Made by a program: the position numbers and the translations under genes
Source of the DNA: a virus
Reading direction: 5' to 3' (one strand)
IMG/VR virus record: IMGVR_UViG_3300025141_000042
Coordinates: 36,292-100,291 of that record
DNA length: 64,000 nt
The notes under the pieces: model-generated
The model's input: the letters and a program-made list of their open reading frames with translations, nothing else
What the model was told of the DNA's origin: nothing
The model's database searches: none
Part shown: one piece after another, positions 1-64,000 of the stretch
Layout: each line of letters starts with the position of its first letter
Numbering within the stretch: position 1 is the first letter of the stretch

Positions 1-232
1 ATCCCCGCGAGCGAAGGTTGTTTTTTTTTCGCTCGGAAGGGGAGACCTTCGCGAAGTATGCTTTTAATGAATCTACCCTAGCAAAGACCGGCGGAGTAAC
101 GAAAGGAAATACCGAATGTGCCAATTGAAAAAAGGAAGAGCAGAATAGAATGGCCGCAATCTTAAGTGCTACGCGGAAATGCTGGAAATACGATTCCCCA
201 ACTTCCTTTGGGTGTTTTGTGAAAATATTCAT
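1..232 (-). CDS. Small membrane protein resembling the DUF6356 family (3' end outside window)
   Basis: An open frame starts with ATG at 232 and runs off the left edge without a stop, about 77 codons so far. The N-terminus MNIFTKHPKEVGESYFQHF matches my memory of DUF6356-type proteins (FTxHPxxVGESYxxH). It is followed by a hydrophobic segment, about residues 24-44, and a second, less hydrophobic stretch rich in Pro, Phe and Val. The start lies 26 bases after the stop of the preceding gene, and AAGAGG directly abuts the ATG with a better-spaced GAAGGA further upstream. Function is unknown in this family; the membrane location is inferred. The stop codon cannot be seen. Confidence 0.6.
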   Translation of the reverse strand, partial: MNIFTKHPKEVGESYFQHFRVALKIAAILFCSSFFQLAHSVFPFVTPPVFARVDSLKAYFAKVSPSERKKNNLRSRG

Positions 233-257
233 CCTCTTTTTCAATCCTTCAAACTCT

Positions 258-431
258 TCAGAGTTTCTTTGCACTCTCAGCATCCACCGTCACCTTCCAG
301 GATGGACCCAGAACTACGACCTGATTTGCCTCTTCATGGATCTCAACAACTATGCCAACGCGGGTAGTCTCAGCAAAAGTGATCTGTACCATATCGCCCT
401 CCCGCAGTGGGGGTTCGTGTTCGTTGGGCAT
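258..431 (-). CDS. Small SH3-like (KOW-type) hypothetical protein
   Basis: A 57-residue protein starting MPNEHEPPLREGDMVQI. The pattern xxGDMVQI...GIVVEI...VVVLG is typical of a small five-stranded SH3-like barrel, seen again at 4293-4553 and 8623-8892. A longer open frame exists upstream, but it overlaps the preceding gene. The chosen ATG follows that gene's stop by four bases, though AAGGAG abuts it with no spacer. A second ATG eleven codons in has GGGAGG at better spacing, so the true start could be internal. No function is assigned. Confidence 0.5.
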   Translation of the reverse strand: MPNEHEPPLREGDMVQITFAETTRVGIVVEIHEEANQVVVLGPSWKVTVDAESAKKL

Positions 432-435
432 CTCC

Positions 436-681
436 TTAGTCGTCGGTTCCGAATTTCTCTTTAAGTTGATAAAAAATTCGAATGAAATTGAGATATACTG
501 CGAAACCATTGATGGCCAATAGTGCCGAAATGAATGTAACATGCATGATGCTGCCAGATCCATGCTCAAATAACATGAGAAGTATCTCAAGGGTCAAGAA
601 TGTGCAGAATAGACTTATTGCCAGCATAAGAAATGCCCATGGCAATCGAAGTTTTTCTGAATTTATAAATTTCTTAATCAT
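436..681 (-). CDS. Two-helix membrane protein, unknown function
   Basis: 81 residues with two strongly hydrophobic segments, about residues 15-37 and 46-68, separated by a short loop (EHGSGSIMH). The N-terminus is basic (MIKKFINSEKLR) and the tail is charged (KEKFGTDD). GAAGGAGAG lies about 11 bases before the ATG. The stop codon overlaps the purine run before the next gene, so the two are probably co-translated. Small two-helix phage proteins can be holins or exclusion proteins, but nothing here distinguishes these. Confidence 0.6.
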   Translation of the reverse strand: MIKKFINSEKLRLPWAFLMLAISLFCTFLTLEILLMLFEHGSGSIMHVTFISALLAINGFAVYLNFIRIFYQLKEKFGTDD

Positions 682-709
682 CTTTTTGTAACTCTCCTTC
701 TTGTGAACA

Positions 710-718
710 ATAAGTAGT
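710..718 (-). promoter_or_regulatory. ACTACTTAT element (candidate late promoter)
   Basis: The coding strand reads AAACTACTTATTG in the 40-base gap between 722-979 and 436-681, one of 13 same-oriented copies in this window. Its position before a membrane-protein gene fits promoter function, which is inferred. Confidence 0.4.
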
Positions 719-721
719 TTT

Positions 722-979
722 TCATTCTCCTAGAAGACCACTTATTCCCTTTTCGTTGTTGCGCTGCTCTCGCAGAAGTTCGTTGTGCCGATCCAGATCG
801 AAGTCTAGATCATCAAGGCACACGCTATAGTGGCCATCACCATAAATCGCTGCCAGTTCGTGCCAGCATCTGAGTGCTGGGTAGTTCTCACCAAACTTCT
901 CCTGAAAGATAATCGAACTTAAATCCGCGTAGTCTGGATGCTCCAGTACGACAGTGACTGTGTAATATGGGATTCCCAT
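722..979 (-). CDS. Hypothetical protein, 85 aa
   Basis: A soluble acidic protein starting MGIPYYTVTVVLEH, with a central FGENYPALRCWHELAA segment. AAGAGG sits eight bases before the ATG. The start overlaps the stop of the previous gene by one base (TAATG), so it is translationally coupled. I do not recognise the family. Confidence 0.6.
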   Translation of the reverse strand: MGIPYYTVTVVLEHPDYADLSSIIFQEKFGENYPALRCWHELAAIYGDGHYSVCLDDLDFDLDRHNELLREQRNNEKGISGLLGE

Positions 980-1221
980 TATTGTACCTCTTCTTGTTTC
1001 TTCTGCTTTCGCTCTTCTATAAGTTTCTTTGCCTCATCTACCATGCTATCCATATTGTTAGCATAGGGGATGACGCGACGATCAAAACTGAATATGTTTC
1101 TCTCTCCGTTTGAGAAGAAAAACTTTATAAGGTCATCTTCTGAAGAGAGGGGGCCCAGTGCCATCTCCTCTTTGCCCAGATAAGCGACCATTTCGTTAGT
1201 TTTATTTGCCTTCTTCGACAT
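979..1221 (-). CDS. Hypothetical protein, 80 aa
   Basis: A charged protein with a C-terminal helix very rich in Glu, Lys and Gln (DEAKKLIEERKQKKQEEVQ). The start at 1221 has AGGGAG at good spacing. Its first codons overlap the end of the small membrane ORF 1202-1333 in another frame. Family not recognised. Confidence 0.6.
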   Translation of the reverse strand: MSKKANKTNEMVAYLGKEEMALGPLSSEDDLIKFFFSNGERNIFSFDRRVIPYANNMDSMVDEAKKLIEERKQKKQEEVQ

Positions 1222-1333
1222 TCACAATACTCCCTGTTATTACTCTCTTCACTAAAATTGTGCCGGTATAGAGAATGGCAGCGTAGCAGTATGCTACGAG
1301 CATTATCTTCCTTGCTTTCTTTGCAATGGTCAT
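1202..1333 (-). CDS. Very small membrane protein, 43 aa
   Basis: The frame encodes MTIAKKARKIMLVAYCYAAI and continues to residue 43. A basic N-terminus precedes one hydrophobic segment, about residues 10-28. It fills the gap between 1342-1764 and 979-1221 and ends 20 bases inside the latter. A weak GAGG lies about 14 bases upstream, so start support is modest. A single-pass peptide is plausible; function unknown. Confidence 0.45.
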   Translation of the reverse strand: MTIAKKARKIMLVAYCYAAILYTGTILVKRVITGSIVNVEEGK

Positions 1334-1341
1334 AGCAGTGC

Positions 1342-1764
1342 CTAGACCTCGTTGCCGTCGTTCCAGTTAACCGAAATCCATCGATTCTTGCTGCTGTTAC
1401 TGGAGGTGATAAAGGTACCAGGAAGCAGTCTCCTGACCTCGATGAGCGTTGGGGCAAGGTACATCGCATCTAGAGGAGTCATATCATATTTGTAACTCCA
1501 GTCACCTGAATCTGCTGCCAAGAATACCCATTCTGCGATGATGGCACCAATCTGCTGTGCCTTCCTGTCAATCAACTTCTGACTCTCCGGAGAGATGTAG
1601 TTTTTTTGGTGCGTCTGAAGGGCGCGGGCCCTTCTGACCATCTTTTGCAACTCTTCCCTCTCTACAATATTTTCTCCGATACCTTCAGGTAAGTCGTGGA
1701 CCTCCTCTGGTTCGAAATCCACATACCCATCAAACAATTTGGTAGAATCACTTCCGCTAATCAT
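1342..1764 (-). CDS. Hypothetical protein, 140 aa
   Basis: Starts MISGSDSTKLFDGYVDFEPE, with AAAGG eight bases upstream. An upstream in-frame extension of 54 codons overlaps the previous gene and has low-complexity composition, so the internal ATG was chosen. The middle is a basic helix (MVRRARALQTHQKN). The C-terminal part holds WSYKYDMTPLDAMYLAPTLI. No family recognised. Confidence 0.55.
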   Translation of the reverse strand: MISGSDSTKLFDGYVDFEPEEVHDLPEGIGENIVEREELQKMVRRARALQTHQKNYISPESQKLIDRKAQQIGAIIAEWVFLAADSGDWSYKYDMTPLDAMYLAPTLIEVRRLLPGTFITSSNSSKNRWISVNWNDGNEV

Positions 1765-1768
1765 AATC

Positions 1769-2089
1769 TTAACCTTTCTGTGTTGTTTTGCTTCTCTTGT
1801 TGTGTTGAAACTTTTCCTCAATCCCCCGAAGACGTGCTCGCAAGTTTGCCGTAATCGTGAGCATTCGGCGGATTGATTTGGGCGTTTCAGTTGCCGCTGG
1901 AGTTGAACGAATAGCATTGAGATCATCTCTCAACTCTTGCGATTGCGCAAGTTCCACTATGTCCCTCAACTCTCCCTCTATGATGCCAATATTGTTCCCA
2001 TACAAGCGCTCATGGCCTGCGACGTTCACAGTAGCAGCATCTACTTCTTCTTTTATTATTTTTAGTAATCTCATCTTAGTGGTTGTCAT
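1769..2089 (-). CDS. Hypothetical helical protein, 106 aa
   Basis: A mostly helical charged protein (LLKIIKEEVDAA, IEGELRDIVELAQSQELRDD) with a basic C-terminal tail. AAGGAG lies seven bases before the ATG, and the start overlaps the lipoprotein stop upstream as ATGA. Probably a small coiled-coil cytoplasmic protein; family unknown. Confidence 0.6.
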   Translation of the reverse strand: MTTTKMRLLKIIKEEVDAATVNVAGHERLYGNNIGIIEGELRDIVELAQSQELRDDLNAIRSTPAATETPKSIRRMLTITANLRARLRGIEEKFQHNKRSKTTQKG

Positions 2090-2694
2090 TCGGAATCTCC
2101 TTCGTTGGATTCAATAATCATATCCCAGTGACCGGTTGCTTCATCATTGGCAGATGTCGTTGTGGTAAAATCTATGCGGCGGCCATTGGGGACACCTTCT
2201 AGTTCAGATATCCGAATTTCGGTACGACTTCCAATATCATCATACTCCCATTCTCCTGGCAGCCTGCCAGAGCAAACTATGGTACCGACATGGAATTCCC
2301 CGCTTGCATGCGCAGCAGACATAGAAGATCCCAGAAACCGATGAACTGCGCCTGGTGCGAGTTGATCGCTACCGAGTCCGCCATTCACTTGCAGGAGTGC
2401 CATCGCAGCACCAGAGGCTGTCGTGACATTGATCTCCACTTCAGCATATTCTTCATCGTTGAAACCCCTGACATAAGACGGTGTTGTATCTAGGGATGTC
2501 ACATCGCCGATATTGGCGCGCAGACTAGTGTCGAAAATATCCACGAAATGGTCACCTGAGTTAGAGTGGAAACCGTAGTCATAGTAACTCATCATGCTTG
2601 ATTGTTCTACGGTGTCATCGTATTCTCTTTGTGACAGGCATCCGGAAAAGACCATAAGGCCTATAACAGATAGCATAAATTTAAACTTTATCAT
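2086..2694 (-). CDS. Putative lipoprotein, 202 aa
   Basis: The chosen start gives MIKFKFMLSVIGLMVFSGC, a basic tip, hydrophobic core and Cys at residue 19, which looks like a type II signal peptide (lipobox-like FSGC). AGAGG lies five bases before this ATG. The much longer upstream reading lies over gene 2714-3022 and is a shadow. The mature part is beta-rich and hydrophilic, with several short Gly/Ser stretches. Likely exported and lipid-anchored; function unknown. Phage lipoproteins often act in superinfection exclusion, but that is only analogy here. Confidence 0.6.
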   Translation of the reverse strand: MIKFKFMLSVIGLMVFSGCLSQREYDDTVEQSSMMSYYDYGFHSNSGDHFVDIFDTSLRANIGDVTSLDTTPSYVRGFNDEEYAEVEINVTTASGAAMALLQVNGGLGSDQLAPGAVHRFLGSSMSAAHASGEFHVGTIVCSGRLPGEWEYDDIGSRTEIRISELEGVPNGRRIDFTTTTSANDEATGHWDMIIESNEGDSE

Positions 2695-2713
2695 AAAATC
2701 CTCTTTTTTTTCT

Positions 2714-3022
2714 CTACTGTATGTTCGAAGAGATATAGATTGCCCTTTTTGCAACGACATTGAATAAGAAGTCTGCATAACGATACTTGCCTGACTCTCC
2801 GACCTCAGATACATACTGCTTCCACATGACCCAGGCATCCATATAATCTTGCATTGTTGTGGATGCTTCAGTAAAGGGTAAGATCTTGCCCTCATCAGAC
2901 AACTCGTTAATGAGTTCTGCCATGTTCGCCATCGATTGTGTATTGAAGTCTCCATAATCATAATCATCATCATCGTATGTATGATAAGTGAAAGAACCAG
3001 AACTCTCATTGTTATCTGACAT
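2714..3022 (-). CDS. Acidic hypothetical protein, 102 aa
   Basis: Begins MSDNNESSGSFTYHTYDDDD: an acidic, Tyr/Asp-rich N-terminal third, then a helical region (MAELINELSDEGK, YMDAWVMWKQYV). GGAGG is nine bases from this ATG, against no site for the ATG nine codons upstream. An ACTATTTAC element lies 39 bases upstream. Family unknown. Confidence 0.6.
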   Translation of the reverse strand: MSDNNESSGSFTYHTYDDDDYDYGDFNTQSMANMAELINELSDEGKILPFTEASTTMQDYMDAWVMWKQYVSEVGESGKYRYADFLFNVVAKRAIYISSNIQ

Positions 3023-3060
3023 TCTTTTTTTCCCTCCGGAAGAAACCATTTTCTCTATTG

Positions 3061-3069
3061 GTAAATAGT
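3061..3069 (-). promoter_or_regulatory. ACTATTTAC element (candidate late promoter)
   Basis: Lies immediately after the stop of the VWA gene and 39 bases before the 102-aa gene, in the common orientation. Matches ACTAYTTA, ending in C. Confidence 0.4.
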
Positions 3070-3070
3070 T

Positions 3071-4291
3071 TCACTTAAGCACCAACACCCTTTCTTTTGT
3101 GGTAAAGTATGGAGCATGAGAACCGGCAGCATCAGTCACCCACACCCGCTGACACTTGGACGGACCTGGTTTGGGAGCATACATATCTGTCAAGATGATG
3201 TGTCCGTCAAAGTTATTTTCATTAACATATTTGGTGGGGGCATCAAAGTTTGTGCCACCGCGAAGAACCCTGACATTCTTTCGCCTCTCTCCGCGCTTCC
3301 AAACAAACACCTCCGATTCGAAAACCTGATCATCAAATGGTACCACAACAAATTCTGCTACCTTGGCCAACTCTGCCAGTTCAGCGAAGAACGTATCCAG
3401 CAGGGTGTCACTCACAGACCCAGACTGGTCAATACTGATTGCTATCCTTGCCTGTCGGCGCTTATTCTTACCGGGATGAATATAGGGATACCTCCGATTG
3501 ATATTCTTTATAGATGAGCGCTTGTTTACCACCTGTGAGGTTCTCACGAAGTATCTAAGGAGTTTTTTCCAGTCAAGGGTATGACCAATGATATTTTCCT
3601 TTATGTGCTCTCTCACTTGACGTGAGACCGAACCCCAGGAGTTTGTCTTATCACATTCCTCAGATGCCTTCTTGGTCATCTCCTTCAGTCTCTCTTTTGC
3701 AATCTCTTTTGTCTGTTGGTTGGCATCGCCCCAAGAATCATGGCTGTCAAATTGACCATTGCCTTCGCCTGGTTTGCCCTTCCCCTTTCCGTTGCCTTGT
3801 TCCTCCTGTTCCTCCCCTTCTCCTTCGCCTTCGGCGTGAGACTGTTGCGATTTCTTTTTGGGATCCTGCTCGCTCTTCAGCGCATCGTAGTACCATTCGG
3901 CCGTCATTAGGGGCGGGAATCGCTCGTAGTCTCCCTCTCCCGGTATGCAGCAACCTGGTGGCAGTTCGGTGCGGATATGCCAGTTGATTGCAAGGTCGGT
4001 GGCCACGTTCCAGAGCACACTCATCTTCCCTTCGGGGAGTCTATCTGTGATGTGCTCGAACACCAAATGGTAGAACTCATGCTTCAAGACTCCGCCCATC
4101 TCCTTCTCGGTAATGGACTCAAAATATTCAGGGTTATAGAGAAGTTCATAGTACCCAGTATGTTTGTTGATCATTACTCCAGCAGTGGGAACAGATCGAC
4201 TGACCTTCTTATCTATCCTTCGCGATAGTGCCGCAAAGAAAGGTTCATCCTGCAACAATCTATAGATGTGCTTGTTCAGATCGAATGTCAT
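3071..4291 (-). CDS. VWA / HExxH metallopeptidase-domain protein (DUF2201-like), partner of the MoxR ATPase
   Basis: 406 residues from MTFDLNKHIYRLLQDEPFFA (AGAAGGGG upstream of this ATG). The N-terminal domain carries a zinc-peptidase signature in LKHEFYHLVFEHI, about residues 86-98. A low-complexity linker rich in Gly, Glu, Gln and Lys follows, about residues 163-200. The C-terminal third is a VWA domain with the MIDAS motif DQSGS and a later ILTDMYAP strand. This layout is known from DUF2201-type proteins, usually encoded beside a MoxR AAA+ ATPase; here that gene is 5061-6149. The pair probably forms a metal-dependent remodelling or protease complex. Substrate unknown. Confidence 0.8.
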   Translation of the reverse strand: MTFDLNKHIYRLLQDEPFFAALSRRIDKKVSRSVPTAGVMINKHTGYYELLYNPEYFESITEKEMGGVLKHEFYHLVFEHITDRLPEGKMSVLWNVATDLAINWHIRTELPPGCCIPGEGDYERFPPLMTAEWYYDALKSEQDPKKKSQQSHAEGEGEGEEQEEQGNGKGKGKPGEGNGQFDSHDSWGDANQQTKEIAKERLKEMTKKASEECDKTNSWGSVSRQVREHIKENIIGHTLDWKKLLRYFVRTSQVVNKRSSIKNINRRYPYIHPGKNKRRQARIAISIDQSGSVSDTLLDTFFAELAELAKVAEFVVVPFDDQVFESEVFVWKRGERRKNVRVLRGGTNFDAPTKYVNENNFDGHIILTDMYAPKPGPSKCQRVWVTDAAGSHAPYFTTKERVLVLK

Positions 4292-4292
4292 G

Positions 4293-4553
4293 CTACCCCT
4301 TCTCTCTTTTTGAACGTGCGTCTCTGGTTTTGGGCGCCATCCTAATCCGCGCATCTCTAGGACTCACCAGACTTTCCCGATAACCGCCTGCATCGTTCAA
4401 CCACCAGACGCGATAATACACTTTAAAATCAGTGTCATCTATAGTAGATGAGTTGTTCCACTTTGTCTTTACCATAACCAAACCCAGTATTCCTGTCTCG
4501 CAGTTCTCAACCAGGTCTCCCACGCGGTAATTTCGCGAACTACGCTGGGGCAT
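4293..4553 (-). CDS. Small SH3-like hypothetical protein
   Basis: 86 residues from MPQRSSRNYRVGDLVEN. VGDLV...GILGLVMV...WWLNDAG indicates a small beta-barrel of the SH3/KOW kind. The tail is basic (TRDARSKREKG). It overlaps the preceding HExxH gene by 14 bases and ends one base before the VWA gene starts, so it belongs to the same operon. A longer upstream start is possible but lies inside the neighbour. Confidence 0.55.
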   Translation of the reverse strand: MPQRSSRNYRVGDLVENCETGILGLVMVKTKWNNSSTIDDTDFKVYYRVWWLNDAGGYRESLVSPRDARIRMAPKTRDARSKREKG

Positions 4554-5004
4554 TCCACTCTCGTTCTGATGCCCAATCAATATAGGACATGATACATTTA
4601 GCGGCACAGTTCTCGTATGCCCTTTCGTCTAGTTTTATCCCCAACCCCTCAGCAAGTTCTTTGCCGTTCTTCCATGCCTGCATCTCTTCATCCAGGAGTT
4701 GGACCCTGTAGGCATATGACTTGATAGGTTTGCCGGTGAGGTCTGATTTTGCTAACAGTTGATATTTCCCATAGCGGTAGGCGGCGCCGGAACCGACTTC
4801 GCGATTCATGGCATGCCCGATCTCATGTAAGAGGGTGAACATTTGGTTCTCGCCCGTCTGAGATTCGTTGATGATAATCAATCTATCCTCTGGCATATAC
4901 CTATCGCATTGGCCAGTGGCGAAAACAACAGTGATTTGCTTGACTTCTTTTGCCCATTTTACTAACTTATTAATGTTCTTGCTGTGCTTGTTCTTGTATG
5001 GCAT
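4540..5004 (-). CDS. Small zinc metallopeptidase-like protein (HEIGH motif)
   Basis: 154 residues from MPYKNKHSKNINKLVKWAKE. The motif FTLLHEIGHAMN, about residues 58-69, is a canonical HExxH zinc site of the kind found in ImmA/IrrE and related small metallopeptidases. The second half, EEMQAWKNGKELAEGLGI, resembles the helical part of such phage proteins. It sits between the MoxR ATPase and the VWA protein genes, so a joint role is likely. Substrate unknown. Start chosen for its position after the ATPase stop; upstream sequence is antisense-like shadow. Confidence 0.65.
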   Translation of the reverse strand: MPYKNKHSKNINKLVKWAKEVKQITVVFATGQCDRYMPEDRLIIINESQTGENQMFTLLHEIGHAMNREVGSGAAYRYGKYQLLAKSDLTGKPIKSYAYRVQLLDEEMQAWKNGKELAEGLGIKLDERAYENCAAKCIMSYIDWASEREWNAPA

Positions 5005-5060
5005 CGCAGTAACCTTCCTTTCTCTTGTTTCTTCTGTAATTCTTGGGTTGCTGATTGTCT

Positions 5061-6149
5061 CTATTCTTCTACAGTCTTCTGTACCAGGGATACAATGTGA
5101 TCTCCCACTCTTTTTCCATCTACCTCCGCACCGTGGAAATTTATAATATTGTCTCGGATGGCACATCTTCCGACAATTGAAAACAATTTCATTGCCATCT
5201 CTCCGGGGATTGTCACGAAGTATGCCGCCAAGTTATCCAATTGCTGGCTGCTTAACTCTGTTTCATCAAAGATCTTTGAATTCTCCATCTTCTCTATCAA
5301 TGCGCCATGCTTGTTGATATCAAATTCTTCTGTAAGTTTGATATCACCCTTGTCGAGGATATCATCGACAGTCACCATGCGGTCATGATTGATGTAGAAA
5401 TCACGGAAGGCAATTGCTGCTTCAAAACCAAGAAATCCTTGTGTGAGGGAGAACAACTCAGATTCACTGAGTTCTTCCCGCATAATGCGTATTGTCTCGC
5501 TGAATCTTACCCACGACCGGCGACTAGGGTATACCTTGCCCGGTTCATAGTTGCCACTGGCATGCTCAAGGTGGTTTCTATTCTCGTTGATAAAATCCCA
5601 AACGACCGGTTCTACTTTCTTGTCGGATGCCCAGGTAAGCCAATCCTCAACCGTGGGTTCTATATCGAATACCGTATAACGATCCAGTTCAGCAGGATCC
5701 ATTTCCCCAACCTGATACTCTGAAGAGTTTTCGCCGCCATTAACTGCGGCGACGATGACCGTATCCTCATGGAGGGTGTGCCCGTTTAATTTGCGAGAGT
5801 CAGTGAGTTCAAAGATGCCCTGTCTGACTTCTGGAGTTGCTCGATCAATCTCATCCAAGAATAAGAGGACTCCGCGATCACATGCTTCCTTGAACCAGTC
5901 TGGTGGGTTCCATCTTGTCACGGTTGCGCCCCTGGTGTTGTCGATAGATGGGAGACCCATGAGGTCACCCTCGGTCATCTGGGAGGCGCGACGCTCGATA
6001 ACACCACCAGTGTAGGGTAGATCCCCCTCTATTTGATATACTACCTCAGACTTGCCAATACCATGGCGGCCGCGAAGGATAATGGGGTATCTCGCTGCTA
6101 AGACATGAGGTGCTGCGAAAAGAAATGTTTTGAAATCGATTGCTGACAT
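5061..6149 (-). CDS. MoxR-type AAA+ ATPase
   Basis: 362 residues from MSAIDFKTFLFAAPHVLAAR (AAAGG upstream). Walker A is GRHGIGKS, about residues 28-35. Walker B is VLLFLDEIDRA, and a sensor-1-like VAAVNGG follows. EMDPAELDRYTVFDIEP matches the RxxF region after sensor 1 in MoxR proteins. The C-terminal part is helical with no membrane segment. MoxR ATPases pair with VWA proteins to remodel or load metal into targets; the VWA partner is 3071-4291 in the same operon. High confidence in family, none in target. Confidence 0.85.
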   Translation of the reverse strand: MSAIDFKTFLFAAPHVLAARYPIILRGRHGIGKSEVVYQIEGDLPYTGGVIERRASQMTEGDLMGLPSIDNTRGATVTRWNPPDWFKEACDRGVLLFLDEIDRATPEVRQGIFELTDSRKLNGHTLHEDTVIVAAVNGGENSSEYQVGEMDPAELDRYTVFDIEPTVEDWLTWASDKKVEPVVWDFINENRNHLEHASGNYEPGKVYPSRRSWVRFSETIRIMREELSESELFSLTQGFLGFEAAIAFRDFYINHDRMVTVDDILDKGDIKLTEEFDINKHGALIEKMENSKIFDETELSSQQLDNLAAYFVTIPGEMAMKLFSIVGRCAIRDNIINFHGAEVDGKRVGDHIVSLVQKTVEE

Positions 6150-6181
6150 ATTATTTTGCCTTTTGTTACTTCTGTTGCTAT

Positions 6182-6880
6182 CTAGGTCCACTCTTCGAGG
6201 ATCGTTGCTCTACACTCTCTATGCCCTCCAGCGGCAGAAAGGGTTTTGAAATAATCCCTAACATTCTGCCACCCCTCGAAGAGAGTAGATGCGTCATAAC
6301 CGCGCAAGAGGCGTGAAGTTGGCGCATATACCGGTGATGCGATTCTCCAATACCCACCAATCCGAGATTTTGCCAGTTCGCCATATTCTGCTTCTGTGAT
6401 CTTTTTAAGTTCTGGCATGTATCTAAAGACCTTCCCCTCAGAACACCACTCGCGCTTCAGTTCGTGGTTTGCAAACCTCACCTTCCAAACTGGCGGAGAA
6501 GGAATAGACAACCCAAAAGCGGTAGAGACTCCCCAACCACGACCATAGGAACCTGTCTCGATCTTAGGTTGGCCGAGGATGTGGACCTTGATCCAGCGCT
6601 TGCCCGGTTTGCGGAAGAAAAGCGCGTCCCATTCGAGTTCTGTGATTAACCCTAATGCTGTTGCTTCCTCTTTTCCCTGTACTGCCTGTATATATTCGAC
6701 AAGAGCACCCACTGCGAGGCCACGGGCATGAAGATCTTCTGACACCAACTGGATAAATTTGCTATTCATTTGCGCAAACTTGGCACCATGTTCTTTCAAT
6801 TCGGCACATGTGCGCCGATCATGATCGGTTGAGCGACAATAGGAGCATCTCCTAGGGTTTCGTTCTAAAGTTTGTGACAT
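6182..6880 (-). CDS. Hypothetical protein with N-terminal CCHC zinc knuckle
   Basis: 232 residues from MSQTLERNPRRCSYCRSTDH. CSYCRSTDHDRRTC fits C-x2-C-x4-H-x4-C exactly, the zinc knuckle known from retroviral nucleocapsids and eukaryotic RNA-binding proteins. The remainder is soluble and aromatic-rich (KRWIKVHILG, GSYGRGWGVSTAFGL), possibly beta-rich. AAGG lies nine bases before the ATG. Single-stranded nucleic-acid binding is inferred from the knuckle only. Confidence 0.65.
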   Translation of the reverse strand: MSQTLERNPRRCSYCRSTDHDRRTCAELKEHGAKFAQMNSKFIQLVSEDLHARGLAVGALVEYIQAVQGKEEATALGLITELEWDALFFRKPGKRWIKVHILGQPKIETGSYGRGWGVSTAFGLSIPSPPVWKVRFANHELKREWCSEGKVFRYMPELKKITEAEYGELAKSRIGGYWRIASPVYAPTSRLLRGYDASTLFEGWQNVRDYFKTLSAAGGHRECRATILEEWT

Positions 6881-6885
6881 TACGA

Positions 6886-7176
6886 TTAGGCCTTGCCAAT
6901 AATATAGTCCAAGACATTGCCGCTGTTGCCAGACAATCCGCCATACATGGTAGAAAACTCTAACCACTTTTGGCCAAATGAGGACGGTTCCCGGTATTTT
7001 ACAACTATCATAAACTCATCCGGATCGTATACAGAAAACAACTCATCAACTGCGGCGCGATCTTCTTCCTTAAAACTATAAGTTTCCACAAGTTTGGGAA
7101 GGGCAGCAGAAAGGAGATCCTCGATCCCCGAGTCTATATCAATCGGACTTGCTTTATACACTTTAACCATGATCAT
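6886..7176 (-). CDS. Hypothetical protein, 96 aa
   Basis: Starts MIMVKVYKASPIDIDSGIED, with GGGAG eight bases upstream and a strong sigma70 promoter just before it. A helical acidic N-terminal half precedes VYDPDEFMIVVKYREPSSFG. It is first in a unit leading into the zinc-knuckle and MoxR genes. Family unknown. ATG codons five codons earlier or two later are alternatives. Confidence 0.6.
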   Translation of the reverse strand: MIMVKVYKASPIDIDSGIEDLLSAALPKLVETYSFKEEDRAAVDELFSVYDPDEFMIVVKYREPSSFGQKWLEFSTMYGGLSGNSGNVLDYIIGKA

Positions 7177-7213
7177 AGTCTTTTCTCCCAATTCCTAATC
7201 TGATCTGTCATCC

Positions 7214-7242
7214 ATTATCGCAGAATAGAGATCATTTGTCAA
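7214..7242 (-). promoter_or_regulatory. Sigma70-type early promoter upstream of 7176
   Basis: TTGACA at 7242-7237, a 17-base spacer, and GATAAT at 7219-7214, reading toward gene 6886-7176. One of seven near-consensus host-type promoters in the window. Confidence 0.8.
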
Positions 7243-7274
7243 GTCTTTTGTGCGGAAACTTTAAGTGCCCGGAT

Positions 7275-7634
7275 CTATGATGTTTTCTTTTTGACACGTT
7301 TGGTGGCCACGCCTAAGTCCTTGTTATTGCTAGACTTCTTCGAAGTGCTTGATTTCTTTCGCTTTTTCTTGGGCGCAGCAACTTTCGTCTGTAAGTCCTT
7401 GATTTCTAACAACTCAATTTCTTTTGCCTTTAATTCCAATAAGATAGCATGATTGTTAGATTCCAAGACACTTATGCGATCCCTGTGATAGTTGACCAGA
7501 TCCTCTAAGGTATCAATCTGCTTTTTCTGTGATCGCAGTTCAGATATCAATTTATTAATCTCTTCGGGGCGATTCTTTTTTGCTCCCGCATGTAGTGATT
7601 CTCTTATTTTCTCTGCGTTTGTTTTTCTTCTCAT
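7275..7634 (-). CDS. Coiled-coil protein with Lys-rich tail
   Basis: 119 residues from MRRKTNAEKIRESLHAGAKK (GAAAGGA upstream). A long heptad-like helix runs about residues 22-80 (ISELRSQKKQIDTLEDLV, ISVLESNNHAILLELKAKE). The C-terminal tail is extremely basic (Lys, Arg, Ser, Thr). Probably a dimeric DNA- or RNA-associated protein, judged from composition only. Confidence 0.6.
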   Translation of the reverse strand: MRRKTNAEKIRESLHAGAKKNRPEEINKLISELRSQKKQIDTLEDLVNYHRDRISVLESNNHAILLELKAKEIELLEIKDLQTKVAAPKKKRKKSSTSKKSSNNKDLGVATKRVKKKTS

Positions 7635-7635
7635 G

Positions 7636-7812
7636 TTATTTTCCTTTCTCAAGTTGTTTCACGAATTTGTTATAGTGATGACCGCATAGACGGTGACCGG
7701 ATGGTGTTTGCCAAGTGTATTCCTCAAGGCAGTTGTCACACTTCTTCGCATGGTTGATATCTATTCCGCGAAGAAGAACTGTTGCAATGATTTTCCTAAT
7801 CCTATTCAGCAT
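7636..7812 (-). CDS. Small Cys/His-rich protein, 58 aa
   Basis: Starts MLNRIRKIIATVLLRGIDIN; the start overlaps the previous stop as TGATG. CDNC followed by CGHH could bind one zinc ion. The basic hydrophobic N-terminus could be an amphipathic helix. No clear ribosome site, so expression probably depends on coupling. Function unknown. Confidence 0.55.
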   Translation of the reverse strand: MLNRIRKIIATVLLRGIDINHAKKCDNCLEEYTWQTPSGHRLCGHHYNKFVKQLEKGK

Positions 7813-8084
7813 CAAAACAAACCTGGACTGATCTGAGTTGAATAATAGAAGAGTGCTGTGCCGTACAGGATTATCCCCACCCACTCGCGTTGCATCCGCA
7901 ACACAAGCAGTCCGTAACTCCTCAGTGCCAACATACCCAGCAAGGCATATTTGGCGCCCACCTTATTATCAACAACAAGAAAACATAAGATAAAGATAAA
8001 TGCTAGTGTCACTAGGACGGCATGAGACTCTATCCTCTTCATTGCGCGATCAAACTTTTCCTGCTCTTCGTTTTCGTTAGACAT
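7812..8084 (-). CDS. Three-helix membrane protein, possible holin
   Basis: 90 residues from MSNENEEQEKFDRAMKRIES, with a perfect AGGAGG site six bases upstream. Three hydrophobic segments, about residues 21-39, 46-62 and 68-86, follow a charged N-terminus. It starts inside the end of the exported M15 peptidase gene. A small three-helix protein directly coupled to a cell-wall hydrolase fits a class I holin; this is inference from context. Confidence 0.6.
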   Translation of the reverse strand: MSNENEEQEKFDRAMKRIESHAVLVTLAFIFILCFLVVDNKVGAKYALLGMLALRSYGLLVLRMQREWVGIILYGTALFYYSTQISPGLF

Positions 8085-8613
8085 TTTGTGCCTCCTTCTC
8101 TGGAACTGTTCTCTTTTTCTTTTTCTTATAACCATTCTCGTAAAATGTCCAATGCCAAGTTTCACCCTCTACGTCGTTGTAGAAACCAAATCTCTTAGCA
8201 TTGCGGACAAGCCACCAATAAAGGATGGTCCTGTTCTTCTTCTTGTCTATCACCCGTGTTGTGCCGGCAATATCGACTGACATGCCCATTTGGTGCGAAC
8301 TGTGCCCTGGGCGGGCAGCAAGTTCGCCTTTTGCTCTGTGTAGTATTCTCTGCTCGCGATGCGTTCTGAACGCCGTTGTCACACTAAGGTGGAATCCATC
8401 TTTTGCTGCTGCAACCATCATATCCCGGAAGTTCTTTGCTGGTCTTGTAGCAAGTGCCAGGGAAGACCCGTGGGTACCCTTCTGGTGGATAGAGGAAACA
8501 TTAAGTATGTAAGGTTTCCCTCCCCTGTAACCCTTTACTGATTTATATATTATCTCTTCGGCACCTCCATTGCTAATGGTGGCCAAGACCAATAAAATTG
8601 CTGGAATTGTCAT
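8077..8613 (-). CDS. Exported M15-family peptidase (D-Ala-D-Ala carboxypeptidase-like endolysin)
   Basis: 178 residues. MTIPAILLVLATISNGGAEE is a likely signal peptide or signal anchor. The zinc site of M15B/VanY enzymes is visible as GHSSHQMGMSVDI (SxHxxGxxxD), followed by ETWHWTF with the third His ligand. The C-terminus is basic (YKKKKKRTVPEKE). Such enzymes cut peptidoglycan cross-links or stems; with the adjacent membrane protein it probably forms the lysis module. An exported endolysin would not strictly need a large-hole holin. Confidence 0.8.
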   Translation of the reverse strand: MTIPAILLVLATISNGGAEEIIYKSVKGYRGGKPYILNVSSIHQKGTHGSSLALATRPAKNFRDMMVAAAKDGFHLSVTTAFRTHREQRILHRAKGELAARPGHSSHQMGMSVDIAGTTRVIDKKKNRTILYWWLVRNAKRFGFYNDVEGETWHWTFYENGYKKKKKRTVPEKEAQNV

Positions 8614-8622
8614 TCTCTTTTC

Positions 8623-8892
8623 TTAGTCCTTCCCTAGACTGGGAATCATGATATCTTGCTTGCTCATCCACATCCCGGTACCCTTCTCAACCCAAAACAC
8701 AAAAATCTTGGGGTTCGTGAATTTCTCTGCGGCGTCCTTCAGATCATATACGTCAAACTCTACCTGCTCAAACCCCATAACAATGCCCACGCCTGCCTTT
8801 CTGGTATAGTCACCCCTAAAGCATACCACATCTCCAACAGAGATGTCAAGTGTTTTTTTCAAGTGACCCGTATTGTCCGCTAAGTCTGCCAT
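8623..8892 (-). CDS. SH3-like hypothetical protein, 89 aa
   Basis: ISVGDVVCFRGDYTRKAG then VGIVMGFEQVEFDVYD suggests an SH3/KOW-like barrel, similar in pattern to 258-431 and 4293-4553. An ACTATTTAC element lies only eight bases before the ATG and there is no obvious ribosome site, so the message may be leaderless or start further upstream. Confidence 0.6.
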   Translation of the reverse strand: MADLADNTGHLKKTLDISVGDVVCFRGDYTRKAGVGIVMGFEQVEFDVYDLKDAAEKFTNPKIFVFWVEKGTGMWMSKQDIMIPSLGKD

Positions 8893-8899
8893 ACTGCTT

Positions 8900-8908
8900 G
8901 TAAATAGT
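8900..8908 (-). promoter_or_regulatory. ACTATTTAC element in divergent intergenic region
   Basis: Lies eight bases before the ATG of 8623-8892. The 130-base divergent gap 8893-9022 otherwise holds a plus-strand ACTATTTCC copy and purine-rich sequence before 9023. Confidence 0.4.
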
Positions 8909-8925
8909 CATCGAGCAGTATCTGG

Positions 8926-8934
8926 ACTATTTCC
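8926..8934 (+). promoter_or_regulatory. Plus-strand ACTATTTCC element, divergent copy
   Basis: The only plus-oriented near-match noted, and it precedes the only plus-strand genes (9023-11187). It shares ACTATTT with the minus copies but ends CC, so support is weak on its own. The orientation agreement is what makes it notable. Confidence 0.3.
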
Positions 8935-9022
8935 ATACTAGTTACTTCTAGAGGCAGAGCACAAAAAGAAGAACACAGGAGCCAGAACACAAGAAAAGCA
9001 GAGGAAAAAAAAGTAAAAAATT

Positions 9023-9232
9023 ATGGGACACAGTGCTAAACTATATGTGAAGAGTGCCTGCATGGTATGTAAGAATAAGACATACTTCTGTGCCTACTGC
9101 GATGGAGTAGGAAGCGTGTTTGTGGAAGCATCAGACAAAAGTGTCTCAAGATGGTTGACCGAGTTGACAGAAGAGAGGAAACAAAGTATACTAGAAGATG
9201 TCGGCACAAACGGAGATGACCCAGAGGTATAA
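9023..9232 (+). CDS. Small zinc-finger-like protein, 69 aa
   Basis: MGHSAKLYVKSACMVCKNKT followed by FCAYCDGVGSV gives two CxxC pairs, the second as CxxCxGxG like DnaJ central repeats. The C-terminal half is a charged helix (WLTELTEERKQSILEDV). It precedes the MopE lipoprotein by two bases and is probably co-transcribed with it. A possible GAGG is about 17 bases upstream, so the start is moderately supported. Confidence 0.6.
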   Translation: MGHSAKLYVKSACMVCKNKTYFCAYCDGVGSVFVEASDKSVSRWLTELTEERKQSILEDVGTNGDDPEV

Positions 9233-9234
9233 AA

Positions 9235-11187
9235 ATGAGAAAAATCACCATTCTATTGACACTATTTATTTCGCTTTTTGGCGGATGTAGTTGTGATGAT
9301 GAAAAACTCTTTTTTAGTTGCCCCGTACCGAGTCCCTGTATCAACACAGCAGATGGCGGTATATTCGTGTTTGACCAAGATTACCAATCTCGTACACAAG
9401 GCGAGTGCCAACTCGGCATGACTGCATGCGATGAAGACAACAGGCAGATTTGTGTTGGCCAAGTTAAACCAATCGCCGAAACTTGTGACGGTCTAGACAA
9501 CAACTGCGATGGCATCGTAGATAACCAAATTTCTAGAGATATTGACGGAGATCTCTTCAATGATCTTACGTCCTGCTTGAATGCTACGGATTGCGACGAC
9601 AGGAATCCGAATATCTTTCCTGGCGCAGATGAAATATGTAACGGTATTGATGATGATTGTGATGGTGAGATAGATGAAGTGGGTCCATATGAATGTTGGA
9701 CTGGTGCTCCGGATGCTGTATTTAGCGATGATACCCCATGCAGAACTGGCATAGTTGCTTGCGTTGATGGTGCCTGGTCTGGGTGTGAGGGGCAAGTCCT
9801 TGCGCATGTAGAGTTGTGCGACACTATAGATAATGACTGTAACGGAATAGTAGATGATGACCCATACTATGTAGGTCTGCCATGTGGACCAGAGTCTACC
9901 ATTGGCCAATGTAGTTATGGGAGTAATGCATGCATTAATGGAGAACTTCTCTGTGTCGGCGCACAGTTTCCCCAAAATGAAATATGCGATAACATAGACA
10001 ACGACTGCGATGGGATGACGGACAATGATCTAGAAAGACTATGTGAGTCCGACTGTGGTCAGGGCATAGAGTTTTGTTCGGGAGGCGCATGGGGTGGATG
10101 TACTGCGGCAATGCCTGGGTTTGAGTTTTGCGATGGTGTTGACAATGATTGCGATGGAGAAGTGGATGAGAATTGTCCCTGTGTAGAAGGTGATGCGCAA
10201 GCATGTCAGGAAGATCCTATGATGGATCAGTACACAGGCGAATGGATGAGTTGTGGCACTGGTATCCAAGTTTGCGACAGTCTTGGAGTATGGGGAGAAT
10301 GCTTCTGGTTCGGACCTGGGGAAGAGGTGTGCAACAATTGGGATGACGATTGCGATAATACCATAGACGGAATGGAAGCGGTCTGCGGAGTTCAACCAGA
10401 GGAAACTCTGGGCGTTGGAGAATGCCGTGCCGGAGTTGCTGTCTGTACCGCAGGAGAATGGGGGGAGTGTGTTGGCGAGATTGGACCAGAGGAAGAAGTT
10501 TGCGATGCGTTGGACAATGATTGTGATGGCGAGGTTGACGAGGATTTAAATATACACGACAAGGTAGACATGGTTTTTGCCATTGATATTTCCGGTTCCA
10601 TGGGTGCATACATTGCTGCTCTCGCCGAGGGCATCTCGAACTATGTAGCAGACTTCGAAGGCACAGAACATCGCTTTGCTCTTGTTCCATTCCCAGAGGC
10701 CTCTGGTGGGGGCGGCGCGCCCTACATTGTTGCAACGGGTCCACCTCTGGTTGATGTAAATACCTTCCTTACTGCATTGACATCTATAATAAATGCCCAA
10801 GGCGGAGGGTATGAACCATCCATAGATGTGATGTATGACTTGGTGAGTCCGGATGATCCGGCCGGCATCGGTTGGCGGGAAGATGCTTACCCATACATAA
10901 TCTTGATCACCGATGAAGGGGCACAGAGTTGGTCACAACTTCAGGCATCAGCAATATATTGGAATGCCTTTAATTGTCAGTTAGGTTCTTGCGAAGCAGG
11001 AGACTCAGTGGAGACATTTATCATAGGCAAGACAGAATACTTCTTCGGGTTTCACGAGATTGTCTACGGGGATACAGACAGGTTCTATGAGATCACTCCT
11101 GCAAACGGGACCCGATATACCGAAATGCTCAAAGATGTCTTCACAAACATCTGCCTCACCGAAGAAGATGCCGGTACCACACCATAA
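9235..11187 (+). CDS. Large lipoprotein with MopE-type Asp-rich repeats and C-terminal vWA domain
   Basis: 650 residues. MRKITILLTLFISLFGGC is a type II-like signal with Cys18. Residues about 30-430 hold at least seven repeats of the form CDxxDNDCDGxxD (for example CDGLDNNCDGIVD, CDGVDNDCDGEVD), interleaved with CxxG...C blocks. The repeats look like Ca2+-binding or MopE 'putative metal-binding' motifs common in Myxococcota and relatives. Residues about 440-640 form a vWA domain with MIDAS DISGS and ITDEG. AGAGG precedes the ATG. This is an exported, disulfide-rich, metal-binding surface protein, very unusual in a phage; probably host-derived. Confidence 0.8.
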   Translation: MRKITILLTLFISLFGGCSCDDEKLFFSCPVPSPCINTADGGIFVFDQDYQSRTQGECQLGMTACDEDNRQICVGQVKPIAETCDGLDNNCDGIVDNQISRDIDGDLFNDLTSCLNATDCDDRNPNIFPGADEICNGIDDDCDGEIDEVGPYECWTGAPDAVFSDDTPCRTGIVACVDGAWSGCEGQVLAHVELCDTIDNDCNGIVDDDPYYVGLPCGPESTIGQCSYGSNACINGELLCVGAQFPQNEICDNIDNDCDGMTDNDLERLCESDCGQGIEFCSGGAWGGCTAAMPGFEFCDGVDNDCDGEVDENCPCVEGDAQACQEDPMMDQYTGEWMSCGTGIQVCDSLGVWGECFWFGPGEEVCNNWDDDCDNTIDGMEAVCGVQPEETLGVGECRAGVAVCTAGEWGECVGEIGPEEEVCDALDNDCDGEVDEDLNIHDKVDMVFAIDISGSMGAYIAALAEGISNYVADFEGTEHRFALVPFPEASGGGGAPYIVATGPPLVDVNTFLTALTSIINAQGGGYEPSIDVMYDLVSPDDPAGIGWREDAYPYIILITDEGAQSWSQLQASAIYWNAFNCQLGSCEAGDSVETFIIGKTEYFFGFHEIVYGDTDRFYEITPANGTRYTEMLKDVFTNICLTEEDAGTTP

Positions 11188-11194
11188 ACAAAAA

Positions 11195-11213
11195 GCGCAC
11201 CACAAGGGTGCGC
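11195..11213 (-). terminator. Rho-independent terminator after Hsp20 gene
   Basis: GCGCACC and GGTGCGC arms around a short loop, followed on the minus strand by TTTTTGTTT. It lies between convergent genes 9235-11187 and 11239-11685, so the stem may slow both, but the T-run favours minus-strand termination. Confidence 0.8.
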
Positions 11214-11238
11214 TCCTACTTTGTATCTGTTGTAATGC

Positions 11239-11685
11239 CTAGGCAATTGCAATAGATGTTGGTTTTGATTCTTCCGTTGGGGGGATCACAACCCTCAGCA
11301 ATCCATTTTCAAATGAAGCATCTGAACTCTTCATCTCAAGTTGGTTCTCGTAATCGACAAACGACTTCGAGAAAGACCTCCGAGCAATCCGACGCGATGG
11401 TGCGTCACCTTTCGAGGCAGAGTCACAAGAGATCGTAATATAGTTATCCCTCACTTCCACCTTTAAGTCTTCCCTGGAGAAACCAGCGAGAGCTACCTCG
11501 ATCACCTGATTATTTTCCTCATCCTTGTAGATATCCGTAAGGGGATATCCTTCCGTGGATTTCTTTGTGACCTCGCCGGACCAATCTGGCGAGCGAATGA
11601 TCAGTTGTTCGAAGATCGAGTCAAGCACCGATTGTCCCATGATGGACGGAAAGTAGTGGTTTCTAGTTAGTTTATTATTAGTCAT
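11239..11685 (-). CDS. Small heat-shock protein (Hsp20 / alpha-crystallin)
   Basis: 148 residues, AAAGGAG before the ATG. The alpha-crystallin domain spans about residues 45-138: YPLTDIYKDEENNQVIEVAL, then GFSREDLKVEVRDNYITI, and the hallmark ENGLLRVVIPP. This is the IbpA-like subgroup common in phages. It acts as an ATP-independent holdase, perhaps for virion proteins. Transcribed from its own near-perfect sigma70 promoter, whose spacer holds an inverted repeat, and ended by the terminator at 11195. Confidence 0.9.
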   Translation of the reverse strand: MTNNKLTRNHYFPSIMGQSVLDSIFEQLIIRSPDWSGEVTKKSTEGYPLTDIYKDEENNQVIEVALAGFSREDLKVEVRDNYITISCDSASKGDAPSRRIARRSFSKSFVDYENQLEMKSSDASFENGLLRVVIPPTEESKPTSIAIA

Positions 11686-11752
11686 GTTTATTCTCCTTTA
11701 AAAGCAAGTTTATGACTTGGTTAACGTGCCCCGACATGGCAGCACAGATACT

Positions 11753-11781
11753 ATTATAAACACCCAAGCACTGGGTGTCAA
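11753..11781 (-). promoter_or_regulatory. Consensus sigma70 promoter of the Hsp20 gene
   Basis: TTGACA at 11781-11776, 17-base spacer, TATAAT at 11758-11753. A perfect match to both hexamers, 68 bases before the ATG. Confidence 0.85.
11760..11778. promoter_or_regulatory. Inverted repeat inside the Hsp20 promoter spacer (candidate operator)
   Basis: ACACCCA and TGGGTGT arms of seven bases separated by five, filling the spacer and touching both hexamers. A bound regulator would block RNA polymerase. It differs from the CIRCE sequence of HrcA. None of the other six promoters has it. Confidence 0.5.
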
Positions 11782-11790
11782 GTTCTTATC

Positions 11791-12192
11791 TTATGAATTT
11801 ACAATTGTACCTTCAGACCAAAAGCGATCATTCTTTTTCTGGTCCGTGATTACCAGGACTTCGATACAGTCTTTCTTTAGTCGATGTCGGTAATATTCAA
11901 GGTTCCCGTAGAGCGGCCGAGAGGTCTTCCTTTGGAACTTTTCTCTGGGTGGGGGTTGGTTCAGGAACTGCAAGCATGCTTCAACCAGTTGCCTCTCAGG
12001 GACTCCCTGGTCTAAGCGTTGCTTTAGTTCTGCATCCAAATCCAATTGACCTGCAACGACCCATCGTTTGCTGCCAAAACCCTTCACATCCCAAAACATC
12101 GAACCGTGGTATCTTCCATCCCTCTTCTTTTCGTCTCTTGCTGCGAAACCGTATTCTTCAACGGGTTTCCACTTGCATGGTACTGTCTCCAT
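11791..12192 (-). CDS. Hypothetical protein, 133 aa
   Basis: Starts METVPCKWKPVEEYGFAARD with GAGAGG upstream. The sequence is rich in Trp, Lys and Arg, with a central MFWDVKGFGSKRWVVAG and a basic segment REKFQRKTSRPLYG. It lies three bases after the glutaredoxin gene in the same operon. Family not recognised. Confidence 0.6.
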   Translation of the reverse strand: METVPCKWKPVEEYGFAARDEKKRDGRYHGSMFWDVKGFGSKRWVVAGQLDLDAELKQRLDQGVPERQLVEACLQFLNQPPPREKFQRKTSRPLYGNLEYYRHRLKKDCIEVLVITDQKKNDRFWSEGTIVNS

Positions 12193-12194
12193 CT

Positions 12195-12449
12195 TTATCT
12201 ACCTCTCTTCTCAAGGAGTTTTTCTAGTTCGGTGAATCCGCCCACCAGATCCATCTTTCCCCTGCTGTCGCACTCCAAGACAACGGGGACTGTTGGGTGG
12301 TTAAATTGCTTCTTGACCATCTCGTGATATCCAACAGAATTATCAACAACTGTCACAACGTATTCAGTGCTGGAACTCTCCAGTAACTCAACCGCAAGTT
12401 TGCAATAGGGGCAATCGACTTTTATGAAAAGGTGGAAAAAACTAAACAC
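12195..12449 (-). CDS. Glutaredoxin-like protein
   Basis: 84 residues, GTG start. The redox motif CPYC occurs in FIKVDCPYCKLAVELL. The conserved cis-Pro region is TVPVVLE, followed by GGFTELEKLL, all as in glutaredoxins. Likely reduces protein disulfides using glutathione or thioredoxin reductase. The RNR in this phage has a C-terminal Cys pair that needs re-reduction, so a link is possible. The ribosome site is weak; reading probably depends on the upstream gene, which ends eight bases away. Confidence 0.8.
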   Translation of the reverse strand: MFSFFHLFIKVDCPYCKLAVELLESSSTEYVVTVVDNSVGYHEMVKKQFNHPTVPVVLECDSRGKMDLVGGFTELEKLLEKRGR

Positions 12450-12457
12450 TCTCTAAC

Positions 12458-12748
12458 CTAACCCTTCAGTAAAGTTCTCTTTGATGACCGGCACTTCTCC
12501 ACGATTTGTGCCGGAGTTCCTATGACTCTTATTTCGTGGGGTCGCAATCCGGAGCGAATCGTGACGCGGGAAAAGGAATGACTTGCATTCAGTTCCGGCG
12601 GCAAGGCACCCTCCTGCAAGAGAGACTCGGCACGTTCATCTCGGCGGACGCTAATGATCTGCTCGGGGTTGACGTAGACCTCTCCTAATTGGAGTTTGTA
12701 CTCGCCGGCAAAAGTTTCCCAATTCACTTCAACTAATTCTACTAGCAT
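12458..12748 (-). CDS. Hypothetical protein with FlbD-like YVNPxxI motif
   Basis: 96 residues from MLVELVEVNWETFAGEYKLQ, with AAGGAG seven bases upstream. LGEVYVNPEQIISVRRDE resembles the small beta fold of FlbD-like and related phage proteins, which show a YVNP...I..V pattern followed by a second beta unit. The end is helical (AQIVEKCRSSKRTLLKG). Function unknown; resemblance is by eye. Confidence 0.55.
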   Translation of the reverse strand: MLVELVEVNWETFAGEYKLQLGEVYVNPEQIISVRRDERAESLLQEGALPPELNASHSFSRVTIRSGLRPHEIRVIGTPAQIVEKCRSSKRTLLKG

Positions 12749-12989
12749 GCTGCTCTCCTTCTGTGCTCTTCTCAAAGAGGTATATCGACTTTGAGAGCAC
12801 AAGCCAAACCTGTCCGCCGCAGACTATCCTAGAATAACCCTCCAGTTGTTTGCATTTATTCAGATAAATGGCCAACTCTGGTTTTGCGGTGAACATGTAT
12901 TTGTCTATATATCGCAAGGGTTCTTCTCCGCTTTCTATTTCGACGAGAAGAACCTCCGATGGGATATGTAGTAAGTCGCCTGCCCTCAA
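12729..12989 (-). CDS. Hypothetical protein, 86 aa (TTG start)
   Basis: The start is TTG at 12989 with GGAGG three bases upstream, overlapping the previous stop as TTGA. The 3' end overlaps the next gene by 20 bases. It contains EVLLVEIESGEEPLRYIDKY and a hydrophobic strand GGQVWLVLSKSIYLFE, probably a small alpha/beta protein. Family unknown. Confidence 0.55.
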   Translation of the reverse strand: MRAGDLLHIPSEVLLVEIESGEEPLRYIDKYMFTAKPELAIYLNKCKQLEGYSRIVCGGQVWLVLSKSIYLFEKSTEGEQHASRIS

Positions 12990-13270
12990 GCACCCTCCGG
13001 GTTATTGCTGGCACTGAGAAGTTCGTGGTACTGCGAAAGGATGCTAGCACAATCCTCCAGACGTTCGTTGATTAATCCCAGTTCTCTCTGTGCTCCTTGA
13101 AGGATTCCCACAGTCTCTGCAATGTCTGCTGTATTGGATAATTTCTCCATCGCGAAACGCAACTTCGAGTTCTGGATTCCACCTAATTTTTGCCGCACGT
13201 TATCAATCAGCATCCTTACGTCTGCTGGAATCTCGCTAGCATCTGTTCTTATTGTTAGTTTTGCACTCAT
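12986..13270 (-). CDS. Hypothetical helical protein, 94 aa
   Basis: Starts MSAKLTIRTDASEIPADVRM behind GAGAGAGAGG. The body is amphipathic helix (LGGIQNSKLRFAMEKLSNT, AQRELGLINERLEDCASIL). It sits in an operon of small proteins between the coiled-coil membrane protein and 12729-12989. Unknown function. Confidence 0.6.
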   Translation of the reverse strand: MSAKLTIRTDASEIPADVRMLIDNVRQKLGGIQNSKLRFAMEKLSNTADIAETVGILQGAQRELGLINERLEDCASILSQYHELLSASNNPEGA

Positions 13271-13286
13271 CTTAATCCTCTCTCTC

Positions 13287-13556
13287 TCACCCCAATGCAG
13301 CGGTGACTATATATGAAACAACGCCAATCATGGCAGAAACGAGCATCCAAAGCAACTTGGTGGATGTGTTCTTCCACCCCTCAAGTTCCCTTATCCTCGC
13401 ATAAAGACCCTCATCAGGATGATACACTGCTTCTCTGACCTTTGAGATATCGGCGGCCATGGATTCCTGCTTCTCACGGAGTTCGTCAATCTTCATGTCT
13501 AATACATCCAGTTTGCCATCGAGCATGCTCAAGCAAAGGTTTGTCTTATCTTCCAT
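13287..13556 (-). CDS. Coiled-coil protein with C-terminal membrane anchor (XhlA-like)
   Basis: 89 residues. A heptad helix occupies about residues 10-60 (LDVLDMKIDELREKQESM), then EGWKNTSTKLLWMLVSAMIG leads into a single C-terminal membrane segment. This topology resembles XhlA-type holin-associated proteins. GGCGGAGG precedes the ATG, and an ACTATTTAT element lies about 36 bases upstream. A lysis-related role is possible but unproven. Confidence 0.6.
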   Translation of the reverse strand: MEDKTNLCLSMLDGKLDVLDMKIDELREKQESMAADISKVREAVYHPDEGLYARIRELEGWKNTSTKLLWMLVSAMIGVVSYIVTAALG

Positions 13557-13591
13557 GTGGTTTTCCTCCGCCGGTTACTTTGATTTGCCTG

Positions 13592-13601
13592 TATAAATAG
13601 T
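13592..13601 (-). promoter_or_regulatory. ACTATTTATA element (candidate late promoter)
   Basis: Lies between the groEL stop and gene 13287-13556, in the common orientation, with sequence AACTATTTATACAG. Confidence 0.45.
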
Positions 13602-13604
13602 TCC

Positions 13605-15176
13605 TTACTCGTCAATTATCGCGTGACTTGTTGTGATAAGAGTACCGATTGCCGATACAGAATTCTGAAGTGCACACCGGGTTACTTTTACTGGATCGAT
13701 GATGCCATTTTCCTTGAGATCTACAATCTCGCCTGTCGAAAAATTAAAACCTGTACCCTCTTCGGTAGACAATGCCTGGTCTAAGACAACATCTGGTTTC
13801 ATTCCTGCGTTTCTGGCCATCTGCTTAATCGGTGCCTGGACGGCATCAGTAACGATCTTTACGCCAAGTTCTTGATCTCGGTTTTCAGCATCTATCTCCA
13901 CTTCCTTCGATGCCAAGAGGAGTGCCATGCCGCCGCCGGAGATCATTCCCTCCTGTTGTGCCGACTTGACTGCCTCAAGGGCATCTTCGATGCGATGCTT
14001 TTTCTCAATCATCTCCACTTCCGTATTGCCGCCAACATTGATAATAGCAATGCCGCTGGCCAAGCGAGTGATACGTTCTTGGATCCTTTCACAGACCTGC
14101 ATATTGTCAGTCTGCTCAAACTGAGACTTGAGAAGTTCAACACGCTCGGAGACCTGCTCTTCGCTTCCGTTACCTCCGACAACAGTTGTCAGTGTCTTAG
14201 TTGCCTCAATTGATTTAGCATTACCCAAGTTAGTCAGTTTAACGTCTCTCAACTTCAAGCCCGAGGAGCGGGAAATGAATGTGGCGCCGACACTGATTGC
14301 TAAGTCTTCCAGGATGTTTCGTCTCTCCTCGCCATAGCGGGGGCCCTTGATAGCAGCAACTTTCATAGTTCCTCGTGCTGCGTTCATTATCATTGCCGCG
14401 AGTGCCTGACCTTCTATCTCCTCGGCGACAACCACTAGTGGGCGACCATCTCTCGCGATCAGTTCTAGGACCGGTAAAATGTCTTCTACGAATTCTATCT
14501 TTTCATCGGTAACAAGGAATAGGGGATCGTTGTATTTCAGCACTCCCCTGCGCTCGTCGGTCACAAACGCGCCGGCAGCATAACCGTTATCGAAACGAAA
14601 ACCTTCCACGAGATCCAGACTTGTATCTAATGATTTGCCATCCTCAATTGTAATCGAACCATCTTTGCCGATCATATCGATTGCCGTAGAGATAAGTTTG
14701 CCGATGGTCCTGTCTCCGTTCGCTGAGATGGTAGCAATGTCCTCAATATCCGACAGTTTTGTTACCTTCTTTGAAATGTTGCGAAGATTGGAGACAATCA
14801 CAGAGGTTGCCTTGTCAATGCCACGTTTCAGTTCGACAGGAGAGGCACCGGCAACGATGTGCTTCTGTGCCTCTAGAAAAATAGCACGAGCAATAACAAT
14901 TGCAGTAGTGGTTCCATCGCCAGCACTATTGTTGGTCTCCTCGCTTGCTTGTTTGATTATTTGTGCGCCAACATTCTCAAACGGGTCGTCAAAGTCTACG
15001 AACCGTGCGACAGTTACACCGTCTTTAGTGATAATTGGAGAACCACTCTTCGGGTGGAGAATCACATTCCTCCCTTTGGGGCCCATGGTGGCAGAAACAT
15101 TGTCGGCCAACTTGTTTATGCCATTTAAAATTTTCTGATTTAAACCTTTTTGCGTATCAAGGTATTGTTTCGACAT
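13605..15176 (-). CDS. groEL: GroEL chaperonin
   Basis: 523 residues, close to the bacterial 540-550. ATP-site segments are intact: TMGPKGRNV, ITKDGVTVAR and AGDGTTTAIVIARAI. ISGGGMALLLA matches the second equatorial region. The flexible Gly-Met tail of bacterial GroEL is absent; the protein ends TTSHAIIDE. GGAGG precedes the ATG, and a perfect sigma70 promoter lies 38 bases upstream. The matching GroES-like gene is at 29125-29421. Probably folds capsid or other phage proteins in the host cytoplasm. Confidence 0.95.
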   Translation of the reverse strand: MSKQYLDTQKGLNQKILNGINKLADNVSATMGPKGRNVILHPKSGSPIITKDGVTVARFVDFDDPFENVGAQIIKQASEETNNSAGDGTTTAIVIARAIFLEAQKHIVAGASPVELKRGIDKATSVIVSNLRNISKKVTKLSDIEDIATISANGDRTIGKLISTAIDMIGKDGSITIEDGKSLDTSLDLVEGFRFDNGYAAGAFVTDERRGVLKYNDPLFLVTDEKIEFVEDILPVLELIARDGRPLVVVAEEIEGQALAAMIMNAARGTMKVAAIKGPRYGEERRNILEDLAISVGATFISRSSGLKLRDVKLTNLGNAKSIEATKTLTTVVGGNGSEEQVSERVELLKSQFEQTDNMQVCERIQERITRLASGIAIINVGGNTEVEMIEKKHRIEDALEAVKSAQQEGMISGGGMALLLASKEVEIDAENRDQELGVKIVTDAVQAPIKQMARNAGMKPDVVLDQALSTEEGTGFNFSTGEIVDLKENGIIDPVKVTRCALQNSVSAIGTLITTSHAIIDE

Positions 15177-15213
15177 TATTCCTCCGATCAGTTAAGTGAT
15201 CATCTTTTTGGTT

Positions 15214-15242
15214 ATTATACAGATAAAAAACATCTTTGTCAA
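15214..15242 (-). promoter_or_regulatory. Consensus sigma70 promoter of groEL
   Basis: TTGACA at 15242-15237, 17-base spacer, TATAAT at 15219-15214. It begins just past the stop of 15246-16682, so groEL is expressed independently of that late gene. Confidence 0.9.
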
Positions 15243-15245
15243 GGA

Positions 15246-16682
15246 TTAATTTTCCCGATCAGTTTTGTTGTTCGGATCCGTGCCGGCGAGGGATACAACT
15301 TTCGCGGTCTTATCTGGCAACTCGTTGGCCTTCTCAGTCGCTGCGATGCCGACTGCTGCCCTGTTGGAGGCTATTGTAGTTAAGTAAGTCTGGACAGTTT
15401 CGGTAAATGTGGCCAAACTGTTGAACATATCAATTATCGCTTCGTCAATCTGCCCTACGGCTACTTCAATAGTCTTTGCAATGTCTGCATCTGAAAAGTT
15501 CAACACAATTGGTGGTTCAAGATTTCCCTCTGCCAGCGCGAACTTCATCCACTCAGACTGGGTGAGACTAAAATCTGTGTGTATTTTTTCGGTTTTTGGA
15601 TCGTGTCCGGTCAAATTACGCTTTTTAAACTTGGCATTATAAAGTTTTCCCATCTGTCCTATTAGTTTCAGAAATCTTTGGCGTTCATCAGAAGGCATTT
15701 CTTCTGCACGTGCTCTGGGATTGGTTTTGGCGTTGGCACCAACAACCTTTCCTAGAAGGGGACCAAGATCATCGACATCAAGCAAATTACGCAACCCTTC
15801 TTCGTCAATATCAAGAATTTCGCCCGTCTGCGCCATCTGTGATATCACATCAAGAACTTCTGTTCCTGTTAGTTTGTCACCCTGACCTTCTTGTACTGCA
15901 TTGGTAGCCAAAAATGTTTTACGATATTGGGGTTTCAAAACAACCTTGGCAGGATCTTCTGGATCGGGATCAAAGAGATCTTTGTTAAGAAACTCGTTTA
16001 TATTTGTTGCATCAACAGTGAACCTGTAGAATGCCAGAGAACCAACCTGACCCGAACTACCCGCTGGTTTTTTGATAAATATATCAAAATAAACCCTTTT
16101 AGTTGGGCTATTGTTTAGAGATGCATAGAGGTTCTTGATACTACCATCAACCGCTGCCTTGCCGTCGATTTTCGTTTTAATCGAAATAGGCGTCCCATCA
16201 ACATCTATGACGTCGCCAATCTGAAGTTCTTTGTTCGCTAGGCCAGCTTCTTCTTGGGCCGAGCGATAAAAGGCACTTATAAGCCCTTCATTAACAAAAC
16301 CTGCCGGAGATGCCTGAAAGCTCTTAAACAACCTATTGAAAGTCTCTAACAAGATAATCTGAGATAGAATTCTCCTTGGGTTCTTGATCTTTCCGAGAGT
16401 GCCCTCCCTTAGTTTAGTCATTTGCTGCTCGATGATTTTCAAGCGGTCCTGTACAGAATCCTTGCCAGCAGTTGCGGTCCTAACGATGCGATCAAGTTCT
16501 GCGCGCTCCACCGTATCTAACTTGCCCCAGTTCTCTGACATCTGCAACTTAAAGAGTTCTAGCACCTTGCCTTGTTCTGCCTTCAACCTGCTCTCTTCGT
16601 TCAGAGGTGCTACTTCTTTTTTCCCAGCAAACAGGGTATCTATTTCTAGTTCAACAAACCTCAACAATTCCTTTGCGCTCAT
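15246..16682 (-). CDS. Hypothetical 478-aa protein, possible PD-(D/E)XK-like core
   Basis: Helical N-terminal part (MSAKELLRFVELEIDTLFAG). About residues 125-180 carry FVNEGLISAFYRSAQ, GDVIDVDGTPISIKTK and KNLYASLNN; the E...D...SIK spacing resembles the nuclease fold E/D/ExK pattern. The C-terminal half is acidic and helical. No membrane or export signal. An ACTA/CCTATTTATA element and a strong terminator lie upstream, so it forms a late monocistronic unit. A packaged nuclease-fold or internal virion protein is possible; family not recognised. Confidence 0.5.
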   Translation of the reverse strand: MSAKELLRFVELEIDTLFAGKKEVAPLNEESRLKAEQGKVLELFKLQMSENWGKLDTVERAELDRIVRTATAGKDSVQDRLKIIEQQMTKLREGTLGKIKNPRRILSQIILLETFNRLFKSFQASPAGFVNEGLISAFYRSAQEEAGLANKELQIGDVIDVDGTPISIKTKIDGKAAVDGSIKNLYASLNNSPTKRVYFDIFIKKPAGSSGQVGSLAFYRFTVDATNINEFLNKDLFDPDPEDPAKVVLKPQYRKTFLATNAVQEGQGDKLTGTEVLDVISQMAQTGEILDIDEEGLRNLLDVDDLGPLLGKVVGANAKTNPRARAEEMPSDERQRFLKLIGQMGKLYNAKFKKRNLTGHDPKTEKIHTDFSLTQSEWMKFALAEGNLEPPIVLNFSDADIAKTIEVAVGQIDEAIIDMFNSLATFTETVQTYLTTIASNRAAVGIAATEKANELPDKTAKVVSLAGTDPNNKTDREN

Positions 16683-16753
16683 CTGGTCATTTCCTTCTCC
16701 CGAAATAGGATTTAATTATTAACTATTGTAACATAATTAAGTAGGTATTGTAA

Positions 16754-16762
16754 TATAAATAG
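16754..16762 (-). promoter_or_regulatory. CCTATTTATA element (candidate late promoter)
   Basis: Coding-strand TGCCTATTTATATTAC, just downstream of the terminator 16785-16820 and about 70 bases before gene 15246-16682. First base of the core differs (C for A). Confidence 0.45.
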
Positions 16763-16784
16763 GCAATACAAATCGCAAAACAGC

Positions 16785-16820
16785 AAAAACCACTCACTAG
16801 AGGGCATGCGAGTGGTTTTT
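16785..16820. terminator. Strong bidirectional terminator
   Basis: Eleven-base arms (AAAAACCACTC / GAGTGGTTTTT) around a 14-base loop, with T-runs in both directions. It ends the unit of 16875-17492. The flanking gap 16683-16874 otherwise holds only the late element and AT-rich sequence. Confidence 0.9.
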
Positions 16821-16874
16821 ACTTACTGATTGTTACTGTCCAATAAAATTATTTATTAATATATTGTTATTTTA

Positions 16875-17492
16875 TTACTTATTTTCGGCAGCGAGTCGCT
16901 CTTTGACACGTTTGGTCACTTCAGCAACAACGCTATCCAAATCCAAATTCGATTCTTGGTAGACTTCGCCTTCGCCTTCGACCGGTGCGTCAGCGATTTC
17001 CATTTCGGCATCTGCATCCAAATCCGCTGGCATCTCATCGTCGGCAGGTGCTTCTGCTTCGGCCGAGTCCATGGACACTTCTACTCCCAAAACAGCGGCA
17101 ACTGCGTTAACTACGTCTTTCAGCAGTCCTTCTTTGTCGCCTAAGTCTGCATCGTCTGCCATCGCATCCATCGCATCGTCTGCTGGAGGTTCGTCTGCTG
17201 GAGGTTCGTCTGCTGGAGGTTCGTCTGCCATTGGGTCGTCTTCCATTTCCTCTTTTGTGATCTCTTCTTTGGCAATTTCCTCGCTTACTTCTTCGTCAGT
17301 GACTTCATTAACCTCTTCTTTGGCGGACCCTTCGGTCACCTCGTCGGTCACTTCTTCGTCAACAACTTTGTTAACCTCTTCCAATTCTTCTTTATATAAG
17401 TCTGTAACAAACTCTTCTGCCAATGGTTTTAGATTTGCCAATCGCATGAACTGGCGGACGGAACCTTCTTCAAGTAAAGCTTTCTTTGACAT
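16875..17492 (-). CDS. Acidic head-associated or prohead-core candidate
   Basis: 205 residues. MSKKALLEEGSVRQFMRLAN, a basic helix, is followed by a very acidic Glu/Val/Asp region. ADEPPADEPPADEPP is a threefold DEPPA repeat, about residues 89-103. A C-terminal helix ends VAEVTKRVKERLAAENK. Small acidic proteins with such an N-terminus occur as core or head proteins in T4-like marine phages. It has its own ACTACTTATA element 64 bases upstream and a terminator behind, so it is probably abundant and late. Confidence 0.6.
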   Translation of the reverse strand: MSKKALLEEGSVRQFMRLANLKPLAEEFVTDLYKEELEEVNKVVDEEVTDEVTEGSAKEEVNEVTDEEVSEEIAKEEITKEEMEDDPMADEPPADEPPADEPPADDAMDAMADDADLGDKEGLLKDVVNAVAAVLGVEVSMDSAEAEAPADDEMPADLDADAEMEIADAPVEGEGEVYQESNLDLDSVVAEVTKRVKERLAAENK

Positions 17493-17555
17493 AATTCACT
17501 CTCTCCCTCTTTTTTTTATTGCCGCTATGGTTTGCGACAAAGAAATTAAATCACT

Positions 17556-17565
17556 TATAAGTAGT
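17556..17565 (-). promoter_or_regulatory. ACTACTTATA element (candidate late promoter)
   Basis: Coding strand TACTACTTATAAGTG, in the gap between 17590-17829 and 16875-17492. An imperfect stem plus TTTTTT just upstream may end the preceding unit. Confidence 0.5.
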
Positions 17566-17589
17566 ATTTAAAAACGCAAAAAACCCCTC

Positions 17590-17829
17590 TCACTGAGTTA
17601 TACCGCGTATTCTTTTAGAAAGTTTTATCAAGGATGTATCTTGGATCTGTTTCACCCTGACATAACTTATTTTCAATCTTTCTGCAACTTCGTGCAGTGT
17701 CATATCTCCGTTCTTTTCTATCGAGATTAGTGCACAGTTCTGTTCTTCTCCATGTTCTATCCACATCCTGCAATCAGTCTTCGTGCATTCCTCGTTTTTG
17801 GCCATACACTCTTTCGCGCACTTTCTCAT
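17590..17829 (-). CDS. Cys-rich protein with sigma70 region-4-like helix-turn-helix
   Basis: 79 residues. The N-terminal third has five or more Cys (CAKECMAKNEECTKTDC) and could bind zinc. The C-terminal part, MTLHEVAERLKISYVRVKQI followed by QDTSLIKLSKRIRG, matches the sigma region 4.2 pattern LTLxEVAxxLxISxxRVxQI. Such a domain recognises promoter -35 DNA or contacts the RNA polymerase beta flap. The start overlaps the upstream gene as ATGA, in one operon with ClpP. It is a good candidate for a phage late transcription factor; not proven. Confidence 0.7.
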   Translation of the reverse strand: MRKCAKECMAKNEECTKTDCRMWIEHGEEQNCALISIEKNGDMTLHEVAERLKISYVRVKQIQDTSLIKLSKRIRGITQ

Positions 17830-18128
17830 AAATCCATTTCCTCTTCAAACATATCAAAGATGTCTTCTATTTCGCTATCTGGCAATCTAAATCTCCTACC
17901 AGTGGCATCAGAAAGGGTTCTCTCTTTATCGAGGATATTTTGTTTCCCCTTTACATGGAGATCCTTTCTCTTCTTAAATTCCACTATGTATTCGATAAAC
18001 GCGGGATCGTCCTCCAAGAAGGATGCAACAACTCCTCTGAAAAATTGCCTTTTAGTGATGCCCTCGTGCTTCAACTTTATAAGCAGTTTGGCATAGGTCG
18101 TGTCTTCATCTTCGAAACCTATTATCAT
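17826..18128 (-). CDS. Hypothetical helical protein, 100 aa
   Basis: Starts MIIGFEDEDTTYAKLLIKLK, overlapping the ClpP stop as ATGA; it also overlaps the next gene as ATGA. The sequence KHEGITKRQFFRGVVASFLE suggests a small helical DNA-binding or ribbon-helix-helix-like core, with a basic central part and an acidic tail (DIFDMFEEEMDL). No own ribosome site, so coupled to clpP. Function unknown. Confidence 0.6.
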   Translation of the reverse strand: MIIGFEDEDTTYAKLLIKLKHEGITKRQFFRGVVASFLEDDPAFIEYIVEFKKRKDLHVKGKQNILDKERTLSDATGRRFRLPDSEIEDIFDMFEEEMDL

Positions 18129-18793
18129 TTGATGTCGCTGTTTGGGGCACCGAGGATATCGTCTACCAGTCCATATTTCAAGCATGTTTTCGCGTCAAAC
18201 CACAAATCGTGCTTAAGAATATCTGACAACTGCTTCTTCGGAATCTTGGCATGCCTCTCGTATATGAGTTTTATTCTCCCCATGAGTGTGTCACTGTTTT
18301 TCATATCGTCCTTCAGTTCCTCATACTTTCCCCACATACCAGATGAAAGTTGGTGGATAAGCATATAGGAATTCTCTCTGATATATCTCTCTGTGGCGAC
18401 CACGCTCATCATGGTAGCAGCAGATGCTGCACACCCCTCAACGATAGAGTGGACCGGCGCAGGTACCGAGATAATAGTATCGACCGTAGACAGACCAGCA
18501 AAGACACTTCCACCGTAAGAGTTGATATGAAGTTTAACGGGCGGAGGCGAGATTCCATAACTCTGAGAAGTGGTTACCATCGAATTGGCAATCTCCTGAA
18601 TATTCTTATTTAAGGAAAGACACTCAGTTCTTGTTACCTCCGAATAGAAGTAGATCCTATTCGATGAAGTTGTGACTTGGTTCTCGGTACCCTCATCAGT
18701 GCCCGAGGGCGTAGATGGCGCGGTGGCATGGGTAATATCTTTCCCCCAGTGGGCGAGGGCGCCGGCATTATATTTCAACATAAAATTACTCAC
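18125..18793 (-). CDS. clpP: ClpP-family serine protease (possible prohead or host-directed protease)
   Basis: 222 residues with GTG start, GGAGG four bases upstream, overlapping the previous stop. The catalytic Ser lies in VEGCAASAATMMS, the His in SYMLIHQLSSG and the Asp in HDLWFDAKTC, in the ClpP order and spacing. The substrate-binding strand is HINSYGGSVFAGL. The N-terminal about 40 residues are Ser/Thr-rich and lack family similarity. It may partner a host Clp ATPase; no ClpX/A is seen here. Confidence 0.9.
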   Translation of the reverse strand: MSNFMLKYNAGALAHWGKDITHATAPSTPSGTDEGTENQVTTSSNRIYFYSEVTRTECLSLNKNIQEIANSMVTTSQSYGISPPPVKLHINSYGGSVFAGLSTVDTIISVPAPVHSIVEGCAASAATMMSVVATERYIRENSYMLIHQLSSGMWGKYEELKDDMKNSDTLMGRIKLIYERHAKIPKKQLSDILKHDLWFDAKTCLKYGLVDDILGAPNSDIK

Positions 18794-19047
18794 TTTTCCT
18801 CCATGGTGCTCTCAACGACTGAGATTGCAGTATCCCAACAGTTTGGACAATAAAGTCTTACAAGGCCTTCGTCGTTTCGAACGACGACTCTCCAGGACTT
18901 TACCATCTCTTTATCTTTCTTATCGAAGTCTTCCAAACAAGCACTACACTCGTCAGGGAGACGATCAAACATATTCATTTTTTTCTGTAAATCTTTTTTT
19001 GCTCTTTTAGCGCTGGAAGAAATAGTCTTTTTTATTTTCTTCGGCAT
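18790..19047 (-). CDS. Small zinc-ribbon-like protein
   Basis: 85 residues. A very basic N-terminus (MPKKIKKTISSSAKRAKKDL) is followed by LPDECSACLEDFDKK and LYCPNCW, two CxxC pairs that would bind zinc. The start lies 40 bases inside the preceding gene; ATG codons at 18978 or 18972 are alternatives, none with a strong site. Small zinc-ribbon proteins next to ClpP could be adaptors; inference only. Confidence 0.6.
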   Translation of the reverse strand: MPKKIKKTISSSAKRAKKDLQKKMNMFDRLPDECSACLEDFDKKDKEMVKSWRVVVRNDEGLVRLYCPNCWDTAISVVESTMEEK

Positions 19048-19645
19048 AATTCAAATCCATCAATCTAAGGGTTTCGTTAACGTGCTTAATGAAAGTAGTG
19101 TGTTCTTTTTCCCACCCCTTGTACTTCGGTCCTTCGTGGTCCGGATCTCCGTGCTGACCTGGGTTTGCTGCTCGGATGCTGGCATGGACCAACTCGTGCA
19201 CGAAAGAAGTATCATAAATTTTTGTTGTAAATGCTCTTCTCACAATTATATAATCTTTCGACCTGGTGAGTCCGGAGGCCACGCCACTTTCAATAAAAGT
19301 CCCATCAACCGAGTACCCTCTCTCAAATGGCATCAAGTCTTCTCTCCACTCAATCATGATGTTGTTCAGGTTCTCGTAAGCGGCATCTGCGCGGTCGCCA
19401 AATGTCTCGTACCAAGATACATAGAAAACCTGAAGGGCCACGGATACTTCTCCTGGGTCTGGGAAATTGCATTGTTCCTGTTTCTGATAGGCATATTTCC
19501 ACCCAGGTATTCTCGTCAGTTCGTTCTTAGAGACGCAATCATGCTGGTCTTCCTGAGATGCTGGAAGGCGAACGGTGAGGCATCCGAAGGCAACAGAGAT
19601 GCCAAGCACGATACAAACCACAGGAACGAATAACCTCCAAAACAT
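19007..19645 (-). CDS. Exported zinc metallopeptidase-like protein
   Basis: 212 residues from MFWRLFVPVVCIVLGISVAF. The N-terminal signal ends in AFGC, so a lipoprotein is possible. SFVHELVHASIRAANPGQHG followed by DPDHEGP gives HELVH plus further His ligands, a zinc-peptidase arrangement. The start may be one codon upstream (TTG). It may process host envelope proteins or the phage's own surface; no substrate known. The 3' end overlaps the zinc-ribbon gene by 41 bases. Confidence 0.65.
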   Translation of the reverse strand: MFWRLFVPVVCIVLGISVAFGCLTVRLPASQEDQHDCVSKNELTRIPGWKYAYQKQEQCNFPDPGEVSVALQVFYVSWYETFGDRADAAYENLNNIMIEWREDLMPFERGYSVDGTFIESGVASGLTRSKDYIIVRRAFTTKIYDTSFVHELVHASIRAANPGQHGDPDHEGPKYKGWEKEHTTFIKHVNETLRLMDLNYAEENKKDYFFQR

Positions 19646-19663
19646 CAAAAATAACTAGTGGTG

Positions 19664-20143
19664 CTATCTCTCTATTGACGAAATCAGAGGGTTTTCGCCC
19701 ATTGAGTTCCACCCAAAGATGATTACTGCGGACGGAAACGGTGCTCCGGCCTTTGCAGCACCAAATTTTAATCTGCCCTTCACAAAGAAGATCTGCGATG
19801 CTCTCATACAATATTCGTGCCAATATGATGTATCGGTTCGAGCAGGGATGAGCATCACAACAGTGGTCTTATCCTTGCGGGATTCCTCATACCCTTTCTT
19901 TATCCACTTCTTTATATCCCTGCCATAAGGAGGGTTAACGAAGACCGTTTTGCATGGGCCCCAGTTCTTAGAAAGTCCATCATCTTCCTCCGTGTAGAAG
20001 GTTTTACATTTGGTTGTCTCGGCTGTGGCACATGGATCCAAATCAAAGTTGAAGTCTCTATCCAACTTGTCAAAGAAATCCTGGGGTGTTTCCCAACTCA
20101 TCTCTTTACTGCTAAACATTAATTTCTTTGTGTGGTTGTTCAT
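19664..20143 (-). CDS. DNA N6-adenine methyltransferase (phage Dam family)
   Basis: 159 residues, CAAGGA before the ATG. WETPQDFFDKLDRDFNFDLD and DPCATAETTKC are hallmarks of the phage N-6-adenine methyltransferase family. The catalytic motif is NPPYG in FVNPPYGRDIKKWI, and TTVVMLIPARTDTSYWHEY matches the following region. It uses S-adenosylmethionine, probably to protect phage DNA from restriction. Confidence 0.9.
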   Translation of the reverse strand: MNNHTKKLMFSSKEMSWETPQDFFDKLDRDFNFDLDPCATAETTKCKTFYTEEDDGLSKNWGPCKTVFVNPPYGRDIKKWIKKGYEESRKDKTTVVMLIPARTDTSYWHEYCMRASQIFFVKGRLKFGAAKAGAPFPSAVIIFGWNSMGENPLISSIER

Positions 20144-20250
20144 TCTTGTTTTTCCTTGTTTGCCCTATGGCCCACAAACACTGCCCAAGAAAAGGCAGCG
20201 ATGGCGAACCACGGCAGAAGAGTCTCGATTGTCGCGAGCAGAGATTCCAT
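20140..20250 (-). CDS. Tiny single-pass membrane protein, 36 aa
   Basis: Encodes MESLLATIETLLPWFAIAAF followed by SWAVFVGHRANKEKQE: one membrane segment and a short basic tail. The stop overlaps the methyltransferase start as ATGA, a sign that the frame is real. ATG codons at 20274 and 20271 are alternative starts overlapping the upstream small ORF. It could be a holin-like or regulatory peptide. Confidence 0.5.
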   Translation of the reverse strand: MESLLATIETLLPWFAIAAFSWAVFVGHRANKEKQE

Positions 20251-20257
20251 TACCCAA

Positions 20258-20371
20258 TCACTCGCCAGCATCATCAAACTCGGCACACATCTCTTCGCAA
20301 CCCATCGGGGTAGTGAGGAGAGTCGCAACAACAAATCCAGTTATCGAAAGCATAGTGATGAAAAAGACCAT
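20258..20371 (-). CDS. Tiny membrane or secreted peptide, 37 aa
   Basis: Encodes MVFFITMLSITGFVVATLLT, then TPMGCEEMCAEFDDAGE. A hydrophobic N-terminus leads to PMGC, a poor lipobox, and an acidic tail. AGAAG lies about nine bases before the ATG. It sits 20 bases after the dUTPase stop. Together with 20140-20250 it resembles tandem small lysis or exclusion peptides, without proof. Confidence 0.45.
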   Translation of the reverse strand: MVFFITMLSITGFVVATLLTTPMGCEEMCAEFDDAGE

Positions 20372-20391
20372 GGTAAAATATCTTCTGTAAT

Positions 20392-20928
20392 TCACGGACT
20401 CCACTCCCCTTCGAAGTCAAAGCACATATCAGCATAACGCGGAAGCGATGCCTTCAGATCCTTGGGCGACTTCTTGTCGGTACTTCCCAGTGCGCCGTCT
20501 TTACGATCACTCATAGCAATGGGGTAGTATCCGTAGAGATCATCCTCATTCTTCTCGAATGCCTTGAAATGAACCACAGGGAACAAAATAACCTGGGCAA
20601 TCTTATCGCCGGGATTGATAGTCTGATTTTCGGACCCTACATTGTGGAGGTTTACAAACACTTCGCCATCGTAACCTGGATCGATTACGCATGCCCCAAC
20701 AAGTAAACTCTTCTTTGATGCATTGCCTGAACGATTCTTTACCTCCAGGCAGTATCCGTGTGGTACGCCAAACTTATAGCCCGTCTGGAAGAGGCGACTC
20801 TGGCGTGGGGCAATGAGGATCGGTTCATTATCGGCAGGGTTGAAATACATGTCCAATCCTGCGTCGCTTGGGTTTGACCGCGTGGGCGGAACAACATTCT
20901 TTCTAACTCTTGTAAATTCTAGAATCAT
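20392..20928 (-). CDS. dut: dUTPase
   Basis: 178 residues, GAGAGG before ATG. All five dUTPase motifs are readable: DAGLDM; KNRSGNASKK; ACVIDPGYDGE; PGDKIAQVILFP; and DRKDGALGSTDK. It hydrolyses dUTP to dUMP, lowering uracil incorporation and supplying dTTP synthesis. Longer than the usual 150 residues because of a C-terminal tail (DLKASLPRYADMCFDFEGE). Confidence 0.95.
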   Translation of the reverse strand: MILEFTRVRKNVVPPTRSNPSDAGLDMYFNPADNEPILIAPRQSRLFQTGYKFGVPHGYCLEVKNRSGNASKKSLLVGACVIDPGYDGEVFVNLHNVGSENQTINPGDKIAQVILFPVVHFKAFEKNEDDLYGYYPIAMSDRKDGALGSTDKKSPKDLKASLPRYADMCFDFEGEWSP

Positions 20929-20929
20929 A

Positions 20930-21103
20930 TTATCCTCTCGATGAGTAAAATGGAATCTGCTTGGGAACGATGCTTACTCTATCCCCCTTAATGTCCACCT
21001 TAAATTCAGTTTCGCTATATGACCTCAAATCGCCGTCACAATCAATGACTGTGAAATCATCTTCTCTTCCGTTAGGATCTCTTACTAGTTCCATTTTAAT
21101 CAT
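20930..21103 (-). CDS. Small hypothetical protein, 57 aa
   Basis: Starts MIKMELVRDPNGREDDFTVI with AGGAGAGAGAGG upstream. The pattern KMELVRDPNG...FTVIDCDGD...FKVDIKGDRVSIV suggests a small all-beta domain. It lies two bases before dut. Function unknown. Confidence 0.55.
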   Translation of the reverse strand: MIKMELVRDPNGREDDFTVIDCDGDLRSYSETEFKVDIKGDRVSIVPKQIPFYSSRG

Positions 21104-21113
21104 CCTCTCTCTC

Positions 21114-21281
21114 CTATTGATCAATATGAATTAACATATCTGGAAATGCAACATTTTGCGTATCGACGCAACCGGCATCGCCTGCGTCACTAGTACCACC
21201 GTCTAGGTCGGCACATCTCATTCTACCATCTTCAATACATCCTGTCAAGGATAAAAGAACTGCAACTATAACTTTTTTCAT
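21114..21281 (-). CDS. Small lipoprotein, 55 aa
   Basis: The frame gives MKKVIVAVLLSLTGCIEDGR, a canonical lipobox LTGC with Cys15, then a Cys/Asp/Gly-rich mature part of about 40 residues. The ATG overlaps the stop of the methyltransferase gene as ATGA, with GGAGAG upstream. Likely exported and lipid-anchored in the host envelope. Confidence 0.7.
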   Translation of the reverse strand: MKKVIVAVLLSLTGCIEDGRMRCADLDGGTSDAGDAGCVDTQNVAFPDMLIHIDQ

Positions 21282-22303
21282 AACTTACTCTCCTCATTTG
21301 TTTGTTTGTTGATTCCCTCAAAAATATGTGATATAACATCGACTGTCCATCCGTTGCCGGTCATCTTGTATCTCATGCCGCTGGTTATTCCCTCTACCTC
21401 TGTGTAGTTGTCTGGGATGGTCTGCAATCTCTCTGCTTCTAGGGGGTTTACTTTTCTTATATCTTTCCCGTCAAAAACATGGGGGTGAGATGACACAGTT
21501 ATAATTTCAGACTTATGTCTTCCTTCGCCTATGCGGCCTATTCTCTGAATCTTAAGTTTGTCAGGGCGCATAACCAGAATTCGACCCTGCGTGTCTCTGC
21601 GCCAGCAGAAGCTTTTCTTGGGATCGGGCGAGTGGCGATATTTAGATGATTCCAAGAGAGGGATCAACTTTTGCAACACCCTCTGATCGGACATTACCTC
21701 TTCGCCATAATAGGGTTCCATAATGTCTCTAAGGAGTACGCCCCCTCTGTCTGTGTCGATCCCTTCTTTATCGAAGGGGATATTTGTCCAGTACAGTCTC
21801 TGCCTGCTTTGGGCTGAGAAGTTTTTACTGTCTATCTTCTGAGGTTCTACACCAAGTTGATCGGAGATTATATCCTGGAACTCTTTCTTCATCTTGACAT
21901 TCTCAAAGAGGAAATACTTTGGTTCTGTTTCCTTCAGGAGTCTTACGAACTCAAAGAACAATTTACTTCGCGGATCATCCAAGTTAAGTCGCGGGGGGAG
22001 CTGCGGGAGTTTCTCCGCCTCAGAGTCCTCCGAGTTCTTCTTCGAGTTTGTCTGTGCTTTGTTGGCAGAGAAACTGAAACCTTGACATGGACTTCCGCCC
22101 ATGAGCAAATCAATCTGGGGAAGTTCCGAACCCTTGACTTCGAGAACATCGCCGATGTGAATCGTATCGGGGAAATTATGCCGCGTTACCTTTTCTGCGT
22201 TCTTATCAATTTCACTAGCAAAGTATTTATCTACCCTTATCCCTGCTCTGTTTAAAGCAATTTGACCGCAACTTATGCCATCAAACAAACTAAGTACATT
22301 CAT
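21278..22303 (-). CDS. DNA (cytosine-5) methyltransferase
   Basis: 341 residues. Motif I is SLFDGISCGQIAL; motif IV GSPCQGFSFS with catalytic Cys; motif VI ENVKM; motif VIII QSRQRLYWTNIP; motif IX NPLEAERLQTIPDNY; motif X YKMTGNGWTVDVI. The target-recognition region lies between VIII and IX (about residues 185-275). GAGAAGG precedes the ATG, with a sigma70 promoter upstream. Probably protects phage DNA; no cognate endonuclease is next to it. Confidence 0.95.
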   Translation of the reverse strand: MNVLSLFDGISCGQIALNRAGIRVDKYFASEIDKNAEKVTRHNFPDTIHIGDVLEVKGSELPQIDLLMGGSPCQGFSFSANKAQTNSKKNSEDSEAEKLPQLPPRLNLDDPRSKLFFEFVRLLKETEPKYFLFENVKMKKEFQDIISDQLGVEPQKIDSKNFSAQSRQRLYWTNIPFDKEGIDTDRGGVLLRDIMEPYYGEEVMSDQRVLQKLIPLLESSKYRHSPDPKKSFCWRRDTQGRILVMRPDKLKIQRIGRIGEGRHKSEIITVSSHPHVFDGKDIRKVNPLEAERLQTIPDNYTEVEGITSGMRYKMTGNGWTVDVISHIFEGINKQTNEESKL

Positions 22304-22330
22304 CTAACCTTCTCCTTTATGGTGAGATAT

Positions 22331-22358
22331 ATTCTAACACAATAAAAATCTATGTCAA
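22331..22358 (-). promoter_or_regulatory. Sigma70-type promoter of the cytosine methyltransferase unit
   Basis: TTGACA at 22358-22353, 16-base spacer, TAGAAT at 22336-22331, 28 bases before the ATG. Probably also drives the lipoprotein, dut, membrane peptides and Dam genes downstream. Confidence 0.8.
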
Positions 22359-22370
22359 GTATAAAGTGGA

Positions 22371-22898
22371 TTATTTTTCGCTAAAAGAAGTATTGGTTGC
22401 ATGAAATGAATCGATAATGTCCCTAAACTCATCCATCCCTGACCGATTAGACTTCTTCTTCGTCAACTTCTTAACCAACTCGGAACTGCTCTGCACTTTG
22501 CGGCCGCCGATGGCAAACACCATTTCGATGCCGACTTCATCACACACTTCTCGCTCGCGTTGACATATCGACTCCTCATCGATGGTGCCGCCGTTGGCAA
22601 AATAATCTGGTTCTACTTTTCGCAGAGTGTTCGCAACGGTGCCATCGGCATCATCAGCAACAACAACACGGGCGACTTTCTTGATGCTCTTGAGGAGTTC
22701 AATTCGCTCCTCAAGAGTCATGAAATAGTATCCCTTTTTATCCAAGAGCCACTGGTCAGTATTCAGGATGACCACGACTCGACCATACTTGGCGGCGGCA
22801 CGGATAAGTTGGAGGTGTCCGATGTGAATCGGATCAAACCCCCCACTAATAGCAACCAGTTTATTTTTTCTCTTCTTCTTACCGGTCATTTGGATCAC
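22371..22898 (-). CDS. HIGH-motif nucleotidyltransferase (cytidylyltransferase-like)
   Basis: 175 residues from a GTG overlapping the polymerase stop; ATG at 22889 is an alternative. VAISGGFDPIHIGHLQLIRA holds the HxGH nucleotide-binding motif. A conserved lysine-rich segment LLDKKGYYFMTLEERIELL follows, as in HldE/RfaE-C-type and phage cytidylyltransferases. It would activate a phosphorylated small molecule with CTP or ATP, perhaps for surface sugar, lipid or NAD metabolism. The C-terminal 35 residues are family-unlike. Confidence 0.8.
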   Translation of the reverse strand: MIQMTGKKKRKNKLVAISGGFDPIHIGHLQLIRAAAKYGRVVVILNTDQWLLDKKGYYFMTLEERIELLKSIKKVARVVVADDADGTVANTLRKVEPDYFANGGTIDEESICQREREVCDEVGIEMVFAIGGRKVQSSSELVKKLTKKKSNRSGMDEFRDIIDSFHATNTSFSEK

Positions 22899-25800
22899 CC
22901 AAGGAGTTTGAAATATCTTGTGATACTGCGAGTTGAGAAACCCCAGACCGGATCATAATCCAGTTTTGCCATGTAGGGGTGATTCGTGTGGATCATATCT
23001 CTGCCCTTCTGGATACCCCAGCACTTAATCGCGGCAGACTCACTGTTCTTATCGATTGCCTCAACGAGCCACCAATCCTTACCATGCTTGGTCTTCTTTG
23101 GGATAACTTTCCTGGGTATGAACCACACTACGCCCAGTCCTTCATCGAATTCGCTGATGGGCGGAACAGCAACCTCTTCCAGTCGGCGCTCCACTTCCTT
23201 GGTCATGACCAGATCGAAAGGAAAGAGACCGGTGAGATCAATAAGATTCTCTAGTTTTTCCTCGGCAGTAAAATCTCCTTCTGGAGCGAATTTCTCGATG
23301 TTCTCCTTAAGGTTCTTTTCCTTCCTGGGTCTGTCGCTTGCAATTGCCATCCAAAAGTGTTTCAGACCTGTGAACCTTTCATCCACCAATGCATTCATTG
23401 CCTGTGATCGAACAAGGGCATCAATGCTCTTCTTGTTTACTTTCGAGTATGACATACGCTCATTGAAGAGGAAATCCTCAACCGTCTTGAATGGGCGGTG
23501 CTCAACGATCTCTTTAATTGCTGCATCCCCTAGACCCTTGACACTGGATAGTGGTTGAATCAACGTCTTTCCATCTTCGCTTATCTCCCATGTAAATCCG
23601 CTCGTGTTTATATCGAGTTTCCTAATTCCGAAACCCATGCTTCGGGCAATGTTAATTGCTTTCTCTTTACGTGCTTCCGGTTCTTTGTCTAGGAATGCTG
23701 CCATCCATTCAGATGGGTAATAGTTTAACAACCACGCACATTGAAACGAGAGAATACTGTAACTCAAGGCATGGGACTTATTGAAACCGTACCCGGAAAA
23801 GTATTCGAAATTATCCCACAACTTCTGTGCTTTATCAGCATGGATATCCTTCTCAAGGCATCCAGTGATGAACTTGTCGTGGATCTTCGTCTTTAATTTG
23901 TCTTTCTGGGAACCCTTCTTTGTGAGGATCTTGCGAAGCATATTCCCTTCGTCCAGACTGAGGTCTTTGCCCAAGCGGTGGGCAAGCAATGCAATCTGTT
24001 CTTGAAAGATCATAAACCCGTAAGTCTCTTTCGTAATCTCTTTCACAATCTTGTGTTCGTATTTGATATTATCCGGACTCTTTTTCGCTGAGATGTAATT
24101 CTTGTCAACCTTGGCAGACAAGGGTCCAGGGCGATAGATGCTTGTAATCGCAGACAGGTCAACAATGTTCTTCGGCTTTACCTGCTTGCAGAATCTCTGG
24201 GCGCCTCCTTCTGTGAATTGGAATATGCCTGCCCAGCGACCCTTCTGGAAGACCCCTTTATACACCTTCTGATCATCCAGGTCAATCACGTTCGGATGGA
24301 GATTCTTTTCGTAAAAATCTTTCACATCACTGAAGGATGGATCTGGATTGTTGTGGTGCCTCTTGAGGATGTGCGTGATTGCCGATTCCATCATGCGCAA
24401 AGATGCTAGACCCAGGATATCAAACTTAATAAACCCCATGGGTTCTAGGTGGCGGACATTCTGACCCTCACTCCATGGAGTCTGCTTGACGCCTCCGCTG
24501 TTAATGATGGGCATATGCCTGTCTAAGTTATCGCCAACAACGACGCCGCCGGCATGGCGCGAACAACTGCGGATTTGACCATAGAGTGCATCAATGTCTG
24601 TGGCGGCCGTCGGGTATTTGCGGAAGAAATCCTGCAAAGTCGGACTGTGCTCCTTTACTTCCTCGAAAGTAGGGATATACATGCCAGCAGACATGCCCTT
24701 CGCCTTCTTGGCAAGCGGTGTGGCCTCTTTCATCATTACGCTGGTTACAATGTTCACCTCTTTAAACGGGATCCCTTGCATCTTACTAATGTCTTTAATA
24801 AGGGACTTAAGTTGGAGGGTGTTCCAGTTGGAAATCGGCACAACTTTATCCTCACCCCACTCTTCGATTAGAACCTCTTTGAGAACCATGGGATCCGAAA
24901 CGTCATAATCTATATCAGGGAAACCTGCGTCTTTCTGGTTTCTCGTCATGAACCGCTCGAACAGCAAGTCATACTTAAGAGGATCTACCTGCGTGATCCC
25001 CAGGACATACGCCACCAAGGAACCGGCGGCACTGCCGCGAGCAGGACCGACCAACTGGCGGGAAGAGGCGATATCAGCAATAGCTTTCATCGTCAGAAAG
25101 TATTGTGAAAAATCATTAATATTAATGACCTCCAACTCCTCAGTCAACCTCTCTACATAAACAGACCTCTTATTGAGACCGGCGGATTTAAGTCCCGCAG
25201 TGGCACACTCCACAAGCGCATCGGCCGGGGTCTTGCCCTCGGGTACCACGAAACTTGGTAATCGTACCGTATTATCTGGTAGAAACCTGGATATTCTGAC
25301 ATGGGCAATGTTATGTGTTTCGGCGATAGAGTCGCGTACCAGATTATCATCGTATTCATATCCGCAATCCTTTGAGTAGGACTTATAAGACTCCCACATC
25401 TCATCCCCGTTTTTGGGGTAAAGTTGGTATGCCATCCCATCAATATCTTCTGGGAGTTCTGAGTTTTCAGTCCCTTTTCCAATCCAACCTAATTGTTTGT
25501 AAACTTCTCTTTGCTTCCAGGATTGGGGGTTCGGGTAGTGACTGTCGGCCGTGCTGATCATCTTCAGATCGAACTCTTTTGCTATCTCAATAATGTGCTT
25601 GTTGAGTTGATGCTGCTCGTCGATCCTGTTCCATTGCAATTCCGCATACCATCTGTCTCCGAAGATATCAACCATCTTCGATGTGGTCGTGCGCATGGCG
25701 TCCCTCACTGCGTCAGGACCGCTGTCACGGTTCTCCCAGAAGTCGCCTGCATAGACGCCGCCGAGACATGCGGATGCTGCTATGACCCCACTGTTGTGCT

Positions 25801-26329
25801 CCTGGAGCATATCATAATCTATCCTAGGGAATCGATAATAATTCCCCTCGCGGTAACTCTTGCTGATCAGGGTAAAGATATTATTCAAACCTTCCTGGTT
25901 CTGTGCCAGGAGGATCAAATGGCGCCGCTTATTCAAGATGCTCTTTATTGCTTTCTTGGTTTCCTGCTCATCTTCGACTGTGGCACCAGAGACATCATCA
26001 TCCAACTTTGCTGACTTCTTCTTGCTCGCTGCCTTCTCTTCTTTGATGCGCTCGTACTCTGAGCGCCACTCTTTAATCGAGGGAATGAAGTATGCTTCGA
26101 CTCCAAAAATGGGTTTAAAATCTTTGCCATCTTGCTCCATCTTCTTGGCATGTAGCACCTGGTATGCCAAACCATTCATGTTCCCATGATCGGTGAGTGC
26201 CAAAGCATCCATGCCATTTTCGTAAGCAAAATCCATGTGTGCTTGTGGGTAACCTAGTCCGTCAAAGACGCTAGCAACAGAGTGGGCATGGAGGCCGACG
26301 AAAGGGATGGAGGAGACTTTTCTTTGCAT
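22895..26329 (-). CDS. dnaE: DNA polymerase III alpha subunit-like replicase (family C, DnaE)
   Basis: 1144 residues, similar to the 1160 of E. coli DnaE. The N-terminal PHP domain keeps its metal ligands in FVGLHAHSVASVFDG, ALTDHGNMNGL and FGVEAYF. The palm carries the first catalytic Asp pair in FPDIDYDVSD and the third Asp in IKFDILGLASL. GPARGSAAGSLVAYVLGITQ and RHAGGVVVGDNL also match DnaE. The C-terminal region after residue about 1000 is divergent and has no evident clamp-binding motif. Start has a weak GGAT site. Own sigma70 promoter. Probably the main replicase. Confidence 0.95.
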   Translation of the reverse strand: MQRKVSSIPFVGLHAHSVASVFDGLGYPQAHMDFAYENGMDALALTDHGNMNGLAYQVLHAKKMEQDGKDFKPIFGVEAYFIPSIKEWRSEYERIKEEKAASKKKSAKLDDDVSGATVEDEQETKKAIKSILNKRRHLILLAQNQEGLNNIFTLISKSYREGNYYRFPRIDYDMLQEHNSGVIAASACLGGVYAGDFWENRDSGPDAVRDAMRTTTSKMVDIFGDRWYAELQWNRIDEQHQLNKHIIEIAKEFDLKMISTADSHYPNPQSWKQREVYKQLGWIGKGTENSELPEDIDGMAYQLYPKNGDEMWESYKSYSKDCGYEYDDNLVRDSIAETHNIAHVRISRFLPDNTVRLPSFVVPEGKTPADALVECATAGLKSAGLNKRSVYVERLTEELEVININDFSQYFLTMKAIADIASSRQLVGPARGSAAGSLVAYVLGITQVDPLKYDLLFERFMTRNQKDAGFPDIDYDVSDPMVLKEVLIEEWGEDKVVPISNWNTLQLKSLIKDISKMQGIPFKEVNIVTSVMMKEATPLAKKAKGMSAGMYIPTFEEVKEHSPTLQDFFRKYPTAATDIDALYGQIRSCSRHAGGVVVGDNLDRHMPIINSGGVKQTPWSEGQNVRHLEPMGFIKFDILGLASLRMMESAITHILKRHHNNPDPSFSDVKDFYEKNLHPNVIDLDDQKVYKGVFQKGRWAGIFQFTEGGAQRFCKQVKPKNIVDLSAITSIYRPGPLSAKVDKNYISAKKSPDNIKYEHKIVKEITKETYGFMIFQEQIALLAHRLGKDLSLDEGNMLRKILTKKGSQKDKLKTKIHDKFITGCLEKDIHADKAQKLWDNFEYFSGYGFNKSHALSYSILSFQCAWLLNYYPSEWMAAFLDKEPEARKEKAINIARSMGFGIRKLDINTSGFTWEISEDGKTLIQPLSSVKGLGDAAIKEIVEHRPFKTVEDFLFNERMSYSKVNKKSIDALVRSQAMNALVDERFTGLKHFWMAIASDRPRKEKNLKENIEKFAPEGDFTAEEKLENLIDLTGLFPFDLVMTKEVERRLEEVAVPPISEFDEGLGVVWFIPRKVIPKKTKHGKDWWLVEAIDKNSESAAIKCWGIQKGRDMIHTNHPYMAKLDYDPVWGFSTRSITRYFKLLG

Positions 26330-26359
26330 AGATGATCCGTTCGTTAGAGTTCAGGCAAT

Positions 26360-26388
26360 ATAATAGCAGGTCTTAACAGACATGTCAA
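26360..26388 (-). promoter_or_regulatory. Sigma70-type promoter of dnaE
   Basis: TTGACA at 26388-26383, 17-base spacer, TATTAT at 26365-26360, 31 bases before the ATG. It lies in the 111-base gap after 26441-27175, where no other feature is seen. Confidence 0.8.
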
Positions 26389-26440
26389 GACATTTGTTGT
26401 GTTTTTGTAAGTGCTTGATTTTGCTTAGGTAATCGTCAAC

Positions 26441-27175
26441 TCATCCCAGTTGACGGAAGACCACATCTGGGCGGCCGGACTCATAAGCACCAATTTTGGC
26501 CTTCAGATCATCTGGTATTTCTTCAATAGATTTATATTTCTTCAGTTCATCGGCATATATGCTCGTTCTTGGATCAAAAATATTGACTGCCTCGTATTTC
26601 CAGTCGGAGGGAGCATACTGATCGTTCCATGCCCATGCGTCTGCAACTTTACCAAAACCACTCTTCTTGTAAAAACCGGTTAAGAAACCGTCAAAGTGAT
26701 CTAGTTTCTGACCACCATTGCGAATTGCTGCATCCATCATTTCACGACCGATGCCGCCGATGCCGGAATTGTTGTGGACGCTAACAATATCCCCGTCTTC
26801 TTTGATAGCAAAACCGAGATTGTGTTCCTTCAGTTTGAACAATCTCATGCTTGCCAAATCTTTTTGGGAGTAGGACGTGAGGAAGCCGCCCCTCTTGCCC
26901 GAGTTGAGAGAATCCATGAATCCCTGTGGGTTTTGTTCTTCCCATTCGTCTGCCCTTATCATGCCCAATACAGAATCGTTATCACCGTCTTCACCAATCG
27001 CAAAGACGTTTGCCATCATCTCTTGCTCGGCAGCCATTCTTAGGTAGTCATCCGGCGAACCATTGCCTGGTTCCTGCAATGGCATCTCTTCTTTCTCCAC
27101 AAGAGACTCCGCCAATACGTTCTGTGTGGCCAGTCTCTTATAGTGAGTTCTCCATTTATCCATTATCTGCTTCAT
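26441..27175 (-). CDS. GNAT-like acetyltransferase-fold protein (tentative)
   Basis: 244 residues, AAGGAG before the ATG. About residues 110-180 hold FAIKEDGDIVSVHNNSGIGG, IGREMMDAAIRNGG and LTGFYKKSGFG. The chain order and the FYKKSGF motif resemble the end of GNAT domains, and the LDHFDGFLTGFYKKSGF pattern also occurs in phage proteins of unclear role. The N-terminus is acidic and disordered-looking. Alternative: a virion-carried effector domain. Overlaps 27156-27371 by 20 bases. Confidence 0.5.
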   Translation of the reverse strand: MKQIMDKWRTHYKRLATQNVLAESLVEKEEMPLQEPGNGSPDDYLRMAAEQEMMANVFAIGEDGDNDSVLGMIRADEWEEQNPQGFMDSLNSGKRGGFLTSYSQKDLASMRLFKLKEHNLGFAIKEDGDIVSVHNNSGIGGIGREMMDAAIRNGGQKLDHFDGFLTGFYKKSGFGKVADAWAWNDQYAPSDWKYEAVNIFDPRTSIYADELKKYKSIEEIPDDLKAKIGAYESGRPDVVFRQLG

Positions 27176-27371
27176 CGTATAACTCCTTAATGAACTTGTC
27201 GGCCTCGTCCTTCGTTGGGAAACTGGCCAGTGTTAAGATTGTTGGGTTGTATTTGAACAGTGCCCTGGCAATATAGCATTCGCTATCAAACTTTGGATCG
27301 GAGTATTTCTCCGACCACAGAGCAGCAATCTCAGAATCTAAAAGGTAACAACCATCGTGCAATTTTTTCAC
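27156..27371 (-). CDS. Hypothetical protein, 71 aa (GTG start)
   Basis: GTG at 27371 with AGGAG seven bases upstream. Contains CYLLDSEIAALWSEKYSD and FPTKDEADKFIKELYDE, a small alpha/beta protein. It lies in the replication-region operon. Unknown function. Confidence 0.55.
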   Translation of the reverse strand: MKKLHDGCYLLDSEIAALWSEKYSDPKFDSECYIARALFKYNPTILTLASFPTKDEADKFIKELYDEADNG

Positions 27372-27382
27372 TCTATAACTCC

Positions 27383-27391
27383 TATAAGTAG
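27383..27391 (-). promoter_or_regulatory. CTACTTATA element overlapping a ribosome-binding site
   Basis: Coding strand TTCTACTTATAGGAG, 11 bases before the GTG of 27156-27371. Too close for a normal leader, so either a leaderless start or a chance match. Confidence 0.25.
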
Positions 27392-27393
27392 AA

Positions 27394-28332
27394 TTAAATA
27401 TCTTTTATGTTATCTTTGCCAAACGGATTAAGTTCGTGATACTTTAAGATCATCTTTGGTTTCACCACATATTTTGCATAATCGCTGCCCATATACTTGG
27501 CGTAACCTTCCCAGTTATCTATATTGAAGTATCTCTCGGTCTCCATTACCGTCTGACCATCTAAATTTATATCTCCGAACACCTTCTCAATTGGAAAGTG
27601 CCTTGCACTATACCTCTCTTCCTTTGGGAGTAAATCCCCTTTTACTGTCTTTTCTTTTTCATCGAAATAGGCACCAGGAGCATACACTCCCGTTCCCCCT
27701 CTTATGATCCTTCGAAAGGTTTTCCAGTCTTCAGCATCAAAAGTAAAAGAGAGGTACTCGCCATCTTTCACCGTCTTTCCCTGGTGGGATATGTAAAATT
27801 TCTTCTTGTGGTTGGAAATGGCCTTGCGATGCTTTCTCAAGCTTCTTACACTGTGGACGCCATATGGGAACGAGACATAGTATCTGTCAGGCACCACCCA
27901 CTTGCTTATGATCTTTGAAATAGAGAATGCGCGCATTGATCCGTAAATGATGCTCCATGCCAAACAGTCACGCTTGTCCCGATCCTTCGGGTGAATGGGG
28001 ACGTAGAAGATTGGAATAGTCTTCTCTTGTTCCGAACCAAATGCATACCCATATTTATTCCTCGCTGATGCTGTCCAAACTGGATCAATTATCCAATCCC
28101 CAATTCTATGCCTGATCAGAGACTGCATCTCCTTGTGGCAAACAATCCATATGCTCTCGCATCCTGCCATGGCACATTCATAGACACTTCGCTCTACGGC
28201 CAAGTAATCGTTGCCGACTGGCATGAGAGAATCGTGCCATGGGAAGTTGTAGTCCAGCGGTTGTGATGCAACTGGAATAACTCCTGCCAAGGTAAAGTAT
28301 GTTGTATCATGGATTGGTTTAATCTTTTCCAT
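27394..28332 (-). CDS. NTP-transferase-like (GT-A fold) protein
   Basis: 312 residues. FTLAGVIPVASQPLDYNFPW, then HDSLMPVGNDYLAVERSVYE and GCESIWIVCHKEM follow the order of sugar-nucleotidyltransferases (nucleotide loop, Pro-rich turn, helix, IxIV strand). The usual GxGTRL loop is replaced, so activity is uncertain. C-terminal region is aromatic-rich and unfamiliar. It overlaps 28319-29128 by 14 bases. It may modify a sugar, nucleotide or DNA base; function not known. Confidence 0.55.
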   Translation of the reverse strand: MEKIKPIHDTTYFTLAGVIPVASQPLDYNFPWHDSLMPVGNDYLAVERSVYECAMAGCESIWIVCHKEMQSLIRHRIGDWIIDPVWTASARNKYGYAFGSEQEKTIPIFYVPIHPKDRDKRDCLAWSIIYGSMRAFSISKIISKWVVPDRYYVSFPYGVHSVRSLRKHRKAISNHKKKFYISHQGKTVKDGEYLSFTFDAEDWKTFRRIIRGGTGVYAPGAYFDEKEKTVKGDLLPKEERYSARHFPIEKVFGDINLDGQTVMETERYFNIDNWEGYAKYMGSDYAKYVVKPKMILKYHELNPFGKDNIKDI

Positions 28333-29128
28333 GCAAATATCTTTTCAAGAGAGTGACATACTTCCCTTTTGGACCACCATTATCAAGTTGCTCCAAGAGT
28401 TCGTCTTCATTGTGGGGTTCTACTGGCATATCAAATATCTCACGGTGAACTGTCTCCAATTTTATGGAGAGTCTCTTTGACTGTCCGGTCTTTCGATCAA
28501 CACCGTTCTTCTTTCCTTGGATGCCAGCATTCTTCATTGCGCCTAGAACCTTAAACTTTGCATAGATATCCGAATACTCCATCTCAGACAATTGTGCCTT
28601 GGTTAGATATGAAACAGCAAGGATATCTTTCTTCTTTCTCGGATTTCCGTCGGAACGTGTTGACGGATAAAAATAAATTTCCTCAACAAAAGATTCTGGG
28701 TGGGTAAGAAATTCGACATCGTGAGGAGAACTTTGACGGTCATCAATCCAATCTAGGACTTTGAATCTCTTATCCTTCTCTAGGGTACCTTCCCAACCCT
28801 CCACATTCTTGTCATCGAAAACAACTAAGTCCGAGTAACGAAAGGCAGAATAAGTGGGCCCGCCGGGGAAGACTTTGAGTAAACCGGGTTCTTCAATACG
28901 AATACTTTCGGCAGCGGATGACGTTGGCAGCAAACCAGCAAGAGACATCTGAAAAGAGATCTCTCTCCAAATCTGACTTTTGCTCCTACCTTGTTTATCC
29001 TTCTCGAAAAAAAGAGGGATCCTTGGCATCGTATATACTACTGGAACATTATTACAATATCCATATAGAAGAGATGCCAAGGATCCACCAATTATTATTC
29101 TTTCATACTCATATGTGTGCTTCTTCAT
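28319..29128 (-). CDS. Hypothetical protein with dinucleotide-binding-like N-terminus
   Basis: 269 residues. MKKHTYEYERIIIGGSLASL followed by LYGYCNNVPVVYTMPRI looks like a Rossmann beta-alpha-beta unit with GxxxA and then a second strand, as in FAD/NAD-dependent enzymes. The rest has no motif I recognise. The start overlaps the GroES stop as ATGA. It pairs with 27394-28332 by overlap, suggesting a two-gene function. Confidence 0.5.
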   Translation of the reverse strand: MKKHTYEYERIIIGGSLASLLYGYCNNVPVVYTMPRIPLFFEKDKQGRSKSQIWREISFQMSLAGLLPTSSAAESIRIEEPGLLKVFPGGPTYSAFRYSDLVVFDDKNVEGWEGTLEKDKRFKVLDWIDDRQSSPHDVEFLTHPESFVEEIYFYPSTRSDGNPRKKKDILAVSYLTKAQLSEMEYSDIYAKFKVLGAMKNAGIQGKKNGVDRKTGQSKRLSIKLETVHREIFDMPVEPHNEDELLEQLDNGGPKGKYVTLLKRYLHGKD

Positions 29129-29421
29129 GCATTCTTGGGAGCTGCTCCGTAGAGGACTACATAGTTCTCAGGAACAAGATGAAACTCTTCGCCACGAAGG
29201 CGCATGGGTCTAACCATGGTTTCATCTACAACAACCTCGCAACCCACTCCGAATACCGGAGCGCAGTCCAAAGACCGATCAACAACCCGATAAGTGCCAA
29301 ATACTTCAGCAATCTTGTAATCATCGGGCAAAAGGATATCTGTTTTTGAAATCTTCTCATTGGTTGGTACTTTCTGTAAAAGCAGATGCCGGTTAAAAGG
29401 TTTGTAGTTCGCTGTGGTCAC
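29125..29421 (-). CDS. groES: GroES / gp31-like co-chaperonin
   Basis: 98 residues. YKPFNRHLLLQKVPTNEK is a chaperonin-10 N-terminus. DILLPDDY is a mobile-loop-like segment, ending before VGCEVVVDETMVRPMRLRG and EEFHLVPENYVVLYG, the last two strands of Cpn10. It resembles T4 gp31 in role. It would cap the phage GroEL (13605-15176) or host GroEL. No own promoter; transcribed with 29418-29693 from the sigma70 promoter at 29724. Confidence 0.8.
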   Translation of the reverse strand: MTTANYKPFNRHLLLQKVPTNEKISKTDILLPDDYKIAEVFGTYRVVDRSLDCAPVFGVGCEVVVDETMVRPMRLRGEEFHLVPENYVVLYGAAPKNA

Positions 29422-29693
29422 TCACACACCTGTGTTCTCTCATAGAGGTCAAAGAAATCTCTCATCTGCTCAAGATCTACTTCGCTCTTCATCAAGCGAA
29501 ACGCTTTTACTGCCGCAGAGATCTCTTCCTTGGAGAGCCAACCGTTCTCCACATAGTTCTGCTTTAGATCTCGCTTCTGTTCTTTATATGGTTCCATTTC
29601 TTTCTCTAGTGCTGCAAGAGATTTGATATAATCAACAATCTTCTCTTCTTTTTTCGCACTGTCTTCGACAACCCTCAAGTTACTTTTCGCCAT
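29418..29693 (-). CDS. Hypothetical helical protein, weakly GapR/DUF2312-like
   Basis: 91 residues from MAKSNLRVVEDSAKKEEKIV, AAAGGAG before the ATG. Helical throughout; MEPYKEQKRDLKQNYVENGW then AAVKAFRLMKSEVDLEQMRD resembles the GapR/DUF2312 order (helix, turn, helix ending near DLY), so DNA binding is possible. Low-confidence homology. First gene of the GroES operon. Confidence 0.5.
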   Translation of the reverse strand: MAKSNLRVVEDSAKKEEKIVDYIKSLAALEKEMEPYKEQKRDLKQNYVENGWLSKEEISAAVKAFRLMKSEVDLEQMRDFFDLYERTQVCE

Positions 29694-29723
29694 TTTTTGC
29701 TCCTTTGTGAAGGGTGAGATACG

Positions 29724-29752
29724 ATCATAGCATACTGATATCATCGTGTCAA
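29724..29752 (-). promoter_or_regulatory. Sigma70-type promoter of the GroES operon
   Basis: TTGACA at 29752-29747, 17-base spacer, TATGAT at 29729-29724. It begins just after the RNR gene stop and drives 29418-29693, groES and probably onward to 26441. Confidence 0.8.
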
Positions 29753-29760
29753 GTCCTTTT

Positions 29761-31638
29761 TCACCTTATTTCACATGCGCCGCCGGCACATGCCAATTCT
29801 CCTTGTAAATCAGTATTGTCTTCTGTTTCGCGGATTCGACTCAGGTCAACACGATTCAAATGAGACATCATCTCATAGTAAGTTTCTTCGCTGCACTCTT
29901 CAAACGGTGCCTGTACATAAGAACCGCCATCGTAAGGGAGCACTGAGATTCCATTGTAGTGTCCTCTGTTCTCCCACATCCAGTGACCAACCTCAGACCA
30001 CTCTCCTTGCTTCACCGATATGGTAGCAGAAATGTTGTGCGTGTTCTGACCGGTTCGATGACCAGGTTTAATCCAGTTCTTAGAAAACCACTTGATTCTC
30101 TCCAACAGATCTAGTGATGTCTCGCCCTCACGTATTGTAGCATGCGCAGGGGACTTTTGTGGAACAGAGATTACTGCTGTGTCGTGCGGGCGGAAGTATT
30201 CATCCTCCACCAACTCTGGGTGGTTCTTTGTCAAATACTTGTAGATCGCCTCATCCTTTCCTACTCTGACTCTGCGAATGTAATATTTGCTGTGCCACGC
30301 ATGAATGCCGGAAGAGCACCCCAATGCTAGAGAGGTTGTTCCAGCGGGTTTCACTGTCGTGATACGGGCCGCAGGGTTGATGCCAATCTTTTTCGCAATA
30401 TCCTTATTCTTTTCTTTTGCTGACCTGGCGGCTTTCTTTAAATCCAAATCGCGCATGCGATTGGAAGCAATGCCCGTAAGACTTACGCCTAATAGGGCTT
30501 CTCGCTTCGTGGTTCGCTGCCAGATGGGGCGGAGATAATGGAAGTCTGTATATCCTGCCTGCAAAGTCCCAATAAGAGTGGCGGCACCTATGCGGTCCTC
30601 CAAGTCTTGTTGCCCTTCTATTGTTGAAGCATTAACCTCACACAAATTACAGAACTGGAATGGTCGCAGGGCAATCTCGCAGCACGGATTAGTGCCATAA
30701 TCTTTATCATTGGAAAAATAGATGCCGGGTTCTCCAGAGTTGCTCAACTGGATCTTTTCCCACAATTGAAAGAAGAAGTCTTCATCAACCTTGTGTCGCA
30801 ACAAAACCGCACTATTGTTTGCTCGGCCGCGTTGCGGATTGAGTTCCCACCAGTTCCCGTATTTACACGAGATCATCTCCTCGTCATCCGCAGAAAACAG
30901 AGAGATGAGTGCTGCTCGACGGATTCCGCCAGCAAGTACCGCATCGGCAATATGGCAGACAAGATCGTGTACTTCAATAGAAGTCAATTGATCCCCATCC
31001 TCCTTGTTATTCAAGATGCTCTTAAGTTGACGAACGCAAATCTTCAATGGTTCAGGACCGGGTGCCTTTCCGCCGCTGGTCACCAACAGTGAACCCTTCG
31101 GGCGAATGTCACTAAAGTCAAATTCAACAGTAGAACCACCATGGAAGTAGGACTTCATCAAGATCTTTACAGCATCTGCCCACCCCTCAATGCTATCGCT
31201 AATGAGAAATCGCTTGTTGCGGTTCGGGTTTGGTTTGCGGATTTCTGGCAGTTTCTCAATGTGGTGAGTTTGGACACTATACCCGACTCCTGTTCCACCC
31301 AAGAGGAGGAATAAGATCTCGCTGAATACTCTCCAGTCGTCAACCGGGGCATACGCACAGTTATACACTCGATTGGGAGAGATCTCAATCGGCTTTCCGC
31401 CAAATTGTAGAGATCGCATTGAAGGCAAAACTTTCTTTTCATAAACATACTTATATGCTTGCTCGATATCTTGCTCTAGATCGGGATATTTCTTAAGGTG
31501 CATCTCTTTGTTCCTGGTTACCAACTCTTCCCAGGTCTCGCGCCTATCTTTCTCTTCTAAAAACCTTGCATATTTCATATACACCGTAATATCACTCAAA
31601 ATCTCGCTCGACATCTCCATCTTGCCTTCATCATACAT
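29761..31638 (-). CDS. nrdJ: Class II adenosylcobalamin-dependent ribonucleotide reductase
   Basis: 625 residues, AAGGAG before ATG. LPSMRSLQFGGKPIE and VYNCAYAPVDDWR match the N-terminal barrel, where the first Cys takes part in redox. The catalytic finger region reads NPCCEIALRPFQFCNLCEVN. GVSLTGI and PAGTTSLALGCSSGIH are substrate-loop segments. The C-terminus ends CAGGACEIR, the mobile Cys pair. No separate beta subunit is needed; the enzyme reduces ribonucleotides under any oxygen level but needs coenzyme B12 from the host or environment. Confidence 0.9.
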   Translation of the reverse strand: MYDEGKMEMSSEILSDITVYMKYARFLEEKDRRETWEELVTRNKEMHLKKYPDLEQDIEQAYKYVYEKKVLPSMRSLQFGGKPIEISPNRVYNCAYAPVDDWRVFSEILFLLLGGTGVGYSVQTHHIEKLPEIRKPNPNRNKRFLISDSIEGWADAVKILMKSYFHGGSTVEFDFSDIRPKGSLLVTSGGKAPGPEPLKICVRQLKSILNNKEDGDQLTSIEVHDLVCHIADAVLAGGIRRAALISLFSADDEEMISCKYGNWWELNPQRGRANNSAVLLRHKVDEDFFFQLWEKIQLSNSGEPGIYFSNDKDYGTNPCCEIALRPFQFCNLCEVNASTIEGQQDLEDRIGAATLIGTLQAGYTDFHYLRPIWQRTTKREALLGVSLTGIASNRMRDLDLKKAARSAKEKNKDIAKKIGINPAARITTVKPAGTTSLALGCSSGIHAWHSKYYIRRVRVGKDEAIYKYLTKNHPELVEDEYFRPHDTAVISVPQKSPAHATIREGETSLDLLERIKWFSKNWIKPGHRTGQNTHNISATISVKQGEWSEVGHWMWENRGHYNGISVLPYDGGSYVQAPFEECSEETYYEMMSHLNRVDLSRIRETEDNTDLQGELACAGGACEIR

Positions 31639-31656
31639 TGCTCTCTCTCCTTCTTG

Positions 31657-33021
31657 TTAGTTGCTGGTCTGATCTTCTCTTCGCTCTTCTCTCATGAGTC
31701 TGTAGACCTTCTTGGGCCCGCTCTCTGCATCATTCGAGGAAAACTCTGATTGTGGGAATACTCGTATCTCCACATTAGCCGGATCCATAAAAATAGGAAA
31801 CACTATGCCATCGAGTCCATTTCGATTCTTGGCAATATAAATTCTTCCTGTATTATTGGATTTGTCTGCCCCCGTTCTGGATACCGAGAATATGAAGTCT
31901 GCCACAAAACACTTTGAGAATGCCTCGCTTATGGATTCCATAGTTATGACCTCGGCATTTATTCCGCTCCTATTAGTCTGGGATGCTGTCCAGACTGGGC
32001 ACTCGTATTCTTGAGCGATTGCCCTTAATTCTTCATAAATAGTTTCGAGTTCATTCCTTTTCTCCTTGGAGTATGCAATTGGTCTCAAAATATCAGCATA
32101 ATCAACAACGATCATCCCGATGTCGAAATCTCTACTCTTTAACTTTTCCAAGTGATTTCTGATTGTTTGTGTTGTGGCACTCTTAGTGGGGTATTCCTTC
32201 ACAAGGAGTCGTCCTGGGATTTCTTTGATTTCCTCGAAAACCTCTTCCTTGTTGGAATAGAGTTGATTAATCGGGATCCCCGTTATACAACTGTCGTATC
32301 TGTTGCCGATTATTGTGTCTTGAAGTTCCAAAGTATAATGTACCACTGTAGAACCCTTCTTGATGGCCGACGCACCCAAGTGGGCGAGGACCATGCTTTT
32401 TCCCACTCCAGTTGGGGCAATAACAACGCCAAGTTCGCCTCGCCCAAGTCCGCCGCCAAGAGTCTTATCTATCTCATCCCACCCGGTTGATACCGGGTTG
32501 CGATGAGTTAACTGATATCTCTTCTCGAAATCCTGCAAAAAATCATAACCAACATCATTTCCGACGCCAAGTTTTAGCGCGTCGTTGATTATCTTGCTAA
32601 CCTCGTCAAAAGAAGAGTCTTGCATCAACTTCACGCTCTTGAGCATTGCTCCTTGCAGATTCTGCTTTCGGCAGAAGTCGAGCGTCTTGTCTCTGACATA
32701 TACCTCATCTACGCTATCGGGCGTGGATTTGATTCTGACGTAGAAACTGCGTACTTGTTGGCGCACCACGTCGCTAACCGAGGAATCTTCGCTTTTCAGA
32801 ATACTCTCAAAAGTAGCGAGGGAAGGGTGCTTTTTGTATTTTTCCTTGTAAGAGAATACTTTCCGAACAAAGTCTTGTAAGTATTTTAATTCAAAGAAAT
32901 TGATGTCGAGAACTTCGCCCACTTGACTGGCGAAGCTAGAGTCTTCCAGAATTATTCTTGCCAAACTCTCTTGAAAGGGTTTGCCAAAGGAACCAAATGT
33001 CGCTTCTTTCTTGTTTTCCAT
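31657..33021 (-). CDS. Replicative DNA helicase (DnaB/gp41 type)
   Basis: 454 residues from ATG at 33021; a TTG seven codons upstream is an alternative. RecA-fold core has Walker A IAPTGVGKSM, Walker B MIVVDYADIL and an SQTNRSG segment (H3 region). STGWDEIDKTLGGGLGRGEL is the linker to the ATPase. The N-terminal 150 residues are helical, as in gp41. Unwinds DNA 5'-3' at the fork. Operon neighbour of 5'-3' exonuclease and RecA. Confidence 0.9.
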   Translation of the reverse strand: MENKKEATFGSFGKPFQESLARIILEDSSFASQVGEVLDINFFELKYLQDFVRKVFSYKEKYKKHPSLATFESILKSEDSSVSDVVRQQVRSFYVRIKSTPDSVDEVYVRDKTLDFCRKQNLQGAMLKSVKLMQDSSFDEVSKIINDALKLGVGNDVGYDFLQDFEKRYQLTHRNPVSTGWDEIDKTLGGGLGRGELGVVIAPTGVGKSMVLAHLGASAIKKGSTVVHYTLELQDTIIGNRYDSCITGIPINQLYSNKEEVFEEIKEIPGRLLVKEYPTKSATTQTIRNHLEKLKSRDFDIGMIVVDYADILRPIAYSKEKRNELETIYEELRAIAQEYECPVWTASQTNRSGINAEVITMESISEAFSKCFVADFIFSVSRTGADKSNNTGRIYIAKNRNGLDGIVFPIFMDPANVEIRVFPQSEFSSNDAESGPKKVYRLMREERREDQTSN

Positions 33022-33046
33022 TGATCCGTCCGTATTGGTCAAAAAA

Positions 33047-34018
33047 TTATAGTTTGTGATCGGAGATCATTTTTCTGAAAGAAGCATATAACTCCTCAAG
33101 ATTGATCTGTGGAAAACCGTCCTCGAACAAGAGTTTGACAACGCCAGTATTATTAAACAATGGTTTATACTCGCCAAATGTGCTCTTTATCTTTCTGGTA
33201 GTCTGAGTTGACAGTGCTGGAGAATATAGTTGCATCATCTTGTAGTTGATTTTTACTGTCTCTATGTTTTCGATGATATCGTTATAGAATTTCACTTTGC
33301 CGTCTTTATGCTCTTCGCAATACTCTAGAATTTCAGAAATAAGATAACTCTTATCCTCTGCCAAAAATGGCAGACGCTTTGCGACGGTTGCGAGTCCTGC
33401 GCGTGGCACACCAGGCAGATTATCTGACTTATCGCCTGCTATAGCACGAGCAGCAGCAAAATTATCTGGATGGATCTGGAATTTCTCAAGGATCGTGTTT
33501 CTGCTCACCACCTCGTCCTGGATCGGTCGATAGAGGATCGTTGAATCGCCACAAACTTGAAAAAAGTCCTTGTCGCTAGAGACAATGACCTTCTGCCAGT
33601 CAGAAAACACAGGAAGGTTGCTCACATAAGAAATTGTGTCATCGGCTTCTATCTCTGGGAACATGAACTGGACAACGGGTGTCTCATTCAGATATTCCAA
33701 TACGCGAACTTGCTGCCAGATGCGATTCTCTGATTCCTCATTCTCTGGCATGTTGCGAATGAAGCGATTAAGTCGGACGGGTTTTCTGCCCGCCTTATAT
33801 CCCTTAACAATACTTCTTCGCTTCTTACTTCCGCCGGCACCATCCCAGACAGTCACTATGAGATCCGGTCTGATAGTGCGGTTCAGTTTCTGCAATCCCT
33901 GAAGGAATCCTACGATCCCGCCAATTGGTTGACCATTGCTTGATATCGTGGGATTCACGATATAGTGCCGTATAAAGGCATTGTGGCCATCAATTATCAT
34001 CATCCTCTTTTTCGCCAT
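33047..34018 (-). CDS. 5'-3' exonuclease / flap endonuclease (T4 RNase H-like)
   Basis: 323 residues. MMIIDGHNAFIRHY, VTVWDGAGGSKKR, PEIEADDTISYVS and VSSDKDFFQV carry the acidic residues of the FEN family; AGDKSDNLPGVPRAG is the helix-hairpin-helix region with the last Asp. Removes RNA primers and 5' flaps. Overlaps the preceding coiled-coil gene by 29 bases. Confidence 0.9.
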   Translation of the reverse strand: MAKKRMMIIDGHNAFIRHYIVNPTISSNGQPIGGIVGFLQGLQKLNRTIRPDLIVTVWDGAGGSKKRRSIVKGYKAGRKPVRLNRFIRNMPENEESENRIWQQVRVLEYLNETPVVQFMFPEIEADDTISYVSNLPVFSDWQKVIVSSDKDFFQVCGDSTILYRPIQDEVVSRNTILEKFQIHPDNFAAARAIAGDKSDNLPGVPRAGLATVAKRLPFLAEDKSYLISEILEYCEEHKDGKVKFYNDIIENIETVKINYKMMQLYSPALSTQTTRKIKSTFGEYKPLFNNTGVVKLLFEDGFPQINLEELYASFRKMISDHKL

Positions 34019-34199
34019 CGTTCACTTCCAGTCTTTCCAACTTCTCTTTCAAAACTCTGATTCTTTCGAGCATTTTTACCCGGTCGTCACCCAGAGAGAG
34101 GACTTCATCATACAATCTCTCAATTGCACCCAGGGAAATCTCAATTGCCTCTCTGAGGGATTTGAATTCTTCTTCACTCACCTGGGTCTTCTTCTTCAT
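33990..34199 (-). CDS. Small coiled-coil protein, 69 aa
   Basis: Starts MKKKTQVSEEEFKSLREAIE within the end of recA. Heptad helix nearly throughout (IERLYDEVLSLGDDRVKMLE, IRVLKEKLERLE) with an acidic tail. It overlaps both neighbours, RecA by 26 and the exonuclease by 29 bases. Possibly a small replication or recombination accessory; unproven. Confidence 0.55.
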   Translation of the reverse strand: MKKKTQVSEEEFKSLREAIEISLGAIERLYDEVLSLGDDRVKMLERIRVLKEKLERLEVNDGEKEDDDN

Positions 34200-35304
34200 C
34201 CGACTCGTAAAAGGTAGATGCATCAACGATTCTTTTATCGAACTTCAATACAACCTCCTCATCGATCAGTTGCATCACTCGGGCACGGAACTTCTCGTCT
34301 TTCATTTGTTCTGCCCACTTTGCCGACTGGAACTTCTGCGAGGTGCCATCTTCGAACTTAAGCGTCCACCAGGCACCAGCACTACTGATATGCTCGGAAG
34401 ATTGGATTGCCTCGAAAAGACTCTCATCGTCGCGGACGCCTATATCATCGCCCCACATAATTTTGAAGTTGCAAGTGCGGCCGGAAGTGCCAAAGCGGGA
34501 TTTCTCCAAACGTGCCTTCACCTCATTGCCGATCCGATAATTCTTCTGATCCAGAATATAACTGCTCTTGCCGCGTCGTCCAGTTAACCAAATACGGAGA
34601 CTGTAGGCATATGCCATTGACTTGCCGCCTGGACAGACATACTTCTCGCTGTCTGTGGCATATTTTGGGTTTGTTACCTGCAAGTTTGTTTTCAGTTGAT
34701 TCAATACCAATAATGTGGACTGAGAATTCGCGAGGGATACGACCAATTTTGACATTCCCTTGGCCAAAACTCTGGCTTTTACCGCAACGGACTCGTTGGG
34801 ATTAAAAGTTCCCTCAACGTCGCTTACTGCTGGCGTTAGCGCAAGAGAGTCCCATACAAATAGAAACTTATCGTCACTAGAGTTGAGGAGCGTCTCTATC
34901 GTCTCTAGGACGAATTCAACAGACGTTGCTTGTACATAACCGATCTGAGAAATATCAACGCCGCTGCGTGTCAGAAACTTTGGATCAATGGCAGATTCAG
35001 AATCGAAATAAAAGACCTGTAGTCCCATCTTCTGGGCATTGGCACATGTCTGTGCTGCCATGTAACTTTTACCGCTCGCTTCCATTCCGGCAATCTCAGT
35101 CAATTTGCCCACTGGAATGCCTGCCATCTTGCCTCGGCATATGATTCCGTTTAACCACGTTGAACCAGTCGGGATCCACTCTTTCACCTCAGTAGGGTTC
35201 TCAGAAGTCAGATCGTGTGCCACTGGCATGCCGGCTTTCTTGTTGATGAGTGCTCGCATCTCGTCGATGCTCAAACTTCCTTGTTTGGGTTTGATTCTCG
35301 CCAT
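34174..35304 (-). CDS. uvsX: RecA/UvsX-like recombinase
   Basis: 376 residues, CGAGGA before ATG. ATP site GMEASGKSYMAAQTC is a Walker A with Ala and Ser variants. YFDSESAIDPKF has the catalytic Glu, LFVWDSLALTPA is Walker B, and VLNQLKTNLQV with CPGGKSMAYAYSLRIW are loop regions. The C-terminus is acidic (YESDEEEDPGE). Carries out strand exchange and recombination-dependent replication with gp32. Preceded by a terminator, then AT-rich DNA. Confidence 0.9.
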   Translation of the reverse strand: MARIKPKQGSLSIDEMRALINKKAGMPVAHDLTSENPTEVKEWIPTGSTWLNGIICRGKMAGIPVGKLTEIAGMEASGKSYMAAQTCANAQKMGLQVFYFDSESAIDPKFLTRSGVDISQIGYVQATSVEFVLETIETLLNSSDDKFLFVWDSLALTPAVSDVEGTFNPNESVAVKARVLAKGMSKLVVSLANSQSTLLVLNQLKTNLQVTNPKYATDSEKYVCPGGKSMAYAYSLRIWLTGRRGKSSYILDQKNYRIGNEVKARLEKSRFGTSGRTCNFKIMWGDDIGVRDDESLFEAIQSSEHISSAGAWWTLKFEDGTSQKFQSAKWAEQMKDEKFRARVMQLIDEEVVLKFDKRIVDASTFYESDEEEDPGE

Positions 35305-35334
35305 AGGGATTTCCTCGTAAAGTATAAAAAAAAT

Positions 35335-35359
35335 GAGGCACCTGGTAACCCTGTGCCTC
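35335..35359 (-). terminator. Terminator between gp32-like and recA genes
   Basis: GAGGCAC and GTGCCTC arms, 11-base loop, followed on the minus strand by ATTTTTTTTAT. Probably lowers recA relative to the ssDNA-binding protein, since no promoter is visible before recA. Confidence 0.85.
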
Positions 35360-35379
35360 CCCGTGGGAAACTAAGCGTT

Positions 35380-36141
35380 CTAAGCGCCCATCAGTTCATC
35401 TAGGGCACTATCTACCCTTCCCGCCCCGGCGGGGGCAGTTGCCGTATACTTCGTCACCTCGCTAGCAAACTCCTCGGGAGAGTCTGAAGCAAGATGTGCA
35501 TCCAAGTATCCCCGGACATCGGTTGCTGACTTTCGCTCAAAGAGAGTCTCAAAGTCAGGGATGTTGGAGAGGATCTGTTCGCATTGCTCTTCGCTCAGTT
35601 TATCGCTGCAAAGAGTGCTAGAACGTCGTTTCGGAGTAATCTTAGTTACTGGAAACTGTCCTCCCGGTGGTTTCCCATAATTGATGTCCAAATCAATCCC
35701 GGTTTCAGTATCGGTAATGTCCCCATAGTCCGGATTCAGCACAAGACCTAATAGGGTTTCATAGACCGTCTTCGAGAAACCCCAAAGACGGGCGCCTGAT
35801 TCCTCTTCTCCCCGAGTCAGCACAGGAGAGAAAAATCGGGACTTAACACCGAGCTGGCGCGCCATTGCTCGACTTTCTTCATCGCCCTCTTGATAAAGAC
35901 CACGAACAAATGAGCACACCGCACAGTCATCACCATAGTTGTGTTTCGGACAAAGAAAACCATTCTCTTTGCCGACACCATAGTGAAAAGAAAAACTTTT
36001 GAAAGGATCTCCATCCTCAGTCGGCACAATCCGAACTGTTTGTAAACCTTCCGATGGTTTCCAGAACTGACTTGCGCCGCCCTGCCCACGGTTTTGTAAG
36101 GCAGAATACTTCTCTTTCATCTTCTTCATATCAATAGCCAT
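35380..36141 (-). CDS. 32: Single-stranded DNA-binding protein (gp32-like)
   Basis: 253 residues, AAAAGGAG before ATG. N-terminus MAIDMKKMKEKYSALQNRGQ; core with SEGLQTVRIVPTEDGDPFKS and the zinc site CPKHNYGDDCAVC (C/H/C/C), as in gp32. The tail has an acidic, Ser/Ala-rich segment and ends VDSALDELMGA. Coats ssDNA and recruits replication proteins. Driven by a perfect sigma70 promoter and followed by a terminator, so probably abundant. Confidence 0.9.
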   Translation of the reverse strand: MAIDMKKMKEKYSALQNRGQGGASQFWKPSEGLQTVRIVPTEDGDPFKSFSFHYGVGKENGFLCPKHNYGDDCAVCSFVRGLYQEGDEESRAMARQLGVKSRFFSPVLTRGEEESGARLWGFSKTVYETLLGLVLNPDYGDITDTETGIDLDINYGKPPGGQFPVTKITPKRRSSTLCSDKLSEEQCEQILSNIPDFETLFERKSATDVRGYLDAHLASDSPEEFASEVTKYTATAPAGAGRVDSALDELMGA

Positions 36142-36175
36142 TCAAGACTCCTTTTTCCGTTGTTAGTATTGTCAT

Positions 36176-36204
36176 ATTATAACAGATCACTTTTGCTCTG
36201 TCAA
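36176..36204 (-). promoter_or_regulatory. Consensus sigma70 promoter of the gp32-like gene
   Basis: TTGACA at 36204-36199, 17-base spacer, TATAAT at 36181-36176. The -35 and spacer overlap the 3' end and stop codon of 36187-36471, so there is no terminator between. Confidence 0.9.
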
Positions 36205-36471
36205 GTGTTTTGTTTCGAATTCTTTTTTCTCTTGTCCCTCTAACAGTTTAACGCCGATATCGCCTACGGCCGTCTTCCAATTAAAGGTGCGCAGTCCGCT
36301 TTGTTCCAGATCCCACACGAGTTCCTGACCGGGTGGCAAAAGTCTAGGTTTTGCCTTGGAACCTATCTTTGTTTCCAGAAATGTGGTTGGAAGATCCTCC
36401 AACTTCACAAAGGTCATAGTTCGAACTTCATCGTTCTTCTTTTTGAAACTTCCATTGAAAATTTTAACCAT
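36187..36471 (-). CDS. Small SH3-like protein, WYL_2/DUF2693-like (tentative)
   Basis: 94 residues from MVKIFNGSFKKKNDEVRTMT, AAGGAG before ATG. FKKKNDEVRTMTFVKLEDLP, PPGQELVWDLEQSGLRTFNW looks like a small phage beta-barrel (DUF2693/WYL_2 pattern). It overlaps the tubulin-like gene by 8 bases. Its stop lies in the next promoter. Function unknown. Confidence 0.5.
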   Translation of the reverse strand: MVKIFNGSFKKKNDEVRTMTFVKLEDLPTTFLETKIGSKAKPRLLPPGQELVWDLEQSGLRTFNWKTAVGDIGVKLLEGQEKKEFETKHLTEQK

Positions 36472-37306
36472 GTTCTTCTCCTTGGGTTATTTTCGTTTGT
36501 GACAGAATATAGATGTAATTTTTTTCGTACTCAGACGGGTAGACACCATATCCGGCCCGCACTGAATCATCTTTCTGTCTCGTCCTGATCTTTATTTTTG
36601 ACAAAAGATCAACATCCTGTTCTATTTGCTTTTCATTGATAGAGAAATAATACCTCTTTTCCAGAGTATTGTCAAGAGAAAAGAACATCTGGTCGGTATT
36701 TTTTTCTATCTCCCCGATTCCTATGGTACATATCCTGCTTAGTTCGTCCTCTGGTGGGAGTGTAGAAATAGCAGGGTTGCTGTTCTCGCAGACCTTGAGC
36801 ATATGAAATGCTGACGTTATGATCCCGTTCAGCACTTCAAAATATCTTCCGATGGGAATATTACCAACTGTCTTTTGGATCTCGGAATTAGAAACAAGGT
36901 ATAGTCTCTCGAACAGACCAGATCGCGCATATTGCTGGAAGACGTTAAAAGTTACCCTATCCAACATGCGCGACTCTTTATTGGAGTCCTCCTCGTCTTG
37001 CTTAATATACAGAACTTCTGTTTTGTTCTTCTTCAGTGCTTCCAAGATCCTCAAGGATGCTGAAGATACTCTGCTTCCTCCAGCGACGACAAATAACACA
37101 TCCCCCTGTATCTTCCTCAGTTGGGTTAATACTCTTGCCGGAAACTTGCTTTCATGCTCTTCGATGGTCTCTCTTTTTGGGATTGTGAAGGAGCAGTCCT
37201 CCTTCTTGAGTCCTGTGTTTACCTTATACACCTTATATTGAGGATACTGAGAGAATCCCTCAACTATCTTGCACCCTGCCGTGCCAAGACCAATTACGTT
37301 AATCAT
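36464..37306 (-). CDS. Tubulin/FtsZ-superfamily-like protein (divergent)
   Basis: 280 residues from MINVIGLGTAGCKIVEGFSQ, AAGGAG before ATG. The start GLGTAGCKIVEGF fits the T1 loop plus helix 1 of FtsZ; VLFVVAGGSRVSSASLRILE fits strand-T4-helix, with AGGSRVSS in place of GGGTGTG. YLVSNSEIQKT then FEVLNGIITSAFHMLKVCEN resembles the T6/helix 7 region. IGIGEIEKN begins a second domain as in FtsZ. The GTGTG signature and a clear T7 Asp are missing, so it may bind nucleotide differently or not polymerise. Located at the end of the late operon beside a DNA polymerase. Moderate confidence. Confidence 0.55.
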   Translation of the reverse strand: MINVIGLGTAGCKIVEGFSQYPQYKVYKVNTGLKKEDCSFTIPKRETIEEHESKFPARVLTQLRKIQGDVLFVVAGGSRVSSASLRILEALKKNKTEVLYIKQDEEDSNKESRMLDRVTFNVFQQYARSGLFERLYLVSNSEIQKTVGNIPIGRYFEVLNGIITSAFHMLKVCENSNPAISTLPPEDELSRICTIGIGEIEKNTDQMFFSLDNTLEKRYYFSINEKQIEQDVDLLSKIKIRTRQKDDSVRAGYGVYPSEYEKNYIYILSQTKITQGEEHG

Positions 37307-38487
37307 TTATTAATCTCCTTCATGCTTCCGAAATCTTTGCCTGCTTTAACATTGACCATAAAATCTCCAAAATTGTTCCGGGAAAAAATTTCTGCAATTT
37401 GCGAAACGAGGGCCGTTTCGTTTTTGTCCAAATCAAGCACAAAACTATCGTGGATGAGAAAAACAATCTTAGACTTCTTTCCCTCCAGAAGTTTCTTAAC
37501 CTTCAATACTTGCTTAAGCACAAGATCGTTAGTCGTACTCTGTATAATGTAGTTTAAGGCATAGTGCTCTTGCGCCTCTATTTGCCTTCCAAAGGGCGTT
37601 ATCACCTTTTCGCCATCCCAGTGCTGGTTTAGCACTTTCCTGCGATTGTAGACCCTATCAAGCGTTCTGTCGGTGCAATTAGGGTTGTATAACCAAGAGA
37701 AGACGCGCTTCTTCGCTTCTTCACGCGAAATGTTGTCAAATACATTGTGCATATTCCACTCGTGCACGTCCTCTTGTGGTTGTTCCACTCCGGCAAGTGC
37801 CAACAGCGTCCTGAGTTCTGCGGCATTATAATCAAACTCCACAAACAAATCATTGTTCGGTTTTAGGATGCCGCGATACGAGTGCTTCAGGTTCAGAATG
37901 GGGAAACTGTCCTCAGTAACAGTCAGGCGGCCAGTCTTGGTACCAAACTGATTATACTTGATGGTTTTCCTGGTTGCAACCCTCTTTAGAAGATTTCGAA
38001 CTGCGACCTGCTGTCGTATTGGGGTAAGCACCGAAAGGTCCATATTCAACACATTCGATTCGATGTCTCCGAACAGTTTCTCCAACTCCAGAGTGAACTC
38101 ATAAGATTCTGGTCTCTCATACTTCTTATATACCTCTTGCATTATCTCACAATTAACTTGAGAATATTCTCTGAGGAACCAATCGGGTATCATGTCATAA
38201 ATGCATACGTCTGACAGGCTTATCTTACTGCTCCGAATTACCTTTGCATATGCCTGCTTCTTTTCGCGAAGCGACACCATCTCGTCGTGCAAATGCGGAG
38301 GACAGAGTTCTGACAACTTGCGACCATTACAATACAGAGAAAGATACTCAGCACCGTCGATGTGATGGTGGTGCTTGTAATCCCAAGTTATAGACTTTTC
38401 TATGTTGCTGGGTAACTCTTCGTGGATGGCACCATCGTAGTAATAACCCAGGCATTCTTTTTTTGAATCAAGGATTGTAAAGAACAA
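37303..38487 (-). CDS. Short family A DNA polymerase (polymerase domain only)
   Basis: 394 residues, TTG start with GAGGATAGG. Motif A: FVEFDYNAAELRTLLALAG. Motif B: REEAKKRVFSWLYNP, keeping R, K, F and Y at the family spacing. Motif C: FLIHDSFVLD, where the usual Glu after HD is Ser. TKTGRLT matches the TGR motif. There is no 3'-5' exonuclease domain, so it is much shorter than T7 (704) or Pol I. It probably fills gaps or does repair beside DnaE. Follows a baseplate gene by 16 bases with no promoter. Confidence 0.8.
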   Translation of the reverse strand: MFFTILDSKKECLGYYYDGAIHEELPSNIEKSITWDYKHHHHIDGAEYLSLYCNGRKLSELCPPHLHDEMVSLREKKQAYAKVIRSSKISLSDVCIYDMIPDWFLREYSQVNCEIMQEVYKKYERPESYEFTLELEKLFGDIESNVLNMDLSVLTPIRQQVAVRNLLKRVATRKTIKYNQFGTKTGRLTVTEDSFPILNLKHSYRGILKPNNDLFVEFDYNAAELRTLLALAGVEQPQEDVHEWNMHNVFDNISREEAKKRVFSWLYNPNCTDRTLDRVYNRRKVLNQHWDGEKVITPFGRQIEAQEHYALNYIIQSTTNDLVLKQVLKVKKLLEGKKSKIVFLIHDSFVLDLDKNETALVSQIAEIFSRNNFGDFMVNVKAGKDFGSMKEINK

Positions 38488-38503
38488 CCTATCCTCTCTT
38501 TCT

Positions 38504-39712
38504 CTAAAACCTGAAGTTGCCTCTTCTGTACTTACCCAATGCCTTGTCTTCGCCCCATGGTCGTCTTACTTCTTTGTTGATATATTTGTGGGCGGCAGTG
38601 GCGTCTGAGTATTTGATAAACTGGGATGCTTTCTTGAAAACTTTCTTAAATTTATTTTGATCCCAGTCTCGATTTGTTTCCTTTGCTCGAATATAAATGT
38701 ACAGTTTTGTCCAGAGGTTATCGTTCGGAATCCAATTCGAATTGTATTCCTCCTCCGAAAGAGTAACACGGGTGTAAATCTTTGTCAAGTTGTTTTTCGT
38801 GTTTTTTCCAGGGAGGAGAGGAACGCTCACTTTGGGGAACTGGGTGACGAAAACATTATAGAACTCTCTCATGTAAAATTGGAGGTCTGTCATGTCCTTG
38901 AAACTCGCCTTCGCATATAATTTGTCTACCATGTTATCATAAGTTATATCGTATGCCGACATCTGAGCAGTCATCCCTTCAGACCCAGGTCTCGCGACCA
39001 GTCGCCACGGGGCATTCTTATCCACGTTGAAACCATGGTTGGCTGCTGCCTGTCGATATATTTCAAAGTGATTGTCGTTGTTGTAATTCGCAATTTTCTC
39101 AAGATCCTCGCCATGATCACTTTCGGCATCTATTTCTATTACCAAACCTGTGTGTGCTGGAGATGATAAATTGCTAAGTATATATTCGCTCATAGTGAAT
39201 GGTCGCAAGAGCGTAATCCTATCAATAAGTGCTGTAAATTGATTTACAAAATCCTCAAAATCCATAATCGTCGAGTTTACGTCGGGATTTGCCATGAAAG
39301 ACAACACGAAGTTATCATAAAAGGATCTCATGTATGTAAAGTAATCTTGCCTTGGGTCGCGCCAACCTCTTTGTGCATTCAGTCCGTTTGAGAGGAAACC
39401 TGGACCTACGGCATTGATGGAACCATTGGATAATTTTGCCTGTATATCCAATTTCATCGACACAAACGCATCGGACACAAAGTTTAAAGCATATACTTCT
39501 GCATCACCGAGAACTCTCTTTATAAATGCGGAGCCAGATGCCGGATAAATGGCATCCTGGTTTCTATCTATCCTCCCAAATAGGAGATGATCATACCAAT
39601 AATCTACATTAGCATGGTCAGACAGGCCCGTGGAATAATTTTTTATATATTCTCTTCTTTCGTTGTAAGAAGCACTGGCAGGAAGTTCATTTGATCCAAA
39701 ACTAAATTCCAT
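38504..39712 (-). CDS. Virion structural protein, baseplate region
   Basis: 402 residues from MEFSFGSNELPASASYNERR. Its start overlaps the 903-aa gene stop as TAATG. Aromatic and Asn-rich soluble protein with no signal peptide or repeats. Position between the gp53-like/903-aa genes and polA points to a baseplate component, but no T4 counterpart is recognised. Confidence 0.6.
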   Translation of the reverse strand: MEFSFGSNELPASASYNERREYIKNYSTGLSDHANVDYWYDHLLFGRIDRNQDAIYPASGSAFIKRVLGDAEVYALNFVSDAFVSMKLDIQAKLSNGSINAVGPGFLSNGLNAQRGWRDPRQDYFTYMRSFYDNFVLSFMANPDVNSTIMDFEDFVNQFTALIDRITLLRPFTMSEYILSNLSSPAHTGLVIEIDAESDHGEDLEKIANYNNDNHFEIYRQAAANHGFNVDKNAPWRLVARPGSEGMTAQMSAYDITYDNMVDKLYAKASFKDMTDLQFYMREFYNVFVTQFPKVSVPLLPGKNTKNNLTKIYTRVTLSEEEYNSNWIPNDNLWTKLYIYIRAKETNRDWDQNKFKKVFKKASQFIKYSDATAAHKYINKEVRRPWGEDKALGKYRRGNFRF

Positions 39713-42423
39713 TATGACTTATCCTCCTTCTCTAAGGGGGGCTCTCCGTTCACTTCTTTGGCTTCCACTTTTTGAGTCTGTAACTTATTTGCTTGGGCGG
39801 CCGCCAGGGCACTGTTGTTCTGTATACAAGTCAGTTCCGACGACAAAGTTCCGGGCGTGATTCTGGTTGACACGCTAATAAGGTTATAAAGACCTCCCAA
39901 CCCAAGTCTTTTCGTAATTGACTTTGCAGATTGGGCAGCACCTAAACCGACATAGGATGGGCGTAAGTACAGATATTGACCTGGATAAAAACCAGGATTT
40001 CCATAAATGGTGACATCAGCATCGTAAGGCATGCTCAAGATATTCACGGCATCCAAATATCCGGACTTTAATTGCTCCTGAAGATTTATCTCCTTCCTTC
40101 TGGAAGATGTCTGCCTAAAGTTTATATCTTTAACGATACCTGTTCTGCTTCCGACTGACAAATGGTAGATACCTCGATTTGCATCTTCTTCTTCGTTTTC
40201 GCCCACGTTGCCCACGATTGGTATTCTTGAACCATGGACAATAATGTGTTTCACTGGGAGTTCTCTATCTTCGATATTCTCTTTCCCTGCCAAACCACCT
40301 AGATTGACCTTTTCAATCGTCTCGCTCCAAGTTTTCGTGTCATCCAAGTCCGTTATGAGTCCATTCGTTCTATTTTCCCACAGTTTGTAACCTTCGCCGT
40401 CTATGCGCGTGATGATCATGCCGCCCTTTCTCTCCAACTGCTGCTTTACTTCGGAAGACTTGCGGCCGGCGACGAAAGAGTCCATTGCTGCAACAATCAA
40501 TTTCTCGACTGCCTTCTTGAGAAACTGGTCAAACGTCAAGACGGTACCGCTGTGCTTAATAACTACGTCTCGCATGAAAGAGTGGTAAAGACTATAGGAA
40601 ACTGGGAGTTGTGTCAGGTTAATGTTTATAGGTTGGGTTTCACTTATCCATTTCGCTCTGTCCACTTCGTATTCTTTTTCTGGCGGGTACTTCATGTATG
40701 TGAAGTTGCCCAAGACGACTTCTGCCAGTTGGGGAAGGTTAGAGTGCTTTCCCGCGACAGTCCAGAGAGCGGTTGCGGGTTTTTGAATCCTTAATTTATT
40801 CATGTTTGGACGGTTTTCAAGCGGTACTAGCGCATATGCTGCATAATTCAACAAGTCGCCCAGGAAAAAATAACCAACAGTGTGGTATCCCCACTTATCT
40901 TTGGTTGTGTCTAGATACCCTTCATCACTATCTTCTTGTGCCATTGCTGCTTGCGACTTTGAAAGTGCCTCTTTTGCCATGGCCGCGGAGATTACCTGGT
41001 CCGGCGCCTTTTTGCTACTAATAGGTTTCCAAATGCCTTTCCTATAATCGTCTTCGTCCACCGTTACACTAAACAGTCTCTTGTTTCTATAGAGGTATTC
41101 CATGAACCTACCATAATTACTAATTCTGTTATTCTTTACGGCCTTCTCGATTGAGAGTTCCAATTCACCAATCTTTGTCTGGATTGCCTTCTTTGCTTTT
41201 GATTTCTTGTCCTTCGAGTTCTTCTCCCACTTCTCGTACTTTCCCAGCTTCTCTCTAAGACCATCTATTTCCTCCCTCTCCTTTTCGGTTTGACCAAGCG
41301 TTAGAATATTTGCATCGATGTCGTCTGCTAGTTGCTCAGAGGCCGCTGTGAATCCTACTGATAATTCGGCACTACCGTCGTTACCAAAGGTGAAATTAGT
41401 GGTGATAGGATAGAGAGCCAGTACCATACGAGTGTTTTTTATTGCGTTTTTCAATTTTTGCTTGGTGTCGTCTAGTACGTTCTCCGAGAAGTCATAACCA
41501 TATTCGACATAGATTTCTGCCTTTCTCTCTTTTATTTGTTTCAGACGGATTCCGTCTGAAACAACCTGGGCTTCGAGTTCATCAAGGATATCGCTGATGG
41601 GATCCGATTCCGCGTCGATGAATGGGGCGTCATCGACCAGTTTATCCGATTTATCCGATTTAAAATCGTGGTTGAACAGCAGATCTGACCATCTCAACTC
41701 GCCTTCTGGGACTTTACTATCATCCATATCAGCAACCGACCTAAAGAATAAGACCAGATTGCCTTCAAAGTTTCTTGTTGCAGTAAAACTATTTGTCCCG
41801 GTCATCTTTATATCAAAACTCTTTAAACCTATTTCTGAATGGCCAGTGGCACCGTTGTACAAATAACCTTCCAGATCCACAGAACTCTTTGCAAACTTAA
41901 ATTCTCTTATTCTAGGTTTTCCGTCTTTCTTATCTGACTTGAAAAATCTAATGTATGGTACCAGACTGCTGATATCGGCAGAAGATGCTCCCATGAGACT
42001 CAGCATGTCTTTTTTCGTCGTAAGTTTATTTACTAAGTTCTCTTCCGTGTGGGCAATACATAGTCTCGGCATTTGATACGCCGCTGGTGCGTTCTTGAGG
42101 ATATCGTTGCTTAGATTTTGCAAAAGAAAATTCTGATCTGATTGCTGGTCAATCCCCTTCTTTGCTTGCTCTTTCTTTTTGCGCAGGCGGCCTTTCTTCT
42201 TCTTCTTCTTCTTCTTGAGTGTCGCGATCTGAAATTTCTGTATGCGAGGGTCTTTGGCAACCTCTACGTCTGTTCCCTCGTAGACCACTTTGTCTTCTTG
42301 AGTTTTTTCCCAGTGCTCTCGAAACGTGGGAAGTTCTTCGATTTCTTTTTGTTTTAGTTCTTCTCCGACATTAATTTTTAGCGGCGCAGTTGCAGGTTTT
42401 CCTTTGCTTTCTTCCTCAGACAT
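39712..42423 (-). CDS. Large virion structural protein, 903 aa (baseplate)
   Basis: The N-terminus is acidic, then a Lys/Arg block from an AAG-repeat tract (about residues 69-90: KKKKKKKKGRLRKKKEQ). The middle contains long helical spacers (KYEKWEKNSKDKKSKAKK). The C-terminal 300 residues are beta-rich with HIIVHGSRIPIVGN and AVNILSMPYDADVTIYGNPG. Both ends overlap neighbours as TAATG. Size and place suggest a major baseplate wedge or hub protein; no clear homolog. Confidence 0.6.
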   Translation of the reverse strand: MSEEESKGKPATAPLKINVGEELKQKEIEELPTFREHWEKTQEDKVVYEGTDVEVAKDPRIQKFQIATLKKKKKKKKGRLRKKKEQAKKGIDQQSDQNFLLQNLSNDILKNAPAAYQMPRLCIAHTEENLVNKLTTKKDMLSLMGASSADISSLVPYIRFFKSDKKDGKPRIREFKFAKSSVDLEGYLYNGATGHSEIGLKSFDIKMTGTNSFTATRNFEGNLVLFFRSVADMDDSKVPEGELRWSDLLFNHDFKSDKSDKLVDDAPFIDAESDPISDILDELEAQVVSDGIRLKQIKERKAEIYVEYGYDFSENVLDDTKQKLKNAIKNTRMVLALYPITTNFTFGNDGSAELSVGFTAASEQLADDIDANILTLGQTEKEREEIDGLREKLGKYEKWEKNSKDKKSKAKKAIQTKIGELELSIEKAVKNNRISNYGRFMEYLYRNKRLFSVTVDEDDYRKGIWKPISSKKAPDQVISAAMAKEALSKSQAAMAQEDSDEGYLDTTKDKWGYHTVGYFFLGDLLNYAAYALVPLENRPNMNKLRIQKPATALWTVAGKHSNLPQLAEVVLGNFTYMKYPPEKEYEVDRAKWISETQPININLTQLPVSYSLYHSFMRDVVIKHSGTVLTFDQFLKKAVEKLIVAAMDSFVAGRKSSEVKQQLERKGGMIITRIDGEGYKLWENRTNGLITDLDDTKTWSETIEKVNLGGLAGKENIEDRELPVKHIIVHGSRIPIVGNVGENEEEDANRGIYHLSVGSRTGIVKDINFRQTSSRRKEINLQEQLKSGYLDAVNILSMPYDADVTIYGNPGFYPGQYLYLRPSYVGLGAAQSAKSITKRLGLGGLYNLISVSTRITPGTLSSELTCIQNNSALAAAQANKLQTQKVEAKEVNGEPPLEKEDKS

Positions 42424-42770
42424 TACGAAGACCTCCTCATATAGATCGACATTGCACGTTCAAACGGGAGAGGGATCTCTATCGTGCTTCCGACTTCTAC
42501 GTGTGCCTCCGTTGGGGTCTGGTTATACCAAGCAATCAGCCACCAGTAGGTTGGATCTCCGTAATACTGATCTGCTAATTTATAGAACCTACTTCCGACT
42601 CTCCATACCACAGTATCACTATCGAGGAATGCCTTTTCGGATGGAGAAGGATAACTTATGTTCGCAGTCTTATACTGTCTTATGAACTGAATGCCCCTCT
42701 TCTTGAAGAGACTCTTATATTGTTCTGAGGAGTTTCTTCCTATTTTTCTGTTATCGTATCTGGATGTCAT
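42423..42770 (-). CDS. 53: gp53-like baseplate wedge protein with LysM-like domain
   Basis: 115 residues. SDTVVWRVGSRFYKLADQYY then WWLIAWYNQTPTEAHVEVGS and TIEIPLP is a LysM-like fold as found in T4 gp53 and tail-tip proteins. Overlaps the 903-aa gene by one base (TAATG). Likely a baseplate wedge protein; LysM also hints at peptidoglycan contact. Confidence 0.7.
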   Translation of the reverse strand: MTSRYDNRKIGRNSSEQYKSLFKKRGIQFIRQYKTANISYPSPSEKAFLDSDTVVWRVGSRFYKLADQYYGDPTYWWLIAWYNQTPTEAHVEVGSTIEIPLPFERAMSIYMRRSS

Positions 42771-42781
42771 GAACTCAACTC

Positions 42782-43879
42782 CTAAAAAATATCAATATCC
42801 AAAAAATCGCCGTTTAGAATTGCTCCCAGGTTTTGACTTGCTTTCGGTGATAAAAGTTTGTTTGCCTGAATTCTCGCTCTCTCGAATGCCAAAGATTGCT
42901 GTAGTACCAATGCACTGCGGATTCCCTGCTCGGCAGGTTTTAATCTCTCCGTCATGATGACGTTGGATTCTTTATTGCCTGCATTATCCGTGCGGTCTTG
43001 TGCCGCCTGTCGGTTGCCCTCTGCTTCGAGAGCGGCAATAAACTGTTCTGATTCGAAATACTCACTTGGCATATCTTCTCGTGCGGTCGCAAGGGGCGAC
43101 TCGTTTGCGTCGGGTTGTTCACCAGCATGGGGGAACGATTTTTCTCCGCCTTGATCACCTACCTTTGCGGACTGGAACTCACCATCTTTCCACCCGATAA
43201 AATCGTCATTTGCTTGTTCGTGGATAATGGTGAGTTCGAGATCGATGTTTATTGTCTGTGGGTAAAAGACGCCAGGTTTCGGATCGAAAAACCCATCATC
43301 AATACTTGGGTTGTATTTAAAACCCGCAATCGTACATGCAAGTCCGTCTTCGGATGCATCAGATGTGGCGCCGGGGGAGATATCGAGGCCGGGCCTACAG
43401 ATGAGGTTGCCCATTTTTATTTTAAAGAGTGGTCCGGACTTTAGTTGGGTTGCGCTTCCACCTGCTCCATACTCAGGATACATCATTGAAGCAAATCTAT
43501 TTGACTTATCCAAATTTGCTTTTGCTTCTCTGATGTTTGATGAGACTAGATCGAATGCTAAGTTGATTTTTCGCTCTGTGCTCTGAAATGTTTGTATTGG
43601 GTCTGTTCGACCCAACACCTGTTCTTTGTTGTAAGACGTTATGAAGTTATCAGCAAAGTCTGTCAAGAATGCCTTAAAATAGATCGATGTTTTTGAGATA
43701 AGATGATAGATCTGGATATAGTATCCTTTCTCCAGTGCCAACTTCGTTGATGGATCGTTGTAGTGAAAAGCATCTCTATTCACGCCGAAATCTTGCACAT
43801 TGGCAGCAGGTCCAACCTCTCCATAGGAAAGTTCCTTTCTTAACTCATCAACTGTCTTTTGCTTTGGTTTTTCAGCCAT
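42782..43879 (-). CDS. Virion structural protein, baseplate/tail
   Basis: 365 residues from MAEKPKQKTVDELRKELSYG. Middle portion LICRPGLDISPGATSDASED and FDPKPGVFYPQTINIDLELT is a beta-sandwich-like tail domain. C-terminal half is acidic and disordered-looking, ending with a helix (LAFERARIQANKLL). Between gp53-like and tape measure genes. No specific homolog recognised. Confidence 0.6.
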   Translation of the reverse strand: MAEKPKQKTVDELRKELSYGEVGPAANVQDFGVNRDAFHYNDPSTKLALEKGYYIQIYHLISKTSIYFKAFLTDFADNFITSYNKEQVLGRTDPIQTFQSTERKINLAFDLVSSNIREAKANLDKSNRFASMMYPEYGAGGSATQLKSGPLFKIKMGNLICRPGLDISPGATSDASEDGLACTIAGFKYNPSIDDGFFDPKPGVFYPQTINIDLELTIIHEQANDDFIGWKDGEFQSAKVGDQGGEKSFPHAGEQPDANESPLATAREDMPSEYFESEQFIAALEAEGNRQAAQDRTDNAGNKESNVIMTERLKPAEQGIRSALVLQQSLAFERARIQANKLLSPKASQNLGAILNGDFLDIDIF

Positions 43880-43896
43880 CTCTCATTTCCCTCACT

Positions 43897-46338
43897 CTAT
43901 GCTGTTTTCTTAACCATGCTATTATTAATCGATTTCCACAAAACATCATGCACTGGCGAGTTCTCGCCAACGATATCGTCAAATGTAAACTTAAATTCCA
44001 CCTTCGATGGTTCACTATTTTTCTTCATCTCTTCGATAAAAGCAGTTGCTATTTGCTTGCCAATTCCTTTTGCCTGATCATCTGCTTTTGCTTCATCTTT
44101 CTTCGTTTGCTTTTTGGCAGGCGGGATAAGTGATGCAGTTGGTGCTCCTGCTGCCCTTAATTCGGGAACTCCTCTCGGTGCTGGAGACTTCTGCTTTGCT
44201 CCTGCTTGCTTCTTAAGGCGCTCCTTAACCCAAGCTTCGCGTTTGAGTTGCAACTCCTTCGCCTTCCTATTCAGGATAAAATCGGGACTGGGCTTGTATC
44301 GGCCGGTGCGCTCATCGGTCATGGGGCCCATATCGATATTTGCTTTCTTGAGCATGCTAATCGTATCGCCCTTTGTCGTCTGCGCCTCGTGGGCAGCGAC
44401 GCCCGTGTCGATGGCGCCGTCTACAATTCTATAGACCCCATATGCCCCTGCCGCTACGAGGGCGGCGGCAGCAATCGGTGCTGCGGCAGCTGCAAGACCG
44501 CCCCCCAAGGCAGCGCCCGCGCCGGCAGTTGCGGCGGCGCCCCCGGTGGCCGCGGTGATGGCGCTGCCGACCGCGAGTCGTGTGAGAAATGCTGATAGCA
44601 GCATGCCGCCGATCTTGAGACCTGCCAGGGAGATGGCGATTTTCTCTACAGAATTTTCGGATTGGCCAATCCACCCGAAAAACTTCGCCGCATACTTGAC
44701 GACCTTGGCCATGCCGAGGGCGAGGTCCGTGACGAATCCATCGTTGTCTCGGAGGAATTTCCCAAGGCCTTCCACGAGGAGTCTTATCTCTTCCCGCAGG
44801 TCTTCGTTGTCAAAAATACTCTGGAACATAATCTGGATTCGCTCCATGAAAGAGAGTGTCCTGCCCAACACCCTATTGTATCTCTCTTGCCTCCTTTCCT
44901 CTTTCTTTGCTTTTGCTTCTGCTGCCTTGGCCTCTTTGCTTTGGAAACCCATCAGTTTCTGAAAACCACCGACCTTCATCTTGAGGGTTTCGGCAAAAGC
45001 TTTCTGCTCAGAATAACTCATCGTCTCGATTGACTTGCCTTGGGCACGAAGAGTTTCGACAACATGTTTCTGTACTGCTTCTGGACCCTTCTCTGTCTGT
45101 AGATAGAACATTTCCATGCTGTCAAAAACAGGTCCGCCCAAATAAGCATTAAGTTGACTAACTGCCCTAGTGGCACCCTCGAAAGTATCGAACTGCTCGC
45201 CCAGAGAGACAACCTCTGCTATCTCTAGTCCAGATGCCTTTGCTCCAGCAGCGATTTCCCGAAACTTCTTGCCGATCCTAGGTCCATAAAGGGCCATTTG
45301 ACCAGAGAACTCCCGAAATGTTGCAGTTGCTTCGGCGGCGGTAAGACCTAAATCTTGCGCACTACTCACCACGCCGGTAAACATCCTCTCTGCATCTTTC
45401 GCAGATACGCCGAGGGCCTTTCCCATAAATTCGACATGCTTACCGAGATCTTGGGCACTGCCACCCAGTCTCTCTATTCGCCCTGCTGTCCTCTGGAGGG
45501 ATCTCCTGGCAGGATCTTGTAGGTCCATGAACCCTCTAAAACTGCTGGTCAGTCCGATTGCTGCCTGGGATGCCTCCGCGTAGTTTACGCCAGATGCCAA
45601 ATCCATTCCGTCAGCAATATTGATATTGAGCATCCCTGTTGCTTTGGCAAAGTTTGCCTGTGCAGCACTGGATTTCTCCAACATCTCCATAGTTACTTGG
45701 AAAATCTTAGACATTGCTGACGTCGCAATATTAGTGAGACTGAACATGTCGGTAAAAGAAGTGGCAGCTGTTTTGATGGAGCTGGCGATATTCTTGGCAA
45801 ACTGACCTGCATTTTTCAGAGATCGTTCCCACTTAACATTGTGTAGGAGGGCACGACCAATATTCTTCGCTGTCACCCTGGTAGCGGACCTGGTTATCAA
45901 CATCCTGCTGGCAATACTTTCGAATATGCTGTCTGTGCTTTTTGCCAGTTCGACCTGTGTTTCTGCAATTTTTGCAGATTCTTTTTCACTCTTTATTTTC
46001 TTATCGAGGAGATCGATCTGGTTTTTAATACTCTGTTTTTCGTCATCGCTGAGTTTCTTGTTGGTCTCGATTTCCCATAAGAGGGCGGCCTTTTCTGCTT
46101 CGCGGGCAGCTGCTTCTGCTGCATGCAATTGTTGTCGCTGAGATAGGAGTTCAGTGCCAGTGGAGAGCATCTGGTTACCCCAACTAGCGTATTCCTTCTT
46201 AATATCGACGATGGAGTCTTGGAGTTCTTTTGCCTGGGTTCCCAGGGCAGCCAACCTCTCAGTTGTATCTTTTATGTCTTTTGCCTGGGTTCCCAGGGCA
46301 GCCAACCTCTCAGTTGTATCTTTTATGTCTTCTGCCAT
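43897..46338 (-). CDS. Tail tape measure protein
   Basis: 813 residues, long helices and coiled coil over about residues 20-170 (LQDSIVDIKKEYASWGNQML). A Gly/Ala-rich hydrophobic stretch, about residues 590-650 (GAALGGGLAAAAAPIAAAAL), is typical of tape measures. The N-terminus carries an exact 17-residue tandem repeat. The extended helical fold sets tail length; 813 residues would predict a tail around 120 nm by the usual 1.5 Angstrom per residue rule. Its position after the tail-chaperone candidate agrees. Confidence 0.85.
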   Translation of the reverse strand: MAEDIKDTTERLAALGTQAKDIKDTTERLAALGTQAKELQDSIVDIKKEYASWGNQMLSTGTELLSQRQQLHAAEAAAREAEKAALLWEIETNKKLSDDEKQSIKNQIDLLDKKIKSEKESAKIAETQVELAKSTDSIFESIASRMLITRSATRVTAKNIGRALLHNVKWERSLKNAGQFAKNIASSIKTAATSFTDMFSLTNIATSAMSKIFQVTMEMLEKSSAAQANFAKATGMLNINIADGMDLASGVNYAEASQAAIGLTSSFRGFMDLQDPARRSLQRTAGRIERLGGSAQDLGKHVEFMGKALGVSAKDAERMFTGVVSSAQDLGLTAAEATATFREFSGQMALYGPRIGKKFREIAAGAKASGLEIAEVVSLGEQFDTFEGATRAVSQLNAYLGGPVFDSMEMFYLQTEKGPEAVQKHVVETLRAQGKSIETMSYSEQKAFAETLKMKVGGFQKLMGFQSKEAKAAEAKAKKEERRQERYNRVLGRTLSFMERIQIMFQSIFDNEDLREEIRLLVEGLGKFLRDNDGFVTDLALGMAKVVKYAAKFFGWIGQSENSVEKIAISLAGLKIGGMLLSAFLTRLAVGSAITAATGGAAATAGAGAALGGGLAAAAAPIAAAALVAAGAYGVYRIVDGAIDTGVAAHEAQTTKGDTISMLKKANIDMGPMTDERTGRYKPSPDFILNRKAKELQLKREAWVKERLKKQAGAKQKSPAPRGVPELRAAGAPTASLIPPAKKQTKKDEAKADDQAKGIGKQIATAFIEEMKKNSEPSKVEFKFTFDDIVGENSPVHDVLWKSINNSMVKKTA
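46228..46329 (-). repeat. Tandem 51-base duplication in tape measure gene
   Basis: Two adjacent units each encoding DIKDTTERLAALGTQAK, identical at the DNA level, so the duplication is recent. It lies directly after MAE at the start of the gene. Confidence 0.9.
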
Positions 46339-46363
46339 TTACTCTTTTCCTCTTTTTTTCGGA

Positions 46364-46717
46364 TTACTTAAATGGCCATTTAAGACCTGTTGATCTCTCA
46401 AATTTAGCAACGGCAGAATTTAACATACTCTTGTTCTTGTAAGTGGTCGGGTTATCTAGACCGTTATTCTTCCAAGAGCGCATGTAATTCTTTTCCTTCG
46501 AAAGGACATTCGCAAAACTCTTTACCTGTGTCGGACTACCCTTGACGGATACTGGGATGGACACACCCCTAAACAAAGAAGGCATCAACCATCGCAGTGC
46601 CAAGTCAAATGTTGCCAACCATGATTCGTTGATCTGCCCATCGTCACCGGTCATCTTGGTAAAGTCAATGACTGTCGGTGCCAGGTCTTCCGATAATTCT
46701 TTGTTCTCTTCATTCAT
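46364..46717 (-). CDS. Tail assembly chaperone-like candidate, 117 aa
   Basis: Starts MNEENKELSEDLAPTVIDFT, GGAGG before ATG; the longer upstream reading covers the promoter and is rejected. Helical segments with SWLATFDLALRWLMPSLFRG and a basic end (FERSTGLKWPFK). It lies between the gp51-like and tape measure genes, the usual place of tail chaperones. Own terminator and late element upstream, so strongly expressed late. Homology not certain. Confidence 0.5.
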   Translation of the reverse strand: MNEENKELSEDLAPTVIDFTKMTGDDGQINESWLATFDLALRWLMPSLFRGVSIPVSVKGSPTQVKSFANVLSKEKNYMRSWKNNGLDNPTTYKNKSMLNSAVAKFERSTGLKWPFK

Positions 46718-46736
46718 AAGATATTCCTCCACACAA

Positions 46737-46746
46737 AATAAATAGT
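46737..46746 (-). promoter_or_regulatory. ACTATTTATT element (candidate late promoter)
   Basis: Coding strand ATACTATTTATTTTG, 20 bases before the start of 46364-46717 and directly after a terminator. A clear terminator-then-element arrangement. Confidence 0.55.
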
Positions 46747-46760
46747 ATCGCAAGAAAAAA

Positions 46761-46782
46761 GACACCTCCGAGTAGAGGTGCC
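46761..46782 (-). terminator. Terminator ahead of the tail-chaperone unit
   Basis: Eight-pair stem GGCACCTC / GAGGTGTC (one G-U), six-base loop, followed by TTTTTTC on the minus strand. Confidence 0.9.
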
Positions 46783-46786
46783 CCTA

Positions 46787-46939
46787 TTATGCGCTTCTTG
46801 CATCTGATTCGTCTTGCAATTGCTTTGCCAGTCGCTCAACAAACCAGTTCCTCAATTGTATCGGCAAATTGTATGCCTCTATGAAACTCCACCCACCATA
46901 ATATTTCAGCGCGAAGAATTGTTCATAGACGTCTTTCAT
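46787..46939 (-). CDS. gp51-like hub assembly or tail chaperone ORF, +1 frame to the gp26-like gene
   Basis: 50 residues from MKDVYEQFFALKYYGGWSFI. The frame is open upstream through and beyond the 3' end of 46944-47828. ATG at 46939 lies four bases after that stop and has no ribosome site. In T4-like phages the partner of gp26 here is gp51, the hub assembly catalyst. Expression may depend on reinitiation or on frameshifting at the T7 run 46958-46964. Ending just before a terminator. Confidence 0.5.
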   Translation of the reverse strand: MKDVYEQFFALKYYGGWSFIEAYNLPIQLRNWFVERLAKQLQDESDARSA

Positions 46940-46943
46940 GTAA

Positions 46944-47828
46944 TCATTCGTCAGGCCAAAAAAAGTCCAGATTAATAGGAACCTCCAGATCCTGCTCGTG
47001 GTCACATGTATCGCAAACGAACTCTTGCGTTAGGTCAATGTTTGGTGTAATTTCAACCATCACCTTTCTAATAAATCTGGAGTCTTGTGCCGGCATGTTG
47101 TCGATAAAGTTTCCCAACTCTGATCTTTCTTCGACTCCATTAGCAGACACCACACACACTTTCAAATGTTCAGTGAGTGGTTTTTCAGACATCTTTTGTT
47201 TCTTTCTAGCTTCCAAACTGGCAGCAATTCTCGATTCCATCTCTCCGTTAACCAACCTTAGTTCAACATTGAGTTGGGACTTTGGCAGTCTGACGAGAAA
47301 TGTTCCCCTCTGTGTTTCTTCGACTGAAGATGCAACCTTCTCGGAAACAAAACCCAGATCTGGAAGACCAGGACTGGAAAACTCGTTCAGGTCGAACACA
47401 GTCTTTTGCGTGGTGTTGCATGCTGGGCATGTTACGGTTGTTTTGTATTCTTCACCGTATCCACTAATACGTGCTGCCATGAAAATTGCATTCTTGTCAC
47501 CCAAGAGGAGATGCTGTGGATCGATATGACTATCGATAATGATGCTTTGTAGCAATCTTTCCAAAACAACCCCCTTCCTTATGAGAGACTGCGAAGATAG
47601 GATATCTTCTTCTTTTGCGGTCATCTCCCGGATTTCGAGAGTCTTTTTGTTGTGAAGTGGGTGACCTTCGGGATAAAATTTGCCTTCCGATGGAAGATCG
47701 ACTAATTGTGTGGGTGACACAAACTGCAACCCTCCACCATCACCAGGCGGAGTAATGGGCGGATCCGTATTTGCCTTCGCACCCGACGAAGGTATACCGA
47801 GACGCTCCTCGTTATTTCTTTTTACCAT
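46944..47828 (-). CDS. 26: gp26-like baseplate hub protein with zinc ribbon
   Basis: 294 residues. FVSPTQLVDLPSEGKFYPEG and GHPLHNKKTLEIREMTAKEE match the T4_baseplate family start. Two Cys pairs, CPACNT and CDTCDHEQ, far apart in sequence could form a zinc ribbon. The C-terminus is VPINLDFFWPDE. Located between tube and tape measure as hub gene in T4-like order. Start chosen by the GAGG upstream. Confidence 0.75.
   Translation of the reverse strand: MVKRNNEERLGIPSSGAKANTDPPITPPGDGGGLQFVSPTQLVDLPSEGKFYPEGHPLHNKKTLEIREMTAKEEDILSSQSLIRKGVVLERLLQSIIIDSHIDPQHLLLGDKNAIFMAARISGYGEEYKTTVTCPACNTTQKTVFDLNEFSSPGLPDLGFVSEKVASSVEETQRGTFLVRLPKSQLNVELRLVNGEMESRIAASLEARKKQKMSEKPLTEHLKVCVVSANGVEERSELGNFIDNMPAQDSRFIRKVMVEITPNIDLTQEFVCDTCDHEQDLEVPINLDFFWPDE
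46958..46964 (-). other. Possible translational frameshift site (T7 run)
   Basis: Coding strand GACTTTTTTTGGCC, 12 bases before the hub gene's stop codon. Leaving the hub frame at the T-run by +1 (or -2) joins the open frame of 46787-46939 to give FFGLTNDYMKDVYEQFF. Confidence 0.4.
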
Positions 47829-47904
47829 TAATACCTCGCTAGAAAATTCCTATAGACAGATCATAGCATATCTGCCTAGGAATTTAAAGCTTTTTTTCTA
47901 TAAA

Positions 47905-48480
47905 CTAAGAATTTCTCTCGCTAGGGTTGGTGCCTAAATCGGGATAAAATGTTTGTAGTTTAAAATAATCAAAACGCAGTTCCATGCTAATCTCAACAAG
48001 ATCTTCATTTTCATAACTCAGGTCGCCGCCGAAATCAACAGACTTAATCCAAGCATTCTCAAGTTCAATCTTCTCAATCAGTTGACCATCGCCATTCATT
48101 TGAGAAATGTTGCAACCGATGAGTGCTCCGACGCCTTTTCGCTTGCTGATCGTCGATACGTCTGGATTGACATTGGTATTCAGAATCGTGTCGGGCAATC
48201 TATATCCAGAAACTTGAAGGAGATCGTATAGTGCTTGCGATGCGTGTGGATTAGCAGGATCAACCATCGTAATGGTGATCGGTTCGTAAGTTACGCCGCC
48301 AGGGTAGTAAAATGTATGGTTAATGAACTTGTGCTCTGTTTCGCCAACCGTGATCTTTGGTTTGGCAACTGCCTTACAAATATAGGAAATATATCCCGAA
48401 ACCTCTGGTGCATTTATATTCACTATCCAGCGATGTTGTCTCTTTGGATCCGCAACCTGTGTATCACTCCAAAATGCCAT
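47905..48480 (-). CDS. 19: Tail tube protein (gp19-like)
   Basis: 191 residues, GAAGGAG before ATG. QHRWIVNINAPEVSGYISYI, VGETEHKFINHTFYYPGGVT and YEPITITMVDPANP, then KIELENAWIKSVDFGGDLSY, is the gp19/T4 tube pattern. Forms the stacked hexamer rings of the tail tube. The ACTACTTATA element lies 33 bases upstream. The 76-base gap 47829-47904 after the gene holds TATGAT but no clear -35. Confidence 0.85.
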   Translation of the reverse strand: MAFWSDTQVADPKRQHRWIVNINAPEVSGYISYICKAVAKPKITVGETEHKFINHTFYYPGGVTYEPITITMVDPANPHASQALYDLLQVSGYRLPDTILNTNVNPDVSTISKRKGVGALIGCNISQMNGDGQLIEKIELENAWIKSVDFGGDLSYENEDLVEISMELRFDYFKLQTFYPDLGTNPSERNS

Positions 48481-48512
48481 TGTTTAAGTTCTCCTTCATT
48501 GCTTTAGTTATG

Positions 48513-48522
48513 TATAAGTAGT
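48513..48522 (-). promoter_or_regulatory. ACTACTTATA element before tail tube gene
   Basis: Coding strand AAACTACTTATACAT, 33 bases before the ATG, in the sheath-tube gap. Confidence 0.55.
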
Positions 48523-48536
48523 TTTACCTATGTTTT

Positions 48537-51335
48537 TTAGTCATCAAAAGATGCGCCAGATCTGGTCACAATAAAGTCTAGAGCAATGAACTCAAGTGCT
48601 TTAGCTGGTTTCAGATAAATCTTGGCATACATAATGTTTCTGTCTACCAAATCAGGGGTTGTTGTCGTGTCATCAAGGACAACTCTATAGTCTGTCAATC
48701 CTAGTCGTGATTTAACACTTCCCAGGAAGGGATTGACTTGTCCTAGAAATCGATTCCAGGTTGATTGAACATTTTGGTCGAAGAGAAGTCTAGACGCAAT
48801 TCGAGAAATTTCTCGCTTAACGTAAATCAACATTCTTCGTACATTAATTCTGTCCAGTGCAGAACCAGTCACTTGTAATGTCTTCTGTCCGAAAATAACA
48901 ATACCTTCTGCTGGGAATTGAGCAATCGGATTAACATTTGCGGTATAGAGGTCGTCTCTATTCTCCGAGGTCAGTCGTTGGCGAACATTCGTCACAGGAA
49001 TCCCTGCGCTACCTTCTGACAAACCGCCGCGAGTGAAACCAGCAGGAGCAAACCAGAGTTCGCTCTTGGCCTCGCTAGATGCGAATGTTCCGAGTGCCAC
49101 AACACTAGGTGGTACCCATAGAGAACCGCCGGTTGTCACTGTATCATTCACCTGTACCCAGGGATAATACGAGCACCCATAACTATTGTTGATATTTCGT
49201 TGGTTTAATTGACTAATCGTATCGGAAACAGAACCAATGCGACCGGATGCACTTCCCGAGCTTTCCGTATCGGGTTGATACCCGCCGGGAATGTCAATGA
49301 CTGCTAGGGTGTCACCACGGCTCTGTGCGACTTCCAAAAGTTTGTTAGTAATGTTAACATTTGTAACTCCTGGGATTGACATAATATTACATTCAACAAC
49401 ATCCGGATCTGAAACTGCGTTAATTGCTCGCTCCAAAGAGGCATAAGCATAGTTGCTTGCCCCATCGCCGCCGCGAAGAAGTCGGTTTGCAAAAGGTTCT
49501 CGTTCGAGGATATTCAAACCCTCAAAACCGCCATTCATCATCGTAGTAAACTTGTTGAACCCAGCAGAAAGGACTGCTTCGTAATCCGATTGTGCGGTCA
49601 ACGAAGACCCGCTGGCGCGGTTGTCGCTGGCATAGTGCCCCACGGCGGTCGTGTTCGAACCAGAGACATCATCGAGGGAAAAGACCCAGGAATATTCTAG
49701 CGAACCAGTTGGGTTCAGGTTATCTAGGTTGCCGGGTTTACGGCGAACGTAGTCGGGGATATCTCGCTGGGGGTCACTGCTATTAGCAACATTCGTCACA
49801 ACACCGAAATAGGTATCCGTTTGGTTGGTCAGGGTAGCATCATTACTGTTTGTGCGCAGAGGAAGTTCTGGGAACTCGAAAGAGCAAGTAAGTGCTAGAC
49901 TACCAACGTCTGCGAAGTTACTTCCACCCAGAGAGTCTGGCGTGTCGTTCGTGACGTATGTCTCGGGGGGAGTGCTAGAACCGCTAGCGACTTGAAATGA
50001 TTTAAACCGGGTTGGACCATAAACGCCGAATGGTAGGAATTTTGGATCTGAGGCGCCGGCCTGGACCGAAGAGTCTAGGACAACTCTAACATACCTTGAT
50101 TGATTTACATAATCTCCGTATGTTTGATATCGTTTGTCTGTATCGTTCCACTCTCTGTAGGAATCGCCAATCCTTCGGGCAATAAAGTCAGGAGAGTTTG
50201 GATTCAGACTCACATCAGCAAAAGACTCGACGGGCGATACTCGCGCATCGGAGTCGTTAATATTCCTGATTTCTACGGTGAAAGTACCGTATGGTTTGTA
50301 TTCGTTCGGGGATGCCTTAATGTTGGAAATCGAAATTTTAAGATTCGATTGTGTCCACTCGCCACCTGAAAGTGCTTCAAGTTTAAAGAGTTTCTGCATG
50401 TTCGTGGGATTATACGATGCTGCTGCTCCAAGATCTTGAGAAAAGAACCATCCGGTGGATGCATTGCTAAGTTCCATGTCTTGGTGGTTTTGATGAGCAG
50501 TCGTAGTGCCAACAGTACCCTTGAGTCCAAGAATGATGCCCATCGAAGAACTGTTGGCATTAAGTTTGTCAGAGATGTTTCTGTCAAAAGTCTCGCCTAA
50601 GAAGTAGGTTCTCGCATTCCCGCCAGCAAAGTCGTTGACCAATGTTGGGTTCGTATTAAAGACGTTCCTAATATACAACTTATCATTATCGTTGAAGTTG
50701 AATACAACTTTGTCGGTTACGCTGCCAGCAGAGTTCTTAACCTGCGCAGTATATTGATGAGGGGTGCCAGAGGACAGGAAAAGACCTGCTGTGCCGCTAG
50801 TGGCAGTGGTATTGTCGGCCAAGTTGCCACTCAATTCTACAACACCTTCCGAGCAATAAAAAATTGCTGCCAAAGAACCAGTGCGGAGCGTTGTCAGGGC
50901 TGAACCTGATTCAACAAGGAAAAGACCAAACGCGCCGCCGGCGGCAGAAGAGGTACCTGGGGTGCCGGTGCCCGTTTGCCATCCTGCTTCGCCTTCCGAA
51001 GATGCGTTTGTGTCTTCGATACCCGCGAGTCGCACAATTGTTGCTGGACTTCGGTTTCGTAAGTATGCCTGTGCTGCGTAAGTGCCGTATGCTGGAGCAG
51101 AGACATTAGGTCCGCTGCGCCATACGTCGCTGGTACCAGCACCGAAAATTGGATTTCCAAAGGTTTCTACAAAATCAGAAAACGAGTTAACCTGGACCGG
51201 CATCATAGCCGGGCCCTTTTCCGTCCTAGTAATGATAACTGGACCTGCGTCTCTTGGGAGTGCTGGTAGTTGCGAGTTATCAATTTCGTCTACGAAGACT
51301 CCGGGGGATACAAATTTAAACTTTCTTGCCGCCAT
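48537..51335 (-). CDS. 18: Tail sheath protein (gp18-like), enlarged
   Basis: 932 residues, versus about 660 for T4 gp18. N-terminus FVSPGVFVDEIDNSQLPALP is a sheath start. The C-terminal 150 residues match sheath families (NPIAQFPAEGIVIFGQKTLQ, RMLIYVKREISRIASRLLF, YLKPAKALEFIALDFIVT). About residues 110-500 form an extra beta-rich, Ser/Gly/Asn-rich region, probably surface domains. Contracts to drive the tube through the envelope. Confidence 0.9.
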   Translation of the reverse strand: MAARKFKFVSPGVFVDEIDNSQLPALPRDAGPVIITRTEKGPAMMPVQVNSFSDFVETFGNPIFGAGTSDVWRSGPNVSAPAYGTYAAQAYLRNRSPATIVRLAGIEDTNASSEGEAGWQTGTGTPGTSSAAGGAFGLFLVESGSALTTLRTGSLAAIFYCSEGVVELSGNLADNTTATSGTAGLFLSSGTPHQYTAQVKNSAGSVTDKVVFNFNDNDKLYIRNVFNTNPTLVNDFAGGNARTYFLGETFDRNISDKLNANSSSMGIILGLKGTVGTTTAHQNHQDMELSNASTGWFFSQDLGAAASYNPTNMQKLFKLEALSGGEWTQSNLKISISNIKASPNEYKPYGTFTVEIRNINDSDARVSPVESFADVSLNPNSPDFIARRIGDSYREWNDTDKRYQTYGDYVNQSRYVRVVLDSSVQAGASDPKFLPFGVYGPTRFKSFQVASGSSTPPETYVTNDTPDSLGGSNFADVGSLALTCSFEFPELPLRTNSNDATLTNQTDTYFGVVTNVANSSDPQRDIPDYVRRKPGNLDNLNPTGSLEYSWVFSLDDVSGSNTTAVGHYASDNRASGSSLTAQSDYEAVLSAGFNKFTTMMNGGFEGLNILEREPFANRLLRGGDGASNYAYASLERAINAVSDPDVVECNIMSIPGVTNVNITNKLLEVAQSRGDTLAVIDIPGGYQPDTESSGSASGRIGSVSDTISQLNQRNINNSYGCSYYPWVQVNDTVTTGGSLWVPPSVVALGTFASSEAKSELWFAPAGFTRGGLSEGSAGIPVTNVRQRLTSENRDDLYTANVNPIAQFPAEGIVIFGQKTLQVTGSALDRINVRRMLIYVKREISRIASRLLFDQNVQSTWNRFLGQVNPFLGSVKSRLGLTDYRVVLDDTTTTPDLVDRNIMYAKIYLKPAKALEFIALDFIVTRSGASFDD

Positions 51336-51414
51336 GGTTTCTTGTTCTCCTCTCTATGCGATTATAAATTATAAAAAAATACGTCTGAGCACTTCCTGGT
51401 GCTTCTTTTCCTAA

Positions 51415-51424
51415 TCTAAATAGT
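51415..51424 (-). promoter_or_regulatory. ACTATTTAGA element before tail sheath gene
   Basis: Coding strand AAACTATTTAGATTAGG, 80 bases before the ATG. A small hairpin (AGCAC / GTGCT) lies between element and gene; it has no immediate T-run and would sit in the leader. Confidence 0.5.
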
Positions 51425-51449
51425 TTTTAAAATTTCTAAATGCTATTTT

Positions 51450-52292
51450 TTATTCTCGGTACTTGCCCCAATTGTCTGGGTGTGTCGGGTCATCCTGCAT
51501 GACGACTCTCTCGCGAGGTTGCTTGAACTTGACCGCGTTTTCTCTTTCGACGATTCGCGGCTTCTCTTGGTTATTACCAGAGCCAATAAGTTTCCCCAAT
51601 ACCTTCAGTTCAACTGATGTCTGGTATATCCTTTCCTCTATGTCCAAGTTTGATGTATTGTTTTCTTGGTTGTAAGATGGTTCCATGAATGCCTCGTAAC
51701 GGTGACCATCTTGCTTCAGAATGAAACTGTTAATTCCGCCGGTGGCGACCATGAATGGTTGACTCATTTCATTTACCTGTTGCTGATATTCTCCCCTCAG
51801 CATAATCTTATACATCGTCTTGATATATGTTGGCATTGGGATTGATTTATGGGTATAAACAATTTTCTCGTTTTTCGGTTCCACTTTGAAATTTATCTGG
51901 CCGTAGGTGCGCTTTGCATCTGCATTCTGGAAATTCTTTGTCTTATCTTGGTTCACGACTTTTGTGAGGGGGATGGAACCGCCCCTATAATCGCTATTCG
52001 GGAAAATGTTTGCTTGCAAGGCACCCTTGAAAGAGAGGTCTTTTTCGACAGCTGTCCTCTCGACAGTAATAATGGGAAAAATTAGAGCACGTGCTTTGTC
52101 GCGAAGTGCCTTGTTTGATTTGGATTGGTGCGCACGTTCGGCACTGACCCAGATAACGGGCACTTTTACCCATCCGCGATTTGTGTTCGAGAATATGTTA
52201 ATTTCCTCATTTACCCAGTTATAGACGGCTGTATCGATAGTCTCCAGATTAGATGGTTCTATTATAGTAACTTTCTCTTTCTTTTCAGACAT
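51450..52292 (-). CDS. 15: gp15-like tail completion or sheath terminator protein
   Basis: 280 residues (T4 gp15 has 272). VKVPVIWVSAERAHQSKSNK and LIFPIITVERTAVEKD open the protein; YIKTMYKIMLRGEYQQQVNE and GGINSFILKQDGHRYEAFME follow, with LKVLGKLIGSGNNQEKP near the end. This order is the one I know from gp15-type tail terminators of T4-like phages. Directly precedes the sheath gene. Family call by eye. Confidence 0.65.
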   Translation of the reverse strand: MSEKKEKVTIIEPSNLETIDTAVYNWVNEEINIFSNTNRGWVKVPVIWVSAERAHQSKSNKALRDKARALIFPIITVERTAVEKDLSFKGALQANIFPNSDYRGGSIPLTKVVNQDKTKNFQNADAKRTYGQINFKVEPKNEKIVYTHKSIPMPTYIKTMYKIMLRGEYQQQVNEMSQPFMVATGGINSFILKQDGHRYEAFMEPSYNQENNTSNLDIEERIYQTSVELKVLGKLIGSGNNQEKPRIVERENAVKFKQPRERVVMQDDPTHPDNWGKYRE

Positions 52293-52309
52293 GCCTCAAC
52301 TCCGCTCTA

Positions 52310-54376
52310 TCAGGTTTGGAAATAAAATGGTGATGGATGCCACACTCCATTTTCATTAAAATAAAATTTGTTATTTTGGGCGAAGGTGCCACTGAGGGCC
52401 GGTGTGCTGCCAGAAATAATATATACAGCATATCCGTTATAGGAACCGCTGTTGTCGTGGAGTTCTTGTGCTATCGAATCAATGGCGCCCAGGGATGAAC
52501 TGACCTCTTGAACTCTCGGAAATCCCAAGAACCCCCTAAGATAGTTTGTGCCGCCGGAGGAAGTGAGATTCAAGTGACCGGACTTAATTGTCAGAGATCC
52601 TGTGATGCTGGCATTGCCAGTGTGCGAACCATCCCATTCTGCCGTCACGCCGGTAATGCCGGATCCGTCTCCGTAGAAGTTGGATGCGCTTACGATTGAA
52701 CCAGTTATATTCGTTGACTGAACGAGAGTGCCTGTTAGATCGCCGGTTATGTCCCCAATTACATCACCTAGGACACTCCCAGTCACACTAGTTGCCTCGA
52801 CACTCGAACCAGAAACAACCTGGGTCACATAGAGCGAACCGGTGATGTTTGCATTGCCAACGTGAGATCCGTCCCATTCTGCCGTCACTCCGGTGATGCC
52901 GGATCCGTCTCCGTAGAAGTTGGATGCACTTACGATTGAACCTGTAACATTTGTTGCCTGGACTAATGTACCAGTTACATCGCCAGTTACATCGCCAAGG
53001 ACGCTGCCTGTTAGATCACCAGTTACGTCGCCGGTTATGTTGCCAAGGACGCTGCCTGTTAGATCACCAGTTACATCGCCGGTTACATCGCCGGTTACGT
53101 CGCCAAGGACGCTGCCTGTTATAGTTGTTGCCTCGATACTTGAACCAGAGACAACTTGAGTCACATAGAGCGAACCGGTGATGGATGCATTGCCAACGTG
53201 AGATCCATCCCACTCTGCCGTCACGCCGGTGATGCCAGATCCGTCTCCGTAGAAATTAGATGCGCTTACGATTGAACCGGTTATGTTTGTTGCCTGCACT
53301 AGTGTGCCTGTTAGATCGCCGGTTACATCGCCGGTTACATCGCCGGTTACGTCGCCAAGGACGCTGCCTGTTAGATCGCCAGTTACATCGCCGGTTACGT
53401 TGCCAAGAACACTTCCAGTCACACTAGCTGCTTCAACGCTCGAACCAGAGACAACTTGAGTCACATAGAGCGAACCGGTGATGGATGCATTGCCAACGTG
53501 AGATCCATCCCACTCTGCCGTCACGCCGGTGATGTTAGAACCATCTCCATAAAAGTTGGATGCGCTCACAATTGAACCGGTTATGTTTGTTGCTTCAACA
53601 TTTGAACCAGTTATTGTTGAACCGGAAATTGTCTGGGTCACATAGAGCGAACCGGTGATGTTTGCATTGCCAACATGAGATCCATCCCATTCGGCCGTCA
53701 CGCCGGTGATGTTAGAACCATCTCCATAAAAGTTGGATGCGCTTACCACCGAACCCGTGATGGTTGCTGCTTCGATGCTCGAACCAGTTATTGTTGAACC
53801 GGAAATTGTCTGGGTCACATAAAAAGAACCGGTTATGCTAGCACTGCCATCGCGGGAGCCGTCCCACTCTGCGGAAATAATGCCTGAGTCGCCAACACTT
53901 TGCGATAGCACAACGCCGATATATTGGTATGCCGTTACCTTAAACGGAGTGCTATACCCCTGTGCTGTGACCTGAGATGAGTCGCCGATGTTCAAGATGC
54001 CTGTCTGATAATCAAAAAGCCAGTCTATGTCATCAGTCTTGTAGATTCTTGTGTCATCATCGTCGTAGAGTTCGACTTCATAATCTGAACCGTATTTGTC
54101 GCTTATGAAGTTCCTCTGTGTGACACCGCCGGAAACAAAAGTGTAACAGTCCGTTGGGTAAGTTGCATCCGCAGTGAGAGAGAAACTAGTATAAAGTTTA
54201 GCAAGACCATCGGTGACTGCCTGGGACGGATCGGAGTCCACAGTCTGTGTCCAAACCTCCCTAGCATGCATGTTGATGGTGTCAGTCCCGATCTCTTGAT
54301 AAAACTTTCGCGAAGGAGAAGTGAACTCCTTGTTAATCAGGGCTTTAAAATTCTTATCTTCTTTGTCTAGTGCCAT
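52310..54376 (-). CDS. Repetitive tail or neck fibre protein with NKxYFxENG tip module
   Basis: 688 residues. N-terminal about 110 residues are a unique domain (ALINKEFTSPSRKFYQEIGT). Residues about 170-600 are Thr/Gly/Val/Asp repeats: ASNFYGDGSNITGVTAEWDG and GDVTGDVTGDLTG, typical of beta-helical fibre shafts. The C-terminal about 55 residues end NKFYFNENGVWHPSPF, a module shared with 56242-57054 and 62110-64000. No chaperone cleavage motif seen. Receptor binding is inferred. Confidence 0.7.
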   Translation of the reverse strand: MALDKEDKNFKALINKEFTSPSRKFYQEIGTDTINMHAREVWTQTVDSDPSQAVTDGLAKLYTSFSLTADATYPTDCYTFVSGGVTQRNFISDKYGSDYEVELYDDDDTRIYKTDDIDWLFDYQTGILNIGDSSQVTAQGYSTPFKVTAYQYIGVVLSQSVGDSGIISAEWDGSRDGSASITGSFYVTQTISGSTITGSSIEAATITGSVVSASNFYGDGSNITGVTAEWDGSHVGNANITGSLYVTQTISGSTITGSNVEATNITGSIVSASNFYGDGSNITGVTAEWDGSHVGNASITGSLYVTQVVSGSSVEAASVTGSVLGNVTGDVTGDLTGSVLGDVTGDVTGDVTGDLTGTLVQATNITGSIVSASNFYGDGSGITGVTAEWDGSHVGNASITGSLYVTQVVSGSSIEATTITGSVLGDVTGDVTGDVTGDLTGSVLGNITGDVTGDLTGSVLGDVTGDVTGTLVQATNVTGSIVSASNFYGDGSGITGVTAEWDGSHVGNANITGSLYVTQVVSGSSVEATSVTGSVLGDVIGDITGDLTGTLVQSTNITGSIVSASNFYGDGSGITGVTAEWDGSHTGNASITGSLTIKSGHLNLTSSGGTNYLRGFLGFPRVQEVSSSLGAIDSIAQELHDNSGSYNGYAVYIISGSTPALSGTFAQNNKFYFNENGVWHPSPFYFQT
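52590..53850 (-). repeat. Imperfect repeats encoding fibre shaft
   Basis: About five to six units containing ASNFYGDGSxITGV and SGSxVEA with variable numbers of GDVTGD hexapeptide-like copies between them. Units differ mainly at the number of short copies, suggesting expansion and contraction. Confidence 0.85.
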
Positions 54377-54396
54377 TCCTCATGTTTCCTCATCTA

Positions 54397-56235
54397 TTAA
54401 GTTGAAAATGTTGTAGTTACTTGACTGAGAGAGTCTCCACTGGTAGTGTTTCTGAATCTCACCCACAAAACAATGTGCTCGGAGGCAGTATTTATGCCGG
54501 CAGGCAATGCCCATGTGTAAGTGTCGGACGATACATTCTCCTGTACACCAATGAAAGTTCCGCTATCGTTACCCACTTCGCGACCTAGATCGTAGATGGT
54601 AGATGCCGACTCTGTTCCAGTGACGTCTGATGCCAAAATAATTGCAACTTGAAGTTTGCCTGTGCTATCCCACTGACTGATTCCGCCGGAAAACCCATTC
54701 TTGCTGAGAACAACGGTACCGAGTTGGCGATTAGTAGTTCCTGGGTTGCACTCGCGGAAATAGTTTGAATATGTAGTGGAGGCAGAGGTGGAACCGGAAT
54801 CGTGACTTGCATAGTCGCCAAACTTGCCGGCAATTAACCTGCCATTTTGGACTTGTAATTCACCGTCGCTCAATGCTGAACCGGAAGCGAATACTGAACC
54901 GGATGATTCTAAATCTGTCATACGCTGTGCTTCGTCGAGAAAATACTCAATTTGACTATTGCTATCTTGACCCGATTGTGCCGATGCATAGGAGTTTATT
55001 CTCTTGTCGCCTAAAGTGACCCCAGATGTTACAGCAGACTTATTTGGTTTACTTAGGGATACGGTTGCGGATGCTAGCGATTGTGCGGAACTCTCGTTCG
55101 GACTCACGCTTACCTCCAGATCCCCTTCAAGGGACGCTGAGAGCGTATCTGTGTGAGATGGGTTAGTTCTGTTAACCGTAGCTGTGTTTGTATACAAGGA
55201 AGTAACAGATGCCTGGTTGCCTGTCGTGTACACCGGGTTGTAAAGATCTTCTGCATCAAAATCGATCTGGAATGTTGCCTCTTTGTAGTGTGAAATCCCA
55301 CTCAAATAACTGTATGTAACAGATGACGATTGCAGTAGCGATGGAGCAACGAGAAAACTAGGTGATGGGAAAGCAGTATTGTCGCCGGCATAGAAGAGTT
55401 GGTATTCGCCCGTCTCGCCGGCACCGTCTGTGGCATTTATTTTGTAGCGAACAGAACCGGTCTGTGAAATTGTATCCGATATTCTTGCATTTGCTTTTGC
55501 CCAGAATGTATTGTATTCGTCCAGATCGTTCAGGTTGATAATCCCTGTAGTTCCAGTACCATCAACGTATGCCCTAGAACTGGCGGCAGTGATGTCGTCA
55601 GAACCGTAAGCACGGGAACCGGTCACACTCCCTTCGAGGGTGCCGCCATCTAGATCGCTCTTCTTGCCGGCACGGAACCGCGTACTAGTGTCTGCGGTTG
55701 CTAGCGTCACGGTTGTGGCAGCGGTGATGGCCTCGGTATCGTGGGCAGAAGCAGAAACATACCATAGGTTGCTCTCCAAACCGGCGGCAATCTTTGCGGT
55801 AAAGGTCGAGGGACTGGTTTTTGTTAAGGTCGTGGAAGTAAGTAGACCTGCTTTTGCTGGTGCTAAGTCTAGAAATGCTTCGCTGATATCGTCGATTGCG
55901 TCAGAGATCAGGGTGCCAGAAGTAAAGGTATCAAAAAAACCATCTGCGTATGAAGCATCTGTCGGAGTACCAATCCCTATTTCATCGCCAGTCTGCGAAA
56001 TATCGCCTGGGGCCCAGTTGCTGCCGTCATATTTCAAGACCTGATCTGACGAAGGGGAATCCGTGCTGGAACTTACGTCTGCCATAGCTGAGAGGCCCGA
56101 TGTGGCAAACTCCACATTGCCAGACATTTGCACCAGCGCGCTGCCTGAACCTATTGTGGCGGTACCGTCATCAACAAATTCATGAACTACCTCGGTGCCA
56201 CTGCCTGAAAATACTGCTATACCTCTTCCTGTCAT
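54397..56235 (-). CDS. Large fibre or fibritin-like protein, 612 aa
   Basis: MTGRGIAVFSGSGTEVVHEF, Ser/Thr/Gly-rich throughout with VQMSGNVEFATSGLSA near the start and a beta-rich end (YTWALPAGINTASEHIVLWV). GAGGAG before ATG. Lacks the shared tip module. Position between gp14-like and 688-aa proteins suggests a whisker or fibre attached near the neck. Confidence 0.6.
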   Translation of the reverse strand: MTGRGIAVFSGSGTEVVHEFVDDGTATIGSGSALVQMSGNVEFATSGLSAMADVSSSTDSPSSDQVLKYDGSNWAPGDISQTGDEIGIGTPTDASYADGFFDTFTSGTLISDAIDDISEAFLDLAPAKAGLLTSTTLTKTSPSTFTAKIAAGLESNLWYVSASAHDTEAITAATTVTLATADTSTRFRAGKKSDLDGGTLEGSVTGSRAYGSDDITAASSRAYVDGTGTTGIINLNDLDEYNTFWAKANARISDTISQTGSVRYKINATDGAGETGEYQLFYAGDNTAFPSPSFLVAPSLLQSSSVTYSYLSGISHYKEATFQIDFDAEDLYNPVYTTGNQASVTSLYTNTATVNRTNPSHTDTLSASLEGDLEVSVSPNESSAQSLASATVSLSKPNKSAVTSGVTLGDKRINSYASAQSGQDSNSQIEYFLDEAQRMTDLESSGSVFASGSALSDGELQVQNGRLIAGKFGDYASHDSGSTSASTTYSNYFRECNPGTTNRQLGTVVLSKNGFSGGISQWDSTGKLQVAIILASDVTGTESASTIYDLGREVGNDSGTFIGVQENVSSDTYTWALPAGINTASEHIVLWVRFRNTTSGDSLSQVTTTFST

Positions 56236-56241
56236 TGTTGT

Positions 56242-57054
56242 TTAGCTCCTCTTGTAGAATGGACTTGGATACCATACTCCGTTTTCGCAAAAATACCATT
56301 TGTTGGCGATCTTAAATTCGCCAACAGGGGTGGCACCCGTCTCTGTTAAGTAGAATTGATATCCGTTATAATCCCCTGCGTTATCGGCAAAAGTTTCTAG
56401 GGTGCTGTGGTCTAATGAACTCGGATCGAGACCAGACAAAGTTGGTACACAATAGTTGCAGGAACTTGTTGGTAAAGAACCGGATCCGGATCCTGAAATG
56501 ATATTATTAATGTACACTTCTTGAGCAATCTGATATTTTTCTATAGAAACGGTTGGCAATGCCGTCTGTTCGAAAACACCATCGCGAGCACGGATGCATT
56601 TTGCGGCAATCTCCATCTTGTGACTAGTTTGCCCGAACAGTTCTCTGGGTTGGCCAAGGGAAACTATTTCGTAAAATAAATTGCCGTATAATACAAAGTC
56701 TCCCTCTTGGACTTGTACATTCTGATCTTCTGTTAATCTTCTTTTGTGAAAGTTGACAGTAATACTTGATTTTCGATCAATTCCGTAACCATCTGTATTC
56801 GTGGTCTCGGCGCCTTCCCATGTTATTAGGGCATTTATCCTAATGGGGGGGAGAAAACTTTTATTTATTGCCTCGCCATACAGATGGTGATAGTTCGTAT
56901 GCTCAATGCTTACGGGATAATAGAAGATCCCTTGCCCGATGACGCGCTCAATGAGTTCATCGTTGACTTGTTTTACAAGATCTCGTTCTTTTTCCCCCAA
57001 GAACATCGGAGGAGGAGGATTAGCCGGTTGCTTCCAAGTGATATCGTCTGCCAT
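56242..57054 (-). CDS. 14: gp14-like neck protein with C-terminal tip module
   Basis: 270 residues, AGGAG 12 bases upstream. LVKQVNDELIERVIGQGIFY, YGEAINKSFLPPIRINALIT and DGYGIDRKSSITVNFHKRRL are the head-completion gp14 pattern. NVQVQEGDFVLYGNLFYEIV follows. The last about 60 residues, ending NKWYFCENGVWYPSPFY, are the same module as at the end of two fibre proteins, unusual for a neck protein. Confidence 0.7.
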   Translation of the reverse strand: MADDITWKQPANPPPPMFLGEKERDLVKQVNDELIERVIGQGIFYYPVSIEHTNYHHLYGEAINKSFLPPIRINALITWEGAETTNTDGYGIDRKSSITVNFHKRRLTEDQNVQVQEGDFVLYGNLFYEIVSLGQPRELFGQTSHKMEIAAKCIRARDGVFEQTALPTVSIEKYQIAQEVYINNIISGSGSGSLPTSSCNYCVPTLSGLDPSSLDHSTLETFADNAGDYNGYQFYLTETGATPVGEFKIANKWYFCENGVWYPSPFYKRS

Positions 57055-57069
57055 CAGTCACAGTGTCTC

Positions 57070-58335
57070 CTATCCGGTAAAAATCGTCATTGGAATTTTT
57101 GCTTGTAAATTTTGGGTAGATTCCATAACCTGGGCATCAGTCTCAACCAACTTATCATAGGTCAATTCATCGAGGATAGTCTTGAGTTCATCTCGCAAAG
57201 CACTTTGTTCTTCTTTTGCTTGCGTTAAGAGGGAGTCACCGTTGAGAGTTACGGAATCTCCTGGGATTGGTATGGTCGCGAATTTGTTTCTTACAAGACC
57301 TAGAGTTTCCTTACTCAGCGCAAGGGCAAACCTTCGGATCCACTGTTTACCTATCGAGTTAATATTCCCATAGGGAATGTTTGCGAACGGCAAAGTGTTC
57401 ATGTTGTTGATGCCAGTGACACCAGTATCTTTTCCTGGTGTGCTTAAGATCGTATCGGTATCGACTGTAAACTCAAACCAGATCTTCGTTACCCAGGAGG
57501 TATCTGGAGTGGGGTATAATCTTACCTTGTTGTTTCTAATCTCGTAAGAATAGTGAGAGGTTCTCGTATATAGGGCATCTTCATATGCCATCGATTGGAG
57601 TTTGTTTTGCCAGGTTGGGATAACCTGGAATGTGCTGGAGTCAGAATACTGACCATAAGTGGAAAGGTTTCCGATAGTATTGATACCACCATAATAACCG
57701 TAAAATCTCCACATTGCACGAGGCGATTTATAATATACTTTCTCAATTCTCACTTTCTTTGTTGAATCAATGCCGGCATATGGCACTCCGCCGTTGGCCG
57801 CGCTGGAAGAGATGATACTTTGGAGATCGTAGTCTTGGACGCTGCTCGTTATGTTGATCGATGCAGAGTAGAACGTCTTGTTTCCACCCACCTGGGCGCG
57901 CTCAGATGCCGCACTAGCGAATGTGCTAGCATACCCCAAGTCGTAGGTGGGATATCTTAATTCTGCCCCTGTGCCGCTTAGGTTCGTCTTCAGGACTCCA
58001 CTTTCAAGTTCTCCATCGTTATCAAATGTTCCCGTCGTCTGTCCGAGAAGATTTGACATCACATTCTTTCCCTGGTGGAGGTTGATAATATAGGAGTATT
58101 CTAAGACTGCTTCTTCGTAGGCAGCATAGACGTTGTTTGCCGTTATTTCTATGTCGAGGACATCGCCACCTAATTTTCTGTAGGTATAGGAAACCTGATC
58201 TGCGGCGCCGGATACGAATGCCGAACCTGAATAAATCCCAAATGGCAAAGAACCTGTAACATCTCCGGCGGTGCCAGTTGCTGGCAGCACAATCGCACTA
58301 GTAGTTGAAGATGGATTCAGAGTAGGTACTGACAC
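57070..58335 (-). CDS. 13: gp13-like neck / head-tail connector protein
   Basis: 421 residues from GTG at 58335, which follows GGAGGGAAAAAA; the longer upstream reading overlaps the late element. LEYSYIINLHQGKNVMSNLL, then near the C-terminus NINSIGKQWIRRFALALSKE and VRNKFATIPIPGDSVTLNGD match gp13-type neck proteins. Ends with a helix (EEQSALRDELKTILDELTYD). Forms part of the head-tail junction. The N-terminal 60 residues are Ser/Thr/Gly-rich and lack similarity. Confidence 0.7.
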   Translation of the reverse strand: MSVPTLNPSSTTSAIVLPATGTAGDVTGSLPFGIYSGSAFVSGAADQVSYTYRKLGGDVLDIEITANNVYAAYEEAVLEYSYIINLHQGKNVMSNLLGQTTGTFDNDGELESGVLKTNLSGTGAELRYPTYDLGYASTFASAASERAQVGGNKTFYSASINITSSVQDYDLQSIISSSAANGGVPYAGIDSTKKVRIEKVYYKSPRAMWRFYGYYGGINTIGNLSTYGQYSDSSTFQVIPTWQNKLQSMAYEDALYTRTSHYSYEIRNNKVRLYPTPDTSWVTKIWFEFTVDTDTILSTPGKDTGVTGINNMNTLPFANIPYGNINSIGKQWIRRFALALSKETLGLVRNKFATIPIPGDSVTLNGDSLLTQAKEEQSALRDELKTILDELTYDKLVETDAQVMESTQNLQAKIPMTIFTG

Positions 58336-58362
58336 TTTTTTCCCTCCATGGATTACTGCATT

Positions 58363-58372
58363 TATAAGTAGT
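58363..58372 (-). promoter_or_regulatory. ACTACTTATA element before gp13-like gene
   Basis: Coding strand AAACTACTTATAAATGC, 27 bases before the GTG. Follows directly after the terminator 58389-58407. The reverse-complement also contains a T4-like TATAAATG by symmetry. Confidence 0.55.
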
Positions 58373-58388
58373 TTGAAGACATAAGAAA

Positions 58389-58407
58389 AGAGCCCTGGGC
58401 GGACTCT
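58389..58407 (-). terminator. Terminator after tRNA-Asn
   Basis: Stem AGAGTCC / GGGCTCT (one G-U), five-base loop, followed by TTTTCTTATG. Confidence 0.85.
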
Positions 58408-58426
58408 TATCTTAAAAGGCAACTTT

Positions 58427-58502
58427 TGGCTCCGCAGGATAGGCTCGAACTACCGACGAGGTGGTTAACAGCCACCCGCTCTACCAACTGAGCTACTGCG
58501 GA
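58427..58502 (-). tRNA. tRNA-Asn (anticodon GTT) with encoded CCA
   Basis: 76 bases. Acceptor TCCGCAG / CTGCGGA is fully paired, discriminator G, then genomic CCA. Anticodon loop CTGTTAA in a five-pair GGTGG / CCACC stem gives GTT. D-arm (GCTC...GAGC) and T-arm (GGTAG / CTATC around TTCGAGC) are normal. It lies between two terminators, only 11 bases downstream of the first. Confidence 0.95.
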
Positions 58503-58513
58503 TCAAAAGAAAA

Positions 58514-58533
58514 GAGTCCCCCGAAGGAGACTC
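58514..58533 (-). terminator. Terminator after major capsid gene (UUCG loop)
   Basis: Eight-pair stem GAGTCTCC / GGGGACTC (one G-U), TTCG tetraloop, then TTTTCTTTTG on the minus strand. Strong end of the capsid unit. Confidence 0.9.
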
Positions 58534-58561
58534 AATTCTTTAATCGGTCGTGGTCTGCATA

Positions 58562-60250
58562 TTAACCGAGCATGTCGGTTACTACAACCAACCCATACAT
58601 GTCTGGGCGTACCATCTTCTTCGCATAGCGGGTCATGACCCCCTTGCGTGGTACGAAATCTTCCGTACCAAAGATGGTTGGTGTGGTTTGTAGAGGCACA
58701 TAAGGTGCGTACACATATCCACTTTCAAGGAAAGAATTTCCTTTGCGTCCAACTAGGATGACATTTCGTGGGAAATAGGGGTCAACAAAGACATCCCATT
58801 TCTTCGAAATGCTACCAACATTAACGGCACCTGCTGAACCGGTGTCGTCATCGTGCGTTACATTCGCTTTAAAACCAGCGGTAAACTCAAGGATGTTAGC
58901 AGCTTCTGGTCCGCAAACCAAGAAGTTAGCTCCACCCCGTAATGTTTTACGATGGATTTGAGCGGAAACGTCGTTAATCGTTTCAAGAAGGGTTTCATAC
59001 CATTCCGAAACAGTGCCCGTGAAGTCGGCGCCAAGGAGGTCCTCGTTCGCGGATGCACTAATAGGCGCGCCAGTATCTCGATTCAGGAATTTACCTGGGC
59101 GTCGAGACCAATATTGTTTTCCGGCCGTGGCACCCTTGATGAGATCTTCCAAGATTTCTTGGTCGATTTCAAGAGCGATTTGTTCGGAAAGGATGCTGGT
59201 GAGTTCGACTTCGGCATCCAAGTTATGGTATGCGTTTAAGTCTTGTCCCAACTCTGGGGTCCATTTTGCTTTCAACTTCTTGGTTTGTGCTGTCACTGCA
59301 ACACTGTCAACCTTGATGTCGATTTCCGGAATGTTTGCATTTCCTTCCAGTCCCCAAGCATCGCGACCAACAACAGAACCAATTGCTCCACCAGTGGTGA
59401 AATCATCAGTTTGTGCATAACTGGCCGTGACCGTAGTAGATGCTGAACCGTCGCCGCCTGGGTTGAGGGTGCCGGCGTTTTCAGAACCGCTAGCAGCAAT
59501 CACAACAAGCAAATTGGTGTGAGGTGCTGTGCCACTTAATTGAGTCAAACGACGTGCTTGGCGGCCTTCTGCCAGATCGGCGTTGCGAATTGTCACCGTC
59601 ACCAAATCTTCTCGATTCAATTGATCGAAAGAAGCGATTGGCAGGGTGCCAACATAGACAGCAGAACCCGATGCGAGATCAGGATCGTGACGCACAAGTT
59701 TGTCAATATCCTCATTGCCCGTGCCAACCGTACCAGAAGTAACGCCCGTGAGGGTGAAACCGTTTGAACCGGTGGGGGATGCATAACCATTGTTCAGGTT
59801 GTAAAATCCCTTCTCGGCATCGCCGCCGGTAAGTGATACACCGCCTGTGATTTCGCTAGCAAGACGACCACCGCCATAGACGGAATCATCAGCTTCATCG
59901 CCCAAGCGAGCACCTTCCTTGGAGAAATCCAAGAAGAAGATGAGACCACTGGGGAGACTCATGGGTTGTACAGATACCAAATCATTAGCGATTAGTCCTG
60001 CGAATACTCGGCGAACGATTGGGAATGCAACTGCTGCGAAACCTTCTACGTCACCTGCGTTCATGGACGATGACTCACGGAGAAGTTCCTTTGCTTGGTT
60101 CTCCAATAAGCATGCCATGCTGTTTTTCTTTGCCTCGGTGGCGATTCCTTCTAAAAGACCGGTCTTCTCCCATTTCTCAACGAGAGCATGACTGTCTCTT
60201 TGAAGATCTCGCTCAACGATGCCTTCTGTAAGTTTTTCTAAGATAGACAT
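58562..60250 (-). CDS. 23: Major capsid protein (gp23-like)
   Basis: 562 residues, TTAAGGAG before ATG. VEGFAAVAFPIVRRVFAGLI, SVQPMSLPSGLIFFLDF and the RKTLRGGANFLVCGPEAANI region, with WDVFVDPYFPRNVILVGRKG near the C-terminus, are the T4-like HK97-fold capsid hallmarks. Likely cleaved by a prohead protease after about residue 60, around the LLRES/AGDVE region (by analogy). Forms the shell. Confidence 0.9.
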   Translation of the reverse strand: MSILEKLTEGIVERDLQRDSHALVEKWEKTGLLEGIATEAKKNSMACLLENQAKELLRESSSMNAGDVEGFAAVAFPIVRRVFAGLIANDLVSVQPMSLPSGLIFFLDFSKEGARLGDEADDSVYGGGRLASEITGGVSLTGGDAEKGFYNLNNGYASPTGSNGFTLTGVTSGTVGTGNEDIDKLVRHDPDLASGSAVYVGTLPIASFDQLNREDLVTVTIRNADLAEGRQARRLTQLSGTAPHTNLLVVIAASGSENAGTLNPGGDGSASTTVTASYAQTDDFTTGGAIGSVVGRDAWGLEGNANIPEIDIKVDSVAVTAQTKKLKAKWTPELGQDLNAYHNLDAEVELTSILSEQIALEIDQEILEDLIKGATAGKQYWSRRPGKFLNRDTGAPISASANEDLLGADFTGTVSEWYETLLETINDVSAQIHRKTLRGGANFLVCGPEAANILEFTAGFKANVTHDDDTGSAGAVNVGSISKKWDVFVDPYFPRNVILVGRKGNSFLESGYVYAPYVPLQTTPTIFGTEDFVPRKGVMTRYAKKMVRPDMYGLVVVTDMLG

Positions 60251-60276
60251 TATATTTTTTCTCCTTAAATGATTGC

Positions 60277-61329
60277 TTAAATGCCTGCAAGTTTCTTCAT
60301 CCTATCGATGTAAGGATCCTTGCTTGTTTTATTTTCTGTTCGTTTTAACATCGTAGTACGATTATTTGTCACAACTTCGCTTAGTGATTTCGGTTTGTCT
60401 CCTGAAGACGAACCCACTGTGCTTTGAAGGGTTTCAAAAATTGCCTTCGCTGTCTCAACAGAATCAGCATCACCAATAGCTTCGACAATCTTATTTTTTT
60501 GTCGCTCATTCAAGGAGGTGCTACCAAGAATTTGATTCGTATAGACCAATTTAGCATTAGAGAGATTGACACTCTCCAATGTATGTGATAATTTTTCTAA
60601 GAGAGTTCTGAAGTTCTTATTTTGATCCACCAACTTCTCTTTGTTTTCTTTTAGAGACTTATTCTCTTTTAAGATCTTTTCTTGTTTTTGTTTTAATTCT
60701 TTATTCTCTTTTAAAACTTTCGATTTCTGCTTGGAAAGGACTTTGCTTTCTGAGAGCATCTCTCCAACGGCAGTGGCGATCTTTTGTTCCACTGGTGCTG
60801 GGGTCTCTTGTTCTGCAACTTCTTCCACTTTCTGCTCTGCCTGTTCCTCTACCTGCTCCTCCTCGAAGAGTGCTGATAGGTCAATCTCTTCATCGACGAC
60901 TTCTTCTGTCACTGCCTCTGTCGCTTCTTCGGCCTCTCGGAGCGGCATGTCGTCTGCGGGTTCAACACCCACATCGGCGATGGCAACATCTTCCGCATCG
61001 GTGTCCGAACCCCGCCTCTTCATTAAGACCTGCAAATCGTCGAAGTCAATCTCGATTACCTCTTCCTCATCGGGGCAAGGGCATAGTTTCTCGCCGTCTG
61101 TTGCTGCCATTGGGATCTCATCCTCGATACCGGCAATATCTGGCATCACTTCGTCAGGAGTCGGATGGGGAAATGCTTCCTCCTCGTCATCTTGCTCAAG
61201 CATATTATCGACTGCTTCGCGAATCTGTCTCGAATATTTCTCGACGACTGCTGACTCAGCATTTTTAAGGGCAACTTCCTTCAGTGCTTCTGCATCTATA
61301 ATCGCCTGTTGTAACATTTTATTAGACAT
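60277..61329 (-). CDS. 22: Prohead scaffold protein (gp22-like)
   Basis: 350 residues: acidic N-terminal half (EEDEEEA, EEEVIEIDFDD), a Lys/Glu/Gln coiled coil at about residues 205-260 (KVLKENKELKQKQEKILKEN), and a C-terminal region YTNQILGSTSLNERQKNKIV, the gp22-like hallmark. The end KDPYIDRMKKLAGI is likewise typical. GGAGA before ATG. Shapes and is removed from the prohead. Directly upstream of capsid gene. Confidence 0.85.
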   Translation of the reverse strand: MSNKMLQQAIIDAEALKEVALKNAESAVVEKYSRQIREAVDNMLEQDDEEEAFPHPTPDEVMPDIAGIEDEIPMAATDGEKLCPCPDEEEVIEIDFDDLQVLMKRRGSDTDAEDVAIADVGVEPADDMPLREAEEATEAVTEEVVDEEIDLSALFEEEQVEEQAEQKVEEVAEQETPAPVEQKIATAVGEMLSESKVLSKQKSKVLKENKELKQKQEKILKENKSLKENKEKLVDQNKNFRTLLEKLSHTLESVNLSNAKLVYTNQILGSTSLNERQKNKIVEAIGDADSVETAKAIFETLQSTVGSSSGDKPKSLSEVVTNNRTTMLKRTENKTSKDPYIDRMKKLAGI

Positions 61330-61366
61330 GCTAGTATCTCCATAGTAGAAAAGGTATTTCTCCCAG

Positions 61367-61375
61367 ATAAATAGT
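61367..61375 (-). promoter_or_regulatory. ACTATTTAT element before scaffold-capsid unit
   Basis: Coding strand TTACTATTTATCTGG, 38 bases before the scaffold ATG. No element lies between scaffold and capsid genes, so both are probably on one transcript. Confidence 0.55.
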
Positions 61376-61470
61376 AATAAATTTCCCCAAATCTCCCTCT
61401 ATCGCCCGTAAAAAGCAATAGTTGGTAAATTTTAACATATAATGGGAAATAATTTTATATAAATCTTTTA

Positions 61471-61974
61471 TTATTCTGTCGAAGAACCAGTCACAGACTC
61501 GATTAAGGTCGCTGGAATGTCGATTTTCACCGCAACGGAAGAATCACTCTCTGTTGCCTTCTCTTCCTTTTTTTCTTTCTTCTTTTCTTTTGCTCTCGGA
61601 TCTTTCTTTTTCTGGGACTTGCGGTTGCCGTATGCTTTCACTGCCAAACCCTCTTCAACCAACACTTCATTCACGTTCATCCCATCCTGATAGATTGTCC
61701 CTATTATTCTACCATACTTTCCGGTTCTGTCTTTCACTGTCTGGAGGACAATCTCTTTTCCTAAGATAAGTTCGCGCAATCTATCTCTCGCCTTGAGTGC
61801 AGATTCCTTATCGTCGCTTCTTATTTCGGCCGTGTCTATTCCGGATAGGCGAATAGTCTTATTCTTCAATACTGTGCCAAAACCAAGGTCAATGTCTGCC
61901 CTACAGGTGTCTCCATCATATACAGAAACAACCTTTGCTTTGTAAAGATAACTGACGCTCTTTCTCATGCTCAT
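61471..61974 (-). CDS. SNase-like (thermonuclease) protein
   Basis: 167 residues. VVSVYDGDTCRADIDLGFG, RLSGIDTAEIRSDD and DRTGKYGRIIGTIYQ hold the SNase active-site Arg, Asp, Glu and second Arg; VLVEEGLAVKAYGN ends the OB-fold. The last about 50 residues are Lys/Glu-rich and low-complexity. No signal peptide is evident, so it is cytoplasmic or packaged. ATG at 61974 lies inside the ACTATTTAT element; ATG at 61968 is an alternative. Confidence 0.85.
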   Translation of the reverse strand: MSMRKSVSYLYKAKVVSVYDGDTCRADIDLGFGTVLKNKTIRLSGIDTAEIRSDDKESALKARDRLRELILGKEIVLQTVKDRTGKYGRIIGTIYQDGMNVNEVLVEEGLAVKAYGNRKSQKKKDPRAKEKKKEKKEEKATESDSSVAVKIDIPATLIESVTGSSTE

Positions 61975-61981
61975 AAATAGT
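61972..61981 (-). promoter_or_regulatory. ACTATTTATG element overlapping the SNase start
   Basis: Coding strand TTACTATTTATGAGCATG. The first ATG is part of the element, so if it acts as a promoter, the transcript would be leaderless or start at the second ATG. Confidence 0.4.
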
Positions 61982-62027
61982 AAAGGACAATGGCATGTGT
62001 CTCAAAAAAGAGTTGATCTTAAAAAAA

Positions 62028-62060
62028 ACCCAGCACTATCCACCTGGGACAATGCTGGGT
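62028..62060 (-). terminator. Terminator after long fibre gene
   Basis: Eight-pair stem ACCCAGCA / TGCTGGGT, 17-base loop that can partly pair, followed by TTTTTTTAAG on the minus strand. Confidence 0.9.
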
Positions 62061-62109
62061 AAAACTTATTACAAAGTCTTTATTTTTTAACTATTACCAC
62101 TAATAACTA

Positions 62110-64000
62110 TTAGCTATTAAATGGGGATGGGAACCAGTCTCCGTTCTCGCAGAAGTACCACTTGTTCGGATTATCAAAGTAGAATGCCGCAGCACCCGTG
62201 AGCCCGGTATTGGCACCGACATAAACCATCGCACCATTGTAACTCGATGGATCGTCAGCCATGGTCTCAAGTTGGGTGGCATCTGTGCCTGCTATGGCAG
62301 CATCAAAAGTTGCCATCTTGAGGTGTCCATTAACGGAGACAGAATCGGTGTTATTGGTACCAAGTGTGGAGTCACCTGCAACGTCTAGGTCACCGTTCAT
62401 GTCAGCATTACCTGTAACCGTGATAGTGGTGTCAAATGTTGCTGCTTCATCAACGGAAAGAGTTCCGCGAATGTCAGTCAATACGCCAGTTGCCGCAATA
62501 CTGGTTGCGCCTGCAACGTCTAGGTCACCGTTCATGTCAGCATTACCTGTAACCGTGATAGTGGTGTCAAATGTTGCTGCTTCATCAACGGAAAGAGTTC
62601 CGCGAATGTCAGTCAATACGCCAGTTGCCGCAATACTGGTTGCGCCTGCAACGTCTAGGTCACCGTTCATGTCAGCATTACCTGTAACCGTGATAGTGGT
62701 GTCAAATGTTGCTGCTTCATCAACGGAAAGAGTTCCGCGAATGTCAGTCAATACGCCAGTTGCCGCAATACTGGTTGCGCCTGCAACGTCAAGAGCACCA
62801 TTCATGTCAGCATCACCGGCAATATACAGATCATTCCACTGAGAGCCTGCGCCACCCAAGTCAAATACACCGTCATCGGAAGGCAACATGCTCGAAGAGA
62901 TGTCTGCCTTAAATTCAACTTTATCAGTAGCAGCATTACCAAGGGTAACATTGCCGTCGAAAGTAGCATTACCTGCAACGTCAAGAGCACCATTCAACTC
63001 AGCATCGCCAGAAGCGCTGATCGTGGTAGAGGTTAGTCCACCTTCGTGATCGGTTGCAGACTGAAAGTTAGCAGCACCTGCAACGTCAAGAGCACCATTC
63101 AAGTCAGCATCGCCAGAAGCGCTGATCGTGGTAGAGGTTAGTCCACCTTCGTGATCGGTTGCAGACTGAAAGTTAGCAGCACCTGCAACGTCAAGAGCAC
63201 CATTCAAGTCAGCATCGCCAGAAGCGCTGATCGTGGTAGAGGTTAGTCCACCTTCGTGATCGGTTGCAGACTGAAAGTTAGCAGCACCTGCAACGTCAAG
63301 AGCACCATTCAAGTCAGCATCGCCAGAAGCGCTGATCGTGGTAGAGGTTAGTCCACCTTCGTGATCGGTTGCAGACCGAAAGTCAGCAGCACCTGCAACG
63401 TCAAGAGTGCCATTCAAGTCAGCAATTCCGCCAACCGTAATGTTTGACTGGAAGTTTGCTGAGCTTTGAACATCAAGAGCACCATTCAAGTCAGTATTGC
63501 CAGAAGCGGAAAGTGATGTCGATTCTATTCCATCTTGGTGACGTGTGACTGATCGAAAGTATGTTACACCTAGAACGTCAAGATGACCATCCAAGTCAGC
63601 GTTTCCGAGAACCTGGATCGTGGTATCAAACACTGCTGCTTCATCAACGGAAAGAGTTCCGCGAATGTCAGTCAATACGCCAGTTGCCGCAAGACTGGTT
63701 GCGCCTGCAACGTCAAGAGCACCATTCATGTCAGCATCGCCAGAAGCGCTGATCGTGGTAGAGGTTAGTCCACCTTCGTGATCAGTTGCTGTTTGAAAGT
63801 TAGCAGCACCTTGAACATCCAGAGCACCATTCATGTCAGCATCACCTGTAACCGTGATGGCGCCGTCAAATGTTGCTGCTTCATCAACGGAAAGAGTTCC
63901 GCGAATGTCAGTCAATACGCCAGTTGCCGCAAGACTGGTTGCGCCTGCAACGTCAAGAGCACCATTCATGTCAGCATCGCCAGAAGCGCTGATCGTGGTA
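62110..64000 (-). CDS. Repeat-rich tail fibre protein (5' end outside window)
   Basis: The reading frame is open to the right edge; at least 630 residues are visible. The body is nearly all repeats of two kinds, a 35-residue unit (GLTSTTISASGDADLNGALD...) and a 45-residue unit (GNADMNGDLDVAGATSIAAT...), typical of beta-helical fibre shafts. The C-terminus carries the shared tip module ending NKWYFCENGDWFPSPFNS. Probably a long tail fibre with receptor-binding tip; the N-terminal attachment domain is not visible. Confidence 0.75.
   Translation of the reverse strand, partial: TTISASGDADMNGALDVAGATSLAATGVLTDIRGTLSVDEAATFDGAITVTGDADMNGALDVQGAANFQTATDHEGGLTSTTISASGDADMNGALDVAGATSLAATGVLTDIRGTLSVDEAAVFDTTIQVLGNADLDGHLDVLGVTYFRSVTRHQDGIESTSLSASGNTDLNGALDVQSSANFQSNITVGGIADLNGTLDVAGAADFRSATDHEGGLTSTTISASGDADLNGALDVAGAANFQSATDHEGGLTSTTISASGDADLNGALDVAGAANFQSATDHEGGLTSTTISASGDADLNGALDVAGAANFQSATDHEGGLTSTTISASGDAELNGALDVAGNATFDGNVTLGNAATDKVEFKADISSSMLPSDDGVFDLGGAGSQWNDLYIAGDADMNGALDVAGATSIAATGVLTDIRGTLSVDEAATFDTTITVTGNADMNGDLDVAGATSIAATGVLTDIRGTLSVDEAATFDTTITVTGNADMNGDLDVAGATSIAATGVLTDIRGTLSVDEAATFDTTITVTGNADMNGDLDVAGDSTLGTNNTDSVSVNGHLKMATFDAAIAGTDATQLETMADDPSSYNGAMVYVGANTGLTGAAAFYFDNPNKWYFCENGDWFPSPFNS
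62376..62785 (-). repeat. Three 135-base tandem repeats in fibre gene
   Basis: Units start at about 62376, 62511 and 62646 and look identical over their length; a fourth partial copy begins at 62781. Each encodes 45 residues containing NGDLDVAGATSIAATGVLTD. Confidence 0.9.
62972..63391 (-). repeat. Four 105-base tandem repeats in fibre gene
   Basis: Units begin at 62972, 63077, 63182 and 63287, each encoding 35 residues (DLNGALDVAGAANFQSATDH and GLTSTTISASGDA). The middle copies look identical; the first differs at the Glu-for-Asp codon. More divergent copies continue to 64000. Confidence 0.9.

Follow-up and report, generated by a model that had tools for sequence, protein, structure and literature searches.

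Gene and genomic context

The window analysed here is a 64,000-nucleotide stretch (positions 36,292 to 100,291) of a 100,291-bp IMG/VR viral record (IMGVR_UViG_3300025141_000042), and all coordinates below refer to that stretch. On its minus strand lies a gene for a 280-residue protein, hereafter TUB, which is placed, as a preliminary description of this DNA had stated, between a DNA polymerase and gp32, with a PolA-type polymerase upstream and a gp32-like single-strand DNA-binding protein (SSB) downstream. The features of the locus are the following.

31657..33042, minus strand: DnaB/gp41-type replicative helicase
33047..34018, minus strand: exonuclease (phrog_107)
34174..35304, minus strand: UvsX-like recombinase
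35380..36141, minus strand: gp32-like SSB (PF08804, 1e-9; phrog_1192, 2e-19)
36176..36204, minus strand: perfect sigma70-type promoter, TTGACA-17-TATAAT, before SSB, conserved in most relatives
36187..36471, minus strand: 94-aa open reading frame in the TUB-SSB interval, where a minority of relatives have one
36464..37306, minus strand: TUB, tubulin/FtsZ-fold protein, 280 aa, ATG start (reading of the open reading frame, AF2 model, Foldseek)
37315..37320, minus strand: Shine-Dalgarno sequence AAGGAG, 8 nt 5' of the TUB ATG (direct reading)
37303..38487, minus strand: PolA-type DNA polymerase domain, 394 aa (PF00476, 4e-15; phrog_17)

The start of TUB overlaps the PolA stop by 4 nt, and TUB overlaps the downstream 94-aa reading frame by 8 nt. 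TUB is a real gene, as homologues were found at no fewer than 594 loci in IMG/VR and dN/dS across 13 pairs of relatives was about 0.05-0.25, mostly 0.05-0.15, which indicates purifying selection. The same virus had been called T4-like, and this holds if the term is taken broadly (gp23-type head protein, sheath, UvsX, DnaB/gp41-type helicase), but its polymerases are a DnaE-type enzyme and a short PolA. The former is a complete DNA polymerase III alpha subunit of the bacterial type (DnaE, 1144 aa; 22895-26329, minus strand) that was also found in 14 of the 15 long related contigs tested, and the latter (37303-38487, minus strand) consists of the polymerase half, with motif A DYNAAELR, motif C HDS and no exonuclease domain seen. 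This PolA and TUB have roughly equal numbers of relatives. The window also encodes a GroEL-type chaperonin of the phage's own (13605-15176, minus strand; phrog_5725, 1.5e-142).

The order of these genes is widely kept. Of 105 loci, 89 have PolA no more than two genes upstream of TUB, 13 others have no PolA in the stretch covered, and 99 have SSB directly or one gene downstream of TUB; the most frequent PolA-TUB spacing is -4 nt. When loci were selected by PolA alone, TUB followed PolA in 74 of 78, and the four without TUB end 9-1,597 bases past PolA. In five loci (L241, L262, L041, L042, L067), unrelated genes of ~640-850 aa sit between PolA and TUB, and TUB is still found before SSB.

Promoter-like sites, defined as at least 10 of 12 matches within 120 bases upstream of a gene, precede PolA in 47% and SSB in 70% of the relatives (2-4% in a shuffle null), and occur before TUB in 3%, before UvsX in 4% and before the upstream baseplate-region gene in 0%. 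No strong site of this kind precedes the window's own PolA. Because promoters stand before PolA and SSB and none before TUB, PolA-TUB has the appearance of an early transcription unit, in which TUB would probably be co-expressed with PolA, as judged from these predicted sites and the gene order. The preliminary description had placed the gene last in a late operon, which the sigma70-type promoters that relatives carry before PolA and SSB do not support.

Fold and homology of the TUB protein

Searched alone, the window's protein returned nothing significant in Pfam, PHROGs or PDB sequence searches, and HMMER searches of the PDB with single TUB members or a TUB profile gave chance matches only. 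A single-sequence AlphaFold model was unusable (pLDDT 37). The model built with 81 family members had a mean pLDDT of 94.5 and a pTM of 0.92, and contains a GTPase domain, a core helix H7 and a C-domain, that is, the two-domain fold of the tubulin/FtsZ superfamily. The gene had been proposed to encode a divergent tubulin/FtsZ-like protein, with a different fold or a better match to another Rossmann family named as the outcome that would speak against it; in the structural comparison run here with Foldseek, the best 50 PDB matches were all FtsZ (E 1.6e-14 to ~1e-12, TMq 0.67-0.74), covering nearly the whole chain at ~9-16% identity. Of the six best BFVD matches, four bear the name FtsZ, cell-division protein or tubulin, and two have uninformative names. 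The top match there, and the best viral structural match, is A0A6J5RW92, an "FtsZ Cell division GTPase" of an uncultured Caudovirales phage (TMq 0.78), which differs from TUB in its length of 452 aa, shares 12% identity with it and is likened to it by structure alone.

Sequence profiles point the same way. The Pfam Tubulin/FtsZ model PF00091 matched 10 of 81 TUB members (best E 1.4e-4), and the profile-profile score of TUB against a combined alignment of FtsZ and phage FtsZ-like proteins was 32.1, a value reached by none of 60 column-shuffled versions (14.8 +/- 2.0, maximum 19.6), by the reversed profile (18.8) or by the unrelated PolA family (17.2). This set of shuffle, reversal and unrelated-family controls replaced the hhalign single-pair probability, which was low (1.6-9%). 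The weak matches of TrkA_N and NAD_binding to a few TUB members might suggest an enzyme with no relation to tubulin, whether an ordinary NAD(P)-binding one of Rossmann type or another, but the NAD families reach E 0.004 at best while the FtsZ structural match extends over nearly the full length, and this identity, which we consider scarcely credible, was rejected on fold. Given the fold, the PF00091 matches and a profile-profile score above all controls, homology to the superfamily is secure, and we regard the membership of TUB in it as practically certain.

Every motif cited in the preliminary description in support of an FtsZ/tubulin order was found, in the order stated: GLGTAGCKIVEGF corresponds to T1, VVAGGSRVSSASLRILEAL to S4-T4-H4, VSNSEIQ...FEVLNGIITSAF to S6-T6-H7, and IGIGEIEKN to the first C-domain strand. 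With element names assigned from their order in the model, the chain comprises S1 (2-7), H1 (8-20), S2 (24-31), S4 (70-75), H4 (79-90), S5 (96-102), H5 (110-128), S6 (134-139) and H6 (140-147), followed by H7 (152-174), four C-domain strands and a broken helix; the order is that of the superfamily throughout. The chain ends ~10 residues past the last strand, with no long C-terminal linker or conserved peptide.

Predicted nucleotide pocket and the opposite face

Segments with conserved residues, together with the region where the catalytic loop would be expected, are listed below.

37268..37294, minus strand: T1 glycine loop, residues 5-13, IGLGTAGCK; G6 and G8 invariant
37235..37249, minus strand: H1-S2 loop QYPQY, residues 20-24; Y24 conserved in 99%
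37052..37084, minus strand: T4 phosphate loop, residues 75-85, AGGSRVSSASL; family form GGSGxISGASL
36917..36937, minus strand: end of H5, QQYARSG, residues 124-130; Q124 and R128 invariant, S129 conserved in 99%; predicted to lie on the face opposite the nucleotide
36866..36907, minus strand: S6-T6-H6, residues 134-147; N140 is the equivalent of a guanine-contact Asn of FtsZ
36785..36853, minus strand: core helix H7, residues 152-174; N160 is the equivalent of the second guanine-contact Asn
36734..36784, minus strand: position of the T7 loop and H8, residues 175-191; extended, no helix, no conserved acid

In the tubulin/FtsZ superfamily, the positions of FtsZ N165 and N187 contact guanine. 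The profile alignment pairs them with N140 and N160 of TUB, and both are Asn in 125 of 137 non-redundant TUB sequences, the window's protein included. In the T4 loop, G76 is kept in 84% and G78 in 74% of the family, with three or more glycines in 55%; the window's AGGSRVSS reads as a worn copy of the family's GGSGxISG. From these residues we infer that most members, including that of the window, would bind GTP or GDP on the usual face.

At the catalytic loop, the remark that no clear T7 Asp is visible extends to the family: among the 137 non-redundant homologues, no column from 170 to 192 is more than 63% acidic, the top columns reaching 58% and 63%. Helix H8 is absent from the AlphaFold model, where an extended stretch runs between H7 and the next strand. 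TUB would thus be expected to lack GTP hydrolysis through the canonical head-to-tail T7 contact. A second conserved face, composed of QYPQY, QxYARS and HMxN, is predicted to lie opposite the nucleotide, a placement made by topology, not from coordinates. Its conservation equals or exceeds that of the pocket; it is retained in lineages whose pocket has been destroyed, and it probably carries the main interaction of TUB.

The pocket has been lost repeatedly. Of 147 distinct TUB sequences, 134 keep the two Asn and are free of an acid at position 78. In eleven, both N140 and N160 are gone, and all eleven carry D or E at T4 position 78, a substitution seen in only 1 of the 135 sequences with both Asn; intermediate states account for two of the 147. 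As three separate segments change as one unit, a shared ligand site is supported. The eleven sequences form ~4 clades with four origins by parsimony, a count that rests partly on weakly supported nodes (0.14-0.85), two of the clades being placed with support above 0.75. Residues G6, G8, L85, Y100, Q124, R128, S129, G196, F208 and Q275 are unchanged in all eleven. As read from the substitutions, the gene survives the destruction of its predicted pocket. The one long contig with pocket loss (190 kb) encodes TUB once and gave no match to TUB2 (the second family described below).

Distribution and a second FtsZ-like family

Queries with three different members found no TUB homologue in 50,697 INPHARED phage records, no cellular relative was found in a genome collection searched with one sequence pattern, and the family is undescribed in the open-licence papers searched. 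The PolA neighbour and a 903-aa upstream gene likewise had no match in the phage records, so the whole lineage appears to be uncultured. The carriers of TUB are a large uncultured group of bacterial viruses, mostly marine, and TUB is a new virus-specific family that belongs to the tubulin/FtsZ superfamily by fold and descent, has a near-minimal C-terminal domain and stands outside FtsZ, PhuZ and TubZ proper. The "separate branch" of the preliminary description is borne out. TUB was single-copy in every contig checked, and a pair of active and inactive TUB paralogues was rejected on that count.

Related uncultured phages also encode a canonical FtsZ/tubulin-like protein of ~345-410 aa, termed TUB2 (P0002, alignment A4), as at L113:1027-2121 on the minus strand of contig G005 and at loci L118-L197; at L113 it adjoins what we take to be a sigma-like gene. 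TUB2 has a GGGGGTGS phosphate loop in most members, is matched by PF00091 (3e-6) and by FtsZ PDB entries at the sequence level, carries an acidic DDFDF-type N-terminal extension in many members and has no match in isolated phages. Profile alignment pairs the T1, T4, T6-Asn and H7-Asn positions of the two families, whereas the T7 aspartates are retained in TUB2 (D249 and D252 in 39 of 39) and TUB has no T7 acid. Of the 35 contigs initially examined for the two proteins, many of them incomplete, 7 carried both, and this co-occurrence leaves an obligate alpha/beta-like pair unsupported. In phages with TUB2 only (L207, L209, L218-L222), a diverged PolA occupies the corresponding position behind the baseplate-region genes, and in the two such loci that were read (L207 and L209) a ~180-aa gene of unknown function follows PolA in place of TUB.

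Comparison with known systems and possible roles

The tubulins of phages are chiefly known from jumbo phages and from plasmid-like elements, in which DNA is moved by filaments powered by GTP hydrolysis. The forms described are the PhuZ and TubZ types, which occur in jumbo phages and in the partition systems of phages (PMC3678025, PMC4244570, PMC7824862). TUB shares with FtsZ the fold of N-domain, H7 and C-domain over nearly the full length, the T1 glycines and the two guanine-contact Asn, but it has GGSGxISG or less where FtsZ has GGGTGTG in T4, it lacks the T7 acid, H8 and H9 (the helices by model secondary structure) as well as a long C-terminal tail, and it sits among viral replication genes; the FtsZ family model TIGR00065 matched 2 of 81 members, with a best E of 0.044. 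PhuZ of phiKZ-like jumbo phages is likewise a phage-encoded superfamily member linked with phage DNA, whereas TUB is smaller and without a canonical T7 loop. BLASTP of TUB against phiKZ PhuZ was not significant, and the family had no significant PHROG match. TubZ of plasmids and phages is, like TUB, an extrachromosomal FtsZ/tubulin relative; the two are set apart here by gene surroundings, not by comparison with TubZ sequences, as no repeated centromere-like sites adjoin TUB in the window, and a TubZ-like partition cassette was rejected for want of such iterons.

The fixed position between PolA and SSB, together with the missing catalytic loop, suggests a cytoskeleton-type protein that has become fixed replication equipment. 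We tentatively propose that TUB is a tubulin-fold, guanine-nucleotide-gated adaptor of the phage replication machinery that does not hydrolyse through T7. Such an adaptor, or short scaffold, would hold together or position PolA, SSB, UvsX and the helicase, contacts that are read from the gene neighbourhood; guanine nucleotide, whose binding is predicted, would gate it in most lineages, and its working surface would be the opposite face with QYPQY, QxYARS and HMxN. That the fold serves as a fixed replisome subunit with its essential role in the non-nucleotide face, repeatedly a pseudo-GTPase yet never lost, is an idea we consider possible though doubtful.

TUB might instead be a phage tubulin whose filaments position or segregate replicating phage DNA like those of PhuZ or TubZ, with non-canonical or absent hydrolysis. 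The superfamily fold and production together with replication genes accord with it, as do the conserved residues, which cluster on the nucleotide face and, judged by topology, on the one across from it, as a head-to-tail contact expects. Nevertheless we judge it unlikely, given that the T7 acid and H8, which make the usual longitudinal contact, are missing, that ~4 clades retain TUB with a destroyed pocket, the 190-kb contig among them offering no second TUB or TUB2, and that centromere-like repeats were not found adjoining the gene. The PhuZ spindle requires hydrolysis, and PhuZ T7 mutants still polymerise into filaments that are non-dynamic (PMC7950403), so a static or short TUB filament could be formed. 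The preliminary description had suggested a polymer, a GTP sensor or a capsid-positioning factor as possible roles; the missing T7 and H8 and the replication-gene context favour a role other than that of a PhuZ-like dynamic spindle.

An FtsZ-like fold with a nucleotide face and no T7/H8 face would make a filament cap, as expected of a decoy that co-assembles with host FtsZ, poisons it and blocks cell division, but TUB is near-universal in its lineage, fixed between PolA and SSB, under strong purifying selection and only ~9-16% identical to FtsZ, and we hold this role to be improbable. The genes at 38504-42770, one of which encodes a baseplate wedge subunit, are syntenic directly upstream of PolA and bring to mind a virion or baseplate assembly factor. 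This role appears very improbable, since a sigma70-type promoter parts PolA-TUB from those genes in about half of the relatives, TUB overlaps PolA, and TUB stays before SSB despite PolA-TUB insertions of 0.8-2.5 kb.

In an abundant, mostly marine T4-like lineage, a member of the tubulin/FtsZ superfamily is thus essentially always present beside the polymerase and SSB, without the hydrolysis loop. The existence of natural pocket-intact and pocket-dead versions of TUB makes the role of the nucleotide directly testable. If the reading of TUB as an adaptor of the replication machinery is true, the tubulin fold would serve in these phages as part of a replication complex instead of as a motor-like polymer.
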